From contig NZ_JAZHSD010000001.1 in NCBI RefSeq assembly GCF_036924745.1, positions 1,984,001-2,048,000 of the forward strand: a stretch of 64,000 bases of DNA. Direction: 5' to 3'. Positions 1-64,000 of this stretch are shown here, in pieces (position 1 is the first letter of the stretch; every line of letters begins with the position of its first letter). This DNA comes from Bradyrhizobium sp. AZCC 1693. GTDB lineage: Bacteria > Pseudomonadota > Alphaproteobacteria > Rhizobiales > Xanthobacteraceae. The notes beneath the pieces are model-generated. The model saw nothing but the letters and a program-made list of their open reading frames with translations, searched no databases and was not told the DNA's origin. Position numbers and translations under genes: made by a program.

Positions 1-168
1 ATCACGAAGGTAAACTTGCTCGCCTGCTCGATCGGGAGATCGCCGGGCTTGATACCGCGAAGTATTTTCGCGACATAGCTGCCCGCATGGCGAAAGCCGT
101 CCGCGAGGTCACTTGAATAGGACATCAGAAGGCCGGCGCGTCCCCATTCCGGGTATACGCCGACCTCG
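1..168 (-). pseudogene. ABC-type receptor fragment (ABC_sub_bind-like)
   Basis: Reading the minus strand gives an open frame without stops that contains YPEWGRAGLLMSYSSD and then YVAKILRGIKPGDLPIEQ. This is the conserved C-terminal part of the periplasmic ABC_sub_bind family receptors that are very abundant in Bradyrhizobium (known pattern: a YG..D.FRRAA..V..IL.G.KP.D.P.EQ segment). The gene continues off the left edge of the window. Upstream, the homology stops near position 170-195, where an IS5-type transposase remnant begins, so the N-terminal part has been cut away by that element or by a deletion. The fragment has no start codon of its own and is called a remnant. Confidence 0.6.
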
Positions 169-189
169 GCTTTGCCGACGCGGCAACGA

Positions 190-1050
190 GAGGCATTAGA
201 GTTCTTCCAGCACACGTTCCCGCACGAGCGCTCCGACTTGAGCCATTGGCGCAAGCGGTTCTGCGACAAGCTGGAACTGCTGCTGGCCGAGAGCCTTCGG
301 GTGGCGCACGGCAGCGGCGCATTGCGCAGCAGGACCTGGCCCGGGTCACGGTCGATACCACGGTGCAGCCCAAAGCCATCAGCTTCCTGACCGACGCCAA
401 GCTGCTGCATGCGGCGATCCGGGGCCTGAACTGGCTGGCCACGAGCCACGGGGTTCGGCTGCGGCAATCCTATCTGCGCGTCGCCAAGCGTGCCGCGATG
501 ATGGCCGGACGCTATGCCCACGCCAAACAGTTCAACCACCATCGCAAGCAATTGCGCCTGCTGCGCGCCCGGCTTGGCTGGATCGTCCGCGACATCCGCC
601 GCAAGATCGAGGGCAACACCGAGCTTGAGGCGGCCTTCGAGATCGCTCTGGCGCGCGCCAGCCAGATCCGCTCGCAGCAGCAGCGCCAGCGCGGCTACAA
701 GCTCTATTCTTTCCATGCCCCGGAGACCGAGTGCATCGGCAAGGGCAAGGCCTCGGCGCCGTACGACTTCGGCGTCAAGGTCTCGATCGTCACCACCAAC
801 GCCCGCGCTCCCGGCGGCCGGTTCGTGCTGCACGCCAGGGCGCTGCCGGGCAATCCCTATGATGGACACACCCTGCGCACCATCATCGAAGATACCCAGA
901 AGCTCACCGGCCGTGAGATCGAGCGCGCCTATGTCGATAAGGGATATCGGGGCCACGATGCCCCGCATCCGCGCCAGGTCTTCATCTCCGACCAGAAGCG
1001 CAGCGTCTTCGGCGCTATCAAGCGTGAGCTCATGTCAGGGCCGGCCTTAG
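190..1050 (+). pseudogene. IS5-family transposase remnant, frameshifted, truncated at both ends
   Basis: The start is in one frame (residues FFQHTFPHERSDLSHWRKR) and the rest in another (DLARVTVDTTVQPKA, then HAAIRGLNWLA and GRFVLHARALPGNPYDGHT). The switch lies near 300-330. The second part contains the first catalytic region (VDTTVQPKA) and the YVDKGYRGHD block typical of IS5 DDE transposases. About 80 N-terminal residues are missing, and the C-terminal block with the catalytic E region (normally after GVIKREL) is replaced by unrelated sequence at about 1045. No terminal inverted repeats are visible. The element is dead; its right end abuts the stop codon of the leftward gene at 1047-1388. 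Confidence 0.8.
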
Positions 1051-1388
1051 ATATTTCCTATGTTGCGACGGAGAGTTAAGGAGGCTTCCGTGAACAGCTG
1101 TTGTCCGCGACCAATATCTTCGTATTTCATCGCCTCCAGCAGCAATTGCAGCGCCTCGCGCAGCCGTAAATCACAATCATTGAACAATGCGTTTCTCAGC
1201 GCCTGCTGCGGGGCCGCATCGTCGATAACGACAATATTTCCGCATCCGTCCTCCGGCGCATGTTCGTTCAATTGAAACAGCTTGATCATGTTGCGGGCAT
1301 TCTCGATCATGATGATGAGATTGGGAATGACCGCCCGATACAAAATTGAAAAAATCTCACTCGGAGATTCGCTTGGTGGTTGCCTCAT
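1047..1388 (-). CDS. hypothetical protein, third gene of the chemoreceptor cluster
   Basis: This 113-residue protein is not recognised. It is acidic and helical in appearance, without signal peptide, membrane segment or cysteine motif. An ATG at 1388 is chosen; a longer frame to 1421 exists. It lies on the same strand as the chemoreceptor (1850-3958) and the 109-residue gene (1444-1773), about 55 bases after the latter, so the three may be co-transcribed. Its stop codon falls exactly where the IS5 remnant begins (about 1047), so the C-terminus may be altered by the insertion. A role linked to chemoreceptor signalling is only suggested by position. Confidence 0.55.
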   Translation of the reverse strand: MRQPPSESPSEIFSILYRAVIPNLIIMIENARNMIKLFQLNEHAPEDGCGNIVVIDDAAPQQALRNALFNDCDLRLREALQLLLEAMKYEDIGRGQQLFTEASLTLRRNIGNI

Positions 1389-1443
1389 GGAAGCGCCCGT
1401 CTCTGATACGTCTGTGTGCAAGACGTATTGTTAAGTAAATCTT

Positions 1444-1773
1444 TCAAATATCCACTTTCTTCTGTATCGCGCGCTTTATGCGCGATAGCCTTGCCGATTC
1501 GAACAACAGTGACGCGTCTATTGATTTCATTTGATGCTGGATTTTTTCACGTGTTTGCGGATCGTCGATCAAACCAACAATGCCATAAAGCGTCTTGAGA
1601 CTTCTCTGCAGTACATCGATGCTGTGACTCAATGTTTCGCACCTGCTTGCGGCCGCGACAATTTGATCCGCCGTTGCTCGCGGAGGCATTTGAACAACAT
1701 CGATTTGAATGGCGTCGGCAGATGGATGGGTGGGCTTGGTCGATCTTTCCAACAGTTGAACTACGGTCCCCAT
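1444..1773 (-). CDS. hypothetical protein, second gene of the chemoreceptor cluster
   Basis: The gene encodes 109 residues from an ATG at 1773, 76 bases downstream of the chemoreceptor stop. The protein is soluble and probably helical (TADQIVAAASRCETLSHSID, then SLKTLYGIVGLIDD), with a basic C-terminal end. I do not recognise a family. Same-strand tandem placement behind a methyl-accepting chemotaxis protein suggests co-expression, and a helical partner of the receptor or its kinase complex would fit, but nothing in the sequence proves this. Confidence 0.6.
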   Translation of the reverse strand: MGTVVQLLERSTKPTHPSADAIQIDVVQMPPRATADQIVAAASRCETLSHSIDVLQRSLKTLYGIVGLIDDPQTREKIQHQMKSIDASLLFESARLSRIKRAIQKKVDI

Positions 1774-1849
1774 CGTCTTCCCTTTTATTTCTATTCAGCA
1801 AATGTGCCAGGTGTCTGGCCCCCGGGTTGGAGGCCAGCCGTCGTCGCCA

Positions 1850-3958
1850 TCAGGCCGCCCGCACCGTAGTCAGGAAATTGCCAACCTCTAGCTTGAGGCG
1901 GTTGCTTTCGAGGGAAAGCGATTGCGCCGACCCAAGCACCTGCGATGATGCCGTCCCGGTTTCGCTCGCGCCGCGTTGTACGTCGGTGATATTCGAGGCA
2001 ACCTGCGTGGTGCCCTGCGCCGCCTGCTGAACGTTGCGGGAGATCTCCTGGGTCGCCGCTCCCTGCTCTTCGACCGCGGATGCAATGGTCGATGAGATTT
2101 CCGAGATCCGGCCGATCGTTCCGCTGATCTCCTTGATCGCTGCCACTGAGTCCTGCGTCGCCGTCTGGATGCCCGCAACCTGGTGGCTGATCTCGCTGGT
2201 CGCTTTTGCAGTTTGCTCGGCGAGCGCCTTGACCTCGGATGCGACCACCGCAAAGCCGCGTCCCGCCTCTCCGGCGCGCGCCGCTTCGATGGTTGCGTTC
2301 AGGGCGAGCAGGTTGGTCTGTCCGGCAATGGTGTTGATCAGTTCGACTACATCGCCAATGCGCGTTGCCGCCTGGGACAGCGCATTGACGCGATCGTTGG
2401 TCTTTTGCGCCTGTTCCACCGCATCGCCGGCAATTCTGGCGGCTTCCTGCACCTGACGGCTGATCTCGTTGACCGAGGAGGCCATCTCTTCGCTGGCGGA
2501 CGCCACCGACTGGACGTTCGCCGATGCTTCCTCAGAAGCGGCGGCGACTATGGTCGAAAGCTCCTGGGTATGCTCCGCAGTCTTGGTCAGCGTATTGGCC
2601 GCAGCCTCCAGTTCGGTCGACGACGACGACACCGTCTCGATGATCTCGCCGACTGCGTTCTCGAACTGGTCGGCGAGCCTGTGCATGTCAGCCCTGCGTT
2701 GCTCGACGGATCGCTTTTCGGTTTCCGCCTGCTCGGAGCGCAGCCGGTCGGCCTCGATCATATTGTCCTTGAAGACCTGCACTGCGCCCGCCATTTGGCC
2801 AATCTCGTCGGTGCGTTCAACTCCTGCTACGATCACCGAAGTGTCACCGGTTGCGAGCTTGCCCATCGTTGCCGTGATAACCTGGATCGGCGTAGCGATC
2901 GACCGTGCGGTGAAAAGTGCAATGATCCCGCCGGCGCCGACGCCCACTGCAAGCAGCACCCACAGCACCGTCGCCAGGAACGACATGCTCGTCTGTACCG
3001 CGAGCGCCTCTTCGGCGAGCATCTTCTTCTGGTTGGTCTTGATACCCCCGGAGCGGGTACCGTCGGCGCCCTTGGGTCCATCGAGCAAATCGAGAATCTT
3101 GAGCGCGCGGGGTGCCGCCTCTGTGACGAGAATTGCGACGGGTACGTTCCAATGCGCGGACTCCCGGATACCGAACATCTTTTCGTACAGCGGCATAAAT
3201 TCTCCCCGCGCCTTGCCGACTTTGTCGAACGACGCCAACTGACCAGCGGTCAGCAGCCCTTTTTGGGCACTCACGGCGGCAAAGCCTTTTTCGAAACGCT
3301 CCCACGGCCCGGCGAATTTCTCTTTGTCGCTTTTCTCACCCGACAACAGATACATGCGAAGCTGGGCCGTGGCGGCCGCGAAATTTCCACGCGTATCGGC
3401 CATCGCCTTGAGCAATTTCTTCCGGTCGGATGTTGCCTCCAGGGCGTCCTCCTCGTTGATCATCCGGGTGATCTCCGAAAATATTACCTCGGCGCGAGGA
3501 CCGGCTTCGATCAGCAAGACCTTGGTCGCCGGCAGCGCGTCGGCGGTGAAGGCGATCGCCTCGGCCTTGTCCTGGGCAGCGCGGAACTCCGCGAGTAATG
3601 CCTTGGTCTCGGACCATTTGCGCTTGTTCTCGGGGTTGGTGAAGTGCACGGCCCTGTCGTCGAAGGCGGCCACGGTGGTTTCCAGTTCCTTCCACATCGC
3701 CGCACGATTGAGCTTGCCTTGCGGGTCGCCGGTCAAAAGGTAGCCGCGCAGCGTCGCCAGCGTAGAATAGAGATTGCCGACCATCTCGGTGCTCGCCAGT
3801 GCTACCGGCGTGCGCCGGTTTACCATGCGATCGACGATCGTGGAGACTCCGTCGACGGCAAACACCGTGTATCCGACCGCCATCGCGATGATCGCGCACA
3901 CGGCAGCAAAGCCAGCGATGAGCCGGCCGCGGATACGTAGTCCTGAAATGAATGGCAT
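1850..3958 (-). CDS. methyl-accepting chemotaxis protein
   Basis: This is a transmembrane chemoreceptor of 702 residues that signals through CheA/CheW. It has a first membrane segment at about residues 12-33, a long helical periplasmic sensor region of about 290 residues, a second membrane segment at about 325-350 ([19 protein letters not shown]), and a HAMP domain (about 350-405). The cytoplasmic signalling domain has the conserved hairpin tip [20 protein letters not shown]. The sensor region contains two similar blocks ([13 protein letters not shown] and [12 protein letters not shown]), as in tandem helical-bundle sensors. The C-terminus lacks a CheR-binding pentapeptide of the NWETF type. 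It is the promoter-proximal gene of a leftward cluster with two small genes. The ligand is unknown. Confidence 0.93.
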
Positions 3959-4471
3959 AAGGGATCTCCAAATTTATGCTTAAATCCGACGATGTTGAGG
4001 CTCGAAATCATGCGTTCCTTATTCGCGGGGAACATTCCGTCGCCCTCTGCACGTCCGTTCTCGGACGCGTCAGCGTGCAGGACGCATCATTAACGAAGAT
4101 AATTAGAACGACATTAAGCAAAATTTTACCAATGCTGCAGGCGCGCTGCAAAAAATGCCTCTCAATCGCGATAGCAAATACAAAAATTGCAATCGAGCGA
4201 GTGATGCGCGCCGTGTAACTACAAATTTTTCACAACGCCTGGCGATACGGAAAGAGAAGCGACTCTCAATGATGTGGCAGCGAAGATGAAATATCGGCAC
4301 GATCCCGAGAATCGGAACACCGGTTCCGAAAAAACCTCACGTCCAAACACGGTCGGCGCAATTTCGCGCAAGGGAATAGGTTCACTCTCGTCATCGACGA
4401 ATGGAAACAATTGTGGCCGCAATTGCATGCCGACGAAGGCAGGCGAATATGCTCGCGCAGACCTGCTGCAA
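3959..4471. other. 513-base gap upstream of the chemoreceptor
   Basis: The stretch separates the chemoreceptor start from the end of the PAS regulator gene, both leftward. It is more AT-rich than its surroundings around 4080-4200, which fits a promoter region for the chemoreceptor. A weak 80-codon frame at 3976-4218 has no family resemblance and no ribosome-binding site, and I do not call it. Confidence 0.5.
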
Positions 4472-5560
4472 TTATCGCGGCCGGACGCCGGGCTTGCCGA
4501 TTTGCGGAAACAGCAGTTCGACCCCTGAATCCGAAAGTACTTTGCGGAATACTTCCAGCGATTCGTCGGACACCGGCAAAGCGCCGTCATATTCTTCAAG
4601 CCGCCGCACCACGCCCGACGACACGCCCGCCTGCTCGGCAAGCCGCCTGACGGACCAGTTCAAAATTCCCCTGGCTGCGCGCATTTGAGCGCCGGTGAGT
4701 CTGGACGGCGGGGCAGAGAATTCCAACTGTTTCTGGTCGTGTACATCGATGGACGTGCCGATCCACTCTTGAATGCTGCCGTCCAGGGTCAGGATCGGCG
4801 CAGCACTGCACCTGAACCACCGGTAAGCACCGTCGGGTTGCAGCAAGCGATGCTCAACCTTGTAAGGCCGTCCGGTCTCGACCGCGACCGACCAGCTTTT
4901 CAGCGCGGCATCGCGCTCTTCTTCATGCAACAGGTCTACCCAGCCATGCCCATGAACCAGCCGCGGACCGTCTTGCCCTGCAGCTTTCCAATTCGGCAGC
5001 GAGGTGATGCGGCCGTCGGAGCTGGCGGTCCACACCAGACCTTCTACCGCCCTAATCAGCGCGTCGTGGCGTTCGATGCCAGCCCTGAGTGGCTGCAACG
5101 ATTCGTAGTTCTTGGTAATGTCGAGCGCAACGCCTAATAGCTTGGCGGGCTCGCCGGCCTCGTTGAACAATATCTCGGCCTGGTCGTGGACCCAGCGGAG
5201 CCGGCCATTTGGCCTGATGATGCGAAATTCACGCTCGAGCGGCAGGCCATCGAGCAGCATGTCGCCGACGTCACGCTTCAAAGGGCGATCGTCGGGATGA
5301 ACTCTTTGATTGAATTCCTCAATTGACGGAGCAACCGTGCCGGGATTCAGTCCCAGTAATTCATGGAAGCCGCGGGACCAATGCATTTGCCCGGTTAAAA
5401 CATCTAGACGCCAAATCCCGGCACCAAGCTTCTCTTCAAAGAAGCGAAGTGTATCAGTTGCTCCGAGGTCGCCCTCGAGCTGGATCAATTTCAAAGCCTC
5501 TCGCTTGCAGTCTCCAGGGAAAAATTCCAACTGAGCAAAATAAAATTTCCAACTCACCAA
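4472..5560 (-). CDS. PAS-PAS-HTH sensory regulator
   Basis: The protein of up to 362 residues has two PAS/PAC modules and a C-terminal helix-turn-helix. PAS1 lies at about residues 40-150 (RFFEEKLGAGIWRLDVLTGQ, ending in LLGVALDITK). PAS2 lies at about 160-280 (EGLVWTASSDGRI, ending in EWIGTSIDVHDQK). The XRE-like HTH lies at about 295-345 (RLAEQAGVSSGVVRRLEE). The combination suggests a soluble transcription regulator that senses a small ligand or redox state through the PAS domains. No kinase or cyclase domain is present. The start is uncertain: only TTG (5560) or GTG (5557) codons precede PAS1, with no clear Shine-Dalgarno sequence, so the true N-terminus could be somewhat shorter. No operon partner is evident. 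Confidence 0.75.
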   Translation of the reverse strand: MVSWKFYFAQLEFFPGDCKREALKLIQLEGDLGATDTLRFFEEKLGAGIWRLDVLTGQMHWSRGFHELLGLNPGTVAPSIEEFNQRVHPDDRPLKRDVGDMLLDGLPLEREFRIIRPNGRLRWVHDQAEILFNEAGEPAKLLGVALDITKNYESLQPLRAGIERHDALIRAVEGLVWTASSDGRITSLPNWKAAGQDGPRLVHGHGWVDLLHEEERDAALKSWSVAVETGRPYKVEHRLLQPDGAYRWFRCSAAPILTLDGSIQEWIGTSIDVHDQKQLEFSAPPSRLTGAQMRAARGILNWSVRRLAEQAGVSSGVVRRLEEYDGALPVSDESLEVFRKVLSDSGVELLFPQIGKPGVRPR

Positions 5561-5783
5561 AATAGAGTAGAACGAAATTACAAGCTATTCCCCAAATGGC
5601 TTGCTGATATGCCCAGAGCTTGATGCTTGCTGGCACGCCAGCTACCCATGATCGTCTCTAGCCGGGAAGACATATTGCTCGTCAATCAGAATTTTTCCGG
5701 GTGGTGAAGTTTTTGGGCCACACTCGGGGCAAAGCGGAGAGCTCTTGTGTCGTCGAAATTACAATGTGATTTTCGAAAATGTC

Positions 5784-5891
5784 ATGGCCGACTTAGGTGA
5801 CCTGGTGTCGCGGAAGCCGCGGGTCTACACCGACGAAGAACTCGAAAATCTCGACGATGAAGAGGCGGACGACCCCAACGAGCCATCCTAA
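5784..5891 (+). CDS. possible 35-residue acidic small protein
   Basis: An ATG at 5784 opens a 35-codon frame ending in TAA at 5889. The product is strongly acidic at its C-terminus (DEELENLDDEEADDPNEPS). It stands in the same frame as, and immediately before, the CarD-like fragment that follows the stop codon, so it could be the remnant of a longer reading frame interrupted by that TAA or a separate short gene. No ribosome-binding site is clear. Family not recognised. Confidence 0.3.
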   Translation: MADLGDLVSRKPRVYTDEELENLDDEEADDPNEPS

Positions 5892-5965
5892 GAGAGCCAG
5901 GGTTTCAAGGTGGACGAATACGTCGTCTACCCGCAGCACGGCGTCGGCAAAATTGTTAGCGATCG
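5892..5965 (+). pseudogene. CarD-family N-terminal fragment
   Basis: Just after the TAA at 5889, in the same frame, the sequence reads ESQGFKVDEYVVYPQHGVGKIV. This matches the start of the CarD/CdnL RNA-polymerase-binding domain (known alphaproteobacterial pattern: GFK.NE.VVYP.HGVGQI). After this block the similarity ends and the frame continues as unrelated sequence to 6095. Only about 20 residues of a protein normally near 165-300 residues remain, so this is a small remnant or a fusion scar. CarD is normally essential, so an intact copy should exist elsewhere in the genome. Confidence 0.5.
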
Positions 5966-6248
5966 AGCGGCATGGCGCTTGAATCACGTCCGGAGCGACG
6001 ACATCGACGCCAAAACCGGCCAAAAGGCGTTTCCGAGATTACCCACTAACTGGACATGCTGCGGACATGCCAAAATCGACGCAAATGACCCGTAACGAAA
6101 ATTCTGGGAACGTCTTCGACACCACAAACGTTTGACCGCGGACGTTGGAGTCAATTCGCGTTTCCCTCGCTAAATCCCACCTCAATCACCATCTGTACCG
6201 GTTAGAGTTGAGGCCAAATCTGCCCATCCACTGCACCCTGCTTCCGTT

Positions 6249-6548
6249 TCAAGCGCTCTGAGCTGGCCGCAGAGGAAGATCGTCGATCGCGTTCAATACA
6301 ACATCCGCATGCGTGAAGTTGCGGAAGCTACCGATTGCGGCCGGACGTCCGAGCAAATAGCCCTGCATCTCGTCACACAGTTCGTCCTGCAGGAATTGCA
6401 GTTCAGCGTCGGTCTCAACGCCTTCCGCGAGCACGGGCAAACCAAGGCCACGTCCAAGACCCAGCACTGCACGGACGATGGTAGCGGCCTGACTGTTGGA
6501 ATTTACCGACTTGACGAAAGAACCATCGACCTTGATCTCAGTCCGTAG
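6249..6548 (-). pseudogene. C-terminal fragment of an EAL-domain (c-di-GMP phosphodiesterase) protein
   Basis: The minus-strand frame reads TEIKVDGSFVKSVNSNSQA, then LPVLAEGVETDAELQFL and DEMQGYLLGRP. These are the last three conserved blocks of an EAL domain (K-D block, EGVE block, Q-G-Y-x-x-G-R-P block). The N-terminal two thirds, including the EAL signature itself, are missing: upstream sequence belongs to the SnoaL-like gene, whose stop (6538-6540) lies inside the junction. It cannot be an active phosphodiesterase. It is either a deletion scar or the tail of a gene broken by rearrangement. Confidence 0.7.
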
Positions 6549-6951
6549 CAGGCACGGAATGATGCTCATGTGCGATGCGCCAGTCGCCATCGACCTTGCG
6601 CAGGCCAACAGTCAGTCGGAACAAAAAGCCGTCCTTGTCTATAGGATTGCTGGACGAGTCAGGTCCGCACCACATGATGGCGACCGCGAAGGCGACGTCA
6701 GCGCCTGCGGTAACGGCGAGTTCTCGAAAGTCGAAGGCCGTACCCGGCTTGTGGTAACGGAAAAGCAGATCCCAGGTCTGTTCGTAGGCTTCGATGCCCC
6801 TGCATTGAAGTGGCGGCGGCAAGTCGAACATCACCATGTCCCGCTCGTGGTGCGCAAGAATGGCGGGAAGATCGTGCCGGCGGACAGCGTCCGCCCAGCC
6901 CTCGAGAAGGGCTTTGATCCGGGCTTCTTCGGCCTTGGCCTGTTCAGGCAT
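6538..6951 (-). CDS. SnoaL-like / DUF4440-type NTF2-fold protein
   Basis: The gene encodes 137 residues from ATG 6951 and looks complete. The N-terminal helix (EEARIKALLEGWADAVRRHD), the following turn (LPAILAHHERDMVMFDLPPP) and the end (FRLTVGLRKVDGDWRIAHEHHS) are typical of the SnoaL/NTF2-like fold. That fold is a cone-shaped pocket used by isomerases, hydrolases and carrier-like proteins. The substrate cannot be inferred. Its last codons overlap the start of the EAL remnant, so its extreme C-terminus may have been reshaped by the rearrangement, though the HEHHS end is normal for the family. Confidence 0.8.
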   Translation of the reverse strand: MPEQAKAEEARIKALLEGWADAVRRHDLPAILAHHERDMVMFDLPPPLQCRGIEAYEQTWDLLFRYHKPGTAFDFRELAVTAGADVAFAVAIMWCGPDSSSNPIDKDGFLFRLTVGLRKVDGDWRIAHEHHSVPATD

Positions 6952-7220
6952 GGTTTGGGCTCCTTGTTGAGAACCTAGGACGAACGAAGGCTGGCAAATC
7001 CGACAACGTCTAAGCCACTGAAGCTCACAGCGCCAGTTTCGGGAATTTAGGCCATTGGCGCTTGGCCGTCGACTTTGCGCGAATAGCTGCCGTTCCTTGT
7101 AAGTTCGCTAGTGGCCCTGGCCGGACCTCCCGCGATTTCCGCTTTTCCGCCGCTCGTGGGAGCTAAGCAGACATCACTTAGAGATGGCAGAACGGTCGCG
7201 ATGTGAGTACGCGCCATCCG

Positions 7221-7604
7221 CTAATTCAGTTTGCCCTTTTGGGCATCGGACGATGGATGTGTGGCCTTTGCCGAATTGCGCGCCTCCATCCGGTCTGCCA
7301 GCATCCGAAGCTCATCCGCAAGAACGGTCCCTCTCGGAACCGGATAATCATGGGAAATGCGATCATTCATATAAACGCGGAAAACCACTTCTTCCGCAGT
7401 CTCAACGATCCGCACTCGTTCAATGCCGGAAAGGGCCATGCTGTCTGCGGCCGGACTTCCAATCGCCTCCTCTAACGAGGTCCTCAACGCACCGATAAGG
7501 TCTGCCGTCTCTACTGTGCTTAGAGCGATTTCGTGTTTACCGCGCTCATCGGTGAACCCAATAATCACCCTTCCATCCCGTGAATCCGTATAGGTTAGTT
7601 TCAT
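7221..7604 (-). CDS. hypothetical protein
   Basis: About 127 residues from ATG 7604; earlier ATG 7619 and GTG 7628 are in frame. The N-terminal half is a beta-rich block (MKLTYTDSRDGRVIIGFTDE, then EIALSTVETADLIGALR). The second half has ERVRIVETAEEVVFRVYMND followed by a helix. I do not recognise the family. It has no signal peptide or membrane segment. It ends 3' of a gap of about 270 bases (6952-7220) in which I see no gene, and its start faces the ligase gene at 7667 on the same strand with a 62-base gap. Confidence 0.6.
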   Translation of the reverse strand: MKLTYTDSRDGRVIIGFTDERGKHEIALSTVETADLIGALRTSLEEAIGSPAADSMALSGIERVRIVETAEEVVFRVYMNDRISHDYPVPRGTVLADELRMLADRMEARNSAKATHPSSDAQKGKLN

Positions 7605-7666
7605 AACCTTGGCTCTCATTAGGGCCACTTAGCAGCAGCGCGATCCGCCTAAGCTCTCATGAGTCT

Positions 7667-9034
7667 TCAAGCGCTCGAAACCAGTGGGATGACGGTGCGG
7701 CACTTTCCGGCGGAAGATGGAACTGGCGGTTCGGCGGCCAACTCAACAGACACGTGACCAAGCCCATGCTCATTCAACAGCTTGGTCAATTCGGAATGCA
7801 CCGCCCGCCAAACCTGGTTTGGGTCAGCGTCGGCTGCGGGATGTAGGCGAACCCGCAATTGTGTTGGCGCAGTCTGCACTATCTGAAACAACTCCACACC
7901 GGGTACATGATCGATCTCAAGCGCGAGCGGTGGCACTGCGACTTTCTCTCCGCGTTCGGTTGGGAAGGTGAGGATGTCGGCAGTGCGGCCCCGCACGCGG
8001 ATCGCCGGAAGCGGGTTGCCGCAAGGACAAGGATCAGGTCGTTGCAGGATGCGGTCGCCTAGATCGTAGCGGAGGATCGGCTGCACGCGATTGGCGAGGT
8101 TGCTCACGAGGACCGTATGCGACTCCTCGCCGGGCGGAACCGGCCGATAGCTCGCATCGACGGGTTCGAGAATCACCCAATCGCTGTTGACATGATACCA
8201 ACCGTGTTCACAGCCGATGGCCATGAACAGGCATTCCGTCGCGACGTAAACGGTCCGGACCTTGGCGTGGTATGCCCTGGCGATCCGGTCGTATCCGTCC
8301 TGCGAAAGCCCTTCCGAAGTCGGAAGAACCAGCACCGGCTGAATATGCAGGCGACCGGCATCCTGCTCGGCGGCCAATAGTGCCATGACGCTGGCGTATC
8401 CGATGAGCAGAGCCGGGCGGTACCGATTGAGTTCGGCGACCAGATTGCGCAACGGCGCCTGCGCCGGAAGCGCCCGTAATCGTCGGGCCGACCGTTTTGC
8501 GCGGATTGCAGCAAAGCTGGTTGCGCCGATGTAATGGCCGCCCATCGCCAGCACCGACGCCGCGCGGCCGCCGCGGACGAGGAGACGAAGCATGTCGCTG
8601 GCGTTAAGCCAGCCCATTATCATGCGCAGCGAAAAAGCGAGTGTGACCGTCCAATTGTGTGTGTCCAACAGAAATATTCCAGGTGTCCCGGTGCTGCCCG
8701 AAGTGGTTGCCACGGAATACTGGCCAAGGAGACGTTGCCCGATCAGCTCAGGGTTATCGACGAACCCTCGCACTGCCGCGAAACTAACTTCGCGATCGGT
8801 GACCCAGTCGTCAAAATGACGCATTAGCTCTTGCTTATTAGCCACCGGCAGCACGGACGAAGTCTCAATCCGCTCCGGTAGACCCTGATAGAGTTCGCGA
8901 TAATAGGGCGAGTTGGCGCGAGCGAAGGCGACGGCCTCGCTAAGCCGAGCGCGTTGTCGCTGCGCGATGGCGTTGAGACCTTGCCTTCTTGCGCGGTGCG
9001 CATCGAGCAATACCGATGAGATGCTTTCGCTCAT
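7667..9034 (-). CDS. adenylate-forming ligase, phenylacetate-CoA ligase / F390-synthetase type
   Basis: This ANL-superfamily enzyme activates a carboxylate as an acyl-AMP. The frame continues upstream to 9151, but ATG 9034 (MSESISSVLLDAHRARRQGL) fits the family start and gives 455 residues. Visible motifs are the P-loop-like YSVATTSGSTGTPGIFLLD at about 125-145, the Y-x-A/S-T-E block (VRTVYVATECLFMAIGCEHG), and the hinge region RYDLGDRILQRPDPCPCGN with RVRGRTADILTFPTERGE. The CPCGNPLP segment is typical of PaaK/CapK-like members. The conserved C-terminal catalytic lysine region is present but divergent (SSAGKCRTVI). No polyketide, phenylacetate or polysaccharide genes lie nearby, so the substrate is open. 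Confidence 0.82.
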   Translation of the reverse strand: MSESISSVLLDAHRARRQGLNAIAQRQRARLSEAVAFARANSPYYRELYQGLPERIETSSVLPVANKQELMRHFDDWVTDREVSFAAVRGFVDNPELIGQRLLGQYSVATTSGSTGTPGIFLLDTHNWTVTLAFSLRMIMGWLNASDMLRLLVRGGRAASVLAMGGHYIGATSFAAIRAKRSARRLRALPAQAPLRNLVAELNRYRPALLIGYASVMALLAAEQDAGRLHIQPVLVLPTSEGLSQDGYDRIARAYHAKVRTVYVATECLFMAIGCEHGWYHVNSDWVILEPVDASYRPVPPGEESHTVLVSNLANRVQPILRYDLGDRILQRPDPCPCGNPLPAIRVRGRTADILTFPTERGEKVAVPPLALEIDHVPGVELFQIVQTAPTQLRVRLHPAADADPNQVWRAVHSELTKLLNEHGLGHVSVELAAEPPVPSSAGKCRTVIPLVSSA

Positions 9035-9485
9035 GACAAGTGAACCCACAGCAGGCGAGCGCGTGGCGATGACATTCACGTCGCACCACCGCGCAAGAGG
9101 CTCGCGAAGGCTTACAGGATCATCAGACGAAAACGGCCTATAACTAACCAACCGCGCCCGACTCGCAGGCGCAAGCGCTTGCGCCGCGTGGGGCGCGGAG
9201 GTTGACGCTCGCTTTCTCTGGCCGCTAGGACGCTGGCACTGTCGGCGCTGACCCCGTCGGGCACTGGCACTGTCGACTCAGGTCCTGTGGCGCTCGTGGT
9301 GCGAGAGACCGTCTCGATCAACCCGGCCTTGATGTAGACCCGCGCAGGCAGCGGACCCAACTCACGACTTGGTGAAATCGGGTTAGGGCCTGATCCGCCA
9401 ACAGGGCGCAATGGAATTCGCTTTGACGGGATGCGGCCCATAAGGCATCTACCCGGAGCTTCCCCACGTAGCCGCCTTGAGGTCC
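9035..9485. other. 451-base gap
   Basis: A 109-codon minus-strand frame (9112-9441) spans most of this gap. It is proline- and arginine-rich, has no recognisable domain and no ribosome-binding site, and reads like chance coding in GC-rich DNA. I see no RNA gene or clear repeat here. Confidence 0.4.
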
Positions 9486-10012
9486 ATGCGCTGCCCGCTC
9501 ATCATCGGCCTGTTGCTGCTCGCGTCAACCGACGCGGCCATGCCCGTTGACCTGTCCAGGGCATGCCACCGTCATTGACGGCGACACACTCGAAATTCAC
9601 GGGACGCGCATTCGCCTATGGGGCAGCGACGCGCCCGAAAGCACCCAGCTGTGCCGGGGAGCGGACAGCTTGCAGTATCGCTGCGGCGCGAAATCCGCGA
9701 ACGATCTCGACACATTCATCGCGAAACGGTCGGTGAATTGTATCCCGATCTCGCTGGATCGATACGGACGGACCCGTCGCGGCGTGTTCGGTGGCCGGAG
9801 CCGATCTCGGAGAATGGCTGGTCCGCAGCGGACTCGCGCTCGACTGGCCGCGGTATTCCAAAGGCAAGTACGCTGCGGCCCAGCGCGATGCCGAGCATGC
9901 CGGGCGTGGGATATGGGCGGGTGGCTATGTTGAGCCATGGCTCTATCGCGCATGCATTAGATCAAACGGACGCCCGGTGGATTGCTCGGATGATGCGAAC
10001 GCGCATCCCTGA
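9486..10012 (+). pseudogene. thermonuclease-family (SNase) protein, two frameshifts
   Basis: ATG 9486 opens a signal peptide (CPLIIGLLLLASTDAAMP). A shift near 9557 moves to a second frame with the staphylococcal-nuclease core HATVIDGDTLEIHGTRIRLW and GSDAPEST, up to SLDRYGRT. A shift near 9774, at a CCC run in the sequence acccgtc, moves to a third frame with VAGADLGEWLVRSGLALDW, then KGKYAAAQRDAEHAGRGIW. Joined, the pieces give a complete secreted SNase of about 175 residues with the catalytic Arg (RIRLW), Asp (IDGDT) and second Arg (DRYGRT). Both shifts are single-base events, so the gene is either recently inactivated or affected by sequence errors. Confidence 0.8.
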
Positions 10013-10128
10013 TTGGCGGGATAAGAAAAGGGGCAACTGTTGGGTTACCCCTTAATAGGAGTCGCCCGGTCTGCCGTTGTTCGCGAGTATCGGCACCATG
10101 CAGGCACTGATCGCCGAGAGCTACGACA

Positions 10129-10431
10129 ATGGCCAACGACCACCTTGTGCAGCCACCGCCCATCCTTCAGCAGGACAACAACAACCGCAAAATCGGCATC
10201 TGGACCGCAATCCTCCTGCTCGGACCGATTGCCGCTGCCATCGTTCTTGGAGCAGGAACGCGCATCTCTGAAGGCTTCGAACCGTTCACGAAATCGGCGA
10301 ATGAGCGCGTCTCCGAAAGTTTCGAAGATGTTAAGGGCATCGCCCCCGTCTCCGACGAACTGAAGTACGCGCTGGCGTCGCTGAGCCAGAGCGCGCAGAA
10401 GCCGCCGGTTCAGGCCGAAGGCAATGAATGA
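10129..10431 (+). CDS. small single-pass membrane protein, unknown function
   Basis: The 100-residue product has a short hydrophilic N-terminus (MANDHLVQPPPILQQDNNNR), one membrane helix at about residues 22-44 (KIGIWTAILLLGPIAAAIVL) and a charged C-terminal domain of about 55 residues. That topology would place the C-terminal part in the periplasm if the N-terminus is cytoplasmic. The family is not recognised. It stands alone between two damaged genes for secreted proteins (9486-10012 and 10633-11060). Confidence 0.6.
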   Translation: MANDHLVQPPPILQQDNNNRKIGIWTAILLLGPIAAAIVLGAGTRISEGFEPFTKSANERVSESFEDVKGIAPVSDELKYALASLSQSAQKPPVQAEGNE

Positions 10432-10632
10432 CCCTGTCGATCAATTTTGGCCTGCCAATATCTCTTGGAAGGCATAGCGCAGGTGAAGCGCGGCCACGCA
10501 CTTTGCGTGGCTCGGATGCAACTAAGTTCATCGTGATGCTGGCTTCCTGGCGCTCTGCTGTTTTGACGGTTCACCCATATTTGCGAAGCTGAGTTGATCC
10601 GACTTGGAAGTGGCACGTTTGAGCTCGCTACG

Positions 10633-11060
10633 ATGAGACCCAACGGGATTATCGCAGCAAGTACAATATTTGCCGCTCTCCTACTCCAGTCGGTCGCAGC
10701 CAGAAGCGCTCATGACGAGGCTGGCAAGATCACCACTCGAAATGCGACCTATACGATCATAATCCCGCACGAGAGTTACGGCGCGCCATGGCGCGTCTAC
10801 CGAAATAAGAAAAGTTCTTTTGTCCCACGGAACAGGCGGAGTTCGGCATTCCCGTCGGGACTAAGAACTACGACCTCATTCCATTGATTGCGAGCCCAAG
10901 CGGTTCGGGGAATAGATGGTGGGATTATTCGCTCATTGTTGAACGAGGCGAGCACGCCAGCATTAAAGCGCTAGTCGATGGATGCTTTGCAGATAGCTGT
11001 AAAATTCGCGCTACGCAGGTGAACCATGCAGCGGATGATGTCCGCTTTCACGTTGGGTGA
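10633..11060 (+). pseudogene. secreted hypothetical protein with a single-base frameshift
   Basis: ATG 10633 gives a signal peptide (IIAASTIFAALLLQSVAARS) and a mature start, ending the first frame in YGAPWRVYRNKK. Adding one A to the AAAA run at 10810-10813 continues the protein in a second frame: KFFCPTEQAEFGIPVGTKNY, then GNRWWDYSLIVERGEHASI and VDGCFADSCKIR, to a TGA at 11058. The continuity of sense on both sides of an A run shows one ancestral gene of about 142 residues. Three cysteines suggest a periplasmic disulfide-bonded fold. The family is unknown. The shift may be a true inactivation or a homopolymer sequencing error. Confidence 0.65.
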
Positions 11061-11419
11061 TCCGAGGGGTCGAAAATAACCGCTCACTTTAACGCAGGTG
11101 TTCTGTCGATCAGAAACGCAGGATAAACCTGAGAGAGCCCCTAAATGCTGAGACGTGCACGCGACTGTTCGAGGCGCTGCAGGAGTGTAGCAAACCGTCA
11201 AACCAAAGCGACTGCCGTTCAGAATACTCCTCAGCAAGTCAGTCGATTAACTTCTTTTTCGCGGGAATAGAAAACGACTGTCCCGGATTTTCGAGAAAGA
11301 AGTTTGATCAAGCGTGTCGAGCCGCCAGCATCGACCGGCGAACCGTCGGACGACAAGAAGTCGATCGATTATTTGTGGCCGGGATTTCGAAGCGCGCTAT
11401 TTCATGATTGGGGGATGAG
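11061..11419. other. 359-base gap upstream of the DUF2142 gene
   Basis: No gene, RNA or clear inverted repeat is visible. Short frames on both strands lack codon structure. The last 100 bases presumably hold the promoter of the rightward membrane-protein gene at 11420; no convincing -35/-10 pair stands out. Confidence 0.4.
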
Positions 11420-12880
11420 ATGCTGCAAGGCGCCTCCGTGCACAAGCCTGATGCCGCCCAGAGCGCGCTGTCACGCATCGGGAGGCGATTTGGGAGTTGG
11501 CCGGCAATCGTCTTTGCCTTGCTCTCGCTTTCCTTCGGATCGGCCATCATCGTTGTCAATCCGCCACTACGCGGGCCGGACGAGATATCGCATTTTCTGC
11601 GCATTTATTCGTACACACGAGGCGAGCTTCTGCCCGTCACCGAGATCAATGGCCGCAAGGGAGTCTTTGTGGAGCCCGTCCTCTACGAACGGCTACATTT
11701 CTTCAAGGACGCAGGGGAACGGTTCGCCAGGTATAGAGACGCGGGATTCCGCTACGGCCAAGTCATGGTCGAGTATCATAACATCATCATCGGCGCGAGA
11801 GATGATGAGGCCGCACAAACGCCTGTGTTCGCGCCGTTCGCCGGCACAGAGGGCTATAGTCCGGTGGCCTATGCTCCTTATATACTCGCGGTAGCTATCG
11901 GACGTCTGCTCAGCCTCGATTTACCCGAACTGCTGTTCCTGATGCGCTTCCTCGGCCTGGTCGTTTTCACGGCGGTAACGTCCTACGCCATCGCAGTCAC
12001 TCCGGCCCTCCCATGGGCGTTCGTGTTGATCGCGATGCTGCCGGTATCGCTCTATAACCGCGTTGTTCTTAGCGCGGACGGTGCGGCGCTCAGCTATGCG
12101 CTGGTGATCACCGCACTCTGCTTCAGAGCCGCATTGAATCCCTCTGGCGGGAGCGTCTGGGAGCGCTCGCTATGGATGACGCTATGTGTACTCGCCAAAC
12201 AGCCGCAGATTGTTTTCGTACTGTTGGAGTTGATGTCCGGCCGGCTCGGGGAGCTCCTTGGCCGGTGGAAGAGCATTGCGATCGTGGTACTGCCTGGCGT
12301 TATCCTGTCGCCGCTGTGGGTGATCGGAGTCTCAGCGGATGTAGCGGCGTGGCGTGTCCGCGAGGGACACGAATATCCATTAGAGCAGTTTGATCCGTTG
12401 TGGAAACTCGCTTACATGTGGGAGCATCCATTTCATTTCCCGCTGGCGACATGGACGGCTCTGCGCGAATGGGGCGCCCCGCTGTGGCCGGAACTCATTG
12501 GCATCCTGGGCTGGCAGGACATTGTGCTTCGGCCCTGGACTTATATCGTGCTCACGGCCCTCCTCCTGCTTGTCCCGCTGCAAAAACTGCCGCTGGGTGG
12601 AACGCGTGCGCGCGTAGCGATCGTGACAGGCTTTGCCGTCCTCAGCTACTCTGTGTTGGTTTATCTGATTTTTTTCCTCACCTACACGCCTGTCGCTTCG
12701 CCCCATGTCTTGGGCGTTCAAGGACGTTACTTCGTCATCGTCCTGCCCATGGCTGCGATCTTCATGGCCTCGCTGATCAACCTCGAATTACCGTGCGGCG
12801 TGCCTGCGTTGGTGGCGATTACCGGCTCAATGATTGTAGGAGTCACATCCGTGGACGCGGTGCTGAAAGCGCACTGGTGA
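11420..12880 (+). CDS. DUF2142-family polytopic membrane protein
   Basis: The 486-residue integral membrane protein has about ten or eleven hydrophobic segments, a first periplasmic loop with the family block VNPPLRGPDEISHFLRIY, and a second motif in SLYNRVVLSADGAALSYAL. The PPLRGPDE-x-x-H-F block (usually P-PDE-x-x-H) is the hallmark of DUF2142, a GT-C-like glycosyltransferase group thought to use lipid-linked sugars at the outer face of the inner membrane; the acidic PDE pair is the likely catalytic or metal site. ATG 11420 is preferred over TTG 11408 because GGGGGA lies 5-8 bases upstream. No other cell-surface sugar genes are adjacent, so the acceptor is unknown. Confidence 0.82.
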   Translation: MLQGASVHKPDAAQSALSRIGRRFGSWPAIVFALLSLSFGSAIIVVNPPLRGPDEISHFLRIYSYTRGELLPVTEINGRKGVFVEPVLYERLHFFKDAGERFARYRDAGFRYGQVMVEYHNIIIGARDDEAAQTPVFAPFAGTEGYSPVAYAPYILAVAIGRLLSLDLPELLFLMRFLGLVVFTAVTSYAIAVTPALPWAFVLIAMLPVSLYNRVVLSADGAALSYALVITALCFRAALNPSGGSVWERSLWMTLCVLAKQPQIVFVLLELMSGRLGELLGRWKSIAIVVLPGVILSPLWVIGVSADVAAWRVREGHEYPLEQFDPLWKLAYMWEHPFHFPLATWTALREWGAPLWPELIGILGWQDIVLRPWTYIVLTALLLLVPLQKLPLGGTRARVAIVTGFAVLSYSVLVYLIFFLTYTPVASPHVLGVQGRYFVIVLPMAAIFMASLINLELPCGVPALVAITGSMIVGVTSVDAVLKAHW

Positions 12881-13174
12881 TGTGGGCCAGGGACGGACAT
12901 GTGCAGTACTCGTCCCTTAGGTCTGCTCCGGGTCAAACTCAGAAGTCTGAGTGCGCAACTGGGAAGTCCGCTTTGCCCTCAACAACGGGCATCGTCAGCC
13001 AGACCTGTCAGGTCCGAAAACCTGCACAGTAACGGACATTGACGAGGGCGTGCGCGATGTCTGTTTCGTGCACAATACCGGACTTGGCCGCTGCGATCAC
13101 CTGATCGATTTCGCGCCTTACCGCAAATGCACAGCGGACCAAGCTATCTGATTTGCTCGTGACGCAACGCCGCG
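12881..13174. other. degenerate intergenic sequence
   Basis: This stretch contains a short palindrome (CTCAGA-AG-TCTGAG, about 12939-12952) and short open frames without family resemblance. It resembles the mutated intergenic filler seen elsewhere in the 12.9-22.8 kb region. I see no supported gene. Confidence 0.35.
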
Positions 13175-13417
13175 TCAGCGACGACGCGGCCTAGCAGGAA
13201 TTCTCAGGACGGCGGCGTTCGCGAGATAAGGATTGGCCCCGCAGTAGGCCGTGCGACCCGATGCGCTAGCCTGACATTGCTGGTAGCTGGTGAATCCACA
13301 ATCGCCCGCGCCAGCGTAGTCGTCGCCTTGCAGGCAATACTCGCTGGCTGCGAGCGGGGTTACGCCAGTTGCGAAGATGGTCGCAGACGTCGCGAGGACA
13401 AGAAAGACGGTACGCAT
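13175..13417 (-). CDS. DUF3551-family secreted small protein
   Basis: The 80-residue product begins with a signal peptide (MRTVFLVLATSATIFATGV) and has the mature pattern EYCLQGDDYAGAGDCGFTSY, then QCQASASGRTAYCGANPY. This is the DUF3551 signature (YC.Q......CGF.S..QC.A..SG....C..NP.) found in many copies in Bradyrhizobium. The four cysteines probably form disulfides in the periplasm. Function is unknown for the family. It is a stand-alone gene. The arginine- and proline-rich last residues (RIPARPRRR) are a common ending in this family. Confidence 0.85.
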   Translation of the reverse strand: MRTVFLVLATSATIFATGVTPLAASEYCLQGDDYAGAGDCGFTSYQQCQASASGRTAYCGANPYLANAAVLRIPARPRRR

Positions 13418-13798
13418 TTTTCTCTCCCACGTTGAAGTGCCCCACTTGACGGTGGGTCCAAACGCGCGGGGTCTATGTGAACCGGCTCACGTCGGCGGAT
13501 GCAAATTTTTGAGATCGAACGCGCAGATGTGTAAGGAAGCCTGTCAAGTCCGAGTTGGGTTCAGTTGCTGACTCATGCGGTGCAACATGGCTCTCAGTTC
13601 ATGCCTTCCGCCGGTCGTGCAACTGATGTAGCCTGATCATTGAGCTGCCGAGCGGGACGTGCCGAAGTCCCTTTTATCTTAGCCGCAGCGCTCATGCCGT
13701 CGGCAGGCGCGCATCGAAATCAAACCGACGTCTGCGTTTGCGGGCTCCCGTGCGGCTCCGCAGGGGCTCCGCATGCCAGCAGCTTGTGGAGGTCCGCC
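13418..13798. other. 381-base gap
   Basis: No coding region with family support is seen. A 60-codon frame in the upstream half has no ribosome-binding site. The last part precedes the Bug-receptor pseudogene and contains GTGGAGGT (13786-13793) about six bases before its ATG, a plausible ribosome-binding site. Confidence 0.4.
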
Positions 13799-14764
13799 AT
13801 GAAAGTTCCCCGCCGTCAATTCCTGCATCTGGCAGCGGCCGCTGCCATGCTTCCGGCATTATCCCGGCTCGCTTGCGCGCAGAGCTAGCCGACGCGACCG
13901 GTGCACCTGCTCGAAGGCTTTGGCGCCGGCGGTGCACCTGACATCGTCGCGCGATTGATCGGTCAATCGCTGTCGGAGCGACTTGGACAGTCATTTGTTA
14001 TCGAGAATCGCAGTGGCGCTACCGGCAACATCGCCACTGAGGCAGTCGTGGGGACATCCCCGGACGGCTACACGCTGCTGTTGGTTGCCACGCCAAATGC
14101 GATAAATGCGACCCTACTCAAGCTCAACTTCGACTTCATCCGCGATATCGCGCCGATCGCAGGTATCGTGCGTGTGCCCTTGGTCATGGAGGTACACCCA
14201 TCGGTTCCCGCCAAGACAGTCGCGGAGTTCATCGCCTACGCGAAAGCCAATCCCGGCAAGGTCAATATGGCGTCAGCCGGGACCGGATCTACGACCCATT
14301 TGGCCGGCGAAATGTTCGAAACGATGGCCGGCGTCGATCTCTTTCACGTGCCTTATCGGGGCGCGCAGGTATTTCCTGCCCTTCTCACCGGCGAAGCGCA
14401 TGTCTACTTTGGCCCGCTCATCGATCGAATATGTCAGGGCCGGCAATTTCCGCGCCTTGGCGGTAACGACGGTGGCGCGGTCGCCAATATTGCCGGACGT
14501 TCCAGCTCTGGGCGAAATCTTGCCCGGTTACGAGGTAAGTGCATGGTTCGGCATCGGCGGTCCAAAGCGCACGCCGGAAGAAGTCATCGAAAGCTGAACA
14601 AGGAAGTCAACGTCAGCATCGCCGATCCGAAACTCCAAGCGCGGCTTGCCCATCTGGGCGGCACGGCTCTTGGCGGGTCGCCCGCCGACTTCGCCAAACT
14701 GATCTCCGACGAGGTCAAGAAGTGGAGCAATGTGATTCTGGCGGCCAATATGAAACGGGAATGA
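13799..14764 (+). pseudogene. tripartite tricarboxylate (Bug-family) receptor, one nonsense and two compensating frameshifts
   Basis: ATG 13799 opens a Tat-like signal (KVPRRQFLHLAAAAAMLPAL). TAG at 13886 interrupts it directly after the signal cleavage region. The mature receptor then reads VHLLEGFGAGGAPDIVARLI, SLSERLGQSFVIENRSGATG and LFHVPYRGAQVFPALLTGEA, all typical of TctC/Bug proteins. Near 14420 the sense moves to another frame (SIEYVRAGNFRALAVTT, then LPDVPALGEILPGYEVSAWF). Near 14594 it returns (KLNKEVNVSIADPKLQARLA). Total length equals a normal receptor of about 320 residues. No TctA/TctB membrane genes adjoin it. The preserved family sequence between the two shifts shows the lesions are recent. 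Confidence 0.88.
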
Positions 14765-14866
14765 CCAGCAGGGAGCTGCCGCACTTCGGGATTTCGGCCG
14801 GCCGATGTCGGCTCAGGGTCATTCGCGTCGGTTTGGCCGCGTACCGACGACTTCCGCTCTACCCCT

Positions 14867-15084
14867 GATATTGTTGCAAAGTCGAAAATCGAACAACCGA
14901 AAAAATCTCGTGAAGGTTGATCTTTGGACTCCTCTGCTGTTGCGTCGCCTTTTAGAGCCACCTCGGAGGTCCGTGATCGATCCTGGCTAAAACGATATGG
15001 TCCCTCACGCCGCCGCGCGTAAAACGCATCAGCGGCTCTAAGAATTTTCGCTCGTCACGCCAAAAAGACTTTTGCAACAATATC
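14867..15084. repeat. 218-base MITE-like unit with 17-18 bp terminal inverted repeats
   Basis: The left end reads gatattgttgcaaagtc (14867-14883) and the right end gacttttgcaacaatatc (15067-15084). The reverse complement of the right end matches the left end with one extra A. The enclosed ~180 bases have no convincing gene. Short length, terminal inverted repeats and lack of a transposase fit a non-autonomous element mobilised by an IS whose ends resemble the TTGCAAAAGTC motif common in rhizobial IS elements. No clear target duplication is visible next to the ends (flanks are ctacccct and cccctaag, so the repeat may extend by a few C/G bases). It lies about 150 bases left of the IS91-like element. 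Confidence 0.5.
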
Positions 15085-15280
15085 CCCCTAAGAACAGACA
15101 TCGTTACCGTGCGTCGGCATGTCTCAAAGGGCCAATGCACTAAATCGCTGCGCGATAGCCCGCTGCGCGGGGAGCCCGACCGCGAGCACGGTAGCCGGGG
15201 TCAAGATCGTCGATAGCGCGCGGGTCGCCCTGTCTTGAAGATCGAGGTGTCGTCAACCTCATTCAAGACAGGAGTTTCCT

Positions 15281-16201
15281 ATGAGTACGGATGCTGTCAG
15301 CCCGCTGCGCCAGCGCATGATCGAGGACATGAATGCGCGCAAGCTCTGTGCGGGCACGCAGAGAGGCCATATCAGCAGTTGCAAGCGGTTCGCGGCGTTT
15401 GTGAAGCAGTCCCCCGACACGGCCACACTTGAGGACATCCGCCGCTTCCAGCTGCACCTGGCCGAGACGGGCGCGAGCATCTGCAACCGCAACCGCATCA
15501 TGACCGGGTTGCGGTTCTTGTTCCGCGTGACGCTGCGCCGATTGGACCTTGCGGCCGAGATCTATCATCTCCGCGAGCCTCAGAAGATCCCGCTGGTGAT
15601 GAGCCAGGATGAGACGCGGCGCCTGCTGGCCGTCGCCGGCAGCCTCAAGGCCCGCCTCCTGCTCAGCCTCGGCTATGGCTGCGGGTTGCGCGCCGGCGAG
15701 GTGGTGCGGCTCAAGGTCAAGCATATCGACAGCGCGCAGAAGATCATTCGCATCGAGCAGTCCAAGGGGCGCAAGGACCGTAATGTCATGCTGTCGTCAA
15801 AGACGCTCGATCTGTTGCGGCAATGGTGGAAGGCGCGCCCATCGCGTCACGATGCGCAAACGCCCGTGCCGGAACGCTGGCTGTTTCCCGGCACCAGGGC
15901 CGGCAAGCCCATGACCACCCGCCAGCTCAACCGCCTGTTTCATGAGGCGGCCGATGCGGCCGGGATCAGGAAGGGCGTGACGCTGCACGCGCTGCGCCAC
16001 AGCTTCGCGACCCACCTGCTGGAGGACGGCACCGATATCAGATTCATCCAGGCGCTGCTGGGTCACGACAAACTGGACACGACGGCGCGCTATACCCGTG
16101 TCGCCACCGGCATGATCGCGGCGATCGAAAGCCCGCTCGACCGGCTGTCGCAGCCTCGCAAGAGACCCAGGAAGAGCAGGAAGAACCCGCCGCCGGCGTA
16201 A
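15281..16201 (+). CDS. site-specific tyrosine recombinase of the IS91-like element
   Basis: The 306-residue XerD-like recombinase has an N-terminal SAM-like core-binding domain (residues 10-95) and a C-terminal catalytic domain with all usual residues. These are Arg in GCGLRAGEVVRLKVKHID, Lys in EQSKGRKDR, the H-x-x-R box in LHALRHSFATHLLEDG, His in IQALLGHDKLDTT, and the Tyr nucleophile in TARYTRV. Such recombinases precede the transposase in many IS91-type elements of Rhizobiales and may assist resolution or excision. ATG 15281 follows the sequence aggagtttcct. The basic C-terminal tail (QPRKRPRKSRKNPPP) may bind DNA non-specifically. Confidence 0.92.
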   Translation: MSTDAVSPLRQRMIEDMNARKLCAGTQRGHISSCKRFAAFVKQSPDTATLEDIRRFQLHLAETGASICNRNRIMTGLRFLFRVTLRRLDLAAEIYHLREPQKIPLVMSQDETRRLLAVAGSLKARLLLSLGYGCGLRAGEVVRLKVKHIDSAQKIIRIEQSKGRKDRNVMLSSKTLDLLRQWWKARPSRHDAQTPVPERWLFPGTRAGKPMTTRQLNRLFHEAADAAGIRKGVTLHALRHSFATHLLEDGTDIRFIQALLGHDKLDTTARYTRVATGMIAAIESPLDRLSQPRKRPRKSRKNPPPA

Positions 16202-16213
16202 CGGCCGGGAGCT

Positions 16214-17434
16214 GTGTCGCGTCCAGCGCTGGAGGTCGCGGATATCTTGCGCGACCACGGGGCGGCGTGGCGGCGCGCCAATGCGGGCCACGTCAGTCTC
16301 GGCCAGCTGAAAGTCATGAGTGCGATCGAGCGCTGCCGCACGGCGGCGCTCGGCGGCCATGTGGCGCGCTGCGAGAACGAGACCTGCGCCCACACCGTCA
16401 TCGCCTACAACAGCTGCCGCAACCGGCACTGCCCCAAGTGCCAGGGCGCTGCGGCCCGCGAGTGGCTGGCCGAGCGCGAGGCCGATCTCCTGCCGGTGCC
16501 GTACTTTCATGTGGTGTACACGCTGCCGGCGCAGATCGCCGACATCGCCTATCAGAACAAGGCGGTGATCTACGACCTGCTGTTCAAAGCCTCGGCGGAG
16601 ACCACGCTCACGATCGCGGCCGATCCCAAGCATCTCGGCGCTCGCATCGGCTTCATGTCGGTGCTGCACACATGGGGTTCCGCGCTGACGCATCACCCGC
16701 ATGTCCACATGGTCGTGCCGGGTGGTGGCCTGTCGCCGGACGGATCGAAGTGGATCGCGTGCCGACCACGCTATTTTTTGACCGTGCAGGTTCTCTCGGC
16801 GTTGTTCCGCAGGCTGTTTCTGGAGATGCTGGTCGCGGCTCACCACGCCGGCCGCCTGCAGTTCTTCGGCGAGCATGCGCGGCTCGCCGATAAGGCTGCA
16901 TTCGCTGCCTATCTGACGCCACTGCGCGAGATCAATTGGGTGGTCTACGCCAAAGAGCCGTTCGCCGGGCCCAGGCAGGTGTTGCGCTATCTGTCGCGCT
17001 ACACCCACCGCATCGCGATCTCCAATCGCCGGCTGCTGTCCGCCGACGAGAACGGTGTCACCTTCAAGTACAAGGACTATCGGATCGAGGGGCCCGCCCG
17101 CTACAAGGCGATGACGCTGGCGACCGACGAGTTCATCCGGCGCTTCCTGATCCACGTGCTGCCGAAGGGCTTCCATCGCATCCGACACTATGGCCTGCTC
17201 GCCAACGGCGCCCGAGCCGCAAACATTGCGCACGCGCGCCAGCTGCTCGCTCAGCCGGCGCGCCCTAAAGAACCCGAGACGCCCGAAGCCGCGATCAACG
17301 AACCCCGCGTGCTGCCGCGTCCATGCCCGTGCTGCGGCGCCCGCATGATCGTCATCGAGACTTTTGAGCGCGGCTGCGAGCCGAAGCACCGCCCCACACC
17401 GGCGCCGGCGCCGATCAGGATCGACACATCATGA
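16214..17434 (+). CDS. IS91-family HUH transposase
   Basis: The 406-residue rolling-circle transposase starts at GTG 16214, 12 bases after the recombinase gene. The N-terminal zinc-binding part has CENETCAH and then CRNRHCPKCQG. The HUH site is HHPHVHMVVPGGG at about residues 160-172. The paired catalytic tyrosines sit in VLRYLSRYTHRIAISNRRL at about 255-273. A C-terminal CPCCGAR finger (about 375) completes the usual architecture. The length matches the family (about 370-420 residues). All catalytic residues are present, so the element should be capable of transposition. Confidence 0.93.
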   Translation: MSRPALEVADILRDHGAAWRRANAGHVSLGQLKVMSAIERCRTAALGGHVARCENETCAHTVIAYNSCRNRHCPKCQGAAAREWLAEREADLLPVPYFHVVYTLPAQIADIAYQNKAVIYDLLFKASAETTLTIAADPKHLGARIGFMSVLHTWGSALTHHPHVHMVVPGGGLSPDGSKWIACRPRYFLTVQVLSALFRRLFLEMLVAAHHAGRLQFFGEHARLADKAAFAAYLTPLREINWVVYAKEPFAGPRQVLRYLSRYTHRIAISNRRLLSADENGVTFKYKDYRIEGPARYKAMTLATDEFIRRFLIHVLPKGFHRIRHYGLLANGARAANIAHARQLLAQPARPKEPETPEAAINEPRVLPRPCPCCGARMIVIETFERGCEPKHRPTPAPAPIRIDTS

Positions 17435-17562
17435 GACCATCGCCGCCGATCAACGACCGCAGTGACAAGCGCCATTCTGGCCGGCTCTCAGCCGGCAGCG
17501 CCCACGCTCGCATCGCTGTGCTGGATTCACCAGCAGTCGCGCGACCAATCTTGTCGCGCGAC

Positions 17563-18072
17563 GCGCAGATCGCTCGTTCATACCGACGCACACCCCTACG
17601 CGTGGCAGAAGCCCGATCATCGCAACCGCTCCGGTCCAGTCTTCTCAGGCCCGAGCCCGCCGCAAAATCCCCATAGCGCCCGCTGCACCGTCAGCGCCCC
17701 ACCTCCCGCGATTTCGTGCCTTGGCGCTTTTCGGACGCCGGCTGTCCGAGCGTGGAGATGGTCTCGGCATGCCGGCATCCGAAAACCTGCACAAATGCGG
17801 TCGTGGGTTGAAGCGCAGCTGCTGCCTCCTCAGCCGAAGCATGGCGAAACTAGCAAACAAAAACTGAAGCCTGTGGAGACATCCGGACGCGTTCCGGGCA
17901 GTCGAGCTGATCCCCTGCGGCCATGGCCGAGCTCGACCCGCCGCTATTCTCGCGACGGTTGGCCGTAGTTCTTTGATGGCAGCGGGAACCTCCGAGCAGA
18001 CCTGCCACCGCGGGCGTTACGGCCAACCGAACGCGGTAGTTCGATCAGCCCGTACGCGCCGAACGCTTCGCA
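17563..18072. other. gap with a long perfect inverted repeat
   Basis: No gene is supported between the IS91-like element and 18073. The segment contains a perfect 12-base inverted repeat, cggttggccgta at 17956-17967 and tacggccaaccg at 18018-18029, with a 50-base spacer. A long spacer argues against a simple terminator; it could be a relic of a mobile-element end. Open frames on both strands (for instance 17462-17968) have no family resemblance. Confidence 0.45.
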
Positions 18073-18414
18073 TTGGAGGCGTTCAGCGGCACGTCAGGGA
18101 AACTCGTGGATGCTTTTTCAGGGCGTTGGGCTGGGGAGGTAGCTTTCTCGCCAGAAAGACGCGTCTCGGCCGCCACCGCCGACGAGGAAAAGGGCTTCCA
18201 ACGAGCGAAGCAGGTCTTCGTCTCGTCGACGGTCAGCTTTGCCGCCTCCCCTACTACAAATGGCTCCACGCAACACGAGGGCAACACGGCCTTTCCCGCT
18301 TCGTTCGCGTCGGAGTGGGATACAGATACCATCGGCCTGATCGTGCTCGTCGTCGTGTTGATGATCTTTTTTGTCGCCGCCAAGCTGTCAGAGATTCATC
18401 ACCCGCAGGACTAA
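18073..18414 (+). CDS. possible small protein with C-terminal membrane anchor
   Basis: The frame of 113 codons from TTG 18073 ends with a hydrophobic helix (IGLIVLVVVLMIFFVAAKL) and a short charged tail (SEIHHPQD). The preceding part is serine- and alanine-rich with no domain I know. No Shine-Dalgarno sequence is visible and TTG is the only usable start after a stop at 18037, so the gene call is weak; the clean hydrophobic segment is the main support. Confidence 0.35.
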   Translation: MEAFSGTSGKLVDAFSGRWAGEVAFSPERRVSAATADEEKGFQRAKQVFVSSTVSFAASPTTNGSTQHEGNTAFPASFASEWDTDTIGLIVLVVVLMIFFVAAKLSEIHHPQD

Positions 18415-18464
18415 TTGCCGCCTTAACCCCAGTAGACCCTACTCACTTGATTGGGGTCGGCGTC

Positions 18465-18635
18465 ATGGACCTGTTTGGGGCCGAGAAAATTGCCACTGTC
18501 AGGGAGCAATCCGCAGAGATCTGCCGTCTCTGCGGTACCAAGCTCGTTCTCGTCAGAGTGATCATCGATTCCGACACCGGCTCTACCTATCGAATGTTCG
18601 AATGCAAGTGCGGAGAGCGCATTTGGAACGACTAG
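18465..18635 (+). CDS. 56-residue zinc-ribbon-like protein, copy A
   Basis: ATG 18465 encodes a small protein beginning MDLFGAEKIATVREQS, with CRLCGTKLVLVRVII and a second metal knuckle FECKCGERIWND at the C-terminus. It is clearly paralogous to the 57-residue protein at 21266-21439 (shared pattern M-[DE]-L-F-x-AEKIATV-x-x-QS ... C-R-x-C-G ... FEC ... CG-[ED]-R-[IV]-W-N-[DE]). In this copy the second knuckle is C-x-C because one residue is missing relative to the C-x-x-C of the other copy. Such ribbons bind zinc and often contact nucleic acid or protein; the actual role is unknown. Conserved neighbouring sequences are duplicated with it. Confidence 0.7.
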   Translation: MDLFGAEKIATVREQSAEICRLCGTKLVLVRVIIDSDTGSTYRMFECKCGERIWND

Positions 18636-18671
18636 GCTAGAAGTCTGCAACTGGGCGGTTAGACCTCAGTT

Positions 18672-18782
18672 GGCGGCCCGACGCACGACGGGACCGGACG
18701 ACATGCGCCGGGCGTTGCCACTGCGAGGTGCCCCGAAATGGCCTATTCAGGCTGGGTCTGATTCTTGGCGGAATTGGGCGCG
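18672..18782. repeat. 111-base repeat, copy A
   Basis: It starts ggcggcccgacgcacgac and ends gattcttggcggaattggg. A second copy at 21439-21549 follows the paralogous zinc-ribbon gene in the same way (ggcggcccgacgcatgac to gattcttggcagaattggg). By eye about three quarters or more of the positions agree. Both copies directly follow the zinc-ribbon stop codon, with 36 bases between in copy A and overlap at the stop in copy B. This shows that a multi-part segment, not just the gene, was duplicated. Confidence 0.65.
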
Positions 18783-18938
18783 CTAGCCGACGCCGTAGGG
18801 CTTGTTGAGAAAGTAGTCGCGGTTGTATAGTCCAACATTGGGACGGATTGCCACTTTTTCCCAATGATTCGGCAACCAAGAGAAACTGTTAATTGCTGAG
18901 CGAGCATGAAGTACGCGCAAGACTCTTGTAGTCTGTCC
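18783..18938 (-). pseudogene. tail of a decayed leftward ORF, copy A
   Basis: The minus-strand frame ending at TAG 18783-18785 reads NHWEKVAIRPNVGLY and then NRDYFLNKPYGVG. A matching tail, VAIGQYAEKALG then NRDYFLNKPYGAG, is at 21098-21181. The 13 terminal residues differ only by V/A, and the differing bases are mostly third positions (GAC/GAT, CCC/CCT), which indicates selection for protein sequence. No start codon or ribosome-binding site is visible, so this appears to be the surviving end of a gene. Family not recognised. Confidence 0.5.
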
Positions 18939-19084
18939 ATCAGCGTAGAGACGACAACTCCGAAGCGTCCACGATGTCTAGTGATCCTGGCGTAGCAGCA
19001 AAGCCCGGTCGTTTGCTCCTTACAAATCGAGAATAGAAGGAAATTCATTTCGCTTTTTGGGCCCGCACAATAGAGGCGTGCACC

Positions 19085-19279
19085 ATGAACACTCCGGATG
19101 AGGACACCGTATTGAAGGCAACTGAGGATGCCAGGCGCATCCTTGCCGAATACATCGCACCAGGGCCGCGCGACGCTACTCAAACGGTGCACCGGCTATT
19201 GGCCGTTCTCGATACAGAGGAAGTCGTTCGCGCTTTGGATCGTATGAAACGGCGCCAGACCATGCGGCTCGTGGAGTGA
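19085..19279 (+). CDS. conserved small hypothetical protein
   Basis: ATG 19085 encodes 64 residues: MNTPDEDTVLKATEDARRIL, a helical segment, then VLDTEEVVRALDRMKRR. The whole protein looks like two or three amphipathic helices. I recall close relatives as small hypotheticals in Bradyrhizobium, but no function is known. A strong hairpin three bases after its stop (19283-19312) would end its transcript. It lies in the middle of the region with duplicated fragments but is itself undamaged. Confidence 0.65.
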   Translation: MNTPDEDTVLKATEDARRILAEYIAPGPRDATQTVHRLLAVLDTEEVVRALDRMKRRQTMRLVE

Positions 19280-19282
19280 AGC

Positions 19283-19312
19283 GGCCCCGGCAATACGCAA
19301 CGCACCGGGGCC
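19283..19312 (+). terminator. hairpin after the 64-residue gene
   Basis: Perfect 8-base arms ggccccgg (19283-19290) and ccggggcc (19305-19312) enclose a 14-base loop. No long T run follows on the plus strand, so it may act as a weak or factor-assisted terminator or as an RNA 3' end stabiliser. A second GC-rich hairpin, gcccgcc (19420-19426) and ggcgggc (19437-19443), follows further downstream. Confidence 0.45.
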
Positions 19313-19477
19313 ACCAACACTGGGAGATGGCCCCAGGCTGGGGGCTTGGGAGCATGTAGCCAAGGGCGGTGCAAAGTAGCCCGCGATCCGGCCCTCGTCT
19401 GTCCGGCTGCCGACATAGGGCCCGCCAGCGTGAACCGGCGGGCTGAAGTGCACGCGAGGTGCGAGGTCATGCGACCG

Positions 19478-19696
19478 CTAGTCACGCGAGGTGCGACAAG
19501 TGAGAAATGCCGCCCATACCAGTCCAGCGACCCAGCCCACGAGGATTGTCACAGCCACGATGCGTAAGGGTAATGGGGTTGCATCCATCAATGCCAGCGC
19601 AGTGCAGATCACCGCGACCCATTGACGATATACCGAACGCAAATGGGCTTGCCGATAGACCGCACGCAACACGCGCCAATAGATCGTCGAACGCAT
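19478..19696 (-). CDS. possible small membrane protein
   Basis: The frame of 72 codons from ATG 19696 encodes a basic N-terminus followed by two hydrophobic stretches (WVAVICTALALM and LRIVAVTILVGWVAGLVWAA). This fits a two-pass inner-membrane peptide. No family is recognised and no clear ribosome-binding site is seen. Support is limited to the hydrophobic pattern and positive-inside charge distribution. Confidence 0.35.
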   Translation of the reverse strand: MRSTIYWRVLRAVYRQAHLRSVYRQWVAVICTALALMDATPLPLRIVAVTILVGWVAGLVWAAFLTCRTSRD

Positions 19697-19907
19697 GGTG
19701 ATTTGATCACCTCATTGAAGCGTTCCTGTAATCAAGGCTTCACAAACCTGCGGCAGAACCGATACATCCCGCTGCTCCGATCCACAATGGACTTCAATTT
19801 GCAAACCCGGTTTTGCGACGGCTGACATGGCCCATGCCCTGGCGCCGCAAGCTTAAGAGGGACCTGATCTACCTCGATACGAGTAAGCAGGTTGACGACC
19901 CCGTCAC

Positions 19908-20000
19908 GTCAAGGTCTTCGCCACCACCGACGCCGCGGAAACCTGGTTCGAGGAAAACGGTCCCGAAGGCGTGGCCTTTGAGTATGAGGTTCGGGAGTGA
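19908..20000 (+). pseudogene. tail of a conserved small protein, copy A
   Basis: The frame reads VKVFATTDAAETWFEENGPE, then GVAFEYEVRE and a TGA at 19998. A sister fragment at 21841-21927 reads ATTDAAEKWFEENDPE, then GVAFEYEVLE. I recognise the WFEENDPEGVAFEYEV ending from small hypothetical proteins of Bradyrhizobium. The upstream part is in another frame (a 25-codon frame from ATG 19834), so the gene has lost its proper start. The bases after the stop (aaccgcatcggccgcagg) are identical in both copies, so the duplicated unit extends beyond the coding tail. Confidence 0.5.
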
Positions 20001-20040
20001 ACCGCATCGGCCGCAGGCCCTCAGCGCCACGTTTGCTCCC

Positions 20041-20526
20041 TTAGCCGACGGTCAAGACTACCCAGGATATGGCCGCGGCAAAAAGGGCTTGAGAGCTGAT
20101 ACCGAGCGGCCACTTAAGGTTCGACTTCGTGTGGATCCACTTGTGAAAACGCTGCAAGGCCGCCAAGGGGCGATTTGGAAATACGGTGTGCACGAACCGT
20201 ACCGGGTCGGGCGCCATCCCCGCGAGGGCGCCTAGCACGATCACTCCAGTCGCCGCCGGCGTCGCGAAGAGCCAAATTGCTATCAATAGACCCGCACAAG
20301 CATCGAAGCCGATAAGGGCCAAATCCAGATAGAGCCTCAGATCCCCTATTAGGCGCCGATTGTTTGCGCCGAGCTTGAGCGAGATCGCCCGAACGGGATA
20401 ATCCCAATGCGGGATCGCATCGATCGCAAAGTGGCTTGCGAAGGCTGCTAGCGCAACGAGGACCGGATGCGCAGGAAACAGGCTAGCGATGGCGCCGCCG
20501 ACAACTGCATGAGTGCTTAAAATCAT
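20041..20526 (-). CDS. membrane protein, YdjM-like (putative metal-dependent hydrolase fold)
   Basis: The 161-residue protein starts at ATG 20526 with STHAVVGGAIASLFPAHPVL, then FASHFAIDAIPHWDYPV. The spaced H-x(n)-H-x-x-x-D-x-x-P-H-W-D pattern within hydrophobic helices resembles the YdjM/PF04307 family of membrane-bound predicted hydrolases. Three further hydrophobic segments follow (LALIGFDACAGLLIAIWLFA, VIVLGALAGMAPDPV, and a C-terminal helix). The protein is intact despite lying in a decayed region. Substrate unknown. Confidence 0.65.
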   Translation of the reverse strand: MILSTHAVVGGAIASLFPAHPVLVALAAFASHFAIDAIPHWDYPVRAISLKLGANNRRLIGDLRLYLDLALIGFDACAGLLIAIWLFATPAATGVIVLGALAGMAPDPVRFVHTVFPNRPLAALQRFHKWIHTKSNLKWPLGISSQALFAAAISWVVLTVG

Positions 20527-20634
20527 CTGTGGGGTAAGGCCATTTCCAGATGCGGGTGCGTGGCTGGGGTCGTTTCTTCAAGGAGCCATCTACAACGAAA
20601 AGCCTGGCAACCGACTACACCGCAAATTAAAATG

Positions 20635-20664
20635 CGGCCCCAGCGGGCTTGAAGGCTGGGGCCG
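20635..20664. repeat. hairpin 1 of a related pair
   Basis: Perfect 10-base arms cggccccagc (20635-20644) and gctggggccg (20655-20664) with a 10-base loop. It shares the core cggccccag with the hairpin at 20886-20917 and the same loop size. No T tract follows on either strand. Confidence 0.6.
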
Positions 20665-20885
20665 TAAGTAAGGAATATGCGTCTGTGCCGAGAAACAAAC
20701 TGGGTTCGGCACATCCACTTGATAGCAAATGGCAGAGTACCTCGTACCTGCTCTATTGGGTGTCCAATCGGATCTTTTGGGGTGCCCCATCAGGCCGTTG
20801 TTCGAGCCGGCGCAAATGGGAACGGGAGGCAGCTGGGCGCGTTGATGATGGCGCCAGAAGCTTTCCAGCATGGCGCATTGGAATG

Positions 20886-20917
20886 ACGGCCCCAGTTATT
20901 GAGAGGACTGGGGCCGT
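20886..20917 (+). terminator. hairpin 2 of the pair, possible terminator
   Basis: Perfect 11-base arms acggccccagt (20886-20896) and actggggccgt (20907-20917) with a 10-base loop, followed by TTTC on the plus strand. Between this and hairpin 1 (220 bases apart) I find no supported gene, so the pair may frame a small RNA or be a dispersed repeat. Confidence 0.5.
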
Positions 20918-20935
20918 TTCACTCCGAAAACGAAA

Positions 20936-20954
20936 GCCCGGCTTTTGGCCGGGC
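20936..20954 (-). terminator. intrinsic terminator, leftward
   Basis: Arms gcccggc (20936-20942) and gccgggc (20948-20954) form a GC-rich stem with a five-base loop. Read leftward, the stem is followed by TTTCGTTTTC, the usual layout of a rho-independent terminator. No leftward gene ending here is recognised, which suggests a lost gene or an unannotated transcript to its right. Confidence 0.5.
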
Positions 20955-21097
20955 GAATCGAAAATATTCCGAAACGTGATGAAACGCGAACATCTTAGAT
21001 CAGAAGAGACACCAGTGTCGGTTCGCTTTGTCACCTAGGAATCGGAATTTGGTCCCGTAAGATTACGGAGATCCCCGCCCGCTTCGTCGCGGCAACG

Positions 21098-21181
21098 CTA
21101 GCCGGCGCCGTAAGGCTTGTTGAGAAAGTAATCGCGGTTGCCCAGCGCTTTCTCTGCGTACTGGCCGATCGCAACGGTCGC
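21098..21181 (-). pseudogene. tail of a decayed leftward ORF, copy B
   Basis: The minus strand reads ATVAIGQYAEKALGNRDYFL, then NKPYGAG and TAG (21098-21100). An in-frame TAG at 21182-21184 lies just upstream, so only 27 codons are open. The same C-terminal peptide occurs in copy A at 18783. The conserved order here is tail, zinc-ribbon gene, 111-base repeat. Confidence 0.5.
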
Positions 21182-21265
21182 CTAGACTGTTGGTAACATC
21201 AATTGTTGCCCAATTACGCCTCATGAAGCCGGTGCTCCGTACCCCACCCTTTGTTGGGGGCCGCC

Positions 21266-21439
21266 ATGGAGCTATTTCGAGCTGAGAAGATTGCCACCGT
21301 TCAGGACCAATCAAACCATGACTGCCGGTTCTGCGGAGGAAGGCTCACTCTCCTCAAAACGATCATGGAATCTGAAAGCGCAGTCGTCATTCATATATTT
21401 GAATGCGGGCAGTGCGGCGACCGCGTTTGGAATGAATAG
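21266..21439 (+). CDS. 57-residue zinc-ribbon-like protein, copy B
   Basis: ATG 21266 encodes MELFRAEKIATVQDQS, then CRFCGGRLTLLKTIM and FECGQCGDRVWNE. It carries a regular C-x-x-C plus C-x-x-C set, consistent with one zinc ribbon. It is paralogous to copy A (18465-18635), with about half of residues identical and conservative replacements at both ends. The sequence tttgttgggggccgcc precedes the ATG. No domain family with known function is recognised. Confidence 0.7.
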   Translation: MELFRAEKIATVQDQSNHDCRFCGGRLTLLKTIMESESAVVIHIFECGQCGDRVWNE

Positions 21440-21549
21440 GCGGCCCGACGCATGACACTTCCAGACGACATACGCCGGGCCTTACCACTACGGATTACCC
21501 CCGGAATGGCCTGTTCAAGCGGGTCTGATTCTTGGCAGAATTGGGCGCG
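21439..21549. repeat. 111-base repeat, copy B
   Basis: This is the second copy of the segment at 18672-18782, overlapping the last base of zinc-ribbon copy B. Blocks gcgccgggc/acgccgggc, aatggcct and gggtctgattcttggc are shared. It ends where a new small gene region (21615) begins. Confidence 0.65.
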
Positions 21550-21614
21550 ATGAATGGCGGTGGTACTTATTTTGACTCCAAGCTGTTTCCTTTATCCTAT
21601 TTCAGGTGACGACG

Positions 21615-21794
21615 ATGATCGAAGAAAAGGTCGCCCGCCTGCGCGCACATGATAATAACATCACCCGATATCGGCGGCTGCTTGAGACCGATCTTTCGGA
21701 CCTTGAGCGTGGGTTTATCGAAAGGCGCTTGAACGAGGAAAGGTCGGCTATGAAAAGCTTGGCCAATCACCCAGTTTCCGGCGGCCGAGACTGA
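21615..21794 (+). CDS. conserved small hypothetical protein (MIEEKVARLRAH type)
   Basis: ATG 21615 is chosen because AGGTGA lies five bases upstream (GTG 21606 is also in frame). The 59-residue product reads MIEEKVARLRAHDNNITRYR, then LLETDLSDLERGFIERRLNE, a predicted helical hairpin with strong charge. I recognise this pattern from small hypothetical proteins that recur in Bradyrhizobium. It is intact and its stop codon touches the next fragment. Confidence 0.7.
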   Translation: MIEEKVARLRAHDNNITRYRRLLETDLSDLERGFIERRLNEERSAMKSLANHPVSGGRD

Positions 21795-21927
21795 ATGCAG
21801 CGCCAGCAGAAAATCACTCTTGGGGAAATGCGCCAGTCCGGCCCTCGCCACCACGGACGCCGCGGAAAAATGGTTTGAGGAAAACGATCCCGAAGGCGTG
21901 GCCTTTGAGTACGAGGTTCTGGAGTGA
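21795..21927 (+). pseudogene. chimeric remnant of two small conserved genes
   Basis: ATG 21795 begins MQRQQKITLGEMRQSG, the typical start of a Bradyrhizobium small zinc-binding protein that normally continues for about 70 residues. After 16 residues it runs into another gene end in a different frame: ATTDAAEKWFEENDPEGV, then AFEYEVLE and TGA at 21925. The join at about 21840 therefore fuses the first 16 codons of one family to the last 28 codons of another, out of frame. The second part matches the fragment at 19908-20000. Confidence 0.55.
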
Positions 21928-22473
21928 ACCGCATCGGCCGCAGGACCGCTTATGGGCGACCCAAAGATCCTTATCTACAACGCCTTCACTGATCATCGCG
22001 TCGCGCGGACGCAACTGCCGCTCGCAGCATGCGGTCATTGATTTCCGTGTCAATGTTGGTGGCGCGCTCGTCTCCGCGCAAATCGTGGCTGCGGGAAACG
22101 GAATTTGCAAAAGCGCCCGCAGTTCGACCGCCGAACCTGCGGTCGCCGCTTCACCGCGAATAGATGGTGGGAGCGTCCACGGCCATATCCAGCAGAGCCG
22201 ACTGTTCAGTTCGGCAGCTTGGAAAGGGTCTCAGGACCAAACCGCTGCAGCTTACTCTTGCGGCAATGCAGATCATTATCCACGCTCAGCCAGCACGCTA
22301 CCCTGCCCTTCGCGATCCAGATCTTCAGGTGGTCCAGAGATCTGCGGATGTCAGATCACTCCAAAGAACGACCGCGCACACCTGCCCTCACTAGATTTTT
22401 CTTGATCTCCCGGTGCACACGTCGTGCACACGCCACCCTCTAACCAATTGAAAAACTTGAACTCTCGCTCCAA
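21928..22473. other. no supported gene
   Basis: Several overlapping frames of 76-176 codons exist on the plus strand (21875-22443) but none has family resemblance, and they share the same bases in all three frames, as expected by chance in GC-rich DNA. The start continues the duplicated flank of the fragment at 19908-20000. Confidence 0.4.
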
Positions 22474-22611
22474 TCCATCATGGGTGCAACGGAGAATCTG
22501 GCTTCTAACATATTGTTTTCATTCAACTTAATAATCTTTGCGGCCCAATCGATTTTTGGTTCGACGGACGATCCGAAGCGCTAGAGCTAAAGCATTTTCC
22601 TTTCTTTTCAA
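22474..22611. repeat. direct repeat flanking the HEPN/GIY-YIG island, left copy
   Basis: The conserved blocks are tccatcatgggtgcaa (22474-22489), taacatattg (22506-22515) and gcattttcctttc (22593-22605). The same blocks in the same order and nearly the same spacing (32 and 119 bases here; 32 and 116 there) occur at 25453-25582. The sequence between blocks is diverged. Tryptic GC content is low (AT-rich) relative to the window. Confidence 0.6.
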
Positions 22612-22659
22612 CGGCTTGATCTGATCACTCGATTATTTTGACTTATTTCGACCATGCCC

Positions 22660-22701
22660 GGTACTGCACGGCAGTACCAAAATGCCCGCGCAGTACCGCT
22701 C
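22660..22701. repeat. GGTACTGC / GCAGTACC motif cluster, left
   Basis: The hairpin ggtactgc (22660-22667), acg, gcagtacc (22671-22678) is followed by a further cgcagtaccgc at about 22691. The same motif recurs at the other side of the island: ggtactgcacgg near 25380, ggtacggcatcgcagtacc near 25640 and gcagtaccgcgatgc near 25670. No other place in the window shows this cluster on a reading by eye. Confidence 0.5.
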
Positions 22702-22846
22702 CTCGACAAAGTGTTTTGGCAATGCCCAACTACGCCAGCTGGTCGAATTTGAAATGGGAATGGCACTACCGTGACGCGGACGCCTGATCGATCAGCAATC
22801 CGAGCGTAGCTATACGGGTTCGTTCGGTGTAACCGCCTGTTTGCTG

Positions 22847-23433
22847 CTACAGAGACGCGCGACGCGCAAACAACACCGCCTGCCGCTCCAAAGCTCTGCG
22901 CAACTCGGCAGAATAACCAAGTTCGTCAATCAGCGCATCGACCATCTCTTTGGGCTCATCTTCGGCAGTGAAGTGCAATCTCTCCCATCCTCTCATCGAC
23001 GGAGGGGCAATGGATTGAATCTGCTTTTCGAGCGCGGCGAGTTCACTAAAATAGTCTCGTCCTGCGCCCAACAATGGTACACTGAAGTATACCGCCTTGC
23101 AGTGCCTCCGGCAAAAGACCGCGCGCAGCCGCTTAGCAGCTTTAGCGTCTCGTGACTCCTGCAAAGCACACGGCTCGCGACTGCGCCACATCCTCCCGGT
23201 GTTGTAGGCATGGGAGAACTTGTGGCTATATCCCTCCGAGCCTGTCCATGCTTGTTGTTGATGCGCACCCTAAAACCGCCGCCGGTTACCGCAGTGACCC
23301 CGAAATATCGAACCTGACCCGAATGGTCGACGAGGGCATAGACGCCGTGTTCGTCTGGCAACTTTTCTAGCGCGACCGGCACGCGCGTCGTTAGCGCGTC
23401 TAGCACGGAATAAGGTTCAAGCACTGGGATCAC
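22847..23433 (-). pseudogene. GIY-YIG nuclease-like protein, single-base frameshift
   Basis: A GTG at 23433 overlaps the upstream stop (GTGA), implying translational coupling to the HEPN-motif gene. Frame one gives LPDEHGVYALVDHSGQVRYF, then GVTAVTGGGFRVRINNKHG: the GIY-like (GVYAL) and YIG-like (YFGVT) strands and the catalytic Arg region. At about 23212 a CCC run appears to have lost one C; restoring it gives SPHAYNTGRMWRSREPCALQ, and the chain continues to a Glu-containing helix (YFSELAALEKQIQSIAPPS), the expected last catalytic block. The restored protein has about 195 residues. Either the nuclease is inactive or the base is a sequence error. Confidence 0.65.
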
Positions 23434-24617
23434 CAATCCATATTGGCCGCTTGGTCAAATCGACCAGCCAAGTGGTCCACGAATCGTTCCATCTCTTCAA
23501 GAGACTGCATAGCCCGAGCGTAGGTCCCATCCGAGGCCATGGTCAGTATGATCGGCAACTGACGTTGCTGGATGTAGAGTTCGGCCGGCTCTCTGGGGCC
23601 ACTCCACAAGTGCAGTATGAACGCGTCAATGATCTGCAAGGCGGCGTCATCATCGAAAGTCAAACGCTCGCCCATCGTCAGCCGCTTGTTGCCAAGGCGA
23701 TGAGGAAGCAGCAGAGGGACAGCACCTGCACCGGAGTGAAATTCGAAAGCCTTTCCATCCTTCCCGAACGCACCATGGGCCACGAAATTTCGTAGCTCCC
23801 TGCGAATTTCGATCAGTTTGTCGTAGAAGCCCTTCGTGGCAGAATCAGAAAGGTCGAGCGCATACTTAAATTTTTCAGCCCAATTTTCGTCTGCAAGGCG
23901 CGCAACGTCTTTCCCAGTTTGCAGTCGCCCGCTGAGGATCGAAATGTGGATGAATACGTGCTCAGTCCAACTGAAGAAGGACTCGATTGTGGTAAGAGCC
24001 AGCCATTGAGCCTCCGTGCGCAGTTGGAACGCTGGGCGCGATATTGATGTCCACTTTCCGCTAGTCGTTTCCCCCTCAGTTATGGTTTTTTCGTCTTTGC
24101 GCGCTTCGGCTTCGACAGCCTTGCTCCGATAAGCCTCCCTAAAATACGTGAAACGCGCAAAAAGCGCATCGCTATTATTGGTGACGTTAACGGAAGATGC
24201 CTCGACCGCTTTATCCGCAAGCCAATCGAAGAAGGGCTCGGCAGCCCTAGTCGCCTTCTTGATGTGCGTCACAATATCGCGCGCAGCGCCTTCATCCATT
24301 TCCAGATCGTGAACAAAAACACCGACACCGAATTTTCGATGTTCGATCAAGAATGCCTTGCCTTGATAATCGATGGGCACCGACCAAGAAATCTTTTCGA
24401 ATTGGCCCAAGTTCTTGAAGCCAAGCAAGTCTACAAGAAGAAAGTAGACCAAATAGTACGGTGGCAAGCTGCGACCGGCTTCTGAGCGCTTTGCGTTGAA
24501 AAGAAACTCCCTGTCCGCGTGTGTGGCATCGCTAGCTGGGGAAATCGGACCAAGCGCCCGCCTTGCGGCCTCTCGTACGGACTCCAGTTCCGCAGGTAGC
24601 GGCAGACTCATTGGCAT
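23430..24617 (-). CDS. protein with HEPN-like R-x4-H motif, partner of the GIY-YIG gene
   Basis: From ATG 24617 (MPMSLPLPAELESVREAARR) the product has 395 residues. The frame stays open to 24830, but the extra part overlaps the operator of the divergent toxin gene. The helix IEIRRELRNFVAHGAFG (about 269-285) contains RNFVAH, an R-x4-H motif followed by G, as in HEPN-fold RNases and related abortive-infection proteins, and lies within an all-helical C-terminal half. The N-terminal half has a hydrophobic strand region (LPPYYLVYFLLVDLLGF) and an aromatic-rich part. No known family is recognised beyond the motif. Its stop overlaps the start of the GIY-YIG gene, so the two form an operon. Confidence 0.7.
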   Translation of the reverse strand: MPMSLPLPAELESVREAARRALGPISPASDATHADREFLFNAKRSEAGRSLPPYYLVYFLLVDLLGFKNLGQFEKISWSVPIDYQGKAFLIEHRKFGVGVFVHDLEMDEGAARDIVTHIKKATRAAEPFFDWLADKAVEASSVNVTNNSDALFARFTYFREAYRSKAVEAEARKDEKTITEGETTSGKWTSISRPAFQLRTEAQWLALTTIESFFSWTEHVFIHISILSGRLQTGKDVARLADENWAEKFKYALDLSDSATKGFYDKLIEIRRELRNFVAHGAFGKDGKAFEFHSGAGAVPLLLPHRLGNKRLTMGERLTFDDDAALQIIDAFILHLWSGPREPAELYIQQRQLPIILTMASDGTYARAMQSLEEMERFVDHLAGRFDQAANMDW

Positions 24618-24690
24618 ATTGAGTTCGTTAGTTGCGTAACGGAGGTCTGTCCAATCGATTTTTCGGGTCGAAACACGCGCCCTTGCTGAA

Positions 24691-24710
24691 ATATACAAAA
24701 TTATGTATAT
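24691..24710. promoter_or_regulatory. operator-like palindrome of the toxin-antitoxin pair
   Basis: Perfect 7-base arms atataca (24691-24697) and tgtatat (24704-24710) are separated by six bases. AT-rich TATACA-n-TGTATA palindromes before HigBA-type operons are bound by the antitoxin. The site also lies 74 bases from the start of the leftward HEPN-motif gene, so the antitoxin might influence both directions. The first usable ATG of the toxin frame (24703) is inside the palindrome. Confidence 0.65.
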
Positions 24711-25066
24711 TGAGCCCAATGATCGCCCCAAATCCGTCGAGTTCCGCGGCAGCGCACTCGACGATTTGTGCGCGTTTCCGCAGGCAGCCCGGCGTGAAGC
24801 TGGCGTGAAGCGGGATATCAACTCGACCAAATCCAGCGCGGGCGCGAGCCGGACGACTGGAAGGCTATGAATACGGTCGGCCGAGGGGGTACGCGAAATT
24901 CGAATTCGCGAAGCCGCGGGAGCTCAGAGTGTTGTATGTGGCGAAGTTCGACGACGCCGTCTACGTGCTGCACTGTTTCCAAAAAAAGACGCAGAAAACG
25001 AGCAAAGCGGATCTGAACCTGGCCGCGCAGCGTTATCGGGATTTGTTAAAGGAGCTAGGTCAATGA
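24703..25066 (+). pseudogene. RelE/HigB-type toxin, inactivated by an 11-base tandem duplication and further shifts
   Basis: The first frame reads SVEFRGSALDDLCAFPQAAR then REAG. The unit ggcgtgaagct (24791-24801) is then repeated as ggcgtgaagcg (24802-24812), which shifts the frame. The sense resumes as GYQLDQIQRGREPDDWKAMN, passes another shift at a G5 run near 24887 (GVREIRIREAAGA) and a third near 24925, and ends LRVLYVAKFDDAVYVLHCFQ, then KKTQKTSKADLNLAAQRYRD to a TGA at 25064. Joined, this is a complete phage-Gp49/HigB-like RNase toxin of about 115 residues. With three lesions it cannot be made. Confidence 0.85.
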
Positions 25067-25344
25067 GCAAGAAACGCTTCGCCAATGTGTGGGACGCAAT
25101 TGAGGAGACGCCTGCGCAGGCTGAGAACATGAAGCTCCGTTCGGCGTTGATCATGGCGTTGAAGGATCATATCGCTCGGACAGGGCTAAGCCAGTCGGAG
25201 GCCGCTAAGCTGCTTGGTGTTACCCAGCCACGTATCTCCGATCTCATGCGCGGCAAGATCGAATTGTTCGGCCTCGATACCTTAGTCAATATGATCGGGG
25301 CTGCCGGCCTGCATGTTGAAATGCGGGTCTCGGACGCAGCCTGA
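25063..25344 (+). CDS. HigA-type HTH antitoxin
   Basis: The gene encodes 93 residues from ATG 25063, overlapping the toxin stop (ATGA). It is an XRE-type helix-turn-helix protein: LSQSEAAKLLGVTQPRISDL, then MRGKIELFGLDTLVNMIGAA at about residues 45-80. This belongs to the COG5606-like antitoxins that pair with Gp49-type toxins. Toxin-first order, overlap and operator agree with that family. The antitoxin is undamaged whereas the toxin is broken; it may survive as a repressor or as an anti-toxin against a homologous system elsewhere. Confidence 0.9.
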   Translation: MSKKRFANVWDAIEETPAQAENMKLRSALIMALKDHIARTGLSQSEAAKLLGVTQPRISDLMRGKIELFGLDTLVNMIGAAGLHVEMRVSDAA

Positions 25345-25936
25345 TCGAAAGCCGCTCGCCGACAGCGTGGTAAAGCATTTGGTACTGCACGGTTGACCGC
25401 AACCCGGTTTAAGTGCTGATCGTGCTTCGCTTTTCCCGCTCAGTCCGTCCACTCCATCATGGGTGCAATGCAAAATCGATGCGTTAACATATTGATGTTA
25501 TTTCGCTTTCTCGTCCCATCTGGAATAGCTGATTTTTTAGCCGACAGAAATTCAAAGCTGACTGGGAGGCATTTTCCTTTCGTTTCAAGTGGTTAAGCGG
25601 ATCGCCTGCTCGTCCTTCAACGATGCTGCACCTCGCCTGGTACGGCATCGCAGTACCACATGAGCTCGTGCAGTACCGCGATGCTGCACCAAGCTTCTAC
25701 ACTTCTTATCGATCCACCTAAGTTCAGACGCAAAGCAACCTGCCGTCCTCCCCGCGCCTAGAGCTCCACAAGTGCAATCGCAGTTTCGGCGATTATAGAG
25801 CAAGAAATCTTGCCGGAATGTTGCTTCGGAGGGGAGCGGTCGCGCTCTCTGAGTTGCTCGGCGTTTGGCCCGTCCAATAGCGGTCGTTTCAAATTCGTAT
25901 AGACTGGGGAGCCGTTTCACTTGCCTCGGAACCTCG
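25345..25936. other. 592-base gap with the right direct repeat
   Basis: The gap contains the right copy of the flanking repeat (25453-25582) and three GGTACTGC-type motifs. No gene is supported; a 111-codon minus frame at 25585-25920 lacks any family pattern. The final 200 bases should hold the promoter of the two-component operon. Confidence 0.5.
25453..25590. repeat. direct repeat flanking the HEPN/GIY-YIG island, right copy
   Basis: Blocks tccatcatgggtgcaa (25453-25468), taacatattg (25485-25494) and gcattttcctttc (25569-25581) match the left copy at 22474-22611 in order, orientation and spacing. The two copies enclose about 2.8 kb with the HEPN-motif gene, the GIY-YIG gene and the toxin-antitoxin pair. 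Confidence 0.6.
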
Positions 25937-27391
25937 ATGCGATCCCTTTGGTCGCGACTGCTAGCACTTTGGATGATGCTGGTCTTATCGGGAGCGGCGA
26001 CAGCCTATCTCCTGTTCGAGTCCTTTCAGCAGACAGCGAACGCGCGCGTCGCGCGCTCTGAGGAGTTGGTCGCGCGGGCCTGCCGGGATATCGCCGACCG
26101 CTACCAATTCTTCGTTTCCGGTTGGACTGGCGGGCAGGTCGACGATCGAGTGAAGCAGGAGCTCACGGCACTGGTTCAGGTCGCGCTCTCAAGCGCCAAC
26201 GGCGTCGAGGGCGGTATCTGGCAAGCCGATGCTGGCTCACTCGCCTACGCCTTCCCCTCCTATGAGGGTACGGGTCCGAAGACGGATCTTCCCGCTGCAG
26301 AGCTGAGCACGATCCGTGAAGTCAATGCCGAAGCATTCCGCTCCCGACGGCCGTCCGGCCTGCGGCAGCCGGCGCGCTCGCAGACTCTGCTGGTGCACGC
26401 CTGCCCGCTGCGTGGACCGCTGCAGGGCACCACCGCCTGGACCATGACGCGTGCCTTCACAGCGGAGGGGCCGGCCTACACTCAATTGTTGACCGGGCTG
26501 CTCGTGCTTGCACTCACCATCTTCGGATCGGCGATCTGGCTCGCGCGCGTGCTGTTCTCATGGTCGCGGAAAATCGCTGTGCTGGAGAAGGCGCTCGGCA
26601 AGGGCGAAAGCGGGTCGGTCGACCTTCCAACGCTTCCGCATACCGGCGAGCAGGAGCTCGACCGGCTGGTCGACGCGCTCAACCAGACCGGCGATCGGCT
26701 TGCGCTGGAGCGTCGTCGCGCCAGTAGGGCCGAACGCCTGGCAGCAGTCGGGCACCTTTCCGCAGGACTAGCGCACGAAATTCGGAATCCCATTGCGGCG
26801 ATGCGGCTCAAGGCGGAAAACGCTCTTGCCGCGAGCGATGATGCCCGCAAGACGACCGCGCTGGAGGCGATCCTCAAGCAGGTCGCGCGGTTGGATACGC
26901 TGCTACGCAACCTGCTGCAAATGACCCAGGCCGGCGAGCCCAAGTTGAGGGATGTCGAGCTTGCGCCGTTCCTGCAAAACACGATCGAGCCTCACCAGGA
27001 ACTCGCGGCAGCCAACGGCTTGTCGCTGGAGGTGGGAACTCCCGAGCCGAACGATCCGTTACCTCGCTTCGACCCCTTTCAGATGCAGCGGGCTCTCGAC
27101 AATCTGATTCTTAACGCGATCCAGAACACGCCCGCTGGCGGACGCATTGTCGTGGATGCCCTGCACCAGCAGGACAAGTTGCTGCTATGCGTGACCGACA
27201 GCGGTGCAGGCGTGAGCGAGGAGATGCGCGAGCGCCTGTTCGAGCCGTTCGCAACCGCGCGCTCCGAGGGGACCGGGCTTGGACTTGCCATCGTGCGAGA
27301 AATCGCGCGTGCTCACCGCGGAGAAGCTCGCCTTGCGTACACCGGGCGCGGTGCGAGGTTTGAGATTGAGGTGCCATGGCAAACGTCCTGA
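25937..27391 (+). CDS. membrane sensor histidine kinase (NtrB/ZraS-like)
   Basis: ATG 25937 (MRSLWSRLLALWMMLVLSGA) is preferred to an earlier in-frame codon at 25865 because it starts directly with the first membrane helix; 484 residues. A periplasmic domain of about 165 residues lies between helix 1 (about 7-28) and helix 2 (LLTGLLVLALTIFGSAIWLA, about 203-225). HisKA has VGHLSAGLAHEIRNPIAAMR with the phosphorylated His near residue 280. The HATPase domain shows the N box (DNLILNAIQNTP), G1 (VTDSGAGVSEE) and G2 (EGTGLGLAIVREIA). It overlaps its response regulator by 16 bases. The periplasmic ligand is unknown; the target operon encodes two carriers, so an extracytoplasmic ion or metabolite is a reasonable guess. 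Confidence 0.9.
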   Translation: MRSLWSRLLALWMMLVLSGAATAYLLFESFQQTANARVARSEELVARACRDIADRYQFFVSGWTGGQVDDRVKQELTALVQVALSSANGVEGGIWQADAGSLAYAFPSYEGTGPKTDLPAAELSTIREVNAEAFRSRRPSGLRQPARSQTLLVHACPLRGPLQGTTAWTMTRAFTAEGPAYTQLLTGLLVLALTIFGSAIWLARVLFSWSRKIAVLEKALGKGESGSVDLPTLPHTGEQELDRLVDALNQTGDRLALERRRASRAERLAAVGHLSAGLAHEIRNPIAAMRLKAENALAASDDARKTTALEAILKQVARLDTLLRNLLQMTQAGEPKLRDVELAPFLQNTIEPHQELAAANGLSLEVGTPEPNDPLPRFDPFQMQRALDNLILNAIQNTPAGGRIVVDALHQQDKLLLCVTDSGAGVSEEMRERLFEPFATARSEGTGLGLAIVREIARAHRGEARLAYTGRGARFEIEVPWQTS

Positions 27392-28743
27392 TTATCGATG
27401 ATGACCCGGCCTTATGCGAGGGCCTCGCCGAGGCATTGAGCGACCTCGGCCACATGCCACAAACAGCGTCATCGGGACGCGAAGGTCTTGCCGCGCTGTC
27501 CGAGAAGATGGACGCGGTGCTGCTCGATCTCAAGATGCCCGGCATGGATGGAATCGAGGTGCTGCGACGCATCCGATCGCAGGAGAGCCCGCCTGCCGTG
27601 GTGGTGCTGACCGCCTTTGCGAGCGCCAATAATACCATCGAAGCCATGCGGCTCGGAGCTTTCGACCATCTCACCAAGCCGATCGGACGCGCTGAGCTGA
27701 AAACCCTCATGGAGCGCCTGCCGTCGCGGCGGCGGCCGGTCGTCAACGTAAGCAAGAGCAGCCTTGATAGTCTGATCGGATCGAGCGAGGGCATGCGGCG
27801 CGTGCAAAAGGCGATCGGGCTCGCTGCCGACAGCCAGGCGACTGTTCTTATCCTCGGCGAAACCGGCACGGGTAAAGAGCTGGTGGCGCGTGCGCTGCAC
27901 GTGCACAGCCGGCGCAAGGACGGCCCCTTCATCGCCGTCAACTGCGCCGCGATCCCGCCTGACCTGCTCGAAAGCGAACTGTTCGGGCATGTGAAGGGAT
28001 CGTTCACGGGCGCGACCGGCGACCGCACCGGCGCCTTCCGCGACGCCGACAACGGCACACTGTTTCTCGACGAGATCGGTGACATGCCGCTTGCGATGCA
28101 GGCGAAGATCCTCCGGGTGCTGCAGGAGAAGTTGATCACTCCGGTCGGCGGCAAGCCGGTCCGGACCACGGCGCGGGTCGTTACCGCAACCCACCGCGAC
28201 TTGCCAAAGCTTGTGGCTGCCGGCGAGTTTCGCGAAGACCTCTACTATCGTCTGAATGTGGTTCCCATCGCGATCCCGCCGCTGCGCGAGCGGCCATCCG
28301 ATATCGTGCCGCTCACCGAGCACTTCCTTTCCCTATCGGTCACTCCCGGCCAACCGATGAAGCAACTCCGTGCGAGCGCGATCGACAAGCTCAGCCGTTA
28401 CAACTGGCCCGGCAATGTCAGGCAATTGCGCAATGTCATCGAACGGGCGTGCGTACTGACCAGAAGCCACACCATCGACGCCGGCGATATCGACACCAGC
28501 GCCGAGGAAAATGACCCAATTCCGACCGCTCTTCGGGAGAGCGATCTGCCGGCAGCGGTAGCGCGGCTTGAGGAAGCGATGATCCGCAAGGCGCTGGACG
28601 CCTGCGGCGGCAACCGCACCGAAGCGGCACGCCGTCTCAACATCAACCGCCAGCTTCTCTACACCAAGATGCAGCGTTACGGCCTGACAGGCGGCGATGC
28701 GTCAGAAAATCCGACACGCGCCGTCGGAAAAGACGACGACTGA
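27376..28743 (+). CDS. sigma-54-dependent response regulator (NtrC family)
   Basis: The 455-residue protein has REC, AAA+ and Fis-type HTH domains. The receiver has the acidic pair at DDD (8-10), phospho-Asp 51 in VLLDLKMPGMDG and Lys in HLTKPIGRAE. The AAA+ domain has Walker A GETGTGKE (about 160), the sigma-54 contact loop ESELFGHVKGSFTGATGDRT, Walker B GTLFLDEIGDMP and the R-finger region FREDLYYRLNVVPI. The loop reads GSFTGA instead of the usual GAFTGA. The HTH is GGNRTEAARRLNINRQLLYT. It most probably drives the sigma-54 promoter 48 bases downstream of its own stop, in front of the DUF5666-like operon. Confidence 0.93.
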   Translation: MANVLIIDDDPALCEGLAEALSDLGHMPQTASSGREGLAALSEKMDAVLLDLKMPGMDGIEVLRRIRSQESPPAVVVLTAFASANNTIEAMRLGAFDHLTKPIGRAELKTLMERLPSRRRPVVNVSKSSLDSLIGSSEGMRRVQKAIGLAADSQATVLILGETGTGKELVARALHVHSRRKDGPFIAVNCAAIPPDLLESELFGHVKGSFTGATGDRTGAFRDADNGTLFLDEIGDMPLAMQAKILRVLQEKLITPVGGKPVRTTARVVTATHRDLPKLVAAGEFREDLYYRLNVVPIAIPPLRERPSDIVPLTEHFLSLSVTPGQPMKQLRASAIDKLSRYNWPGNVRQLRNVIERACVLTRSHTIDAGDIDTSAEENDPIPTALRESDLPAAVARLEEAMIRKALDACGGNRTEAARRLNINRQLLYTKMQRYGLTGGDASENPTRAVGKDDD

Positions 28744-28790
28744 ACTACCTCACCTCCCGTTAACTCCTTCACAAACAAGCACTTCGGCTT

Positions 28791-28806
28791 TGGCACGCCC
28801 GTTGCT
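28791..28806 (+). promoter_or_regulatory. sigma-54 promoter (-24/-12)
   Basis: TGGCAC (28791-28796), five bases, TTGCT (28802-28806) is an exact match to the core consensus TGGCAC-N5-TTGCW. It points to a start site near 28817, about 35 bases before the ATG of the first DUF5666-like gene. It lies between the NtrC-type regulator and the operon, so regulation by that regulator is the simplest reading. Upstream binding sites for the regulator would be inside the end of its own gene; I did not find an obvious palindrome. Confidence 0.88.
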
Positions 28807-28851
28807 GAACCTTTCGCGCCGGCGACCAGGTCGCCATTCGGAAGGAGCTTG

Positions 28852-29577
28852 ATGATGAAGATGACAACGACACGGATGCGCGCACTTGCGTGCGCGTTCC
28901 TCGCCGCGACCGCCGTCGGCGCCGTCGCGAGTGCCCATTCGCAAACCCCCGGCGCAGTCTGGGATTCGTCGCAACTGCCGGAGTCGCGCGGCCGGGTGAA
29001 GCAATACACGTTGACGCCGCGCGGTGACGTTGACGGGCTGATCCTTGCCGATGGCACGGAAGTGAAGCTGCCGCCGCATCTTTCCGCGCAGATCGTCTAT
29101 GCGATCCGCCCGGGTGATGAGGTTTCGATCCGCGGTCTTCGTGCGCGGGCGATTCCATTAGTCGATGCAGCTTCGGTCACCAACATCGCAACCGGCAGAA
29201 GCGTCGCCGACAACGGACCACCTCGCGGTCCCGACCGCGGCGGCATGCAGCAGGCCTTCAGCGGCCGGATCGTTACAACACTGCACGGCAAGCGCGGCGA
29301 GGTGAACGGCGCGCTGCTCGACGACGGCACCCAGCTTCGCTTGCCGCCGCCGGAAGCCGAGCGTCTTGCCGACTGGCTGCAGCCTGGGCAGATGGTTTCC
29401 GTACGCGGAGAGCTGCTCGACACCGCACTCGGCCGGGTGGTCGACGTGCAAGCGATTGGCGCTTCACCAGGCCAGATGACCGAGCTCGACGGACCGCGTC
29501 CGCCGCGCGGCCCCAACGGCGGCCCCGACCGGTTCGGTCCGCCTCCGCCGCCCCCACCGGCTCCGCCGCGCGGCTGA
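28852..29577 (+). CDS. secreted DUF5666-like protein with two OB-like repeats
   Basis: AAGGAG (28842-28847) precedes ATG 28852; ATG 28855 is equally possible. A signal peptide (LACAFLAATAVGAVASAHSQ) is followed by two related blocks: SRGRVKQYTLTPRGDVDGLI with LADGTEVKLPPHLS and IRPGDEVSIRGLRA, then FSGRIVTTLHGKRGEVNGAL with LDDGTQLRLPPPEA and LQPGQMVSVRGELL. This G-x-V ... G-x-L/I-x-D-G-T ... G-x-x-V-x-V-R-G pattern resembles DUF5666. The C-terminus is a proline-rich tail (GPPPPPPPAPPRG). It is the first gene after the sigma-54 promoter. It probably acts in the periplasm; function unknown. Confidence 0.78.
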   Translation: MMKMTTTRMRALACAFLAATAVGAVASAHSQTPGAVWDSSQLPESRGRVKQYTLTPRGDVDGLILADGTEVKLPPHLSAQIVYAIRPGDEVSIRGLRARAIPLVDAASVTNIATGRSVADNGPPRGPDRGGMQQAFSGRIVTTLHGKRGEVNGALLDDGTQLRLPPPEAERLADWLQPGQMVSVRGELLDTALGRVVDVQAIGASPGQMTELDGPRPPRGPNGGPDRFGPPPPPPPAPPRG

Positions 29578-29623
29578 GTCCGCCAGCGAATTTCAGAAGC
29601 AACAGACCAAAGAGGAGAACAAT

Positions 29624-30259
29624 ATGCACTGGATTGATCCCGATTGCCTGCCGGAAGTGAAAGGCACCGTCGAACGCTTCCTTCTCAACCCGCACGGCGA
29701 GATCGACGGCTTTGTCATGAGCGGCGAGACGCAGGCGCCCGTCCTCGTTCACACGCCGCCGCAGATGGAGGCCGAGCTCACCCGCCACGTAAAAGCCGGC
29801 GACGTGGTCAGTGTCCGCGGCGTCCGGCCGCGGAAAGCCGACCTCATCGCGGCGGTCGCGGTCACCACAACGAACGGAGCGAGCGTGATTGACCGGGAAC
29901 CGGATCATGACCGCGAGCATCCCACGCTCGAAAAAAGGAAGATGTCGGCCGAGGGAACCGTTCGGCTGTCGCTATTCGGCCCGAAGGGCGACCTCCGCGG
30001 CGCGCTACTTGCCGACGACACGGTGATTCGTATCGGGCCGAAGGAGGCTGAACAGGTTGCGAAGCTCCTTGCGCCGAACGCGAGGATCGCCGTGAGAGGC
30101 GACGGCATCGAAACCAAACACGGCCGCGTGGTGAATGCGAAGGAGATCGGCACCGGCAGCGGCGATCTTCGTCCGATCAAGGAGGCAAAGCCGAAGCCCA
30201 AGCACGAGGCAAAACCAAAGTTCGATCAGGCTGCACACACCTGCGGCGGAGAGCGGTGA
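29624..30259 (+). CDS. DUF5666-like protein without signal peptide, paralogue of the preceding gene
   Basis: The 211-residue product begins MHWIDPDCLPEVKGTVERFL and repeats the same two-block design: LNPHGEIDGFVMSGETQ with VKAGDVVSVRGVRP, and AEGTVRLSLFGPKGDLRGAL with LADDTVIRIGPKEA and VAVRGDGIE. It has no signal peptide, so it should stay in the cytoplasm unlike its neighbour. The tail is rich in Lys/Pro (EAKPKPKHEAKPK) and ends TCGGER. GAGGAG precedes the start. The pair suggests one protein family working on both sides of the membrane. Confidence 0.75.
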   Translation: MHWIDPDCLPEVKGTVERFLLNPHGEIDGFVMSGETQAPVLVHTPPQMEAELTRHVKAGDVVSVRGVRPRKADLIAAVAVTTTNGASVIDREPDHDREHPTLEKRKMSAEGTVRLSLFGPKGDLRGALLADDTVIRIGPKEAEQVAKLLAPNARIAVRGDGIETKHGRVVNAKEIGTGSGDLRPIKEAKPKPKHEAKPKFDQAAHTCGGER

Positions 30260-30299
30260 AAAGAAATTGGCGGAATCACATCGATGGTCGAGGCCGGAC

Positions 30300-31586
30300 A
30301 TGTCCAGCGATTCAGTATCAAGACAGCGCGCCAACCGCGCCCTCGATGCCGCCAATTTCTTCCTGGCCGATGTCCGCGACGGGCTTGGGCCCTATCTCGC
30401 CGTCTATCTCCTGACTGATCAGAAATGGGACGAAGCCAGCATCGGCGTGGTGATGTCGATCGCCAGCTTTGCCGGCATTGTCGCGCAGACTCCCGCCGGC
30501 GCGGCGGTCGATACGATAAGGGCAAAACGTCTGGTGATGGCCTGCGCGGCACTGATCGTCACTTGCGTCTCTCTGATCTTGCCTCTTTGCCCCGGCTTCT
30601 GGCCCGTTGCGGTGTCGCAAGGCATCGCGCATGCGGCGGGCGCGATCTTTCCGCCTGCGATAGCCGCAGTTTCGCTCGGCGTCGCAGGCCATCGCGCCTT
30701 TACCGTCCGCGTCGGCCGCAACGAAAGCTTCAACCACGCCGGCAATGCGGCAGCTGCGACGATTGCGGGCGGCACCGCCTATTTCTTCGGCCCACAGGTC
30801 GTGTTCTATCTGCTTGCCTTCATGGCGATCGCAAGCCTCGTCAGCGTGCTGGCGATCCCGGAAGACGCGATCGACCATGAGCTGGCGCGCGGGCTGCACG
30901 ACCATGGGATAAATCTGGACGGAGCCCGGGAGCAGCCGTCAAGCCTGAGTATTCTCCTGACTTGCCGCCCGCTTCTGCTCTTTGCGGTTTGCGTGATGCT
31001 CTTTCATCTCGCGAATGCGGCGATGCTTCCGCTGGTTGGACAAAAGCTCGCGCTGCAGGACAAGGGTCTCGGCACCAGCTTGATGTCGGCCTGCATCACC
31101 GCGGCGCAAATCGCCATGGTGCCGATGGCGATGCTGGTGGGCGCCCGCGCCGACCGATGGGGGCACAAACGCTTCTTCCTCGCCGCGCTACTGATCCTGC
31201 CCCTTCGCGGCGCGCTTTACACGCTGTCCGACAACAAGGCCTGGCTCGTCGGAGTGCAGCTCCTCGACGGCATCGGCGCCGGCATCTTTGGCGCGATCTT
31301 TCCCGTCATCGTGGCCGACCTGACGCGCAACACCGGACGCTTCAACGTCGCACAAGGCGCGATCATCACCGCGCAAGGCATTGGCGCGGCACTCTCCACC
31401 ACGTTCGCCGGCCTGATCGTCGTGAAAGCGGGCTATAGCGCAGCCTTCCTCAGCCTCGGCGCAGTCGCAGGAATTGGCTTTGCAATTTGCTGGTTTGCGC
31501 TGCCCGAGACGTGCGCGCATTCCAATGCAGGGACAAGCCGAATGACGCAGACGACATCGTCAGCTTCCGGCATCGCTGCGGGATGA
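30300..31586 (+). CDS. MFS transporter
   Basis: ATG 30300 gives 428 residues with twelve predicted membrane helices. The N-terminal motif is RALDAANFFLADVRDGLGPY; the loop 2-3 motif is GIVAQTPAGAAVDTIRAKR, a G-x-x-x-D-x-x-x-x-K/R pattern. The second half has LVGARADRWGHKRFFL. The frame is open further upstream (30135), but that part overlaps the previous gene. It is the third gene of the sigma-54 operon. Export or uptake substrate cannot be told; similar MFS proteins occur next to metal or organic-acid carriers. Confidence 0.88.
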   Translation: MSSDSVSRQRANRALDAANFFLADVRDGLGPYLAVYLLTDQKWDEASIGVVMSIASFAGIVAQTPAGAAVDTIRAKRLVMACAALIVTCVSLILPLCPGFWPVAVSQGIAHAAGAIFPPAIAAVSLGVAGHRAFTVRVGRNESFNHAGNAAAATIAGGTAYFFGPQVVFYLLAFMAIASLVSVLAIPEDAIDHELARGLHDHGINLDGAREQPSSLSILLTCRPLLLFAVCVMLFHLANAAMLPLVGQKLALQDKGLGTSLMSACITAAQIAMVPMAMLVGARADRWGHKRFFLAALLILPLRGALYTLSDNKAWLVGVQLLDGIGAGIFGAIFPVIVADLTRNTGRFNVAQGAIITAQGIGAALSTTFAGLIVVKAGYSAAFLSLGAVAGIGFAICWFALPETCAHSNAGTSRMTQTTSSASGIAAG

Positions 31587-31615
31587 TTTTTGAAGCTTTT
31601 GGAGACGACACGACG

Positions 31616-32869
31616 ATGCCGCATCACGAATCGCTTTGTGCCTGGGCAATCATTATCCCAGCAACTGCAGGCGTCATTGTCAGGCCCTTTCGTCTTCCGG
31701 AGGCGGTCTGGGCGGTGATGGCCGCCGTTGCGCTGGTAATGTTGGGGCTGCTGACCCCGCGCGAAGCGTTGAACGGGATTGTCAAAGGCCTCGACGTCTA
31801 TCTCTTCCTGATCGGAATGATGCTGACCGCCGAGCTTTCGCGCCGCGAGGGCCTGTTCGATTACCTTGCCGCGTTTGCGGTCGAGCATGCGCGCGGCTCG
31901 CCACAGCGGCTGTTTCTTCTGGTCTATGCCGTCGGCATCCTAGTCACCGCGCTGTTGTCCAATGACGCCACTGCGATTGTGCTGACGCCCGCGGTCTATG
32001 CCGCGACCCGCGCCGCCGGTGCGAGCCCCCTGCCCTATCTGTTCGCCTGCGCCTTCATCGCCAATGCCGCGAGTTTTGCTCTGCCGATTTCGAATCCGGC
32101 CAATCTGGTGGTATTCGGCGAGCGCATGCCCCATCTATTCGAATGGCTGCGCCAGTTCGCGCTGCCCTCCATCGCCGCCATTGTCGTAACCTATGTCGTG
32201 CTCCGCCTTACTCAGCACCACGCGCTCGCTGAAGAGAAGATAGAGAGCCGCGTGCCGCATCCCAAGCTCGGCCGCGGCGGCAAGTTCACCGCAATCGGCA
32301 TCGCCGCGATCGGCGTGGTACTGCTGACCGCTTCGGCACTTGACGTGCAATTGGGTTTGCCGACCTTGATTTGCGGTCTTGTAACGGCTGCGGCAGTGCT
32401 CGCTCTCAGCCGCCAGTCGCCCTGGCCGGTGATAAAAGGCGTTTCCTGGAGCGTGCTGCCATTGGTTGCGGGATTGTTCGTGATGGTGGAAGCGCTGGTG
32501 AAGACCGGCGCGATCGGCCATTTCAGCGCGCTTCTGCAAGCGGGAATCGAGAAATCACCAACCCAAGCCGCCTGGGGCGCCGGAATCGTCACTTCGATCG
32601 CAGGCAACATCGCCAACAACCTTCCCGTAGGCCTGGTGGCGGGCTCGGTCGCGGTCAACGACCACCTCCCTCCGCCGGTCATGAGCGCGATGCTGATCGG
32701 CGTCGACCTCGGGCCCAATCTCTCGGTGACCGGGTCGCTCGCAACGATCCTGTGGCTGGTGGCGCTGCGGCGGGAAAACATCGACGTCACCGCCTGGCGT
32801 TTCCTGAGAATTGGCGTGCTGGTGACGCCGCCCGCGCTGGTCGCGGCGCTCGCGGCAGCAATCTGGTGA
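31616..32869 (+). CDS. ArsB/NhaD-type ion transporter (IT superfamily)
   Basis: From ATG 31616 (MPHHESLCAWAIIIPATAGV), 29 bases after the MFS gene, 417 residues with about eleven helices. Diagnostic blocks are LLSNDATAIVLTPAVYA and the second-half repeat AGNIANNLPVGLVAGS, the paired S-N-D-A/N-N-L-P loops of arsenite (ArsB) and sodium/proton (NhaD) carriers, plus FALPISNPANLVVFG. No ArsR, ArsC or ArsA genes are near, so an arsenic role is not supported; an anion or sodium carrier is as likely. It is the last gene of the sigma-54 operon and ends convergently with the leftward sugar operon. Confidence 0.85.
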   Translation: MPHHESLCAWAIIIPATAGVIVRPFRLPEAVWAVMAAVALVMLGLLTPREALNGIVKGLDVYLFLIGMMLTAELSRREGLFDYLAAFAVEHARGSPQRLFLLVYAVGILVTALLSNDATAIVLTPAVYAATRAAGASPLPYLFACAFIANAASFALPISNPANLVVFGERMPHLFEWLRQFALPSIAAIVVTYVVLRLTQHHALAEEKIESRVPHPKLGRGGKFTAIGIAAIGVVLLTASALDVQLGLPTLICGLVTAAAVLALSRQSPWPVIKGVSWSVLPLVAGLFVMVEALVKTGAIGHFSALLQAGIEKSPTQAAWGAGIVTSIAGNIANNLPVGLVAGSVAVNDHLPPPVMSAMLIGVDLGPNLSVTGSLATILWLVALRRENIDVTAWRFLRIGVLVTPPALVAALAAAIW

Positions 32870-33085
32870 GCGGACGCCTTGATCGAGCCTGAAGCCGATC
32901 CTTCGAACTCTTTGCGGTTGCGTCGCGATCCTCCTTCCCACGGGATCCTACAATGAGTTTGTGGATAGCGTATCGCTCCGGTGATGGGACGAGGACTGGC
33001 ACGCCTGCACCGTGCAGCAGTTGTCACTTTCATGAAAGAGAACGCCTGTGGCAAATTGAGGCCGACGATGGACTGAGTTGAGGAC

Positions 33086-34599
33086 TTAGCTTCCGACGCT
33101 GGCTTCGAATACGGCCCGCTGAGCGGGCGTCAGATGCAGTCCATGCTTGGTTCGCCGTTCCAGAACATCGGCAGCTTTCCCTGCCCATTCCGTTTCTCGA
33201 AGGTAGAACGCCTCGCGTTCATAGAAGTCTCCGCCAAAATGGCATCCAAGATCCGCGCAGGAGCGGGCTGACCCCAGCAGTTCCCGCGCGCGTGTGCCGT
33301 ACAAGCGCGCGCAGTGATGGACCAGCGTCTGCGGGAGACCGGCATAGTCGCGGGCCAGATCCGCCGCGAAATCATCAAATGTGCCGGGAATTTCGCCACC
33401 GGGCAGCGGCTTATGCGCAGTCCACGCCGGCGACAGCTTCGGAAACCAGGGTCCCAGGCGCTGCAGCGCATGTTCCGCCAGCTTGCGATAGGTGGTGATC
33501 TTGCCGCCGAAGATCGAAAGCAGCGGCGGAAGCCCGGGTGCGCCGTCGATCTCGAAGACATAGTCCCGGGTCACTGCGGACGGATTTTCCGAATTGTCGT
33601 CATAGAGCGGACGAACACCGGAGAACGCATGAACGATATCGCGATCCTGCGGTGCGTTTCGAAAATAGCGGCACAGCACCTGCAGCAAATACGCGATCTC
33701 GGCGTTATCAATCGCCACTTCCTCCGCACGCCCGTCATAGGGGATGTCGGTCGTGCCGATCAATGCGAGATTTTCTTCATACGGATTGACGAAGATAACG
33801 CGACGATCGTCGTTCTGCAGTAGGTAAGCATGCGGCCCGCTCCAGAATTTCGGCACCACGATATGGCTGCCCTTGACGAGCCGCACGTTGTGAGCGGAAT
33901 TCAGGCCGGCTACTCCCTGCACGACGTCCTGCACCCAGGGTCCAGCCGCATTGACGAGCACGCGGGCCTGCGCGACCTGCGCGCCGCCATCCTCGCCCTG
34001 CATCTCGAGTAGCCATCTGTCCCCTGCCCTGCGTGCGCGCACAGCGCGGGTGCGCGGCAATATTCGGCGCCGTTACGCGCGGCATCGACGAGATTGAGAA
34101 TCACGAGCCGCGCATCATCGACCCAGCAATCGGAATATTCGAAGGCGCGCCGAAACTCGGGCCGCAGCGGCGTCCCTTCGGGAGCACGCGAGAGGTCGAG
34201 GCTGCGGCTTGGCGGCAGGCGCTTGCGGCCGCCGAGATGATCGTAGAGGGACAGGCCTGCCCGAACCAGCCACGCGGGACGCTGCTCCGGCGAATGCGGC
34301 AGAACGAAGCGAAGCGGCCAGATGATATGGGGCGCGGAGGCCAGCAGCACTTCCCGTTCGATCAGGGCCTCGCGCACCAGCCGGAATTCGTAATATTCGA
34401 GATAACGCAAGCCACCATGCACGAGCTTGCCAGAGCGCGACGATGTCCCTTCTGCGAAATCGCCCTTCTCGCAAAGCAGGACTTTCAGCCCACGACCGGC
34501 GGCATCGCGCGCGATGCCAGCCCCATTTATTCCGCCACCGATGATGGCGATGTCGACCAGCCCGTGATCCCTGCCCGTGACCGGTGCAGCGTCCGTCAT
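33086..34599 (-). pseudogene. GlpD/EryB-like FAD-dependent polyol-phosphate dehydrogenase, one frameshift
   Basis: The N-terminal frame (from ATG 34599) carries the FAD motif IAIIGGGINGAGIARDAAGR, then GDFAEGTSSRSGKLVHGGLR and YLEYYEFRLVREALIERE. Near 34062 the frame changes; restoring one A gives NGAEILPRTRAVRARRAGDR, and the chain continues with LVNAAGPWVQDV, GSHIVVPKFW, IGTTDIPYDG and IFGGKITTYRKLAEHAL. The joined length of about 504 residues equals GlpD and EryB. The enzyme would oxidise a polyol phosphate to a keto-phosphate and pass electrons to quinone. The start overlaps the aldolase stop (ATGA). As last gene of a long operon its loss would be polar on nothing else. True lesion or sequence error cannot be decided here. 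Confidence 0.85.
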
Positions 34600-35336
34600 C
34601 GCTTCCCGCTGAGCTTCTTCTTTGACCGGCGCGCCGCGGCCTTCGCTACCGATGCGCGCGCCTTCGTCGCCGGCTTCGGCTGCGCGGCCTGCAGGCCGTA
34701 GGTCGAGAATCCCCTGGCCGTTTCCGCGATTTCCTCATCGCTGAGGATGCAGGGAGAGCCGAGGGCGAGCGAAAGGTAATACTGCCGCGCGATCGTCTCG
34801 AGTTCGACTGCAAGCCACATGGCCTTGTCCAGATTGGCCCCCAGCGCAATCATGCCGTGATTGGCCAGCAGGCAGCCGTTGCGGCCTTCCAGCGCAGCGA
34901 TTGCGAGATCCGATAATTCCTTGGTGCCGTAGCGCGCGTAGCCCGCGCAGCGGATATCGGTCCCGCCAAACGCCGCCATCATGTAATGGCAGGCCGGGAT
35001 CGACTTGCGCGCAATGGCAAGCACGGTTGCATAGGTGGAATGGGTGTGAACGATGCCGCCGACATCCGGCCGCGCCCGCATAATGTCTAGATGAAAGCGC
35101 CATTCAGTGGATGGCTGTAACGGCCCGGCCCACTCTCCGTACGCACCCTCGAGCGGCATCGACGCAATCATCTCCGGCTTCATGGCGTCATAGGGGGTAG
35201 CTGATGGCGTGATCAGCATCCTGTCCTCGTAGCGGGCGGAGATGTTGCCGGAGGTGCCCTGATTGAGACCCGACGCGTTCATCCATCGGCACTTGGCGAT
35301 GATCGCCTCGCGCAATTGTCGTTCCTCACGGGTCAT
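34596..35336 (-). CDS. class II aldolase/adducin-family protein (FucA-like)
   Basis: The 246-residue zinc aldolase begins MTREERQLREAIIAKCRWMN. The phosphate-binding part is GLNQGTSGNISARYEDRMLI, the catalytic Glu region PSTEWRFHLDIM, the zinc ligands are in VHTHSTYATVLAIAR, and the third His is in LLANHGMIALG. The C-terminal extension (KARASVAKAAARRSKKKLSG) is lysine-rich. It should cleave a ketose 1-phosphate or related phosphate into dihydroxyacetone phosphate and an aldehyde. It is coupled to the GlpD/EryB-like gene (4-base overlap), which suggests that the dehydrogenase makes the keto-phosphate that the aldolase splits. Confidence 0.88.
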   Translation of the reverse strand: MTREERQLREAIIAKCRWMNASGLNQGTSGNISARYEDRMLITPSATPYDAMKPEMIASMPLEGAYGEWAGPLQPSTEWRFHLDIMRARPDVGGIVHTHSTYATVLAIARKSIPACHYMMAAFGGTDIRCAGYARYGTKELSDLAIAALEGRNGCLLANHGMIALGANLDKAMWLAVELETIARQYYLSLALGSPCILSDEEIAETARGFSTYGLQAAQPKPATKARASVAKAAARRSKKKLSGKR

Positions 35337-35354
35337 GTCGTGATCCCTTCTTCT

Positions 35355-36395
35355 TCAGCACGGATTGAGCGGCGGCTCGCCCGCGAGAAAGCGGCGAACC
35401 TCTTCGGCCGCCTGGTCGGCGGCGATGGTGACAGTGCGCACGGAGGCGCCGGCGATGTGAGGCGTCAGTGTGACGTTTGGCAGCTGCAGTAACGGCCAGT
35501 CGGGCGGCACCGGCTCGACGGCAAAAGTGTCGAGCATGGCGCCGCCGAGCTGGCCAGATGCCAGCGCATCGGAAAGCGCTTGATAGTCGACCAGCGGGCC
35601 GCGCGCGGTATTGATCAGAAACGCGCCCTTCTTCACCCGTGCAAGCGCTTCGCGACCGATGAGTCCGGTGGTCTCACGCGTCACCCGCGCATGCAGGCTG
35701 ATGACGTCGGCGCGCGTCAACAATTGATCGAGCGCGACATGTTCGACGCCATCGTTGCGGTCCGCGGCGCTGAGCTGGACATAGGGATCGGCCACCAGGA
35801 GCCTGCAGCCGAAAGCCTTGAGCAGTTTCACCACGCGGCGGCCGATCGCGCCGTAGCCTACGATCCCGACGGTCATTTCGCCGAGCTCGCGGCCGGTGCG
35901 ATCGGCCCGATAGAGATCGCCGCGCCATTCGCCCGCGCGCAACGCTTCATGGCCGCTGCGGATGAGACGCGTTTCGGCGAGTATGGCGCCGATCGTGAAT
36001 TCGGCCACCGCACTGGCGTTGCGACCGGGCGTATTGACGACCAGCACGTTGTGATCGCGCGCGGCTTGCATATCGATATTGACCGGCCCGCCGCGCGAGA
36101 CCGCGATGAACTTGAGCATCGGCAGCCGCTCCAGCATCGCCCGCGAGATTGGTGCCAGATGAGTGACAAGAAGTGTGGCGTCGCCGATGAAATCGGCGAC
36201 TTCATCGGGATCGCCCATAAACTCCTTCAACCCGTCGAGCGTCGAGCCCGCGTAGCCGTGCTCCATCGGCTCGTCCGGCCAGGGTTGCTCCAGTGTGCGG
36301 ATATGGACGCTGTTGCCGCAGGCAGCCGCGATCCGCTCGGCAAAGACCGACGGCAGCATGAAGCGATCCCCGACGATGGCGATCGAATTAGACAT
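35355..36395 (-). CDS. D-isomer-specific 2-hydroxyacid dehydrogenase
   Basis: ATG 36395 is used (frame open to 36485); 346 residues. The Rossmann motif is MTVGIVGYGAIGRRVVKLLK with NAD-selective Asp in LLVADPYVQL. Catalytic Arg lies in VISLHARVTRETTGLIG, the substrate loop in FLINTARGPLVDY, and the His in LTPHIAGASVR. This is the glyoxylate/hydroxypyruvate reductase and phosphoglycerate dehydrogenase superfamily. Its start overlaps the kinase stop by 8 bases. In the pathway it could reduce or oxidise the two- or three-carbon acid produced after aldol cleavage, for example glyoxylate or hydroxypyruvate; this is inference. Confidence 0.88.
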   Translation of the reverse strand: MSNSIAIVGDRFMLPSVFAERIAAACGNSVHIRTLEQPWPDEPMEHGYAGSTLDGLKEFMGDPDEVADFIGDATLLVTHLAPISRAMLERLPMLKFIAVSRGGPVNIDMQAARDHNVLVVNTPGRNASAVAEFTIGAILAETRLIRSGHEALRAGEWRGDLYRADRTGRELGEMTVGIVGYGAIGRRVVKLLKAFGCRLLVADPYVQLSAADRNDGVEHVALDQLLTRADVISLHARVTRETTGLIGREALARVKKGAFLINTARGPLVDYQALSDALASGQLGGAMLDTFAVEPVPPDWPLLQLPNVTLTPHIAGASVRTVTIAADQAAEEVRRFLAGEPPLNPC

Positions 36396-37968
36396 GATCG
36401 CCCCCCGCACGCAGCGCAGCAAGCCGCTTCCAGACCGGCCGCGACGCAAGGCGCGCATCGAGATAGGCCGGGAACATCTGCGCATAGCGCCTCGCCAACA
36501 CGGCAGCCGGCTTCTGCGGCTCGTTGAGATACGGCCTCACCCAATCCTCGGCGCAGGCGGTCATGTCCGGATAAAAGCCGATCGCCACGGCCGCGATCAT
36601 CGCCGCCCCCGCAGCTCCTGCCTCGCCGCGGCTGCAGACCTGGATATCGCATTCCAGCGCGGCACCGAGGATGGCGCCAAGGGCGCGGCTGCGCGCCGCG
36701 CCGCCGGTGATCCGCACAACGCGCGGCAGAGCGCCCATGGCGGCGTAGCAATCGCGCGCAGCGAAAGCGAGTCCCTCCATCACGGCCCGCATCAGGTCCC
36801 GGTAGCGATGATGCGAGCGCAGGCCGAAGAATTGCGCGCAAGCGTCATGGGCCACGAACGGACCGCGCTCGCCGGCATTGGAGATGAAAGGATGAAACAG
36901 CACCTCACCCGGTTTCGCCTGCAGGACTTCCTCGTCAAGTCGGCGAATAAGGTCACTCCTCGAGCGTGTCACGCCCTCAACGGCAAGCATGTCCAGCGCG
37001 AGATCGAGCAGCCAGTCGATGTTCAGCGTGGCGGCCATATTGGATTGCATCTGGGCGTAATGGCCGGGCACCGGGAATGCCATGGTATAGCCGGTCGCCT
37101 CGGTGTTCAGCGTCACCGCGTCCGCGTTCGGAACAAGGCGCATATGCATCCCGGTCGAACCGATGATGGTGCAGCCGACCGCCGGATCCGGGTCATGGAG
37201 CCCCGCGCCAAGCGCCGTGCAGATCACGTCGACATAGCCGAGACAAACCGGCACACCTTCGGGCAGGCCTGTCTCCGCCGCGGCGACAGCGTTGAGCGGA
37301 TGCGTGACGGCCACGCCGTCAACAACCTCGGGAAACAGTTTTACCAGATCGGCAATCCCGATCAGTCGCGCCGTTTCGGTGTCAAAACAACGTTTGCGGA
37401 AGTCGCCGCACGAAAATGTCGCCTCTGACGGGTCGGTTGCGCGCTTGCCGGTGAGCAGGAAATAGAGCCAGTCCTTGCAGTGAAAGGCAGTCGCCGCGCG
37501 CGACAGCGTCTCCGGAGCATGCGCGTGCAGCCAGGCCAATTGCGGCCCCTGCTGGCAGGCGTTTAGCCCGGAGCCGGTACGCCGATAAAGAGGCGTGTTG
37601 CGCTCGCTGGCGCGAATTGCCTCGACCAGTGCCGCCGCACGCGAATCGAGCCAGAGCAGCGCCGGTCCGACCGGCCGGCCGTCGTCGTCGACGAGCCATG
37701 TGCCGTCACCCTGCCCGGTGACCGCGATCGCCGCCACGCGCGAGCCCAGATCAGGCACCTTCGTTGCGAGCCCGCGAAGCGCCGCAACCGTATCATTCCA
37801 GGTGCGCGGCATGTCCTGCTCGACACGACCGCCGGGCGACGTGCTGTAGGTATTCGGCAGGGAGAAATCACCGAGCTGCCGTCCGTCCCGCGTGAACGCC
37901 ACGGTCTTGATCAACGAAGTGCCGGCATCGATGCCGATGATTACGTCTCGGCTGCGCGTGGAGGCCAT
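36388..37968 (-). CDS. FGGY carbohydrate kinase, EryA-like polyol kinase
   Basis: ATG 37968 (MASTRSRDVIIGIDAGTSLI) is chosen; the longer frame overlaps the ATPase gene. 526 residues. Key blocks: DAGTSLIKTVAF (phosphate loop 1), AIAVTGQGDGTWLVDDDGRP, LNACQQGPQLAWL, AATAFHCKDWLYFLLTGKRA, GSTGMHMRL, and the adenosine loop ITGGAARSRALGAILG. From memory the spacing and wording resemble erythritol kinase EryA more than glycerol or xylulose kinases. Together with the GlpD/EryB-like gene and a SorC-type (EryD-like) regulator it recalls the ery locus, but EryC and the isomerases are missing, so another four- or five-carbon polyol is possible. Confidence 0.85.
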   Translation of the reverse strand: MASTRSRDVIIGIDAGTSLIKTVAFTRDGRQLGDFSLPNTYSTSPGGRVEQDMPRTWNDTVAALRGLATKVPDLGSRVAAIAVTGQGDGTWLVDDDGRPVGPALLWLDSRAAALVEAIRASERNTPLYRRTGSGLNACQQGPQLAWLHAHAPETLSRAATAFHCKDWLYFLLTGKRATDPSEATFSCGDFRKRCFDTETARLIGIADLVKLFPEVVDGVAVTHPLNAVAAAETGLPEGVPVCLGYVDVICTALGAGLHDPDPAVGCTIIGSTGMHMRLVPNADAVTLNTEATGYTMAFPVPGHYAQMQSNMAATLNIDWLLDLALDMLAVEGVTRSRSDLIRRLDEEVLQAKPGEVLFHPFISNAGERGPFVAHDACAQFFGLRSHHRYRDLMRAVMEGLAFAARDCYAAMGALPRVVRITGGAARSRALGAILGAALECDIQVCSRGEAGAAGAAMIAAVAIGFYPDMTACAEDWVRPYLNEPQKPAAVLARRYAQMFPAYLDARLASRPVWKRLAALRAGGDHV

Positions 37969-37970
37969 TG

Positions 37971-39092
37971 TCAGGAAACCTCCGCGTGGTGAATGCAAGC
38001 TCCATCGGGACCGAAAATGTGCAGGTGGCGCGGCTCCAGCGCGAACTGAAGGATGTCTCCCGGCCGCGCCGCGATCCGGCTCGGCATCACGGCAATCAGC
38101 AGGTTGCCTGCACATTCGCCGGCGATGTGCGATTGATCGCCAAGCCACTGGTTGGAGACAACACGCACCCGCACATCCCCTGTCCCGACGGCAACCTTCT
38201 GCGGCCGGATACCTACCCGCACGCACGGCAGCTCACCAAGTGTCTTCTCCGCCGCACGGTCGAGTGCGTCGCCTCGAATCTGAAAAATGATGTCCGAGCC
38301 GATCGACAGGCGGAAGCCGCCATCCGACGGCGCGACATCTGCCGCAAGCAAGTTCATCGGCGGCTCGCCGATGAAGCTTGCGACGAACAGATTGGCGGGA
38401 CGGTTCTTCAATTCCTTCTCGCTCGCGAATTGCTGCAACACCCCGTCTTCCATGACTGCGATGCGATCGGCAAGCGCGCTCGCCTCGGTCTGATCGTGGG
38501 TGACGAAGATCGCCGTCATCTCGCGCTCTGCGAGCAGGTTCTTGATCCGGCCACGCAGCACCGCCCGCAACTGCGGTTCGAGCTGTCCCATCGGCTCGTC
38601 CAGCAGATAGAGATCGGCGTCCCGCACCAGCGCGCGCGCCAGCGAGACGCGCTGCTGCTGCCCTCCGGAAATCGCGCGCGGAAAACTCTCCAGAATGTCA
38701 TCGATCTCGACCAGCCGGGCGACCGCATCGACGCGGCGCGATACCTCGCTCCGCGAAAGCTGCTGGGATTTTAGCGCGAACCCGATGTTCTGGCGGACGG
38801 TCAAGGGTGGATAGAGCGAATAGCCTTCGAAGGCCATCGCCACCTTCCGGCGTGCCGGCGGCAGTTCGTCGATCCGCCGCCCGCGCAGCGCGATCGAGCC
38901 TGCCGTCACGCTCTCGAAGCCCGCGATCATGCGGAGCGTTGAGGTCTTTCCGCATCCCGACGATCCCAGGAGCGCAACGATCTCACCTTTCTCGATGTCC
39001 ATATTGAGGGAGCGGACGGCATGCACCGGCGGCTTGCCGCGGCTGCGGTAGACCTTGTCGATATCGCGAAGTTCGAGCTTACCCATGGTCAT
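37971..39092 (-). CDS. ABC importer ATPase 1 (MalK type)
   Basis: ATG 39092 or 39086 (MGKLELRDIDKVYRSRG); about 373 residues with an ATPase domain and a C-terminal TOBE region. Walker A LLGSSGCGKTSTLRMIAG, signature AISGGQQQRVSLARALV, Walker B LYLLDEPMGQLEPQLR and H-loop VTHDQTEASALAD are canonical. The Q-loop reads AMAFEGYSLYP with Glu in place of the usual Gln. The stop lies two bases before the kinase start. It partners ATPase 2 (39103-40206), which has the opposite set of deviations, so the two probably form an asymmetric heterodimer driving the permease pair at 40211-42019. Confidence 0.9.
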   Translation of the reverse strand: MTMGKLELRDIDKVYRSRGKPPVHAVRSLNMDIEKGEIVALLGSSGCGKTSTLRMIAGFESVTAGSIALRGRRIDELPPARRKVAMAFEGYSLYPPLTVRQNIGFALKSQQLSRSEVSRRVDAVARLVEIDDILESFPRAISGGQQQRVSLARALVRDADLYLLDEPMGQLEPQLRAVLRGRIKNLLAEREMTAIFVTHDQTEASALADRIAVMEDGVLQQFASEKELKNRPANLFVASFIGEPPMNLLAADVAPSDGGFRLSIGSDIIFQIRGDALDRAAEKTLGELPCVRVGIRPQKVAVGTGDVRVRVVSNQWLGDQSHIAGECAGNLLIAVMPSRIAARPGDILQFALEPRHLHIFGPDGACIHHAEVS

Positions 39093-39102
39093 CCCGCTCC
39101 CA

Positions 39103-40206
39103 TCACGCCGCCTGCCGCCGATGCGACAGACCTATTCGAAGCCCCGTCGCGCGATCGAACAACAGAGCTGCTTCCGGCGCGAAGCGGACGAAGACCGCGT
39201 CATTGGCAGCGCCATGCGGTGCCTCGGGCGGCAGCGCCGTAAGCCACTCCGTCCCGTCCGAAAGCCGCAGCAGCAATACCGCCTTCTCGTGCATCGGAGT
39301 GACCGCGAGAATATGGGCCGGTATCGCGTCCTCGCTGTCGGAGAATGAAATCACCAGATCCTCGGGCCGGACGCCGAGCCAGCACGGACGATCCGGCAGA
39401 TGTCCATCGGACGAACCGAGCCGCACCTTCGCGCCAGAGACCATCGCGGATAGCGTACCGTGCTCGGCAAACGGCTTAACCTCGGCGAGATTGATGCTGG
39501 GATCGCCGAACAACCGCGCCACCGCAACCGACGCCGGCGCGCCATAGATCGCCTCCGGGCACGCGACCTGTTCGAGCCGGCCTCCCACCAGCACCGCGAT
39601 GCGGTCGGAGATCGCCATCGCTTCCCGATAATCCTGGGTGACGTAGAGAACGGCGGCAGTGCCGCGGCGCAAGAGGTTCGGCAGTTCAAGCCTCATTTCG
39701 TAGCGCAGCTTGGCGTCGACGTTGCGCAGTGGATCGTCCAGCAGAAGCACATCCGGGTTGCCGATCAGCGCACGCGCCAGCGCCGTCCGCTGCTTCTGGC
39801 CGTTGGACAATTCGCGCGGGGCGTGACCAAGCACGTGCTCGATCTTCAGGAGCCGGCTGATCGCCTCGACTCGCGCGGCGGCGTCGGGTGCAGCGCGCTT
39901 CGCTCCCAGCCCGCTCGCGATATTGTCCCGCGCGGTCATGTGCGGGAACAACGCAAAATTCTGGAACGCCATGCCGATCCCGCGCCGCTCCGGCGCAGCG
40001 CCAACGATGGAGCGGCCGCCAACAAGGATATCGCCGTCATCGGGCTCGAACATGCCCGCAATCATGCGCAGCAGCACCGTCTTCCCGCTACCGGACGGCC
40101 CGAAGACGGCGACGATTTCGCCGGGCTCGACGGTCAGCGAGACGCCGTCGGCCGGGTGCACCACCCCAAACCTCTTTCCGACGGATTTAAGTTCGAGCCG
40201 CGCCAT
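39103..40206 (-). CDS. ABC importer ATPase 2, degenerate catalytic motifs
   Basis: 367 residues from ATG 40206. Walker A is normal (VFGPSGSGKTVLLRMIAG) and the Q-loop is normal (MAFQNFALFPHM). The signature is LSNGQKQRTALARAL instead of LSGGQ, Walker B ends VLLLDDPLRNVDAKLR with Asp in place of the catalytic Glu, and the switch His is replaced by Gln (YVTQDYREAMAISD). These changes usually abolish or slow hydrolysis at one site. Since ATPase 1 keeps the catalytic Glu and His, one consensus and one degenerate site are predicted in a heterodimer. The TOBE region follows (LGVRPEDLVISF). Confidence 0.9.
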   Translation of the reverse strand: MARLELKSVGKRFGVVHPADGVSLTVEPGEIVAVFGPSGSGKTVLLRMIAGMFEPDDGDILVGGRSIVGAAPERRGIGMAFQNFALFPHMTARDNIASGLGAKRAAPDAAARVEAISRLLKIEHVLGHAPRELSNGQKQRTALARALIGNPDVLLLDDPLRNVDAKLRYEMRLELPNLLRRGTAAVLYVTQDYREAMAISDRIAVLVGGRLEQVACPEAIYGAPASVAVARLFGDPSINLAEVKPFAEHGTLSAMVSGAKVRLGSSDGHLPDRPCWLGVRPEDLVISFSDSEDAIPAHILAVTPMHEKAVLLLRLSDGTEWLTALPPEAPHGAANDAVFVRFAPEAALLFDRATGLRIGLSHRRQAA

Positions 40207-40210
40207 CCGA

Positions 40211-41068
40211 TCAACCCTTCACCGCACCGAGCGACAGGCCTTCGACCAGATAGCGCTGCGCATAGAGCGCGAGCAGCAAGGTCGGCATCACCGACAGCAC
40301 AATCGCCGCGGCGATCTGGCCATACTGAATGCCCGAAGCGGTGACGAAAGCAAGCGCGCCCACCGTCACCGGCTGCTTGTCGGCGGAGGCAAGGATCAGG
40401 GCAAAGACAAAATTGTTCCAGCAGAAGATGAACGACAACAGCCCGGCGGCCGCGATGCCGGGACCGGCAAGCGGCACCGCAATACGCGTGAACGCCTCGC
40501 GCCAGGAATGGCCGGCAAGGCGATAGGCGTGCTCGATGTCGGGGCTCATATCCTCAAAATAACCGCGCACGATCCACAGGATCAAAGGCAACGCGATCAG
40601 CTGATAGACCCAGACGATTCCGAAATAGGTGTCATTGAGACCGAGCTGCTGATAGTAGAGCGACAGCGGCAGCAGAACGAGCAGCGGCGGCGCGAAGCGG
40701 AACGACAGCAACGTGAATGCAATCGTCTCGCCCAGCCGGAACTTGTAGCGCGCAAAAGCGTACGCCGCCGGCACACCCAGCAGCAGCGCCAACACCACCG
40801 CCGCGCTCGACAGCACAAAGCTGTTGAAGAGATTCCGCATGAAGGAGATCTGGAGATTGCCAGCCGCGGTACGCAACTGGCCCGAGATCAGCGCCTCGTA
40901 ATTGGTGAGCGTCGGTTCGAAATAGATGCGGGGCGGAATCCGCAGGATCTGCTCGTTGGTCTGAAACGACATCAACAGGATCCAGAAGATCGGAAACATG
41001 AAGAAGACGAGGATGACCGTGAGCGCTACGCCCCGGAAGATGCGACCTGCAAGACTGACATGTTCCAT
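40211..41068 (-). CDS. ABC importer permease 2 (MalG type)
   Basis: 285 residues from ATG 41068 with six membrane helices. The first helix is FRGVALTVILVFFMFPIFWI and the EAA loop that docks on the ATPase is EHAYRLAGHSWREAFTRIAV. The C-terminus LVEGLSLGAVKG is typical of sugar-type MalG permeases. It starts 18 bases after permease 1 and ends four bases before the start of ATPase 2, so the operon is tightly packed. Confidence 0.92.
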   Translation of the reverse strand: MEHVSLAGRIFRGVALTVILVFFMFPIFWILLMSFQTNEQILRIPPRIYFEPTLTNYEALISGQLRTAAGNLQISFMRNLFNSFVLSSAAVVLALLLGVPAAYAFARYKFRLGETIAFTLLSFRFAPPLLVLLPLSLYYQQLGLNDTYFGIVWVYQLIALPLILWIVRGYFEDMSPDIEHAYRLAGHSWREAFTRIAVPLAGPGIAAAGLLSFIFCWNNFVFALILASADKQPVTVGALAFVTASGIQYGQIAAAIVLSVMPTLLLALYAQRYLVEGLSLGAVKG

Positions 41069-41086
41069 CGCCGCTCTCCCTGACCG

Positions 41087-42019
41087 TCACGCCTGATGGT
41101 GCGCGCGTGCGCGCAGCCGCAGCCAGTTCTTGATGAAGATATTCGACAGGATATTGGTGATGAGCCAAAGGATCATCAACAGCGCCGTCGAGCGGCCCAC
41201 ATTGGTATACTGGAAGAATTCGAGATAGGCCTGGACCTGAAACACCATCAGCCGGTCGCCGGGGCCGCCCTGCGTCATGGCGTAAATGATGTCGAATTGC
41301 TGGATCGAGTCGAGCAGGCGGAACAGCGAGGCCGTAATGATGTACGGCGCCAGCATCGGAAGCGTGATCCGGAAGAACACGAAACTTGCCGGCACCCCGT
41401 CGAGCGCCGCCGCTTCGAACGGCTGCCGCGGCAGCGACCGCAACCCGGCGAGCAGCAGGATCATGATGAAGGGCGTGTAGACCCAGATATCGACCAGCAC
41501 GACCGTAAACAGCGCGGTCGACGGATCGGAAGCCCATTTGAAATCAGTGATGCCGAACAGGCTGACCAGATACGACAGGATGCCAAAACTCGGATTGGTC
41601 ATGAGCTTCCACATCAACGCCGCGATTGCAGGCGCCGTCATCAGCGGCAACAGCAGCGCGATCGAGACCGCGTTGTGGAAACGGGTCGGCCGCCGCAGCA
41701 GCAGCGCAATCGCAAGACCGAGCAGGAGCTCGAGCACAACGGTCAATGCGGTATAGGTGAGCGAGATGCGGAACGTGTTCCAGAACGCGGGATCTGAAAC
41801 GAAATCGACATAGTTCTGCACGCCAATGAAGCCGCGCAGATATGGCAGGTTCAGCCGATAGCGTTGCAGCGAATAGATCGCCGCTGTCACGAACGGAACG
41901 AGGATGGCCACGCAGACGAGCAGCGCCGGCAGGCTCAACACGTACGGCAACATCTGACCGCGTGGCCTTGCCTTGCGGTCGGCGCGCGCGCTCGTCTGGA
42001 GGATTTGCAGCATGGTCAT
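41087..42019 (-). CDS. ABC importer permease 1 (MalF type)
   Basis: ATG 42019 or 42013 is used (MTMLQILQTSARADRKARPR); a longer frame to 42118 would run through the intercistronic hairpin. About 310 residues with six helices: YVLSLPALLVCVAILVPFVT first, and the EAA loop QPFEAAALDGVPASFVFFRI. GGPGDRLMVFQVQAYLE is the usual G-G-P motif of sugar permeases. It follows the receptor gene after a 110-base spacer that contains a hairpin. Confidence 0.9.
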   Translation of the reverse strand: MTMLQILQTSARADRKARPRGQMLPYVLSLPALLVCVAILVPFVTAAIYSLQRYRLNLPYLRGFIGVQNYVDFVSDPAFWNTFRISLTYTALTVVLELLLGLAIALLLRRPTRFHNAVSIALLLPLMTAPAIAALMWKLMTNPSFGILSYLVSLFGITDFKWASDPSTALFTVVLVDIWVYTPFIMILLLAGLRSLPRQPFEAAALDGVPASFVFFRITLPMLAPYIITASLFRLLDSIQQFDIIYAMTQGGPGDRLMVFQVQAYLEFFQYTNVGRSTALLMILWLITNILSNIFIKNWLRLRARAHHQA

Positions 42020-42048
42020 GATAACGGGGCCACGAACGGTTTGCCGGA

Positions 42049-42090
42049 ATGCCGCCGGTCCGGGTGTGGCCAGGACCGAACCGGCGGCAT
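42049..42090 (-). promoter_or_regulatory. intercistronic hairpin between receptor and permease
   Basis: Arms atgccgccggt (42049-42059) and accggcggcat (42080-42090) are perfect over 11 bases with a 20-base loop. It lies between the receptor stop (42130) and the permease start, where such hairpins protect the receptor mRNA and lower downstream expression in many ABC operons. No T run follows. Confidence 0.6.
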
Positions 42091-42129
42091 CCCGATGGTA
42101 CCGCGAAACCGGCAGCACGGTGTGAGGTA

Positions 42130-43569
42130 TTAGCCCAGCCCGGCCTGCTTCAACTGACGATTGATGCTGTCGGCCAGCTTGTCTAATCCTTCATCGACGG
42201 TGACCTCCTTCGCGACCATCTTCTGCAAGGAAGCGGCCCATTCGGTCGTCAGATCAAAGAATAACGGCTGCGCCGTGAAGTAGATCTTCGCACCGGGCGA
42301 AGAGACGTCATGCTGCTCGAGATAGCCGGGATAGGATTTCGCGATCCGGTCGCGGAACTCGCTATCCTTCCACACTGACGCCCGCACCGGATTGACAAAA
42401 TCCATTTTGCGCGCGCCGAACAGGTCATGCTCCGCGGAGGCCGCCCATTGCATGAACAACCAGGCCGCGTCCTTCTGCTTTGAGAAGCTCGACAGCGCGA
42501 GCGACCAGATCCAGACATTGGGCGTTGGTGCCTTGGCTGCCGGATTGGCGGCGAAAGGTGCGTAGCCCAGATTGCCTTTTTCCTTGTTGTCGCCGCCGTT
42601 CATGAAGTAGCCAAGGATGTCGGCGTCGAAGATCATGCCGGAAGCGCCGGCGCCGAGATCGGTGCCGACCTGATACCAGGTGTAAGTCGACCAGTTCTTC
42701 GGTCCCGACCCCTGGATCATCTTGACCCATTTCTCGTGAAATTCCTTCGACGCCTTGGTATTCATCGCGGCCTTCAGCTTGCCGCCTTCCATCACGAAGT
42801 CCTTCTGCCCGAAGTTCGAATAGGCCGACAGGAAACCGGGATGAATGGTCGCCCAGGAGCGCGAGCCGCGGACGCCGACGCCGTAGGGACCTCCCGCATC
42901 CTTGGTGATTTTGGCCGCGACCTCGATCATCTCATCGAGGTTCTTCGGCGGCTTGACGCCGACCTTGTCGAAGACCTTGCGATTATAGGCGATGTTGTTG
43001 AGCTCATAGCCCCACGGGATGCACCATTGCTTGGCCTTGCCGGAGCCGAGCTCGGAGCCTGCGACGCCGTCCCATGCCGTCGAGGCACGCAGTCCGGGCA
43101 GCACGTCTTCCCACGCGAAGGCCGGATTGGTTTTTGCAGGATCCTTGATGTAGGTGTTGAGGTCCTCGATCCAGCCTGCCGGACCGTAGGTCCAGGTCAT
43201 GTAGGCCCCGGTCATGAAGGCGTCGTACTGGTCCGACTTCGAGGACAGCGCCGCCGTCACCTTGTCGAAATACACGTCCTCCGGAAAGATGTCGTAAGCC
43301 ACGTTCATCCCGGTCAGCGTCTTGAACGCCTCGATATCGCCGACCATGGCATCGACGTAAGGATGCTTGTTCAACAAGAGCTTGACCGTCTTGCCGCTGT
43401 GGGCCTTCCAGTTGAAATCCGCGGCCATTGCCCTCGACACGGAGGATGCGAAGGCCGCGTTTGCGGCGACGCCTGCTATACCGAGCTTGGCGGCGCCATC
43501 CAGCAGATCACGCCGGCTGATGCGTTTGGCGGCGTAGGATTCGAAAAGGTTCTTCTCACGATCGAACAT
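42130..43569 (-). CDS. ABC importer substrate-binding protein, sugar/polyol type
   Basis: 479 residues from ATG 43569. A twin-arginine-like leader (RISRRDLLDGAAKLG, then AANAAFASSVSRAMA) predicts export. The mature part has the family-1 sugar-binding layout: HSGKTVKLLLNKHPYVDAMV, a central WCIPWGYELNNIAYNRKVF hinge segment, and GAGASGMIFDADILGYFMNG. It is the first structural gene after the SorC regulator gene, 23 bases downstream. Ligand unknown; the associated enzymes point to a polyol or uncommon sugar. Confidence 0.88.
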   Translation of the reverse strand: MFDREKNLFESYAAKRISRRDLLDGAAKLGIAGVAANAAFASSVSRAMAADFNWKAHSGKTVKLLLNKHPYVDAMVGDIEAFKTLTGMNVAYDIFPEDVYFDKVTAALSSKSDQYDAFMTGAYMTWTYGPAGWIEDLNTYIKDPAKTNPAFAWEDVLPGLRASTAWDGVAGSELGSGKAKQWCIPWGYELNNIAYNRKVFDKVGVKPPKNLDEMIEVAAKITKDAGGPYGVGVRGSRSWATIHPGFLSAYSNFGQKDFVMEGGKLKAAMNTKASKEFHEKWVKMIQGSGPKNWSTYTWYQVGTDLGAGASGMIFDADILGYFMNGGDNKEKGNLGYAPFAANPAAKAPTPNVWIWSLALSSFSKQKDAAWLFMQWAASAEHDLFGARKMDFVNPVRASVWKDSEFRDRIAKSYPGYLEQHDVSSPGAKIYFTAQPLFFDLTTEWAASLQKMVAKEVTVDEGLDKLADSINRQLKQAGLG

Positions 43570-43592
43570 TCATTCCTCCCAGGTTGCGCTTC

Positions 43593-44609
43593 TTACTTTC
43601 CCTTCCGGCCTTTGTTTTTTTCTCTTCCGGACGTTCTCTCCGGCTTGTCGGAAGCGAGCGCCTGAGCGGTCGCTTCGTCGATGATCAGTCCGTGAAGTAT
43701 GCCGCTGCGCAGCACGCCCCGCAGGGCCGTCACCTTGGCCGGGCCGCCGGCAATCGCGACGATCCGGTGCTTCCTGAGATCGGCCACGCTCATGGAGGTC
43801 GCCCGCGCCGACAGGTCGGTATCCAGCACCGTTCCGTCGGCACTGAAGAAATGCCCGAGCAGATCGGCGCAGGCGCCGACTCGCTTCAATTCGGCCACCT
43901 CGTCGGGCTTGATCATGCCGCTCGACACCAGGAACCCATCACGGCTGACCTGGCCGATGCCGACGAACAGCAACGACGCCTTGCGCGCCAGCGCGAACAC
44001 GTCGGCAATGCCGAATTGCTGCATCAGTACGGCCCGGTCGGCGACCGAATTGGCGAATACCGGCACCGGCAACAGATAGGCCTCTGCGTCCGTGCGCTCG
44101 GCGAGGCGATGAATCACGTCGAAGGGATTGGCCGCGAATTTCCGCGTCAGCCCGCCAAGCAGCGACACGAACTGCACTTTGCGCGCGGGCGTTTGCGGCA
44201 GCTGTTCGACCACGGCAGCGAGCGTGCGGCCATGGCCGACGCCGATCACCTTGTCTTCGCCGCGTTCGAGGGTCTGGCGCAGAAAGCTTGCGCCTTCGAG
44301 CGCCAGCGCCTTGAGCGGCAGGTCGCCCTCGCCGAGATCGGGCGCCACGCGGCAGAACGCCAGGCCGAAGCGCTGGGCGAGCGTGTTTTCCAGCGCCACG
44401 CACTCTGCCACCGGGCCCTCGACGAAAACGCGGATCATGCCCTCGCGGCTCGCCCGCGCGATCAGGCGGTGCGCCTTGGTGCTCTGGATATTCAGGCGGG
44501 TTGCGACTTCCGACTGCGTTAGTCCGGCAGCGAAATACAGCCACGCCGCGCGGGTCGCGAGCGATGCATCGCCATCGATCATGTGCAGCTTGTCGGAAGG
44601 TGCAGCCAC
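43593..44609 (-). CDS. SorC-family sugar-binding transcription regulator (EryD-like)
   Basis: 338 residues from GTG 44609; ATG 44582 is an alternative start. The N-terminal HTH is AAWLYFAAGLTQSEVATRLN with IQSTKAHRLIARASREGMI. The C-terminal effector domain (DeoR/SorC type, NagB-like fold) shows VIGVGHGRTLAAVVEQLP, VQFVSLLGGLTRKF, LLFVGIGQVSRDG and RIVAIAGGPAKVTALRGVL. The C-terminus is a basic tail (SGREKNKGRKGK). It lies at the head of the leftward operon and divergent to the rightward kinase operon, so it probably controls both, with a phosphorylated sugar or polyol as effector. Confidence 0.9.
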   Translation of the reverse strand: MAAPSDKLHMIDGDASLATRAAWLYFAAGLTQSEVATRLNIQSTKAHRLIARASREGMIRVFVEGPVAECVALENTLAQRFGLAFCRVAPDLGEGDLPLKALALEGASFLRQTLERGEDKVIGVGHGRTLAAVVEQLPQTPARKVQFVSLLGGLTRKFAANPFDVIHRLAERTDAEAYLLPVPVFANSVADRAVLMQQFGIADVFALARKASLLFVGIGQVSRDGFLVSSGMIKPDEVAELKRVGACADLLGHFFSADGTVLDTDLSARATSMSVADLRKHRIVAIAGGPAKVTALRGVLRSGILHGLIIDEATAQALASDKPERTSGREKNKGRKGK

Positions 44610-44645
44610 GCTCGAAAGGTCCCACTTGCAAATTTCTTCACGGGC

Positions 44646-44659
44646 TGCAAAAAATTGCA
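44646..44659. promoter_or_regulatory. candidate operator in the divergent promoter region
   Basis: The palindrome TGCAA-AAAA-TTGCA lies in the 174-base region between the SorC-family gene and the rightward kinase gene. A related half, TTGCAAATTT, is 20 bases to its left (about 44627). It is the most symmetrical sequence in the divergent region, and a repeated TTGCAA element is a plausible SorC-type binding site. Confidence 0.45.
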
Positions 44660-44783
44660 GAGGGCAGACAAATCGTCAAGCCCTTACTCATGCTGCGATG
44701 CAATCGGTCGGTGGGAACCTTTTTGCGCGCGAAGAAGTCAGGGCAGCGGTCATAAAGGCGAGCGCCAAGGGTGGTGAATTCCA

Positions 44784-46064
44784 ATGACAGGTTTGTTCCT
44801 CGGCATTGATATGGGGACCGGCGGCGTTCGCGCATGCGCTGTCGACGCGCAAGGCGACGTCCAGGGTTTTGCCTCGACCGTGCTCCCCGCGCCGCGCCAG
44901 GAAGGCGACGCCATCGATCAGGAGCCGGAGCTTTGGTGGCAGGCCGCGGTCACGACCATTTGCAAGCTCGGGGAGACGATTGATCTCGGCCGCGTGGAAC
45001 GCATTGCCGTTGACGGCACTTCCGGCACGCTGCTGCTGATCGATGCGCTCGGCCGGCCGTGTTCGCTCGGGCTGATGTACAATGACGCTCGCGCCGTCCG
45101 GGAAGCAGCGCGTATCGCCGATGTTGCCCCGGCGGAAAGCGGCGCCCATGGCCGCAGCAGCGCGCTGGCCAAGCTGCTCCATCTCCTGAACCGCGGCAAT
45201 GTCGGGAATGCGCGTCATGCTGTTCATCAGGCCGATTGGATTGCCAGCCGGCTCGCGAACCGTTACGGCATCAGCGATGAGAACAACGCGCTCAAGCTCG
45301 GCTACGACCCGATAGCCCGCGCGTGGCCGGCCTGGCTTGACAAGCTCAATGTCCCCGGCGAATGGCTGCCAAGGGCGCTTGTGCCGGGCACGCCCTTCGC
45401 CGAGATCGACCCGAATGTCGCGCGCACGCTTGGGCTATCGCCATCAACGCGCATTGCGGCCGGCACCACTGATGGCGTCGCCGCCTTCATCGCCACCCGC
45501 GCCGATCAACCGGGCGACGCCGTCACCTCGCTCGGAACGACGCTGGTGGTGAAACTGCTGGCAACGCAGCCGATCTTCGCGGCGGACCAGGGCGTCTACT
45601 CGCACCGCCTTGGCGAGCATTGGCTCGCCGGCGGCGCCTCCAACACCGGCGGCGCTGCATTACTCATGCATTTCACGACCGAGGAGATGCAACGTTTGAC
45701 GCCGCAGCTCAAGCCGACGGAGCCGACCGGGCTCGATTATTATCCGCTGCCCAAACCCGGCGAACGCTTCCCGATCGCCGATCCGAGGCTCGAGGCACGG
45801 ATCACGCCGCGACCAGCCGAAGACCGCCGCTTCTTCCAGGGGCTTCTCGAAGGCATCGCCTCGGTCGAGGCGCTCGCCTATCAGCGCCTCGCTCTGCTCG
45901 GAGCGCCACATTTGCGCCGCGTCATCAGCATCGGCGGCGGTGCGAGGAACCATGCCTGGACTGCGATCCGACATCGCATTCTCGGTGTTCCCGTCGCCGT
46001 CGCCGAGCAGACCGAGGCGAGCTACGGCGCGGCGTTGCTCGCATTGCACGGCGGTCCGCCATGA
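44784..46064 (+). CDS. FGGY carbohydrate kinase of the rightward operon
   Basis: 426 residues from ATG 44784 (GGTGG upstream). Phosphate loop LFLGIDMGTGGVRACAVD, DGTSGTLLLIDALGRP with the catalytic Asp region, SALAKLLHLLNRG, the loop SLGTTLVVKLLATQP and the adenosine loop VISIGGGARNHAWTAIRHRI are all present. It is shorter than most FGGY kinases (450-560), close to the compact group that includes cyanobacterial/plant D-ribulose or xylulose kinases. It is translationally coupled to the HAD gene (ATGA). The substrate is probably a ketose handled by the class II aldolase two genes downstream. Confidence 0.87.
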   Translation: MTGLFLGIDMGTGGVRACAVDAQGDVQGFASTVLPAPRQEGDAIDQEPELWWQAAVTTICKLGETIDLGRVERIAVDGTSGTLLLIDALGRPCSLGLMYNDARAVREAARIADVAPAESGAHGRSSALAKLLHLLNRGNVGNARHAVHQADWIASRLANRYGISDENNALKLGYDPIARAWPAWLDKLNVPGEWLPRALVPGTPFAEIDPNVARTLGLSPSTRIAAGTTDGVAAFIATRADQPGDAVTSLGTTLVVKLLATQPIFAADQGVYSHRLGEHWLAGGASNTGGAALLMHFTTEEMQRLTPQLKPTEPTGLDYYPLPKPGERFPIADPRLEARITPRPAEDRRFFQGLLEGIASVEALAYQRLALLGAPHLRRVISIGGGARNHAWTAIRHRILGVPVAVAEQTEASYGAALLALHGGPP

Positions 46065-46927
46065 ACGCCGGCACCATCACGATCTCCGGCCTTCGCGCAA
46101 TCGCCGACAGGTTCGATCACGTCCTGCTCGACCAATGGGGGACCCTGCACGAGGGCAAGGCGATCTTCCCGGCCGCACGTGAATGCGTGGCCCGGCTGCG
46201 CGAAGCCGGCAAGCGCGTGCTGGTACTTTCGAACTCCGGCAAGCGCGCGAGCCGCAACCAGGAGCGCCTTGCCACACTCGGCCTGTCGCCGGAGGCCTAC
46301 GATGGTATTTTGTCGTCTGGCGAAGTCACCTGGAGCGGGTTGCACGCACGAGCGCACCAACCCTTCACCGGGCTGGGCCGGGCCTGTTTTCTGATCACGC
46401 GCGATGGCGATCGATCCATTGTCGAGGGGCTCGACCTGACCATCGTAACGGACGTGCAAGAGGCCGACTTCATCCTGCTCGGCGGGCTCGACGATGCGGC
46501 CGCCGACCCTGAGCATTGGCGCGGATCGCTGAGCACCGCGGCGGCGCGCCGGCTGCCGATGCTGTGCGCCAATCCCGACCTTGTGATGTTCGGTGCAAGG
46601 GGATTGATCCCCGCGCCGGGAGCGCTGGCAGCCTTCTATCAGCGGCTTGGCGGCGCAGCGACATTTGTCGGCAAGCCCCATGCGCCCATGTTTGCGGCGG
46701 CACTCGGGCGATTGGGAAATCCCGATCCGCACCGCGTCCTCGTCATAGGCGACTCCCTCGATCACGACATCGCCGGCGGCCGTGCGGCAGCAATGCTGAC
46801 CCTGCTCGTCCGTTCAGGCGCCCACAGGGAGACGCTGGCGGATGCCGCCGAACTGCCGGCGATCCGGGCCGCAGCCGGCTCGGAAGCTAGAATGCCGCAC
46901 TGGACGATGAAACATCTCAGCTGGTGA
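46061..46927 (+). CDS. HAD-superfamily class IIA hydrolase
   Basis: 288 residues from ATG 46061, overlapping the kinase stop. Motif I is HVLLDQWGTLHEGKAIFPAA, where DQWG replaces the usual D-x-D-G: the first Asp is kept and the second is Trp/Gly shifted, as in the TIGR01459-type HAD-IIA subfamily. The cap-region motif VLVLSNSGKRASRNQERLAT, the lysine in FVGKPHAPMFAAAL and motif III VIGDSLDHDIAGGRAAAM are present. Likely a sugar-phosphate phosphatase that drains or recycles a phosphorylated intermediate of the pathway. Confidence 0.83.
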   Translation: MNAGTITISGLRAIADRFDHVLLDQWGTLHEGKAIFPAARECVARLREAGKRVLVLSNSGKRASRNQERLATLGLSPEAYDGILSSGEVTWSGLHARAHQPFTGLGRACFLITRDGDRSIVEGLDLTIVTDVQEADFILLGGLDDAAADPEHWRGSLSTAAARRLPMLCANPDLVMFGARGLIPAPGALAAFYQRLGGAATFVGKPHAPMFAAALGRLGNPDPHRVLVIGDSLDHDIAGGRAAAMLTLLVRSGAHRETLADAAELPAIRAAAGSEARMPHWTMKHLSW

Positions 46928-46937
46928 GGTTCGCGCG

Positions 46938-47969
46938 ATGCAACAGCCCGAAATCCTTAACGAGCTCCGCCGCATGTCGGCGCGCGTCGGCCGAAACATG
47001 CTGCTGGTACAAGGCGCCGGTGGCAATTCATCCATCAAGCACGGCGACGTGCTCTGGGTGAAGGCGTCAGGCACCTGGCTCGCCGACGCCGAGGACAAGG
47101 AGATCTGCGTGCCGGTCTCGCTCCCGGGAGCCCGCGCCGCGCTGGCTGCCGGCAATGAGCGCATGCCGCTGGCGTCCGGGCATCCCGAAAGCCAACTTCG
47201 TGCCTCGATCGAGACCTCGCTGCACGCGCTGATGCCCCATCCGGTCGTTCTTCATGTCCATTCAGTCAACACTATCGCGTGGTCGGTCCGGTCGGATGCC
47301 GAGGACGAACTGGTCGCCCGACTGCGCGGCCTGCCCTGGCGCCGGCTCGATTATCATCATCCCGGCTTGCCGCTCGCGCAAGCCGTGGGCGAGAGTCTCG
47401 CGCAAGGACCGGCTGACATCCTGATCCTCGGCAATCACGGCCTCGTGGTCGGCGCCGCGACCTGCGATGCTGCGGATGAATTGGTGGCTGAAGTGGAGCG
47501 CCGGCTGGCACTGGAGCCACGCAGTGCAGCGCCCACTGACGGTGGCTCGCTTCACCTTATCTGTGCGGGCTCGGAATATCGCCTGCCAAAAGATCCGCTC
47601 TGCCACACGCTTGGCACCGACCACCACAATTTCGCGATCGCCACGAAGGGCTCGCTATATCCGGATCATGTCGTGTTTCTTGGACCTGCCCTGCCGGTGC
47701 TGTCGAAGGGCGAGAACCTGACCGCGAAAGTTGCCCTTACTGATGGGCGCGGCTACCCTCCTCCGGTCGCCGTGATCGTTCCCGGTAAAGGTACTGTGAT
47801 CCGCAACGACGCCAGCGCCGGCGCGGAAGCCATGTTGAGCTGCCTCGCACTTGTGACCAGCCGCCTGCCTCGAAACGCGACGATCAAATACCTGTCGTCG
47901 CGCGATGAGCAGGCATTGCTGAACTGGGATGCTGAGCACTACCGACAACAAATGACAGAAAATCGCTGA
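46938..47969 (+). CDS. class II aldolase/adducin-domain protein, long form
   Basis: 343 residues from ATG 46938. The core carries MLLVQGAGGNSSIKHGDVLW, the zinc ligands VVLHVHSVNTIAWS and ILILGNHGLVVGAA. About 130 extra C-terminal residues (PVAVIVPGKGTVIRNDASAG and following) resemble the linker after the aldolase domain in rhamnulose-1-phosphate aldolase/dehydrogenase fusions, but the dehydrogenase domain is absent. The metal ligands are intact, so an active ketose-phosphate aldolase is likely. It differs clearly from the 246-residue aldolase at 34596 and probably acts on another substrate. Confidence 0.82.
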   Translation: MQQPEILNELRRMSARVGRNMLLVQGAGGNSSIKHGDVLWVKASGTWLADAEDKEICVPVSLPGARAALAAGNERMPLASGHPESQLRASIETSLHALMPHPVVLHVHSVNTIAWSVRSDAEDELVARLRGLPWRRLDYHHPGLPLAQAVGESLAQGPADILILGNHGLVVGAATCDAADELVAEVERRLALEPRSAAPTDGGSLHLICAGSEYRLPKDPLCHTLGTDHHNFAIATKGSLYPDHVVFLGPALPVLSKGENLTAKVALTDGRGYPPPVAVIVPGKGTVIRNDASAGAEAMLSCLALVTSRLPRNATIKYLSSRDEQALLNWDAEHYRQQMTENR

Positions 47970-47985
47970 TGCGTGGGAGGCGAAG

Positions 47986-48441
47986 ATGCTGAAATCGATC
48001 GATCCAATCCTGAATGCAGACGTCCTTTATGCGTTGCGCGCCATGGGTCATGGCGACGACCTCGTCCTCTGCGACACCAATTTCCCGGCCGACGCAGTTG
48101 CCCATCAGACCGTGCTGGGCCGCCTCCTCCGTATCGATAACGTCACCGCCGCGCGGGCGGCGCGAGCCGTCCTTTCAGTCCTGCCGCTCGATTCCTTTGT
48201 CGAAAAACCGGCGTCGCGGATGGAAATCGTCGGTCAGCCCGAGGACGTCCCTCCCGTGCAGTTCGAGGTGCAGAAGGAGATCGACGCAGCAGAGGGACGT
48301 TCATTGTCGATGGGCTCGGTCGAGCGATTTGCCTTCTATGAACGTGCGAAGAATGCGTACTGCGTGATTCAGACCGGCGAGCGGCGCTTCTACGGCTGCT
48401 TCATCTTCAAGAAGGGCGTGATCGCCCCCGACACGGCCTAG
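47986..48441 (+). CDS. fucU: L-fucose mutarotase-type protein (RbsD/FucU family)
   Basis: 151 residues. The start MLKSIDPILNADVLYALRAM then GHGDDLVLCDTNFPADAVA and the end RFAFYERAKNAYCVIQTGER then RFYGCFIFKKGVI match FucU closely, including the catalytic His of the M-G-H-G-D block and the F-Y-E-R box. The enzyme interconverts sugar anomers before kinase or dehydrogenase action. It lies 16 bases after the aldolase gene, preceded by GGGAGG. Its presence together with a fuconolactonase-like hydrolase and aldo/keto reductase nearby suggests a six-carbon deoxy sugar, though RbsD/FucU proteins also act on pyranose forms of other sugars. Confidence 0.88.
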   Translation: MLKSIDPILNADVLYALRAMGHGDDLVLCDTNFPADAVAHQTVLGRLLRIDNVTAARAARAVLSVLPLDSFVEKPASRMEIVGQPEDVPPVQFEVQKEIDAAEGRSLSMGSVERFAFYERAKNAYCVIQTGERRFYGCFIFKKGVIAPDTA

Positions 48442-48646
48442 CTTGGCGAAACAATGGAGCCGTGAAAAAGCCGCGATGAGGACGAAACCATTGCTCATCA
48501 AAACACCAGTCGGCAAGAACGCCGATCTTCTCAGCGCTATCGCGAGCCGCTACCGCGAAGATGATGTCAGCGGATCGCATCGCCCACCGATGCTCGGACG
48601 GAGAAGCCATAAACAGTCTACATAACCAAACAGGGAGGTTTACGCG

Positions 48647-50305
48647 ATGAAACAGCAAGGACACGATCCGCATTCAGAACTGCGACCAAACCGGCGCGCT
48701 GTCTTGATGGGAGCAGCCAGCGCCGCCGCCTTGGGTACGACCGGCGCGCTCGGCACGTTCTCCGGGCTTGCGTTGGCACAGAACAATTTGCGGTCCCAGA
48801 TCTCGCAAATCCCGGGGGTGGGGAAAGGCGCGCCAACCGACGCCGATTGGCAGAAGGTCGGCGAACTCTGCCTCGGCCCGACCAGGGCCAGTGTCAAGGA
48901 AGGAGAATTCAAGGGCGTCGAGCTCTCCTTCATGGGGCTGAACAACCAGAATCTGCACAACTTGCTGTTCCGTGGTTTCCTGAAACCGTGGGAGGCCTAT
49001 ACGGGCGCGAAGATTTCATGGATCGATCTTGCCCAGGCCGACTACAACCCGCGACTGCAGCAAGCGATCGCGACCGGCACGGTCGACTTCGACATCCTCG
49101 AAATGGGCGCACCGTTCGAGGGAGACGTGTGCGGCAAGGGACTGGCGTCGGAGATGCCGGACTGGGTCAAGAAGCAGATCGATATCGACGATTACGTCGA
49201 CTATCTAAAGCCGCCGGTCGGAACCTGGAACGGCAAGACCTATCGCGTCACGATCGACGGCGACTGCCACAACTTCAATTACAGAACCGACTATTTCTCC
49301 GACCCCGCACTCGCGAAGGCCTGGAAGGACGCCGGCAACCAGAGCGAATGGGGCGTACCGAAGACCTGGCAGCAGGTCCAGGCCGTGACAAAATTCCTCA
49401 AGGGCAAGAAGATCAAGGGCCAGAACGCGTACGGCTACCTCGATGCGCCCAAGCCCTGGGGTGGGTTCGGCTTCTACTTCCTTGCCAGCCGCGCCTCCGC
49501 CTACGCCAAGCATCCGGACGACAAGGCCTGGCTGTTCGATGTCGACACGATGAAGCCACGCATCAACAATCCGGCCTGGGTTCGCGCCATTCAGGACGTC
49601 ATCGACGCGCTGCCGTCCGAGCCGGCCGATCAGCTCAACGCCGACCCCAACACCACCGGTTTCCAGCAATTCCTGGCCGGCATCGGCTCAATGATCCCCT
49701 GGTGGGGAGACATTGGCCAAGTGGCAAAGGCGAGCGACACCTCCGTGGTCGGCGATGTCGTCGGCTTCGACATCCTGCCCGGATCGGAAGACGTCTACAA
49801 TTCCAGGACAGGCAAGTGGGACAAACTCGCGAGCGGTCCAAACCATGCGCCGAACTGCGCCTATCTCGGTTGGGGCATCTACGTCATGGCACGGGTCGCA
49901 AGCGACGAGCGCAAGCACAAGGCGGCCTGGAGCGCGGCCGCACATCTCGGCGGCAAGGACCTCTCGCTCTGGATGGTCATGTATCCGTCGGGATTCCAGG
50001 CCCATCGCACCAGCCATTTCGACTTCGATGAGTGGGTGGCAGCCGGCTATGATCGGAAGTACATCACGTCCTATCTGAACTCGCAGCGCACTTCCTATAA
50101 TCACCCCAACCGGGCGGTCGAGCCACGCATCCCGGGTATCTTCCAGTACTACAGCATCGCCGAGGACGAGCTGACCAAGATCTTCGCCGGCAGGGTTGAC
50201 GCGCAGACCGGCGCGAACAACATCGCCGCCGCCTGGGAAAAGCTGACCGACCAGATCGGCCGCGAAAAGCAGGTCGCGCTCTACAAGGCGTCTCTCGGCG
50301 TGTAG
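48647..50305 (+). CDS. ABC substrate-binding protein of the rightward operon
   Basis: 552 residues from ATG 48647 with GGGAGG nine bases upstream. A twin-arginine-like leader (RPNRRAVLMGAASAAALGTT) targets it to the periplasm. The mature protein has the layout of large sugar receptors: YTGAKISWIDLAQADYNPRL, then GTVDFDILEMGAPFEGDV and FLAGIGSMIPWWGDIGQVAK. It is about 100 residues longer than the first locus's receptor and not closely similar to it. A gap of 205 bases separates it from fucU, so it may have its own promoter. The two permease genes follow, but no ATPase gene is in this operon. Confidence 0.86.
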   Translation: MKQQGHDPHSELRPNRRAVLMGAASAAALGTTGALGTFSGLALAQNNLRSQISQIPGVGKGAPTDADWQKVGELCLGPTRASVKEGEFKGVELSFMGLNNQNLHNLLFRGFLKPWEAYTGAKISWIDLAQADYNPRLQQAIATGTVDFDILEMGAPFEGDVCGKGLASEMPDWVKKQIDIDDYVDYLKPPVGTWNGKTYRVTIDGDCHNFNYRTDYFSDPALAKAWKDAGNQSEWGVPKTWQQVQAVTKFLKGKKIKGQNAYGYLDAPKPWGGFGFYFLASRASAYAKHPDDKAWLFDVDTMKPRINNPAWVRAIQDVIDALPSEPADQLNADPNTTGFQQFLAGIGSMIPWWGDIGQVAKASDTSVVGDVVGFDILPGSEDVYNSRTGKWDKLASGPNHAPNCAYLGWGIYVMARVASDERKHKAAWSAAAHLGGKDLSLWMVMYPSGFQAHRTSHFDFDEWVAAGYDRKYITSYLNSQRTSYNHPNRAVEPRIPGIFQYYSIAEDELTKIFAGRVDAQTGANNIAAAWEKLTDQIGREKQVALYKASLGV

Positions 50306-50342
50306 CATTCCATCTACATTCCGCTTGATCACCATCGGGCTT

Positions 50343-50372
50343 TCGGCTGGCGCCGCGTCGGGCGCCAGCCGA
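50343..50372 (+). promoter_or_regulatory. intercistronic hairpin after the receptor gene
   Basis: Arms tcggctggcgcc (50343-50354) and ggcgccagccga (50361-50372) are perfect over 12 bases with a six-base loop, one of the strongest hairpins in the window. It lies 38 bases after the receptor stop and 56 before the permease start and is not followed by a T run. It probably protects the receptor transcript or attenuates reading into the permeases. Confidence 0.7.
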
Positions 50373-50427
50373 GGACTTCTCCTCCGTGCGACTGGGTCAA
50401 AGTCCAAATCGGCAGAGTGCAATCTTG

Positions 50428-51546
50428 ATGCAGAATTCATCATCGGTGGCGGACGCCCGGCATCATAAGCCTGCCTCGCCGCGGGTTGCCGGCAGCCGGA
50501 AGAATGTAGGACGCGCGGTCGTCATCCTCGCCTCGCTTGCGTTCCTGGCCCTGCTCCTCATCCAGATTCTGTATGCGGCGGGAGCGACCACATCGGGGTT
50601 CGCCGATTGGCGACCGATCCTTGCTGCGTATCTGTTCTGGGCCATCGCGATCGGGATTGGCCAGGTCGTGATCCGGGGGGAGCGTGGTCTGCGGGCGCTA
50701 TTCCTGTTGCCGGCCGTTTTCTTCACTGTTGCCGTTGTGATTTTTCCAACGCTGTTCGGATTTTACATCGCGTCGCTGGATTGGAACCTGAGCTCGCTCG
50801 AAGGCCCGCGCTTCTATGGCTTCAACAATCTCATCGGATTGTTTCACGACACTTATTACTGGAACGCGCTAGGCAACATGATCTTCTACACGGCCGCGGT
50901 GCTTGGCGAATATGCGGTCGCGTTTGGGCTGGCGCTGTTGCTGAACGCCGAGATACGAGCGCGGAAATTCTTTCGCGTCGTTTTCCTGCTGCCGATGATG
51001 CTCAGTCCTGTCGCCGTGAGCTGGATGATCGGCAAGTCACTGATGGAATACCGCTTTGGCCCGGCCGCTACACTGGCGCGCTATCTGGGGTGGGATAATC
51101 CGGCGTTCTTCGCCTCGCCATGGATGGCATGGCTGAGCATCGAGGCCATGGATGCCTGGGTTTCGATCCCCTTCATCATGATTATCCTGCTCGCCGGTTT
51201 GCAGGCAATGCCGAAGGAGGTGCAGGAAGCGGCCAAGGTCGATGGCGCGAACGGCTGGCAGTCGTTCTGGCATGTCACATTCCCCATCACGCTGCCGGTG
51301 AGCATCACCGTCCTGATCATCAGGATCATTTTCAAGCTGAAGCTCGCCGACATCGTGATCAACGTGACGGCCGGAGGGCCCGGCGGCGCCACCGACACGG
51401 TGTCGAGCTTCATCTACCGCGTCTATCGCGATCGATCGAATGTCGGATACGGCACCGGTCTGGCCATATTCTACCTGCTCCTGATCATCGCGCTGCTGAC
51501 GATATTGCTGCGCCTGTCCAATCGCTGGACGCAGAAAGTCGAGTAG
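50428..51546 (+). CDS. ABC importer permease (MalF type) of the rightward operon
   Basis: ATG 50428 is used, 372 residues; GTG 50386 is the longer option. Two extra N-terminal helices (VILASLAFLALLLIQILYAA and ILAAYLFWAIAIGIGQVVI) precede the six of the core. The EAA loop is KEVQEAAKVDGANGWQSFWH and the family G-G-P motif is VTAGGPGGATDTVSSFIY. It is followed after 38 bases by the second permease. Confidence 0.9.
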   Translation: MQNSSSVADARHHKPASPRVAGSRKNVGRAVVILASLAFLALLLIQILYAAGATTSGFADWRPILAAYLFWAIAIGIGQVVIRGERGLRALFLLPAVFFTVAVVIFPTLFGFYIASLDWNLSSLEGPRFYGFNNLIGLFHDTYYWNALGNMIFYTAAVLGEYAVAFGLALLLNAEIRARKFFRVVFLLPMMLSPVAVSWMIGKSLMEYRFGPAATLARYLGWDNPAFFASPWMAWLSIEAMDAWVSIPFIMIILLAGLQAMPKEVQEAAKVDGANGWQSFWHVTFPITLPVSITVLIIRIIFKLKLADIVINVTAGGPGGATDTVSSFIYRVYRDRSNVGYGTGLAIFYLLLIIALLTILLRLSNRWTQKVE

Positions 51547-51584
51547 CACGAGATCGAAACAGGTTTCACAAGGGAGTTGCTCGG

Positions 51585-52511
51585 TTGGCTACATTCACCT
51601 CGGCATCAAAGCCGGTCCGCAAGCATCATCCAGCGACCCGGGCAAAGCGGGCCTTGAGCCGGGTGCTCATCTATGGAGCATTGCTGTTCTGGGCGTTCGT
51701 CTGCCTGTTTCCGATCTATTGGACCATCACGACCTCGTTCAAATCGGCAGTCGACGTGACGCAGGGTCATTTGATTCCGTGGCTGGATTTTCAGCCGGAT
51801 TGGAAGGGCTGGCGCTCGATCGGCCTGTCGCCGGATACGATGTTCGGAACATCCACCTCGCGCGCCGAATTCGGCAGCCGGTTCGCAAACAGCATTATTA
51901 CATCGGTCGGTGCGTCGGTGCTGGCGCTCATCCTTGGTTCGCTGGCGGCTTACGGCTTGAGCCGATTCCGGTACAAGTTCGCATGGATGCGCAACGACGA
52001 TATCCTGTTCTTCTTCATGTCCCAGTTGATTTTGCCGCCGGTCGTCCTCGCGTTGCCGTTCCTGGTGCTGTACAAGGCATTGTCCCTGCTCGACACGAGA
52101 TTTGGCCTGATCCTGCTCTACACGCTGACGGTTCTGCCGATTGTCATCTGGATCATGCGCGACCAGTTCAACTCGATCCCGATCGAACTCGACGAAGCGG
52201 CTTTCGTCGACGGCCTTTCGACCTGGGGCGCATTCATTCGCATCGTGTTGCCGCTCTCCGTTCCCGGAATGGCGGCTGCATTCATCCTTTCGCTTGTACT
52301 GTGCTGGAACGAATACTTCTTCGCCGCGCTGCTGACGAGTACGGACGCGAAAACTCTGCCTGTCATGGTGGCGAGCCAGACCGGCTCGCAGGGCATCAAC
52401 TGGTGGTCAATGGCAGCGCTGTCGACGGCGGCAATCGCTCCGCTCGTCGTCGTCGGGATCTTTCTTGAACGCTACATCGTCAGCGGTTTGACCACGGGCG
52501 CGGGAAAGTAG
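51585..52511 (+). CDS. ABC importer permease (MalG type) of the rightward operon
   Basis: The start is probably TTG 51585 (LATFTSASKPVRKHHP), nine bases after AGGGAG; no ATG is suitable before the first helix. 308 residues, six helices (VLIYGALLFWAFVCLFPIYW first), EAA loop DEAAFVDGLSTWGAFIRIVL, C-terminus ERYIVSGLTTGAGK. The gene ends only ten bases from the convergent hydrolase gene at 52522. With no ATPase gene following, the permease pair must borrow an ATPase, possibly one of the two at 37971-40206 or a shared MsiK-like protein. Confidence 0.9.
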   Translation: MATFTSASKPVRKHHPATRAKRALSRVLIYGALLFWAFVCLFPIYWTITTSFKSAVDVTQGHLIPWLDFQPDWKGWRSIGLSPDTMFGTSTSRAEFGSRFANSIITSVGASVLALILGSLAAYGLSRFRYKFAWMRNDDILFFFMSQLILPPVVLALPFLVLYKALSLLDTRFGLILLYTLTVLPIVIWIMRDQFNSIPIELDEAAFVDGLSTWGAFIRIVLPLSVPGMAAAFILSLVLCWNEYFFAALLTSTDAKTLPVMVASQTGSQGINWWSMAALSTAAIAPLVVVGIFLERYIVSGLTTGAGK

Positions 52512-52521
52512 CCCCAGGCGA

Positions 52522-53373
52522 TCAATTGGCTTCAACTTTCCGTCCCCGGCCTGAGAGATAGATCCGCGCCGCGTTACCGCCGAATATGGCTGCCTTTTCG
52601 TCCGCTGACAGACCGGCCAGCAGGGCCTTGGCAGCGGCAAGCCATTTTTCGTAACCGCCCGCCAGATTGACCACCGGCCAGTCGCTTCCCCATAGCAGGC
52701 GATGTGGCCCGAAGCACGCAACGACATGATCCACTGCCTTCCGTAGATCCGTAATTTGCCAGCCCACAGCGGCCTCCGTCGCCAAACCCGATAGCTTGCA
52801 GACGATGTTGGGGCGTTCAGCAAGTAGCGCGACATCGCGATGCCAATCTGCCATCTCGCCGGTCGCAAGCCGGGGCTTGGCGCAATGGTCGAGCACGAAC
52901 TGCACATCGGGATGACCGTCGACCAGCCGCAGCAGTCGCGGCAAATGACGCGGCAGCACCAGCGCATCGAACACCAGGCTATTTCGGGCCATGGCCGCCA
53001 ATAGCGGCGCCAAGGCGGGGCGGAGCAGCCAATCGTCATCGGGAATGTCCTGCACCATCGGCCGCAGCCCAACCAGGAGTTTGTGCGCGGCGAGAGCATC
53101 GATGCGCGCCTCGCCGTCGGCTGCGTCGAAATCCGTCCAGCCGACCACGCCCCGCACCACCTGCGCCTTCGCCGCGATGTCGAGCAGAAACATGGTCTCC
53201 GCCTCGGTCGGTGCAGCCTGCACCAAAATCGTCCCCTTGATGCCCGCCGCAGCCAGGTGCGGCGCCAGGTCCGAAAGGGAAAAGTCACGGTGGATCGGTG
53301 CGAGCGCGGGCGTCAACCAGCCGTAATCGCCTCGGGCCAGAGTCCACAGATGATGATGCGCATCGATCCGCAT
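52522..53373 (-). CDS. amidohydrolase_2-family lactonase (L-fuconolactonase-like)
   Basis: ATG 53373 shares its A with the stop of the reductase gene (TGATG). 283 residues. The metal site begins MRIDAHHHLWTLARGDYGWL, continues with VQFVLDHCAKPRLATGEMAD and ends with the Asp of RLLWGSDWPVVNLAGGYEKW. This is the COG3618 group with L-fuconolactonase and related sugar lactone hydrolases. It would open a lactone formed by the coupled aldo/keto reductase. The downstream dehydratase and aldolase of the classical non-phosphorylating fucose route are not in the window. Confidence 0.88.
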   Translation of the reverse strand: MRIDAHHHLWTLARGDYGWLTPALAPIHRDFSLSDLAPHLAAAGIKGTILVQAAPTEAETMFLLDIAAKAQVVRGVVGWTDFDAADGEARIDALAAHKLLVGLRPMVQDIPDDDWLLRPALAPLLAAMARNSLVFDALVLPRHLPRLLRLVDGHPDVQFVLDHCAKPRLATGEMADWHRDVALLAERPNIVCKLSGLATEAAVGWQITDLRKAVDHVVACFGPHRLLWGSDWPVVNLAGGYEKWLAAAKALLAGLSADEKAAIFGGNAARIYLSGRGRKVEAN

Positions 53374-54410
53374 CAGCCGGCCACCGACAGCGGAACGGGA
53401 GCTTCCGCAGCCAGCAGGCGCTCGGCCTTCAGATCGGCCCAAAGCGCGGTCGGCACCGTGCTGGACAGCGCGGCGACGTTGCGCTCGACCTCCTGCGGGC
53501 TCTGGCCCCCCAGCACAACGCTCGCCACCGCCGGATGGCCCAGAGCAAAATGCAACGCCGCGGTCGGCAGGGCAACGCCATGCGTATCACAGACGCTTTC
53601 GATCCGCGCCACCTTTGCGAGGATCTCAGGTGGCGCGTCCCTGTAATTGTATTTGGCGCCGCTCACCGCGCCGGTCGCCAGAATACCTGAATTGAATACG
53701 CCGCCGAGCAACACACCGATTCCCTGTTGCTGCGCGAGCGGCAGAAATTCCGCGAGCGCCGGTTGCTCAAGCAGGGAATAACGCCCGGCGAGCAGCATGG
53801 TATCGAATGATCCGGCTTGCGCGAAACGTACGCACATGTCGGCCTCGTTCACGCCGATCCCGATGCCCGCAACAACGCCCTCCCCGCGAAGCCGGTCCAG
53901 CGCCACATATGCGCCAGCCATCGCTTCGCGAAACCGCTCGTCGATTGCGTCGAGACCATGAGTCCAGACGTCGACGTCGTGGATCAGCAACAGGTCCAGC
54001 CGATCGGTCCCTAGCCGCAACAGCGACTGTTCCACCGAACGCATGGTGCCGTCATAGGAATAATCGAACACGGCCCGGTGCGGCAGCCCTCCCACAAAGC
54101 CGGAACCGTCGCCTCGCCCGTGAAACGGATCCATCCAGCGACCGACCTTGGTGCAAACGACGATGTCCTGGCGCGGCACGCGCCTGATCGCGGCGCCGCA
54201 ACGATGTTCGGCGAGGCCGTTGCCATAGTGCGGGGAACTGTCAAGAAGATTGATGCCAAGTTCGAACGCGCGTTCCACCGTATCGATGGCCGTGTCGTCA
54301 TCCAGTTTCACGAAGAGATCGCCAAGCGGCGCGGTTCCGAATCCCAGGATCGAAACCTGAAGCCGCGTCCGACCAAGGGCACGGCGTGGCAGTGCGAATG
54401 CTGATTTCAT
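53373..54410 (-). CDS. aldo/keto reductase, L-fucose/D-threo-aldose 1-dehydrogenase-like
   Basis: ATG 54410 is chosen (MKSAFALPRRALGRTRLQVS); 345 residues. The TIM-barrel tetrad includes Asp in GINLLDSSPHYGNGLAEHRC with Tyr, Lys in IVVCTKVGRW and His in LLIHDVDVWTHG. The spacing of the last two and LGGVFNSGILATGAVSGAKY match the D-threo-aldose 1-dehydrogenase/pyridoxal 4-dehydrogenase branch. It would oxidise an aldose to its lactone, which the coupled lactonase hydrolyses. Its promoter region is cut at 54584 by an IS insertion 174 bases upstream. Confidence 0.87.
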   Translation of the reverse strand: MKSAFALPRRALGRTRLQVSILGFGTAPLGDLFVKLDDDTAIDTVERAFELGINLLDSSPHYGNGLAEHRCGAAIRRVPRQDIVVCTKVGRWMDPFHGRGDGSGFVGGLPHRAVFDYSYDGTMRSVEQSLLRLGTDRLDLLLIHDVDVWTHGLDAIDERFREAMAGAYVALDRLRGEGVVAGIGIGVNEADMCVRFAQAGSFDTMLLAGRYSLLEQPALAEFLPLAQQQGIGVLLGGVFNSGILATGAVSGAKYNYRDAPPEILAKVARIESVCDTHGVALPTAALHFALGHPAVASVVLGGQSPQEVERNVAALSSTVPTALWADLKAERLLAAEAPVPLSVAG

Positions 54411-54584
54411 ATTGACCGGCTCTTTTCGGCCCATTGCCCAGTCACGGCGATGCGCCTTTTCTTCGCCTTGCTTGCCACTGGGCTATTTCCGCTGACTGTA
54501 ACCCCCTTGGCCAACCATGGCCATCCGCTAAGGGGATTGCTCAGGCTGGAGAGTGATTTTGCCACCGACAAGCGTCGAGCGGAA

Positions 54585-56155
54585 GTCAATCCGACGTATA
54601 TGTCAGTAGCGCGTGATCTGTCGTGTGTTTGTAGCTCGTGAAGTGTCGTGTTTTTGGTGCCCCGGAACAAAGGGGGCACGATGGGCACGGCATCCATTCA
54701 CGAGGGTGTACGACGGATGCGGTTTTCGGATTTGCTGGATCGGACGGAGGCGAAGGAACTGACGCAGGCGGCCGCGGCTGAGCTTCTCGGGATCAACGTG
54801 CGGACGTTTCAACGTTGGGCGGAACGCTATGAGGCGGAGGGCGATGACGGGCTTGTCGACCTCCGTATGGGGCGGCGATCGCCGCGGCGCGCGCCGGAGG
54901 AAGAGCTTGAGCGGATGCTGGGGCTGTTCCGGGACAGGTACGCGGACTTCACGGTGAAGCACTTCCACGAGCAGCTGCAAAAGCGGCATGGCTATGTGCT
55001 TGGCTACACGGTGACGAAGCTGGCCTTGCACGCGGCGGGCTTGGTGCGGAAGGCGCCGAAGCGTTCGGCGCACCGCAAGAAGCGTCCGCGCCGGCCGCTT
55101 CCGGGCATGCTGCTGCATCAGGACGGGTCGCGCCACGCCTGGATCGAAGGTCTGCCGGCGATGGACCTGATCGTCACGCTGGACGATGCGACGAGCGAGA
55201 TCTACTCGATGTTTCTGGTCGAGGAAGAAGGCACGGCGTCGACGTTCCAGGCCTTGGGCGAAGTGATTGGCGGGCGCGGCCTGTTCTGCGCGCTCTACAC
55301 CGATCGCGGCAGCCATTATTTCTACACCCCGAAGGCTGGCGAGAAGGTCTCGAAGACGCAACAAACCCAGGTGGGACGGGCTTTATCGCATCTTGGGATC
55401 GAGCATATCGCAGCCTATTCGCCGGAGGCGCGCGGGCGCTCCGAGCGGATGTTCGGCACGCTGCAGGGCCGGCTGCCGAAGGACCTGCGGCTCGCCGGGA
55501 TCAGGACGGTCGAAGCCGCCAATGCGTGGCTGAGGGCGCATTACATGGCCGAGCATAACGCGGCGTTTGCGATCAAGGCCGAACAGCCGGGCACGGCGTT
55601 CGGCGCCGATCGCCACGAGGCTTGGCGCGAAGCGCTGTGCGTGATCGAAGACCGAACCGTCGCCAACGACAATACGATCGCATGGAACGGTCGGCGGCTG
55701 CAGCTGCCGGAGAGCCGGCTCAGGCCCCACTTCGTCAAAGCCCTGGTGCGGGTCCATGAGTATCCCGATGGCACCGCGAGCGTGTTCCTTGGCCCGCACC
55801 GATTGGCGACGTTTGCCGCCGACGGACACCAGATCAGCCCCGACGCGCCTCAGCCTGGCAGCGTGCTCGGAGCCGTCAAGGACAAGCCCTTGCGGGCGCG
55901 CAAGCGCGCGTCCTTGACCGCCCCTGCGCGCGCCGCCGTCGAGATAGCGCGGGTCGGGGCGGAGAAACGGGCTTCAAGTCGAACAAAGAAACCGACCAGG
56001 AGGGCTAACCCGGCAGCAATATCCGTGGCATGACCAACCCGGAGGAAACCGTCCACGCCTTCCGGCTCCTCCGAAACTCAACAACGAAGGCGACAGATCA
56101 CGAGCTACAAAAATACGACAACTTCACCCGCTACGGACAGTCAATCCGACGTATA
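54585..56155 (+). mobile_element. complete IS (ISNCY/IS1202-like) with 16 bp target duplication
   Basis: The direct repeats gtcaatccgacgtata at 54585-54600 and 56140-56155 are identical. Inside them, the ends are inverted: left tgtcagtagcgcgtga (54601 on) and, read inward from 56139, tgtccgtagcgggtga; both ends then share tttgtagctcgtga about 27 bases in. The element proper is 54601-56139 (1539 bases) with one intact transposase gene. A long target duplication fits the IS1202-like part of the ISNCY group, whose duplications are known to exceed the usual 3-9 bases. The perfect duplication marks a recent insertion. Confidence 0.85.
54681..56033 (+). CDS. ISNCY-family DDE transposase
   Basis: ATG 54681 (MGTASIHEGVRRMRFSDLLD) is used, 450 residues. 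The HTH is LTQAAAAELLGINVRTFQRW. The integrase core has Asp in MLLHQDGSRHAWIEG, Asp in CALYTDRGSHYFYTP and Glu in YSPEARGRSERMFGTLQGRL. The C-terminal part binds the ends and is basic (RARKRASLTAPARAAVEIAR, then RTKKPTRRANP). No lesion is seen, so the element should be mobile. Confidence 0.92.
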   Translation: MGTASIHEGVRRMRFSDLLDRTEAKELTQAAAAELLGINVRTFQRWAERYEAEGDDGLVDLRMGRRSPRRAPEEELERMLGLFRDRYADFTVKHFHEQLQKRHGYVLGYTVTKLALHAAGLVRKAPKRSAHRKKRPRRPLPGMLLHQDGSRHAWIEGLPAMDLIVTLDDATSEIYSMFLVEEEGTASTFQALGEVIGGRGLFCALYTDRGSHYFYTPKAGEKVSKTQQTQVGRALSHLGIEHIAAYSPEARGRSERMFGTLQGRLPKDLRLAGIRTVEAANAWLRAHYMAEHNAAFAIKAEQPGTAFGADRHEAWREALCVIEDRTVANDNTIAWNGRRLQLPESRLRPHFVKALVRVHEYPDGTASVFLGPHRLATFAADGHQISPDAPQPGSVLGAVKDKPLRARKRASLTAPARAAVEIARVGAEKRASSRTKKPTRRANPAAISVA

Positions 56156-56189
56156 AAACGGCGAGCCACGCCCCCGGTGTTCTCGCGCT

Positions 56190-57152
56190 TCACTCGACAT
56201 GTCCGGCGAGAAGACGAGACAATGCCGGGCCGACATCAGATTGGCGTGGTGGATCAGCTCCGGCGCGCCCGCAAGTGAAGGCCGCGCAGGTGGACGCAAA
56301 CGACAGCGCACGACCAAGCTCGTCGGAATTCAATTGCGCCAGCGCTCCGCGCTTGATCCGTCCGATCGCGCGCAAGGCGAACAGCAGGGCTGCCTGAAAG
56401 CTGTCGCCTGCCCCGATGGTATCCACCGCAGCTATTACGGGCGCCTCGACCTTCACGAGACCCGCTTCTCTGTGCCAGGCTTGGGCTCCATTGATCCCGC
56501 GCGTAACGACGACCAGACTTGCACCAGCCGCAATAAGCGACCTCGCCCTTTCATCGTAGCCGCTGCCGCCATAGAGAAATTCAAAATCGACATCCGACAT
56601 CCGCACGATGTCGGCGGCGGCGGCAAATGCATTCATCTGATCGACGTAGCGCGCCTTGTGCCTGACCAGGTTGGGCCGGCAATTCGGATCGAAGGAGATG
56701 GTGGTCGAGCCGCCTGCGTCTTCGATCATCGCCAGCGCCTGGATTGCCCCGTTGTCGCTGGCAAGCGTGGTCGACCCGACATGAAGCGCTTCAATCTGGT
56801 CAAAGAGGATGGAGCCGCGCTGGTAGATCCAGTTTCGGGACGCCGTCGCCTCGTCATAGAAAGCGTATTGCGGCTCGCCTGCGACGGTGCGGACGAACGC
56901 GAGAGTCGTCTGGCAATCGCTTCGCGTCACGTAGCGAAGGTCGACCTGCGAGGCCGACGCGTGGTCGGCAATCATGCGGCCGAAGAGATCGGTCGAGATG
57001 CCGCCGACGAACCCCGACGGCGCGCCAAGACGCGCCATGCCGACAGCGATGTTGAGACAGGAGCCTCCGACAACCGGCACCGCCGCGTCGCGTCCATCCG
57101 CGGATTTGACCGGCAGGAAATCGACCAGGGCATCTCCACAACTCAGCAGCAT
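56190..57152 (-). CDS. PfkB-family sugar kinase (fructokinase-like)
   Basis: ATG 57152 (MLLSCGDALVDFLPVKSADG), two bases after the stop of the ribulokinase-like gene; 320 residues. Substrate and fold motifs are VVGGSCLNIAVGMARLGAPS, the anion hole VDTIGAGDSFQAALLFALRA with catalytic Asp, and FDPNCRPNLV. In SmoEFGK-type loci such a kinase phosphorylates fructose formed from mannitol or sorbitol. It is the last gene of the leftward polyol operon; the IS target duplication ends 34 bases beyond its stop. Confidence 0.88.
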   Translation of the reverse strand: MLLSCGDALVDFLPVKSADGRDAAVPVVGGSCLNIAVGMARLGAPSGFVGGISTDLFGRMIADHASASQVDLRYVTRSDCQTTLAFVRTVAGEPQYAFYDEATASRNWIYQRGSILFDQIEALHVGSTTLASDNGAIQALAMIEDAGGSTTISFDPNCRPNLVRHKARYVDQMNAFAAAADIVRMSDVDFEFLYGGSGYDERARSLIAAGASLVVVTRGINGAQAWHREAGLVKVEAPVIAAVDTIGAGDSFQAALLFALRAIGRIKRGALAQLNSDELGRALSFASTCAAFTCGRAGADPPRQSDVGPALSRLLAGHVE

Positions 57153-57154
57153 CG

Positions 57155-58834
57155 CTAGTTCTTCATATCCTGGTTCTTCGTCTGAAGTCCGGCAATGGAT
57201 GCGATTCCCTGCATCGCGTCGCGGCTGTCTCGCTCCAGCTTCCGCATCAGCCCGTGAACTCGCCGCTTTGTCCGGTGGAAATCGGTCAATCCCGGCGGGG
57301 TCGACTCGCTCAGCCGGCCGATCGCCGACATCGAGGCCATCGCCTCGCCGATTGACCCGCAAGACTTCGCCGCAACTGCGCCCAGCATGCCAGCGCCGAG
57401 CAGCACGGGCTCCTGCGTTTCGGGAACCGCAACGGTCAGGCCGGTCGTATCCGCCATGATCTGGCGAACCAGCGGACTTCGTCCCGCGCCGCCGCTGATC
57501 ACCATCATATCGCTGTCCACGCCGTGCGACCGAAACGCTTCGACGACATCGGCAAGACCATAGGCAAGCCCGCACAGCCCGGCCACGAACAGTCGCTCCA
57601 TCGAGCCGATGTCGACGTCGAGATCCATGCCTGCAACGACCGCGCGGGAATAGGGATCGGCAAAGGGCGACCGGTTGCCGAGAAACTCGGGCAGAACGTG
57701 GATATCGCGGGCCAGCAACGCCACCTCACCCAGACTTGGCGCGCGCGAGACGATGCGCCGTTCGAGAAATTCAAGAACTTCAATGCCGGCAGAATGCGCG
57801 GTCGCGACGGCCTCGTTATAGGCAGCGTGAGACCTGATGAGGTGATCGATGGCCGCACCAGCCGCGGACTGCCCGCCCTCGTTGAGCCAGAACCCGGGCA
57901 CCATTCCCGAATAGTAAGGACCCCAGACGCCGGGGACGAAGCACGGCTCACGCGTCGTCGCCATGATGCAGGCCGAGGTTCCCATAATGTAGGCAAGACG
58001 ACGGCGCACATCGACCGTCTCACCCGACTTCCCGCGTCCGCCGATCGTGCCCACGCCTCCGGCGTGCGCGTCAATCAGCGACGCGGCGACCGGCGTCCCT
58101 TCGAGGAGGCCGAGATCGTGTGCCGCGGACTTCGTCAGCCCGGCACCCAGCGGCGTGCCGGACGGGACGATCTCCGTTCCGATTTTTGCGTAGTTGTCGG
58201 AGACCAGGTCGCCAAGACCAACGCGCTCGAAATAGCTGCGGCTCCAGCGCTGATCGTGGGCGAGATAGTTCCATTTGCAGACGACTGTACATATCGATCG
58301 CGCCGTCGATCCGGTGGCGCGAAACGAAAGATAGTCGGCAAGATCGAAGAAATGACCCGCCGACCGATAGGTCGACGGCAGGTGCCGCTTCAGCCAAAGC
58401 AGCTTTGGAATTTCCATTTCCGGCGAGATCGAGCCGCCGACATAGCGGAGAACCTCGTCCTGTGTCTCGTTCACCTCGCGCGCTTCGTTCATCGCGCGAT
58501 GATCCATCCAGACGATGACGTTCCTTCGATCGTCGCCGGAGCTACTTACCGTCAGCGGATGGGTACCAGCGTCGAGCACCACGAGCGAGCAGGTCGCGTC
58601 AAAACCCAGCCCCTTGACCGCGGAAGGCGGAACGGCTGCCTCCCGCATCGCGGCGCGAACCGAAGCGGCACATGCTGACCAGATCTCGGACGACGACTGT
58701 TCGACGACACCGCCCGCTTCGTGCCATAGCGTGATCGGATGCCGGGCCGTGGCGAGCAGACTTCCCTTCTCGTCAAACACTCCGGCTCGAGCGCTCGACG
58801 TTCCGACGTCGATGCCGATGAAGGCCTCCCGCAT
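57155..58834 (-). CDS. FGGY pentulose kinase, D-ribulokinase-like
   Basis: 559 residues from ATG 58834. FIGIDVGTSSARAGVFDEKG, the acidic region GLGFDATCSLVVLDAG, VIVWMDHRAMNEAREVN, the conserved SPEMEIPKLLWLKRHLP and FDLADYLSFRATGS, SACIMATTREP, and ISGGAGRSPLVRQIMADTTG match the long FGGY_YpCarbK/D-ribulokinase branch (about 545-560 residues) rather than xylulokinase. It suggests use of ribitol or arabitol through D-ribulose. It lies 28 bases after the SDR gene in the smo operon. Confidence 0.9.
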   Translation of the reverse strand: MREAFIGIDVGTSSARAGVFDEKGSLLATARHPITLWHEAGGVVEQSSSEIWSACAASVRAAMREAAVPPSAVKGLGFDATCSLVVLDAGTHPLTVSSSGDDRRNVIVWMDHRAMNEAREVNETQDEVLRYVGGSISPEMEIPKLLWLKRHLPSTYRSAGHFFDLADYLSFRATGSTARSICTVVCKWNYLAHDQRWSRSYFERVGLGDLVSDNYAKIGTEIVPSGTPLGAGLTKSAAHDLGLLEGTPVAASLIDAHAGGVGTIGGRGKSGETVDVRRRLAYIMGTSACIMATTREPCFVPGVWGPYYSGMVPGFWLNEGGQSAAGAAIDHLIRSHAAYNEAVATAHSAGIEVLEFLERRIVSRAPSLGEVALLARDIHVLPEFLGNRSPFADPYSRAVVAGMDLDVDIGSMERLFVAGLCGLAYGLADVVEAFRSHGVDSDMMVISGGAGRSPLVRQIMADTTGLTVAVPETQEPVLLGAGMLGAVAAKSCGSIGEAMASMSAIGRLSESTPPGLTDFHRTKRRVHGLMRKLERDSRDAMQGIASIAGLQTKNQDMKN

Positions 58835-58862
58835 TACAACCCCGCTTCAGTTCAGCGCCAGC

Positions 58863-59636
58863 TCACCAGCACGTATAGCCCCCGTCAACGAGGACAACAC
58901 TCCCGGTCATCAGGCTGGCGGCATCGGACGCCAGAAACAGGACGACGGACGCGATTTCGTCCACCTCTCCCATCCGGGCCATCGGCGTACCGCCGATCCA
59001 AGCATCGTACATCCGCGGGTTGCTTTTGACGAATGCGTTGAGGGGGGTTGTGATATAAGTCGGCGCCACGGCGTTGACACGGACGCCGCGAGCGCCCCAT
59101 TCGGCGGCGAGCGACTTGGTGAGATGGTGCACCGCGGCCTTCGAGGCGTTGTAGTAACACTGCTCTTGCGGCTTGTTGACGATGAATCCGGACATCGACC
59201 CGATGTTCACAATGGAACCAGATTTTGCACCGAGCATATGCTTGCCGAAAGCGCGGCAGCACCAGAACGTGCCGTTGAGATTGACGTCAACGACGTTCAA
59301 CCAATGTTCGTCGGCGACTTTCTCGGCCGGCGTCTCGCTCCGCGCAATGCCTGCATTATTGACCAGGATATCGATGCCACCGTGGCGGGACGCCAGTTCG
59401 TCGGCGACCTCGGAAACGCGGCGCGAGTCTGTCACATCCATGATAACGATCTCGGCATCCAGGCCCTTTGCTTTCAGACTCGCGCAACCGGCCGCGGCAA
59501 GTTGGGGGTCGCGATCCGCGATGACGACCTTCGCTCCCGCCTCCGCCAGCGCCTCCGCGCAGGCAAGCCCGATACCCTGGCCGGCGCCCGTCACCAAGGC
59601 CGTTTTTCGGTCAAGTTTGAATTTTTCCAGATACAT
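58863..59636 (-). CDS. SDR-family polyol dehydrogenase
   Basis: 257 residues from ATG 59636. NAD-binding TGAGQGIGLACAEALAEAG, Asp selecting NAD in VVIADRDPQL, DILVNNAGIARSETP, catalytic Ser in GSIVNIGSMSGFIVNKPQEQ, Tyr and Lys in YYNASKAAVHHLTKSLAAEW, and VDGGYTCW at the end. The GSMSG-x-IVN block and G-G-Y-T-x-W end are shared with galactitol/arabitol/sorbitol dehydrogenases of Rhodobacter (SmoS/GatDH types). It probably makes the ketose that is phosphorylated by one of the two kinases downstream. Confidence 0.9.
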   Translation of the reverse strand: MYLEKFKLDRKTALVTGAGQGIGLACAEALAEAGAKVVIADRDPQLAAAGCASLKAKGLDAEIVIMDVTDSRRVSEVADELASRHGGIDILVNNAGIARSETPAEKVADEHWLNVVDVNLNGTFWCCRAFGKHMLGAKSGSIVNIGSMSGFIVNKPQEQCYYNASKAAVHHLTKSLAAEWGARGVRVNAVAPTYITTPLNAFVKSNPRMYDAWIGGTPMARMGEVDEIASVVLFLASDAASLMTGSVVLVDGGYTCW

Positions 59637-59680
59637 CGTCTTATTCTTCCTGTTTGCTTATCGCGGCGCGTCGCGCGCCA

Positions 59681-60685
59681 TCAGCCCCCGATTACCGCGC
59701 CGTTCTTGTCGAAGCGGTGCAGCCGGGTTGAATCGGGCGAAAGCCATACGCGGTCGCCGGCCTTGAGATTGAATTCTCCGATACAACGCGCCGTGAGTAT
59801 TCCGAGCTTGCCGGCGTCCACATAGAGAAAGGTATCGCTGCCCAGATGCTCGGCGACCGACACGGTACCGGGCCAACCCTCTCCCTCCTTGCCGATCCTC
59901 AGGTGCTCAGGCCTGACGCCGAGCGTGGCGACGCCGGGCTCGCCTGCCGCCTCGCCGGATACAAAATTCATCTTTGGCGATCCGATGAAGCCGGCGACGA
60001 ACAGGTTTGCCGGACGTTCGTACAATTCGAGTGGCGAGCCGTATTGTTCGATATGGCCGGCGTTCAGCACGACGATCTTGTCGGCCATCGTCATGGCCTC
60101 GACCTGGTCATGGGTGACGTAGATGGCGGTGGTCGCGAGCTGCTTTTGCAGTTTCGTCACTTCAAGCCGCATTTGAACGCGGAGTGCCGCATCGAGATTC
60201 GACAAGGGCTCGTCGAACAAAAATGCCTTCGGCTCGCGCACAATCGCGCGTCCGATCGCGACGCGCTGACGCTGTCCACCGGATAGCTCCCGCGGCTTTC
60301 GATCGAGATAGGGCGTGAGGTTCAAGGTAGCGGCCGCTGCCTCCACCTTGCGGTCGATATCCGGGCGCGGCAGGCCGGCCATCTTCAGGCCGAACGCGAT
60401 GTTGCCGCGGACGCTCATATGCGGATAGAGCGCATAGGATTGGAACACCATGGACAGCCCGCGCTTGGCCGGCGGCACGTCCACCACATTCTTGCCGTCG
60501 ATCAGGATTTGCCCGCCGGTGACATCCTCCAATCCGGCGATCAGGCGCAAGAGCGTCGTCTTCCCGCAGCCGGACGGCCCGACGAAAACAACGAAGGAGC
60601 CGTCCTCGATATCCAGATTGGCATCCTTGATGATGTTGACCGGCCCGAACGATTTCCGGACCCCCTGCAGCGTTATCTGGCCCAT
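59681..60685 (-). CDS. smoK: polyol ABC importer ATPase (SmoK/MtlK type)
   Basis: 334 residues from ATG 60685. All catalytic motifs are canonical: Walker [22 protein letters not shown]-loop [13 protein letters not shown], signature [16 protein letters not shown], Walker [21 protein letters not shown], switch [15 protein letters not shown]. The TOBE region [11 protein letters not shown] follows. It energises SmoF/SmoG and begins 16 bases after the end of the SmoG-like gene. A promiscuous MalK-type ATPase such as this could also serve the ATPase-less importer at 48647-52511. Confidence 0.88.
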
Positions 60686-60701
60686 GATCTCTGTTCCCCT
60701 G

Positions 60702-61532
60702 CTATTTGACGGCGCCGAAGGTCAGTCCGCGGACAAGCTGCCGTTGCGTGAACCATCCGAGGATGATGATCGGCGCAATGGCGAGCGTCGAGGCGGCCGA
60801 CAGTTTTGCCCAGAACAGGCCTTCGGGACTCGAATAGGATGCGATGAACGTTGTGAGCGGCGCTGCCTCCAGCGTCGAAAGGTTCAGCGTCCAGAACGCC
60901 TCGTTCCACGCCAGGATGAAATTAAGCAGCAGCGTCGAAGCGAGGCCCGGGACAGCCATCGGCGTCAGCACATAGACGAGCTCGCGCCCGATGGTCGCCC
61001 CATCCATCCGCGCCGCTTCGAGAATGTCTTTCGGGATTTCCTTGAAGTAAGTGAAGAGCATCCAGATCACGATCGGCAGATTGCCGAGGCAAAGAATCAT
61101 CACGAGACCGGCGCGCGTATCGAGCAGCCCGAAATCGCGGAAGATCAGATAGATCGGAACCAGCACGCCGACCGACGGCATCATCTTGGTCGAAAGCATC
61201 CAGAGCAGGACGTCCTTGGTGCGCCTGGTCGGCGCGAACGCCATCGACCAGGCTGCCGGAATGGCAATGATCATCGCAATCAGCGTCGACCCGCCGGCAA
61301 TGAGGATCGAATTGACCGCATGATGAACGTAGTCACTGCGCTCCTGCACCGTCGCGTAATTCTCGGTGGTCCAGTGAAACAACAGGAATTTTGGCGGCAT
61401 CGAGAACGCCTCGAGCTCGGTCTTGAAGCTCGTCAGCACCATCCACAGGATGGGCAGGAAAATCAGAAATCCGAACAACCACGCCGCCGCCGTGGACACC
61501 CATATGCGTCTCGCCGTCACCTTGCGTGCCAT
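60702..61532 (-). CDS. smoG: polyol ABC importer permease 2 (SmoG type)
   Basis: 276 residues from ATG 61532, six helices. The N-terminus [20 protein letters not shown] is the first helix; the EAA loop is [20 protein letters not shown]; the end is [12 protein letters not shown]. It is three bases from the end of the SmoF-like gene. Order and similarity pattern correspond to SmoG/MtlG of sorbitol/mannitol importers. Confidence 0.88.
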
Positions 61533-61535
61533 CGC

Positions 61536-62408
61536 TTACGCCTCCAGATTCCGCCCGACGATCCGCACCAGGAAGAAGGCCACGACATTGGCGATCACGA
61601 CCGCGACCAGTCCACCGGCCGAGGCGTTGCCGACGTCGTACTGGACCAGCGCCTGCGAGTAGATCAGGAACGCGATATTGGTGGTCGCCAGGCCGGGGCC
61701 GCCGCCGGTCGTGACAAAGATTTCGGCGAACACGGTCAGCAGGAATATCGTTTCGATCAGGATGACCACGGTGATCGGCCGCGCGAGGTGCGGCAAGGTG
61801 AGATAGATGAAGGTGGAAAGCGCGCTCGCCCCGTCCATCTCGGCGGCTTCCTTCTGCTCTTCGTCCTGGGACTGCAGCGCCGTCAGCAAGATCAGGGTGG
61901 CAAACGGCAGCCATTGCCAGGCCACGATCAGGATTACCGCGAGCAAAGGCGCATCATTGAACCAGTCGATCGGCGTTGCGCCCACGAGCGTCGCGACCCA
62001 GGCGAACAGTCCGGACACCGGATGCATCAAGAGGTTCTTCCAGACCAGCGCGCTCACGGTCGGCATCACGAAGAATGGTGCGATCACCATCAAGCGGACG
62101 ATGCTGCGCCCGATCACCTGCTGATCGAGCAACAGCGCCAGCGGCGTGCCGAGCAGGATGGTGATTGCGAGCACCGATCCGACCAGCACAAGCGTGTTTC
62201 GTAGTGCGGTCAGAAAAGCGGGGTCAGTGAGAAAGTATCGAAAGTTCTCCAGCCCGACGAAGCCCCAGGTTTCCGAATCGAGGAGGCTATAGCGCAGCGT
62301 CGAGAAATAGATCGTCATGACGAGCGGGACGATCATCCAGATGAACAGCAATGCGACGGCCGGCGTCAGCAGAGCCCTTCCAAGGACCTGGGTTTGCTGC
62401 GTCGCCAT
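61536..62408 (-). CDS. smoF: polyol ABC importer permease 1 (SmoF type)
   Basis: 290 residues from ATG 62408, six helices (LTPAVALLFIWMIVPLVMTI first), EAA loop EEQKEAAEMDGASALSTFIY, G-G-P motif VTTGGGPGLATTNIAFLIYS. The gene follows the receptor after a 76-base spacer with a hairpin. It pairs with the SmoG-like permease. Confidence 0.88.
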   Translation of the reverse strand: MATQQTQVLGRALLTPAVALLFIWMIVPLVMTIYFSTLRYSLLDSETWGFVGLENFRYFLTDPAFLTALRNTLVLVGSVLAITILLGTPLALLLDQQVIGRSIVRLMVIAPFFVMPTVSALVWKNLLMHPVSGLFAWVATLVGATPIDWFNDAPLLAVILIVAWQWLPFATLILLTALQSQDEEQKEAAEMDGASALSTFIYLTLPHLARPITVVILIETIFLLTVFAEIFVTTGGGPGLATTNIAFLIYSQALVQYDVGNASAGGLVAVVIANVVAFFLVRIVGRNLEA

Positions 62409-62435
62409 CGCCGCCTCCTGCTATCTCTTGAAGGT

Positions 62436-62467
62436 GGCTGCCGTCCGTGCCGGGCCGGTCGGCAGCC
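62436..62467 (-). promoter_or_regulatory. intercistronic hairpin between smoE and smoF
   Basis: Arms ggctgccg (62436-62443) and cggcagcc (62460-62467) are perfect over eight bases with a 16-base loop. The position, in the spacer between receptor and first permease, equals that of the hairpins at 42049 and 50343 in the two other transporter operons. Confidence 0.55.
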
Positions 62468-62484
62468 AAGATTGGCGCGGCGCG

Positions 62485-63798
62485 CTATTTGATATAACCG
62501 GCGCGCTTCATTTCGCGTTCGGTGGCTGTTTGCGCGGCTGCGAGTGCGGCGTCCACCGTCGAGGAACCGGCCAACGCCGCCGAGAATTGCTGGCCGACGC
62601 TGGTGCCAATACCCTGGAATTCCGGAATCGCCGCGTATTGCACGCCGACATACGGCACCGGCTGCACACTCGGCTTGTTCGGATCGGCGGCATCGATCGA
62701 TGCCAGCGTCAGCTTGGCAAACGGCGCGACCTTCAGATATTCCGGGTTCTGATAGAGCGATGTTCGCGTGCCGGGCGGTACGTTGGCCCATCCCTCCTTC
62801 GAGGCAACGAGCTTGGTGTAATCCTTGCTGGTCGCCCAGGCGATGAACTTCTCGGCGGCGGCCGTCTTCTTCGAACCCGCGGGGATCGCGAGATTCCATG
62901 CCCACAGCCAGTTGGCGTTCTTGCCGAGCCCCGCATTCGGCGCAAGCGCGAAGCCCACCTTGTCGGCCACCTTGGAATCCTTGGGGTTGGTGACAAAGGA
63001 GGCGGCCACCGTGGCATCGATCCACATCGCGCATTTGCCGGAGTTGAACAGCGCGAGGTTTTCATTGAAGCCGTTCGAGCTGGCGCCGGGAGGACCCGCA
63101 GCTTTCATCAGATCGACATAGGTCGAGAGCGTCTTCTTCCATTCCGGCTTGTCGAATTGCGGCTGCCACTTCTCATCGAACCAGCGCGCGCCGAACGAGT
63201 TCGACATCGCGGTCAGGAACGCCATGTTTTCGCCCCAGCCCGCCTTACCTCTCAGGCAGATGCCATACACGCCTTCGGATTTATCGGTGAGCTTCTTGGC
63301 CGCATCGATCACGAAATCCCAGGTCGGTTTTTCCGGCATCGACAAGCCGGCCTTCTGGAACAGGTCGGTGCGGTACATGACCATCGAACTCTCGCCGTAG
63401 AACGGTGCGGCGTACAGCTTGCCCGATGCCGAGACGGCGTCGCGGATCTTGGGAAGCAGGTCCGCGGTGTCATAGTCGGGTCCGAGATTGTCGAGCGGAA
63501 CGAGCCAGTTCTTCTTGGCCCAGATCGGAACCTCATAGGTGCCGATGGTCAGCACATCGAACTGTCCGCCCTTGGTCGCGATGTCGGTGGTGACGCGCTG
63601 GCGCAGCACGTTCTCTTCGAGGGTCACCCATTTGACGGTGATATCAGGGTTTTTGGCGGTGAATTCGCCGGTCAGCGCCTGCATCCGGATCATGTCGCCA
63701 TTGTTCACGGTGGCGATGGTCAGGGTTGTCTGTGCGATGGAAGGGGCTGCGCCCAACAAGGTAGCCGCGCCCAAGAGGGCGCTGAGGACGTGCTTCAC
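62485..63798 (-). CDS. smoE: polyol (sorbitol/mannitol-type) ABC receptor SmoE
   Basis: GTG 63798 is chosen because GGGAGG lies five bases upstream and a signal peptide follows at once (KHVLSALLGAATLLGAAPSI-A-Q); 437 residues. The mature start TLTIATVNNGDMIRMQALTG and WVTLEENVLRQRVTTDIATK, with GGQFDVLTIGTYEVPIW, match SmoE-type receptors of Rhodobacter almost word for word from memory. It heads a leftward operon smoE-F-G-K, SDR, ribulokinase, PfkB that ends at 56190. The ligand is most likely a hexitol or pentitol. Confidence 0.9.
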   Translation of the reverse strand: MKHVLSALLGAATLLGAAPSIAQTTLTIATVNNGDMIRMQALTGEFTAKNPDITVKWVTLEENVLRQRVTTDIATKGGQFDVLTIGTYEVPIWAKKNWLVPLDNLGPDYDTADLLPKIRDAVSASGKLYAAPFYGESSMVMYRTDLFQKAGLSMPEKPTWDFVIDAAKKLTDKSEGVYGICLRGKAGWGENMAFLTAMSNSFGARWFDEKWQPQFDKPEWKKTLSTYVDLMKAAGPPGASSNGFNENLALFNSGKCAMWIDATVAASFVTNPKDSKVADKVGFALAPNAGLGKNANWLWAWNLAIPAGSKKTAAAEKFIAWATSKDYTKLVASKEGWANVPPGTRTSLYQNPEYLKVAPFAKLTLASIDAADPNKPSVQPVPYVGVQYAAIPEFQGIGTSVGQQFSAALAGSSTVDAALAAAQTATEREMKRAGYIK

Positions 63799-64000
63799 GG
63801 TAACCTCCCTTATTGACATTGAGCATATGCCCACGCCTTGCAATTATGTTCACACCGAGTCCGGGGGTTGTCAAGGATCGGAATCGCACTTCTGTACGAA
63901 CTCGCAAGAACTGGCGGACATGGTTCGATGGGCCCGCATGCCCGAATCGGCGGCGGGAGACCCGCGCGCGACGAGGCCGAAAGCCCGGTCAGCTAGCTAC
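63799..64000. other. promoter side of the smo operon
   Basis: The 202 bases upstream of smoE hold no supported gene. No regulator gene for the operon is in the window; it may lie beyond the right edge. Confidence 0.4.

Follow-up and report, generated by a model that had tools for sequence, protein, structure and literature searches.

The gene considered here lies in a window of 64 kb, meaning the whole stretch of DNA that was analysed. It encodes an intact HEPN-family protein of 395 aa, accompanied by a broken GIY-YIG-like gene and a toxin-antitoxin remnant, and this group is bordered on both sides by displaced 5' ends of dusA. The features, with the basis of each assignment, are as follows:

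22470..22511, minus strand: displaced dusA 5' end (left copy), reading MLEARFSVAPMMDW and then departing from the dusA sequence; by comparison with dusA.
22512..22837, minus strand: leader region of the left dusA copy; by identity to the regions preceding intact dusA ORFs.
22847..23424, minus strand: gene of a GIY-YIG-like nuclease, 192-195 aa long where relatives are intact, with one frameshift; by comparison with relatives.
23430..24617 (end including the stop codon), minus strand: intact gene of the 395-aa HEPN-family protein; by ORF, family alignment and model.
24691..24710, no strand: palindrome ATATACA-N6-TGTATAT, overlapping the toxin start and 74 bases from the HEPN start.
24703..25066, plus strand: remnant of a Gp49-type (DUF891) toxin in several frames; frames read by eye, Pfam on the tail.
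25063..25344, plus strand: intact HTH_37 antitoxin of 93 aa; HTH_37 match, 3.3e-23.
25440..25490, minus strand: displaced dusA 5' end (right copy), reading MLTHRFCIAPMMEWTD and then a stop; by comparison with dusA.
25491..25695, minus strand: more diverged dusA leader of the right copy; by repeat alignment.

The 395-residue protein with RNFVAHG in a helical context, proposed in an earlier note on this DNA, is borne out, as the ORF is unbroken, RNFVAHG occupies residues 276-282 and RNxxxH sits near the end of a long predicted helix (259-284). The AlphaFold2 model (pLDDT 90.9) comprises a confidently modelled N-terminal alpha/beta part, at about residues 1-140, and a helical, HEPN-like C-terminal half, at about residues 145-395.

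A word search returned 1,854 relatives, the closest among the best 120 of them being P0001 (96%), which originates from a short JGI contig. The family occurs sporadically across genomes and its tree carries labels from 11 phyla, which are more clustered than in any of 200 shuffles, arguing against free exchange between phyla. The earlier note had counted conservation of R276 and H281 among the tests of its reading; both, as well as N277, are invariant in the 238 aligned members, all bearing RNxxxH, at identities down to about 23%. The motif pattern N[FY]xAHG[AS]FG or RN[FY]xAHG[AS]F served as part of the seed for the scans of genomes and viruses, and the invariance in set A2 (74/74) is thus partly circular; the two word searches, of which the best 120 of 1,854 and the best 120 of 263 were used, provide the fairer test. 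Two lysines of the N-terminal part, K75 and K95, show no variation either (237/237 each), equalling R276 and H281 in this respect.

Regarding profile libraries, none of Pfam, NCBIfam, PADLOC-2023 and PHROGs yields a significant match to the family, and the window protein itself has none in Pfam at E 0.1. Weak Pfam matches among 74 members include Csx1_HEPN in four (best E 0.049) and HEPN_Swt1 in one, with the unrelated TcdB_N (9/74, best E 0.0013) and SH3BP5 (6/74, best E 0.0025) found in more of them and taken as chance helical resemblance. Among 25 of the 41 Pfam families matched by these members, no CARF domain occurs. Open papers, in their main texts and also by accession and locus tag, yielded no description of the family; judged from these texts and the profile libraries it is undescribed, and it may stand unnamed in the tables of Rousset 2022.

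Foldseek of the model gave no significant match in the PDB or among viral models. Of the PDB chains that were re-aligned, the best match is the HEPN toxin HepT of the MntA-HepT system (6m6u, 7bxo and 6m6w), with modest Z scores of 8.2 and 7.3, which, along with the invariant motif, favours the HEPN reading. In HHalign, the likeness to HepT is limited to the motif (12 HepT rows, one of which, L113, is a wrong-frame ORF), Arg-x4-His being shared, as in RNRIAHGY of the HepT-like L104 and RNFVAHGA of the window protein. The tyrosine two residues past the histidine in R-x4-H-x-Y of HepT, the AMPylation site, is however absent from the window family, where residue 283 is A in 142, G in 62 and S in 31 of the 238 rows (A, G or S in 235), with T, E and a gap once each. 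Csx1 and RnlA, HEPN RNases, match the same region at lower rank, falling below the unrelated background in structure and not being significant in sequence.

Concerning its neighbourhood, the HEPN gene has no fixed partner, as no protein cluster recurs inside 1.5 kb at more than three of 84 loci, which also sets it apart from MntA-HepT. Its nearest neighbours nonetheless match more defence families than genes more than 7 kb away, comparing 142 near ORFs from 78 loci (six near-duplicates of the 84 having been dropped) with 142 drawn at random from 164 far ORFs, spread over 60 loci, and using a simple longest-ORF gene caller. In E. coli, each of ten near-identical copies sits after gpA, at a site of P2 prophages already known as a defence hotspot; the protein of the hotspot copy is WP_032248694.1. 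The report on this hotspot describes old-tin, DUF4238, a three-gene system and others in P2-like prophages (PMC9122126); the HEPN gene uses the same slot between gpA and the portal gene, but differs in having no PADLOC-2023 match. The genes downstream of these copies vary in four ways while the HEPN gene is constant, and one copy directly precedes the Hp1/Hp2 genes, so a validated defence hotspot can hold a constant gene with exchangeable company. Both the enrichment and the hotspot copies uphold the link to defence. A further likeness is to Tha, a HEPN system of a S. aureus prophage, which is also prophage-borne and has a C-terminal HEPN domain with RNxxxH (PMC11087260). Tha has 301 aa and no discernible N-terminal domain, in contrast to the window protein, with 395 aa and an N-terminal alpha/beta part, whose family carries labels of 11 phyla.

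We consider it probable, at roughly 0.62, that the 395-aa protein represents a family of solitary HEPN RNases, as yet uncatalogued, which guard bacteria and prophages from phages by abortive infection. The protein would dimerise via its C-terminal helical half, so that R276 and H281 form the RNase site, to which N277 and probably also E219-H220 and H294 would contribute. Its N-terminal part, with the conserved motifs EK..W and RKxG, would keep it silent and detect a phage-induced change; once released, the enzyme would cleave host and phage RNA, growth would stop and phage spread would be blocked. The near-invariant signature of K75, K95, E219-H220, RNxxxHG, H294 and an NMDW/Y tail suggests, as far as sequence goes, that sensor and active site may be directly coupled. 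That this amounts to an undescribed, widespread and portable one-gene abortive-infection system of many phyla, joining an uncharacterised alpha/beta phage sensor and a HEPN RNase in a single chain, stands at about even odds. Should the solitary-RNase reading hold, a family of over 1,800 proteins, most of them unnamed or 'hypothetical', would become testable for antiphage function, and the near-identical E. coli prophage copies could be cloned in a laboratory strain for this.

Another role for a HEPN-fold protein, such as an RNA-binding regulator or an enzyme whose active site lies at EK..W and RKxG in the N-terminal part, with hitch-hiking accounting for its position in defence islands, is unlikely. 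The invariance of K75 and K95, equal to that of R276 and H281, and the only modest similarity to HepT speak for it; against these stand the RN-x3-H of all 238 members near a long-helix end, which corresponds to the motif that known HEPN RNases, Tha among them, use for catalysis, and the recurrence of the gene in a validated defence hotspot.

The neighbouring toxin-antitoxin genes call for a similar weighing. The divergent pair reported by the earlier note is half preserved, with the antitoxin intact and the toxin broken into pieces in different frames, of which the 46-aa tail matches Gp49 (8.1e-15) and the 34-aa first piece matches nothing; Gp49-type toxin remnant and HTH_37 antitoxin is thus a better name than HigBA. 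The operator placed 74 bases away does correspond to a palindrome at that distance, the only one of its pattern (spacer 4-8) in the 64 kb, and is probably that of the antitoxin. It is distinctly unlikely that the HEPN protein is itself the toxin of a pair serving plasmid or island maintenance, with a neighbouring HTH or DUF2384 protein as antitoxin. The HTH_37 gene is divergent beside it here, on pWH01K the HEPN start shares bases with an antitoxin gene of the DUF2384 (Xre/MbcA/ParS) type, and PemK and RES are matched by three and two of the 142 nearest neighbours. However, these antitoxins belong to different families, no neighbour family is conserved (ruling out HigBA as a general partner), the ten E. 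coli hotspot copies have no annotated antitoxin alongside, and the HTH_37 gene has its own toxin remnant.

The GIY-YIG-like gene does follow the HEPN ORF on the same strand, as had been claimed, but is broken by a single frameshift near 23246. The GTGA overlap of stop and start is present in the DNA, yet the six intact relatives start at a methionine aligned to the next GTG, at 23424, five bases past the HEPN stop. At the cut-off that gave 1,854 HEPN relatives, the 114-aa piece used as query retrieved only these six, all unbroken, the closest being P0121 (92%), like P0001 from a short JGI contig. All six keep GVYAL..RY.G plus an R and an E, and three match PF01541 at E 0.05-0.31, under its cut-off. 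The piece had no match in 197 other genomes of the family. A match to the GIY-YIG gene was found in none of 93 outside loci with a HEPN homologue (85 with at least 600 bases downstream, 79 with that on both sides), and no GIY-YIG gene is annotated beside 11 E. coli copies. Thus, despite the proximity of the two genes, the unbroken relatives and the shared kind of contig, a two-gene module joining RNA and DNA cleavage in one operon, as earlier proposed, is highly improbable in the face of 0/93, varying downstream genes and no fixed neighbour. Decay holds for the frameshifted GIY-YIG gene and the toxin in pieces, but not for the HEPN gene; under the solitary-RNase reading, both broken genes would be local passengers, unnecessary for the HEPN protein.

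The direct repeats of about 130 bases are real, although they span about 250 bases and represent displaced dusA 5' ends plus leader instead of the ends of a HEPN unit. Their alignment has 171 identical columns of 264 and scores 170, a value to be set beside the 72 that 300 rounds of simple shuffling reached at most. At a tolerance of two mismatches, the core TCCATCATGGGTGCAA is present in two places, each an exact copy, where 0.04 occurrences are expected. The left leader and 5' end share 83, 84 and 81% identity with the sequence preceding intact dusA ORFs in L141, L142 and L144. As candidates for the repeats, tRNA attachment sites were rejected, since out of eight places in this genome that carry the repeat just one has a tRNA gene, as were known RNAs (no Rfam family at gathering score; a chance-level microRNA match, E 0.057), and a nod box was dropped on identifying dusA. 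Known dusA-associated genomic islands bring a new dusA 5' end and displace the original, leaving imperfect direct repeats (PMC4482086), which matches the displaced 5' ends at the boundaries of the window segment. Mobile islands that inserted at dusA left the flanking repeats as scars, and therefore any 'unit' is the segment between two island insertions; the HEPN gene would here occupy a segment of 3 kb flanked by two relics of islands that target dusA. Of three same-genus genomes, the right flank alone aligned (from 25875 or 25937 onward), hence no clean empty site. Differing from such islands, the 2.98-kb segment has no integrase seen among the 22.5-25.5 kb ORFs (by eye, with a Pfam scan of the main ORFs); one adjoins the real dusA of the genome, which exceeds the TIGR00742 cut-off, 128 kb away.

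At the centre of this segment lies a HEPN-family protein with RNFVAHG at residues 276-282, encoded among the following features of the window:

22470-22837, relic of a dusA-targeting island (left)
22847-23424, minus strand, disrupted GIY-YIG nuclease-like gene, with one frameshift in the window, near 23246
23430-24617, minus strand, HEPN gene, open across 395 aa
24691-24710, unique palindrome overlapping the toxin start
24703-25066, Gp49-type toxin gene remnant
25063-25344, HTH_37 antitoxin gene, forming with the toxin a pair divergent from the HEPN gene
25440-25695, relic of a dusA-targeting island (right)

HEPN abortive effectors are already known; this family, with its N-terminal part and extended signature, is absent from the libraries searched. 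Searches of Pfam, PADLOC-2023 and PHROGs at E 0.1 and of PDB sequences at E 1 gave no match to the protein, NCBIfam gave only a hit at chance level (0.07), and a literature search with six accessions or locus tags of the family found no paper. At E<=0.001, a protein search returned 1,854 relatives; the best 120 cover 88-100% of the query and carry no Pfam domains. A deep-alignment search (A6) returned 263 at E<=0.01, including a second subfamily, exemplified by proteins of Sinorhizobium and Rhizobium, in which identity is about 23%, the motif reads RNPFAHG and the tail NMDY. Genes of this subfamily occur on Sinorhizobium and Rhizobium plasmids (loci L101 and L102), preceded in both by a gene for an 'RHE_PE00001 family protein', possibly a two-gene version of the system.

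Regarding the motif, the window protein was aligned with 237 proteins listed from both protein searches. R276, N277, H281, E219, K249, W246, N147, G298 and P301 are each present in 238/238, K75 and K95 in 237/237 each, G282 in 237/238, and H220 and H294 in 232/238. This retention at 23% identity exceeds what kinship alone would be expected to preserve. In the set of homologues drawn from genomic and viral contigs, all 74 likewise have R276, N277, H281 and G282, a count that weighs less because the scans behind it were partly seeded with the motif itself.

Tha, a HEPN protein of a Staphylococcus aureus prophage with R265NSIMH270, degrades RNA once a phage tail protein triggers it (PMC11087260). 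Because of the analogy with Tha, the present protein is proposed to be a latent dimeric RNase, which a phage signal would free via the N-terminal part; that it cuts RNA, responds to such a trigger and acts by abortive infection is inferred.

The earlier note had suggested that the HEPN and GIY-YIG genes could form one module, a view that the survey of neighbours does not support. Among 84 loci fetched with the family (79 genome, 5 viral), no gene cluster within 1.5 kb of the HEPN gene recurs in more than three. The GIY-YIG gene has GIY-YIG-like motifs with Pfam scores below cut-off, and its 114-aa piece found six relatives among 5.8 billion proteins and no match in 197 other genomes of its family. 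Searched by tblastn at E 0.01, the 93 outside loci with HEPN homologues, 85 of them extending 600 bases or more downstream, matched none of these six relatives. Therefore, the HEPN gene is autonomous and the GIY-YIG gene is a rare local follower.

The gene keeps varied company elsewhere. By DNA search it occurs in 11 of 5,426 E. coli genomes, ten at >=99.7% and one at 69%, and the surroundings of all 11 copies were inspected. In all ten near-identical copies, it comes after a 62-aa ORF and the gene for the replication endonuclease. Nine of these stretches also show the portal gene; the tenth stops short of it. Downstream lie a TIR protein (three genomes), a three-gene set including a STAS-like protein (five), a 557-aa DitB-like protein (one) and Hp1/Hp2, presumably parts of 3HP (one). 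The eleventh copy is surrounded by IS and type VI secretion genes. According to Rousset 2022 and Vassallo 2022, the slot between gpA and portal is a P2 defence hotspot. Two cargoes between HEPN gene and P2 portal are candidates for further defence systems, namely the DitB-like protein (L157 4491-6164) and the three-gene set (L098 7537-9415), where one protein is weakly HATPase-like, one is STAS-like, and the two genes scanned had no PADLOC match.

On plasmid pWH01K (L099 7615-9155), Gabija follows the HEPN gene, whose start is overlapped by a DUF2384 (Xre/MbcA/ParS) antitoxin gene, with a methyltransferase and helicase pair nearby; in Variovorax, the gene adjoins an OLD-like protein. At E 1e-10, the 142 nearest neighbours matched 328 PADLOC families, and of the 25 listed 23 hit three or four proteins apiece (among them mad3, GajA, reverse transcriptases and OLD). 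For 142 genes at distances above 7 kb the number was 71, with no family hitting more than a single protein; these are family matches and not protein counts, because PADLOC families overlap.

Regarding its spread, members occur in two of 59 other related genomes (65% and 27%). The 74-sequence tree, with 11 phylum labels and six unlabelled rows, requires 13 label changes against a minimum of 10, and clusters by phylum more strongly than any of 200 shuffles, which fits a wide spread with some transfer without proving that any transfer took place. There was no match in 50,697 phage records, and matches in seven of 72,556 plasmid records, two across at least 80% of the protein.

The direct repeats of the earlier note are real, but they are two displaced dusA 5' ends with leaders, not ends of a HEPN unit. 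Both read ...APMM(D/E)W, and the left copy is 81-84% identical to the regions before intact dusA ORFs in same-genus genomes (83, 84 and 81% in L141, L142 and L144); L143 and L145 also match (83 and 80%), with no long dusA ORF there. The window covers 1984001-2048000 of a 7.6-Mb genome in a single contig, and the genome's own dusA (1877181-1878128), above the cut-off of TIGR00742 (yjbN, DusA), sits some 128 kb further left. Immediately upstream of it is a tyrosine integrase, and further on are genes that from their sequences are presumably for Trb-type secretion. Similar element ends of 45 bases lie at 1944785 and 1965239, suggesting tandem insertions. Islands displacing the dusA 5' end in this manner are described in Farrugia 2015 (PMC4482086). 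The HEPN segment is therefore flanked by a dusA scar on either side and occupies the distal end of an island array.

As for the toxin-antitoxin pair of the earlier note, the antitoxin is intact, but the toxin is in pieces in different frames.

Of 145 other genomes of the genus that were searched, 19 match parts of the dusA leader. The leader carries a repeated palindrome (GGTACTGC..GCAGTACC) at 22651-22700 and 25630-25680, possibly an operator. The 45-base element end also recurs at four sites outside the array (1863492, 3024879, 7058268 and 7135397), one adjoining a tRNA-Gln gene. Elsewhere in the window, a tyrosine recombinase gene is followed by an IS91-type transposase gene (15281-17434).
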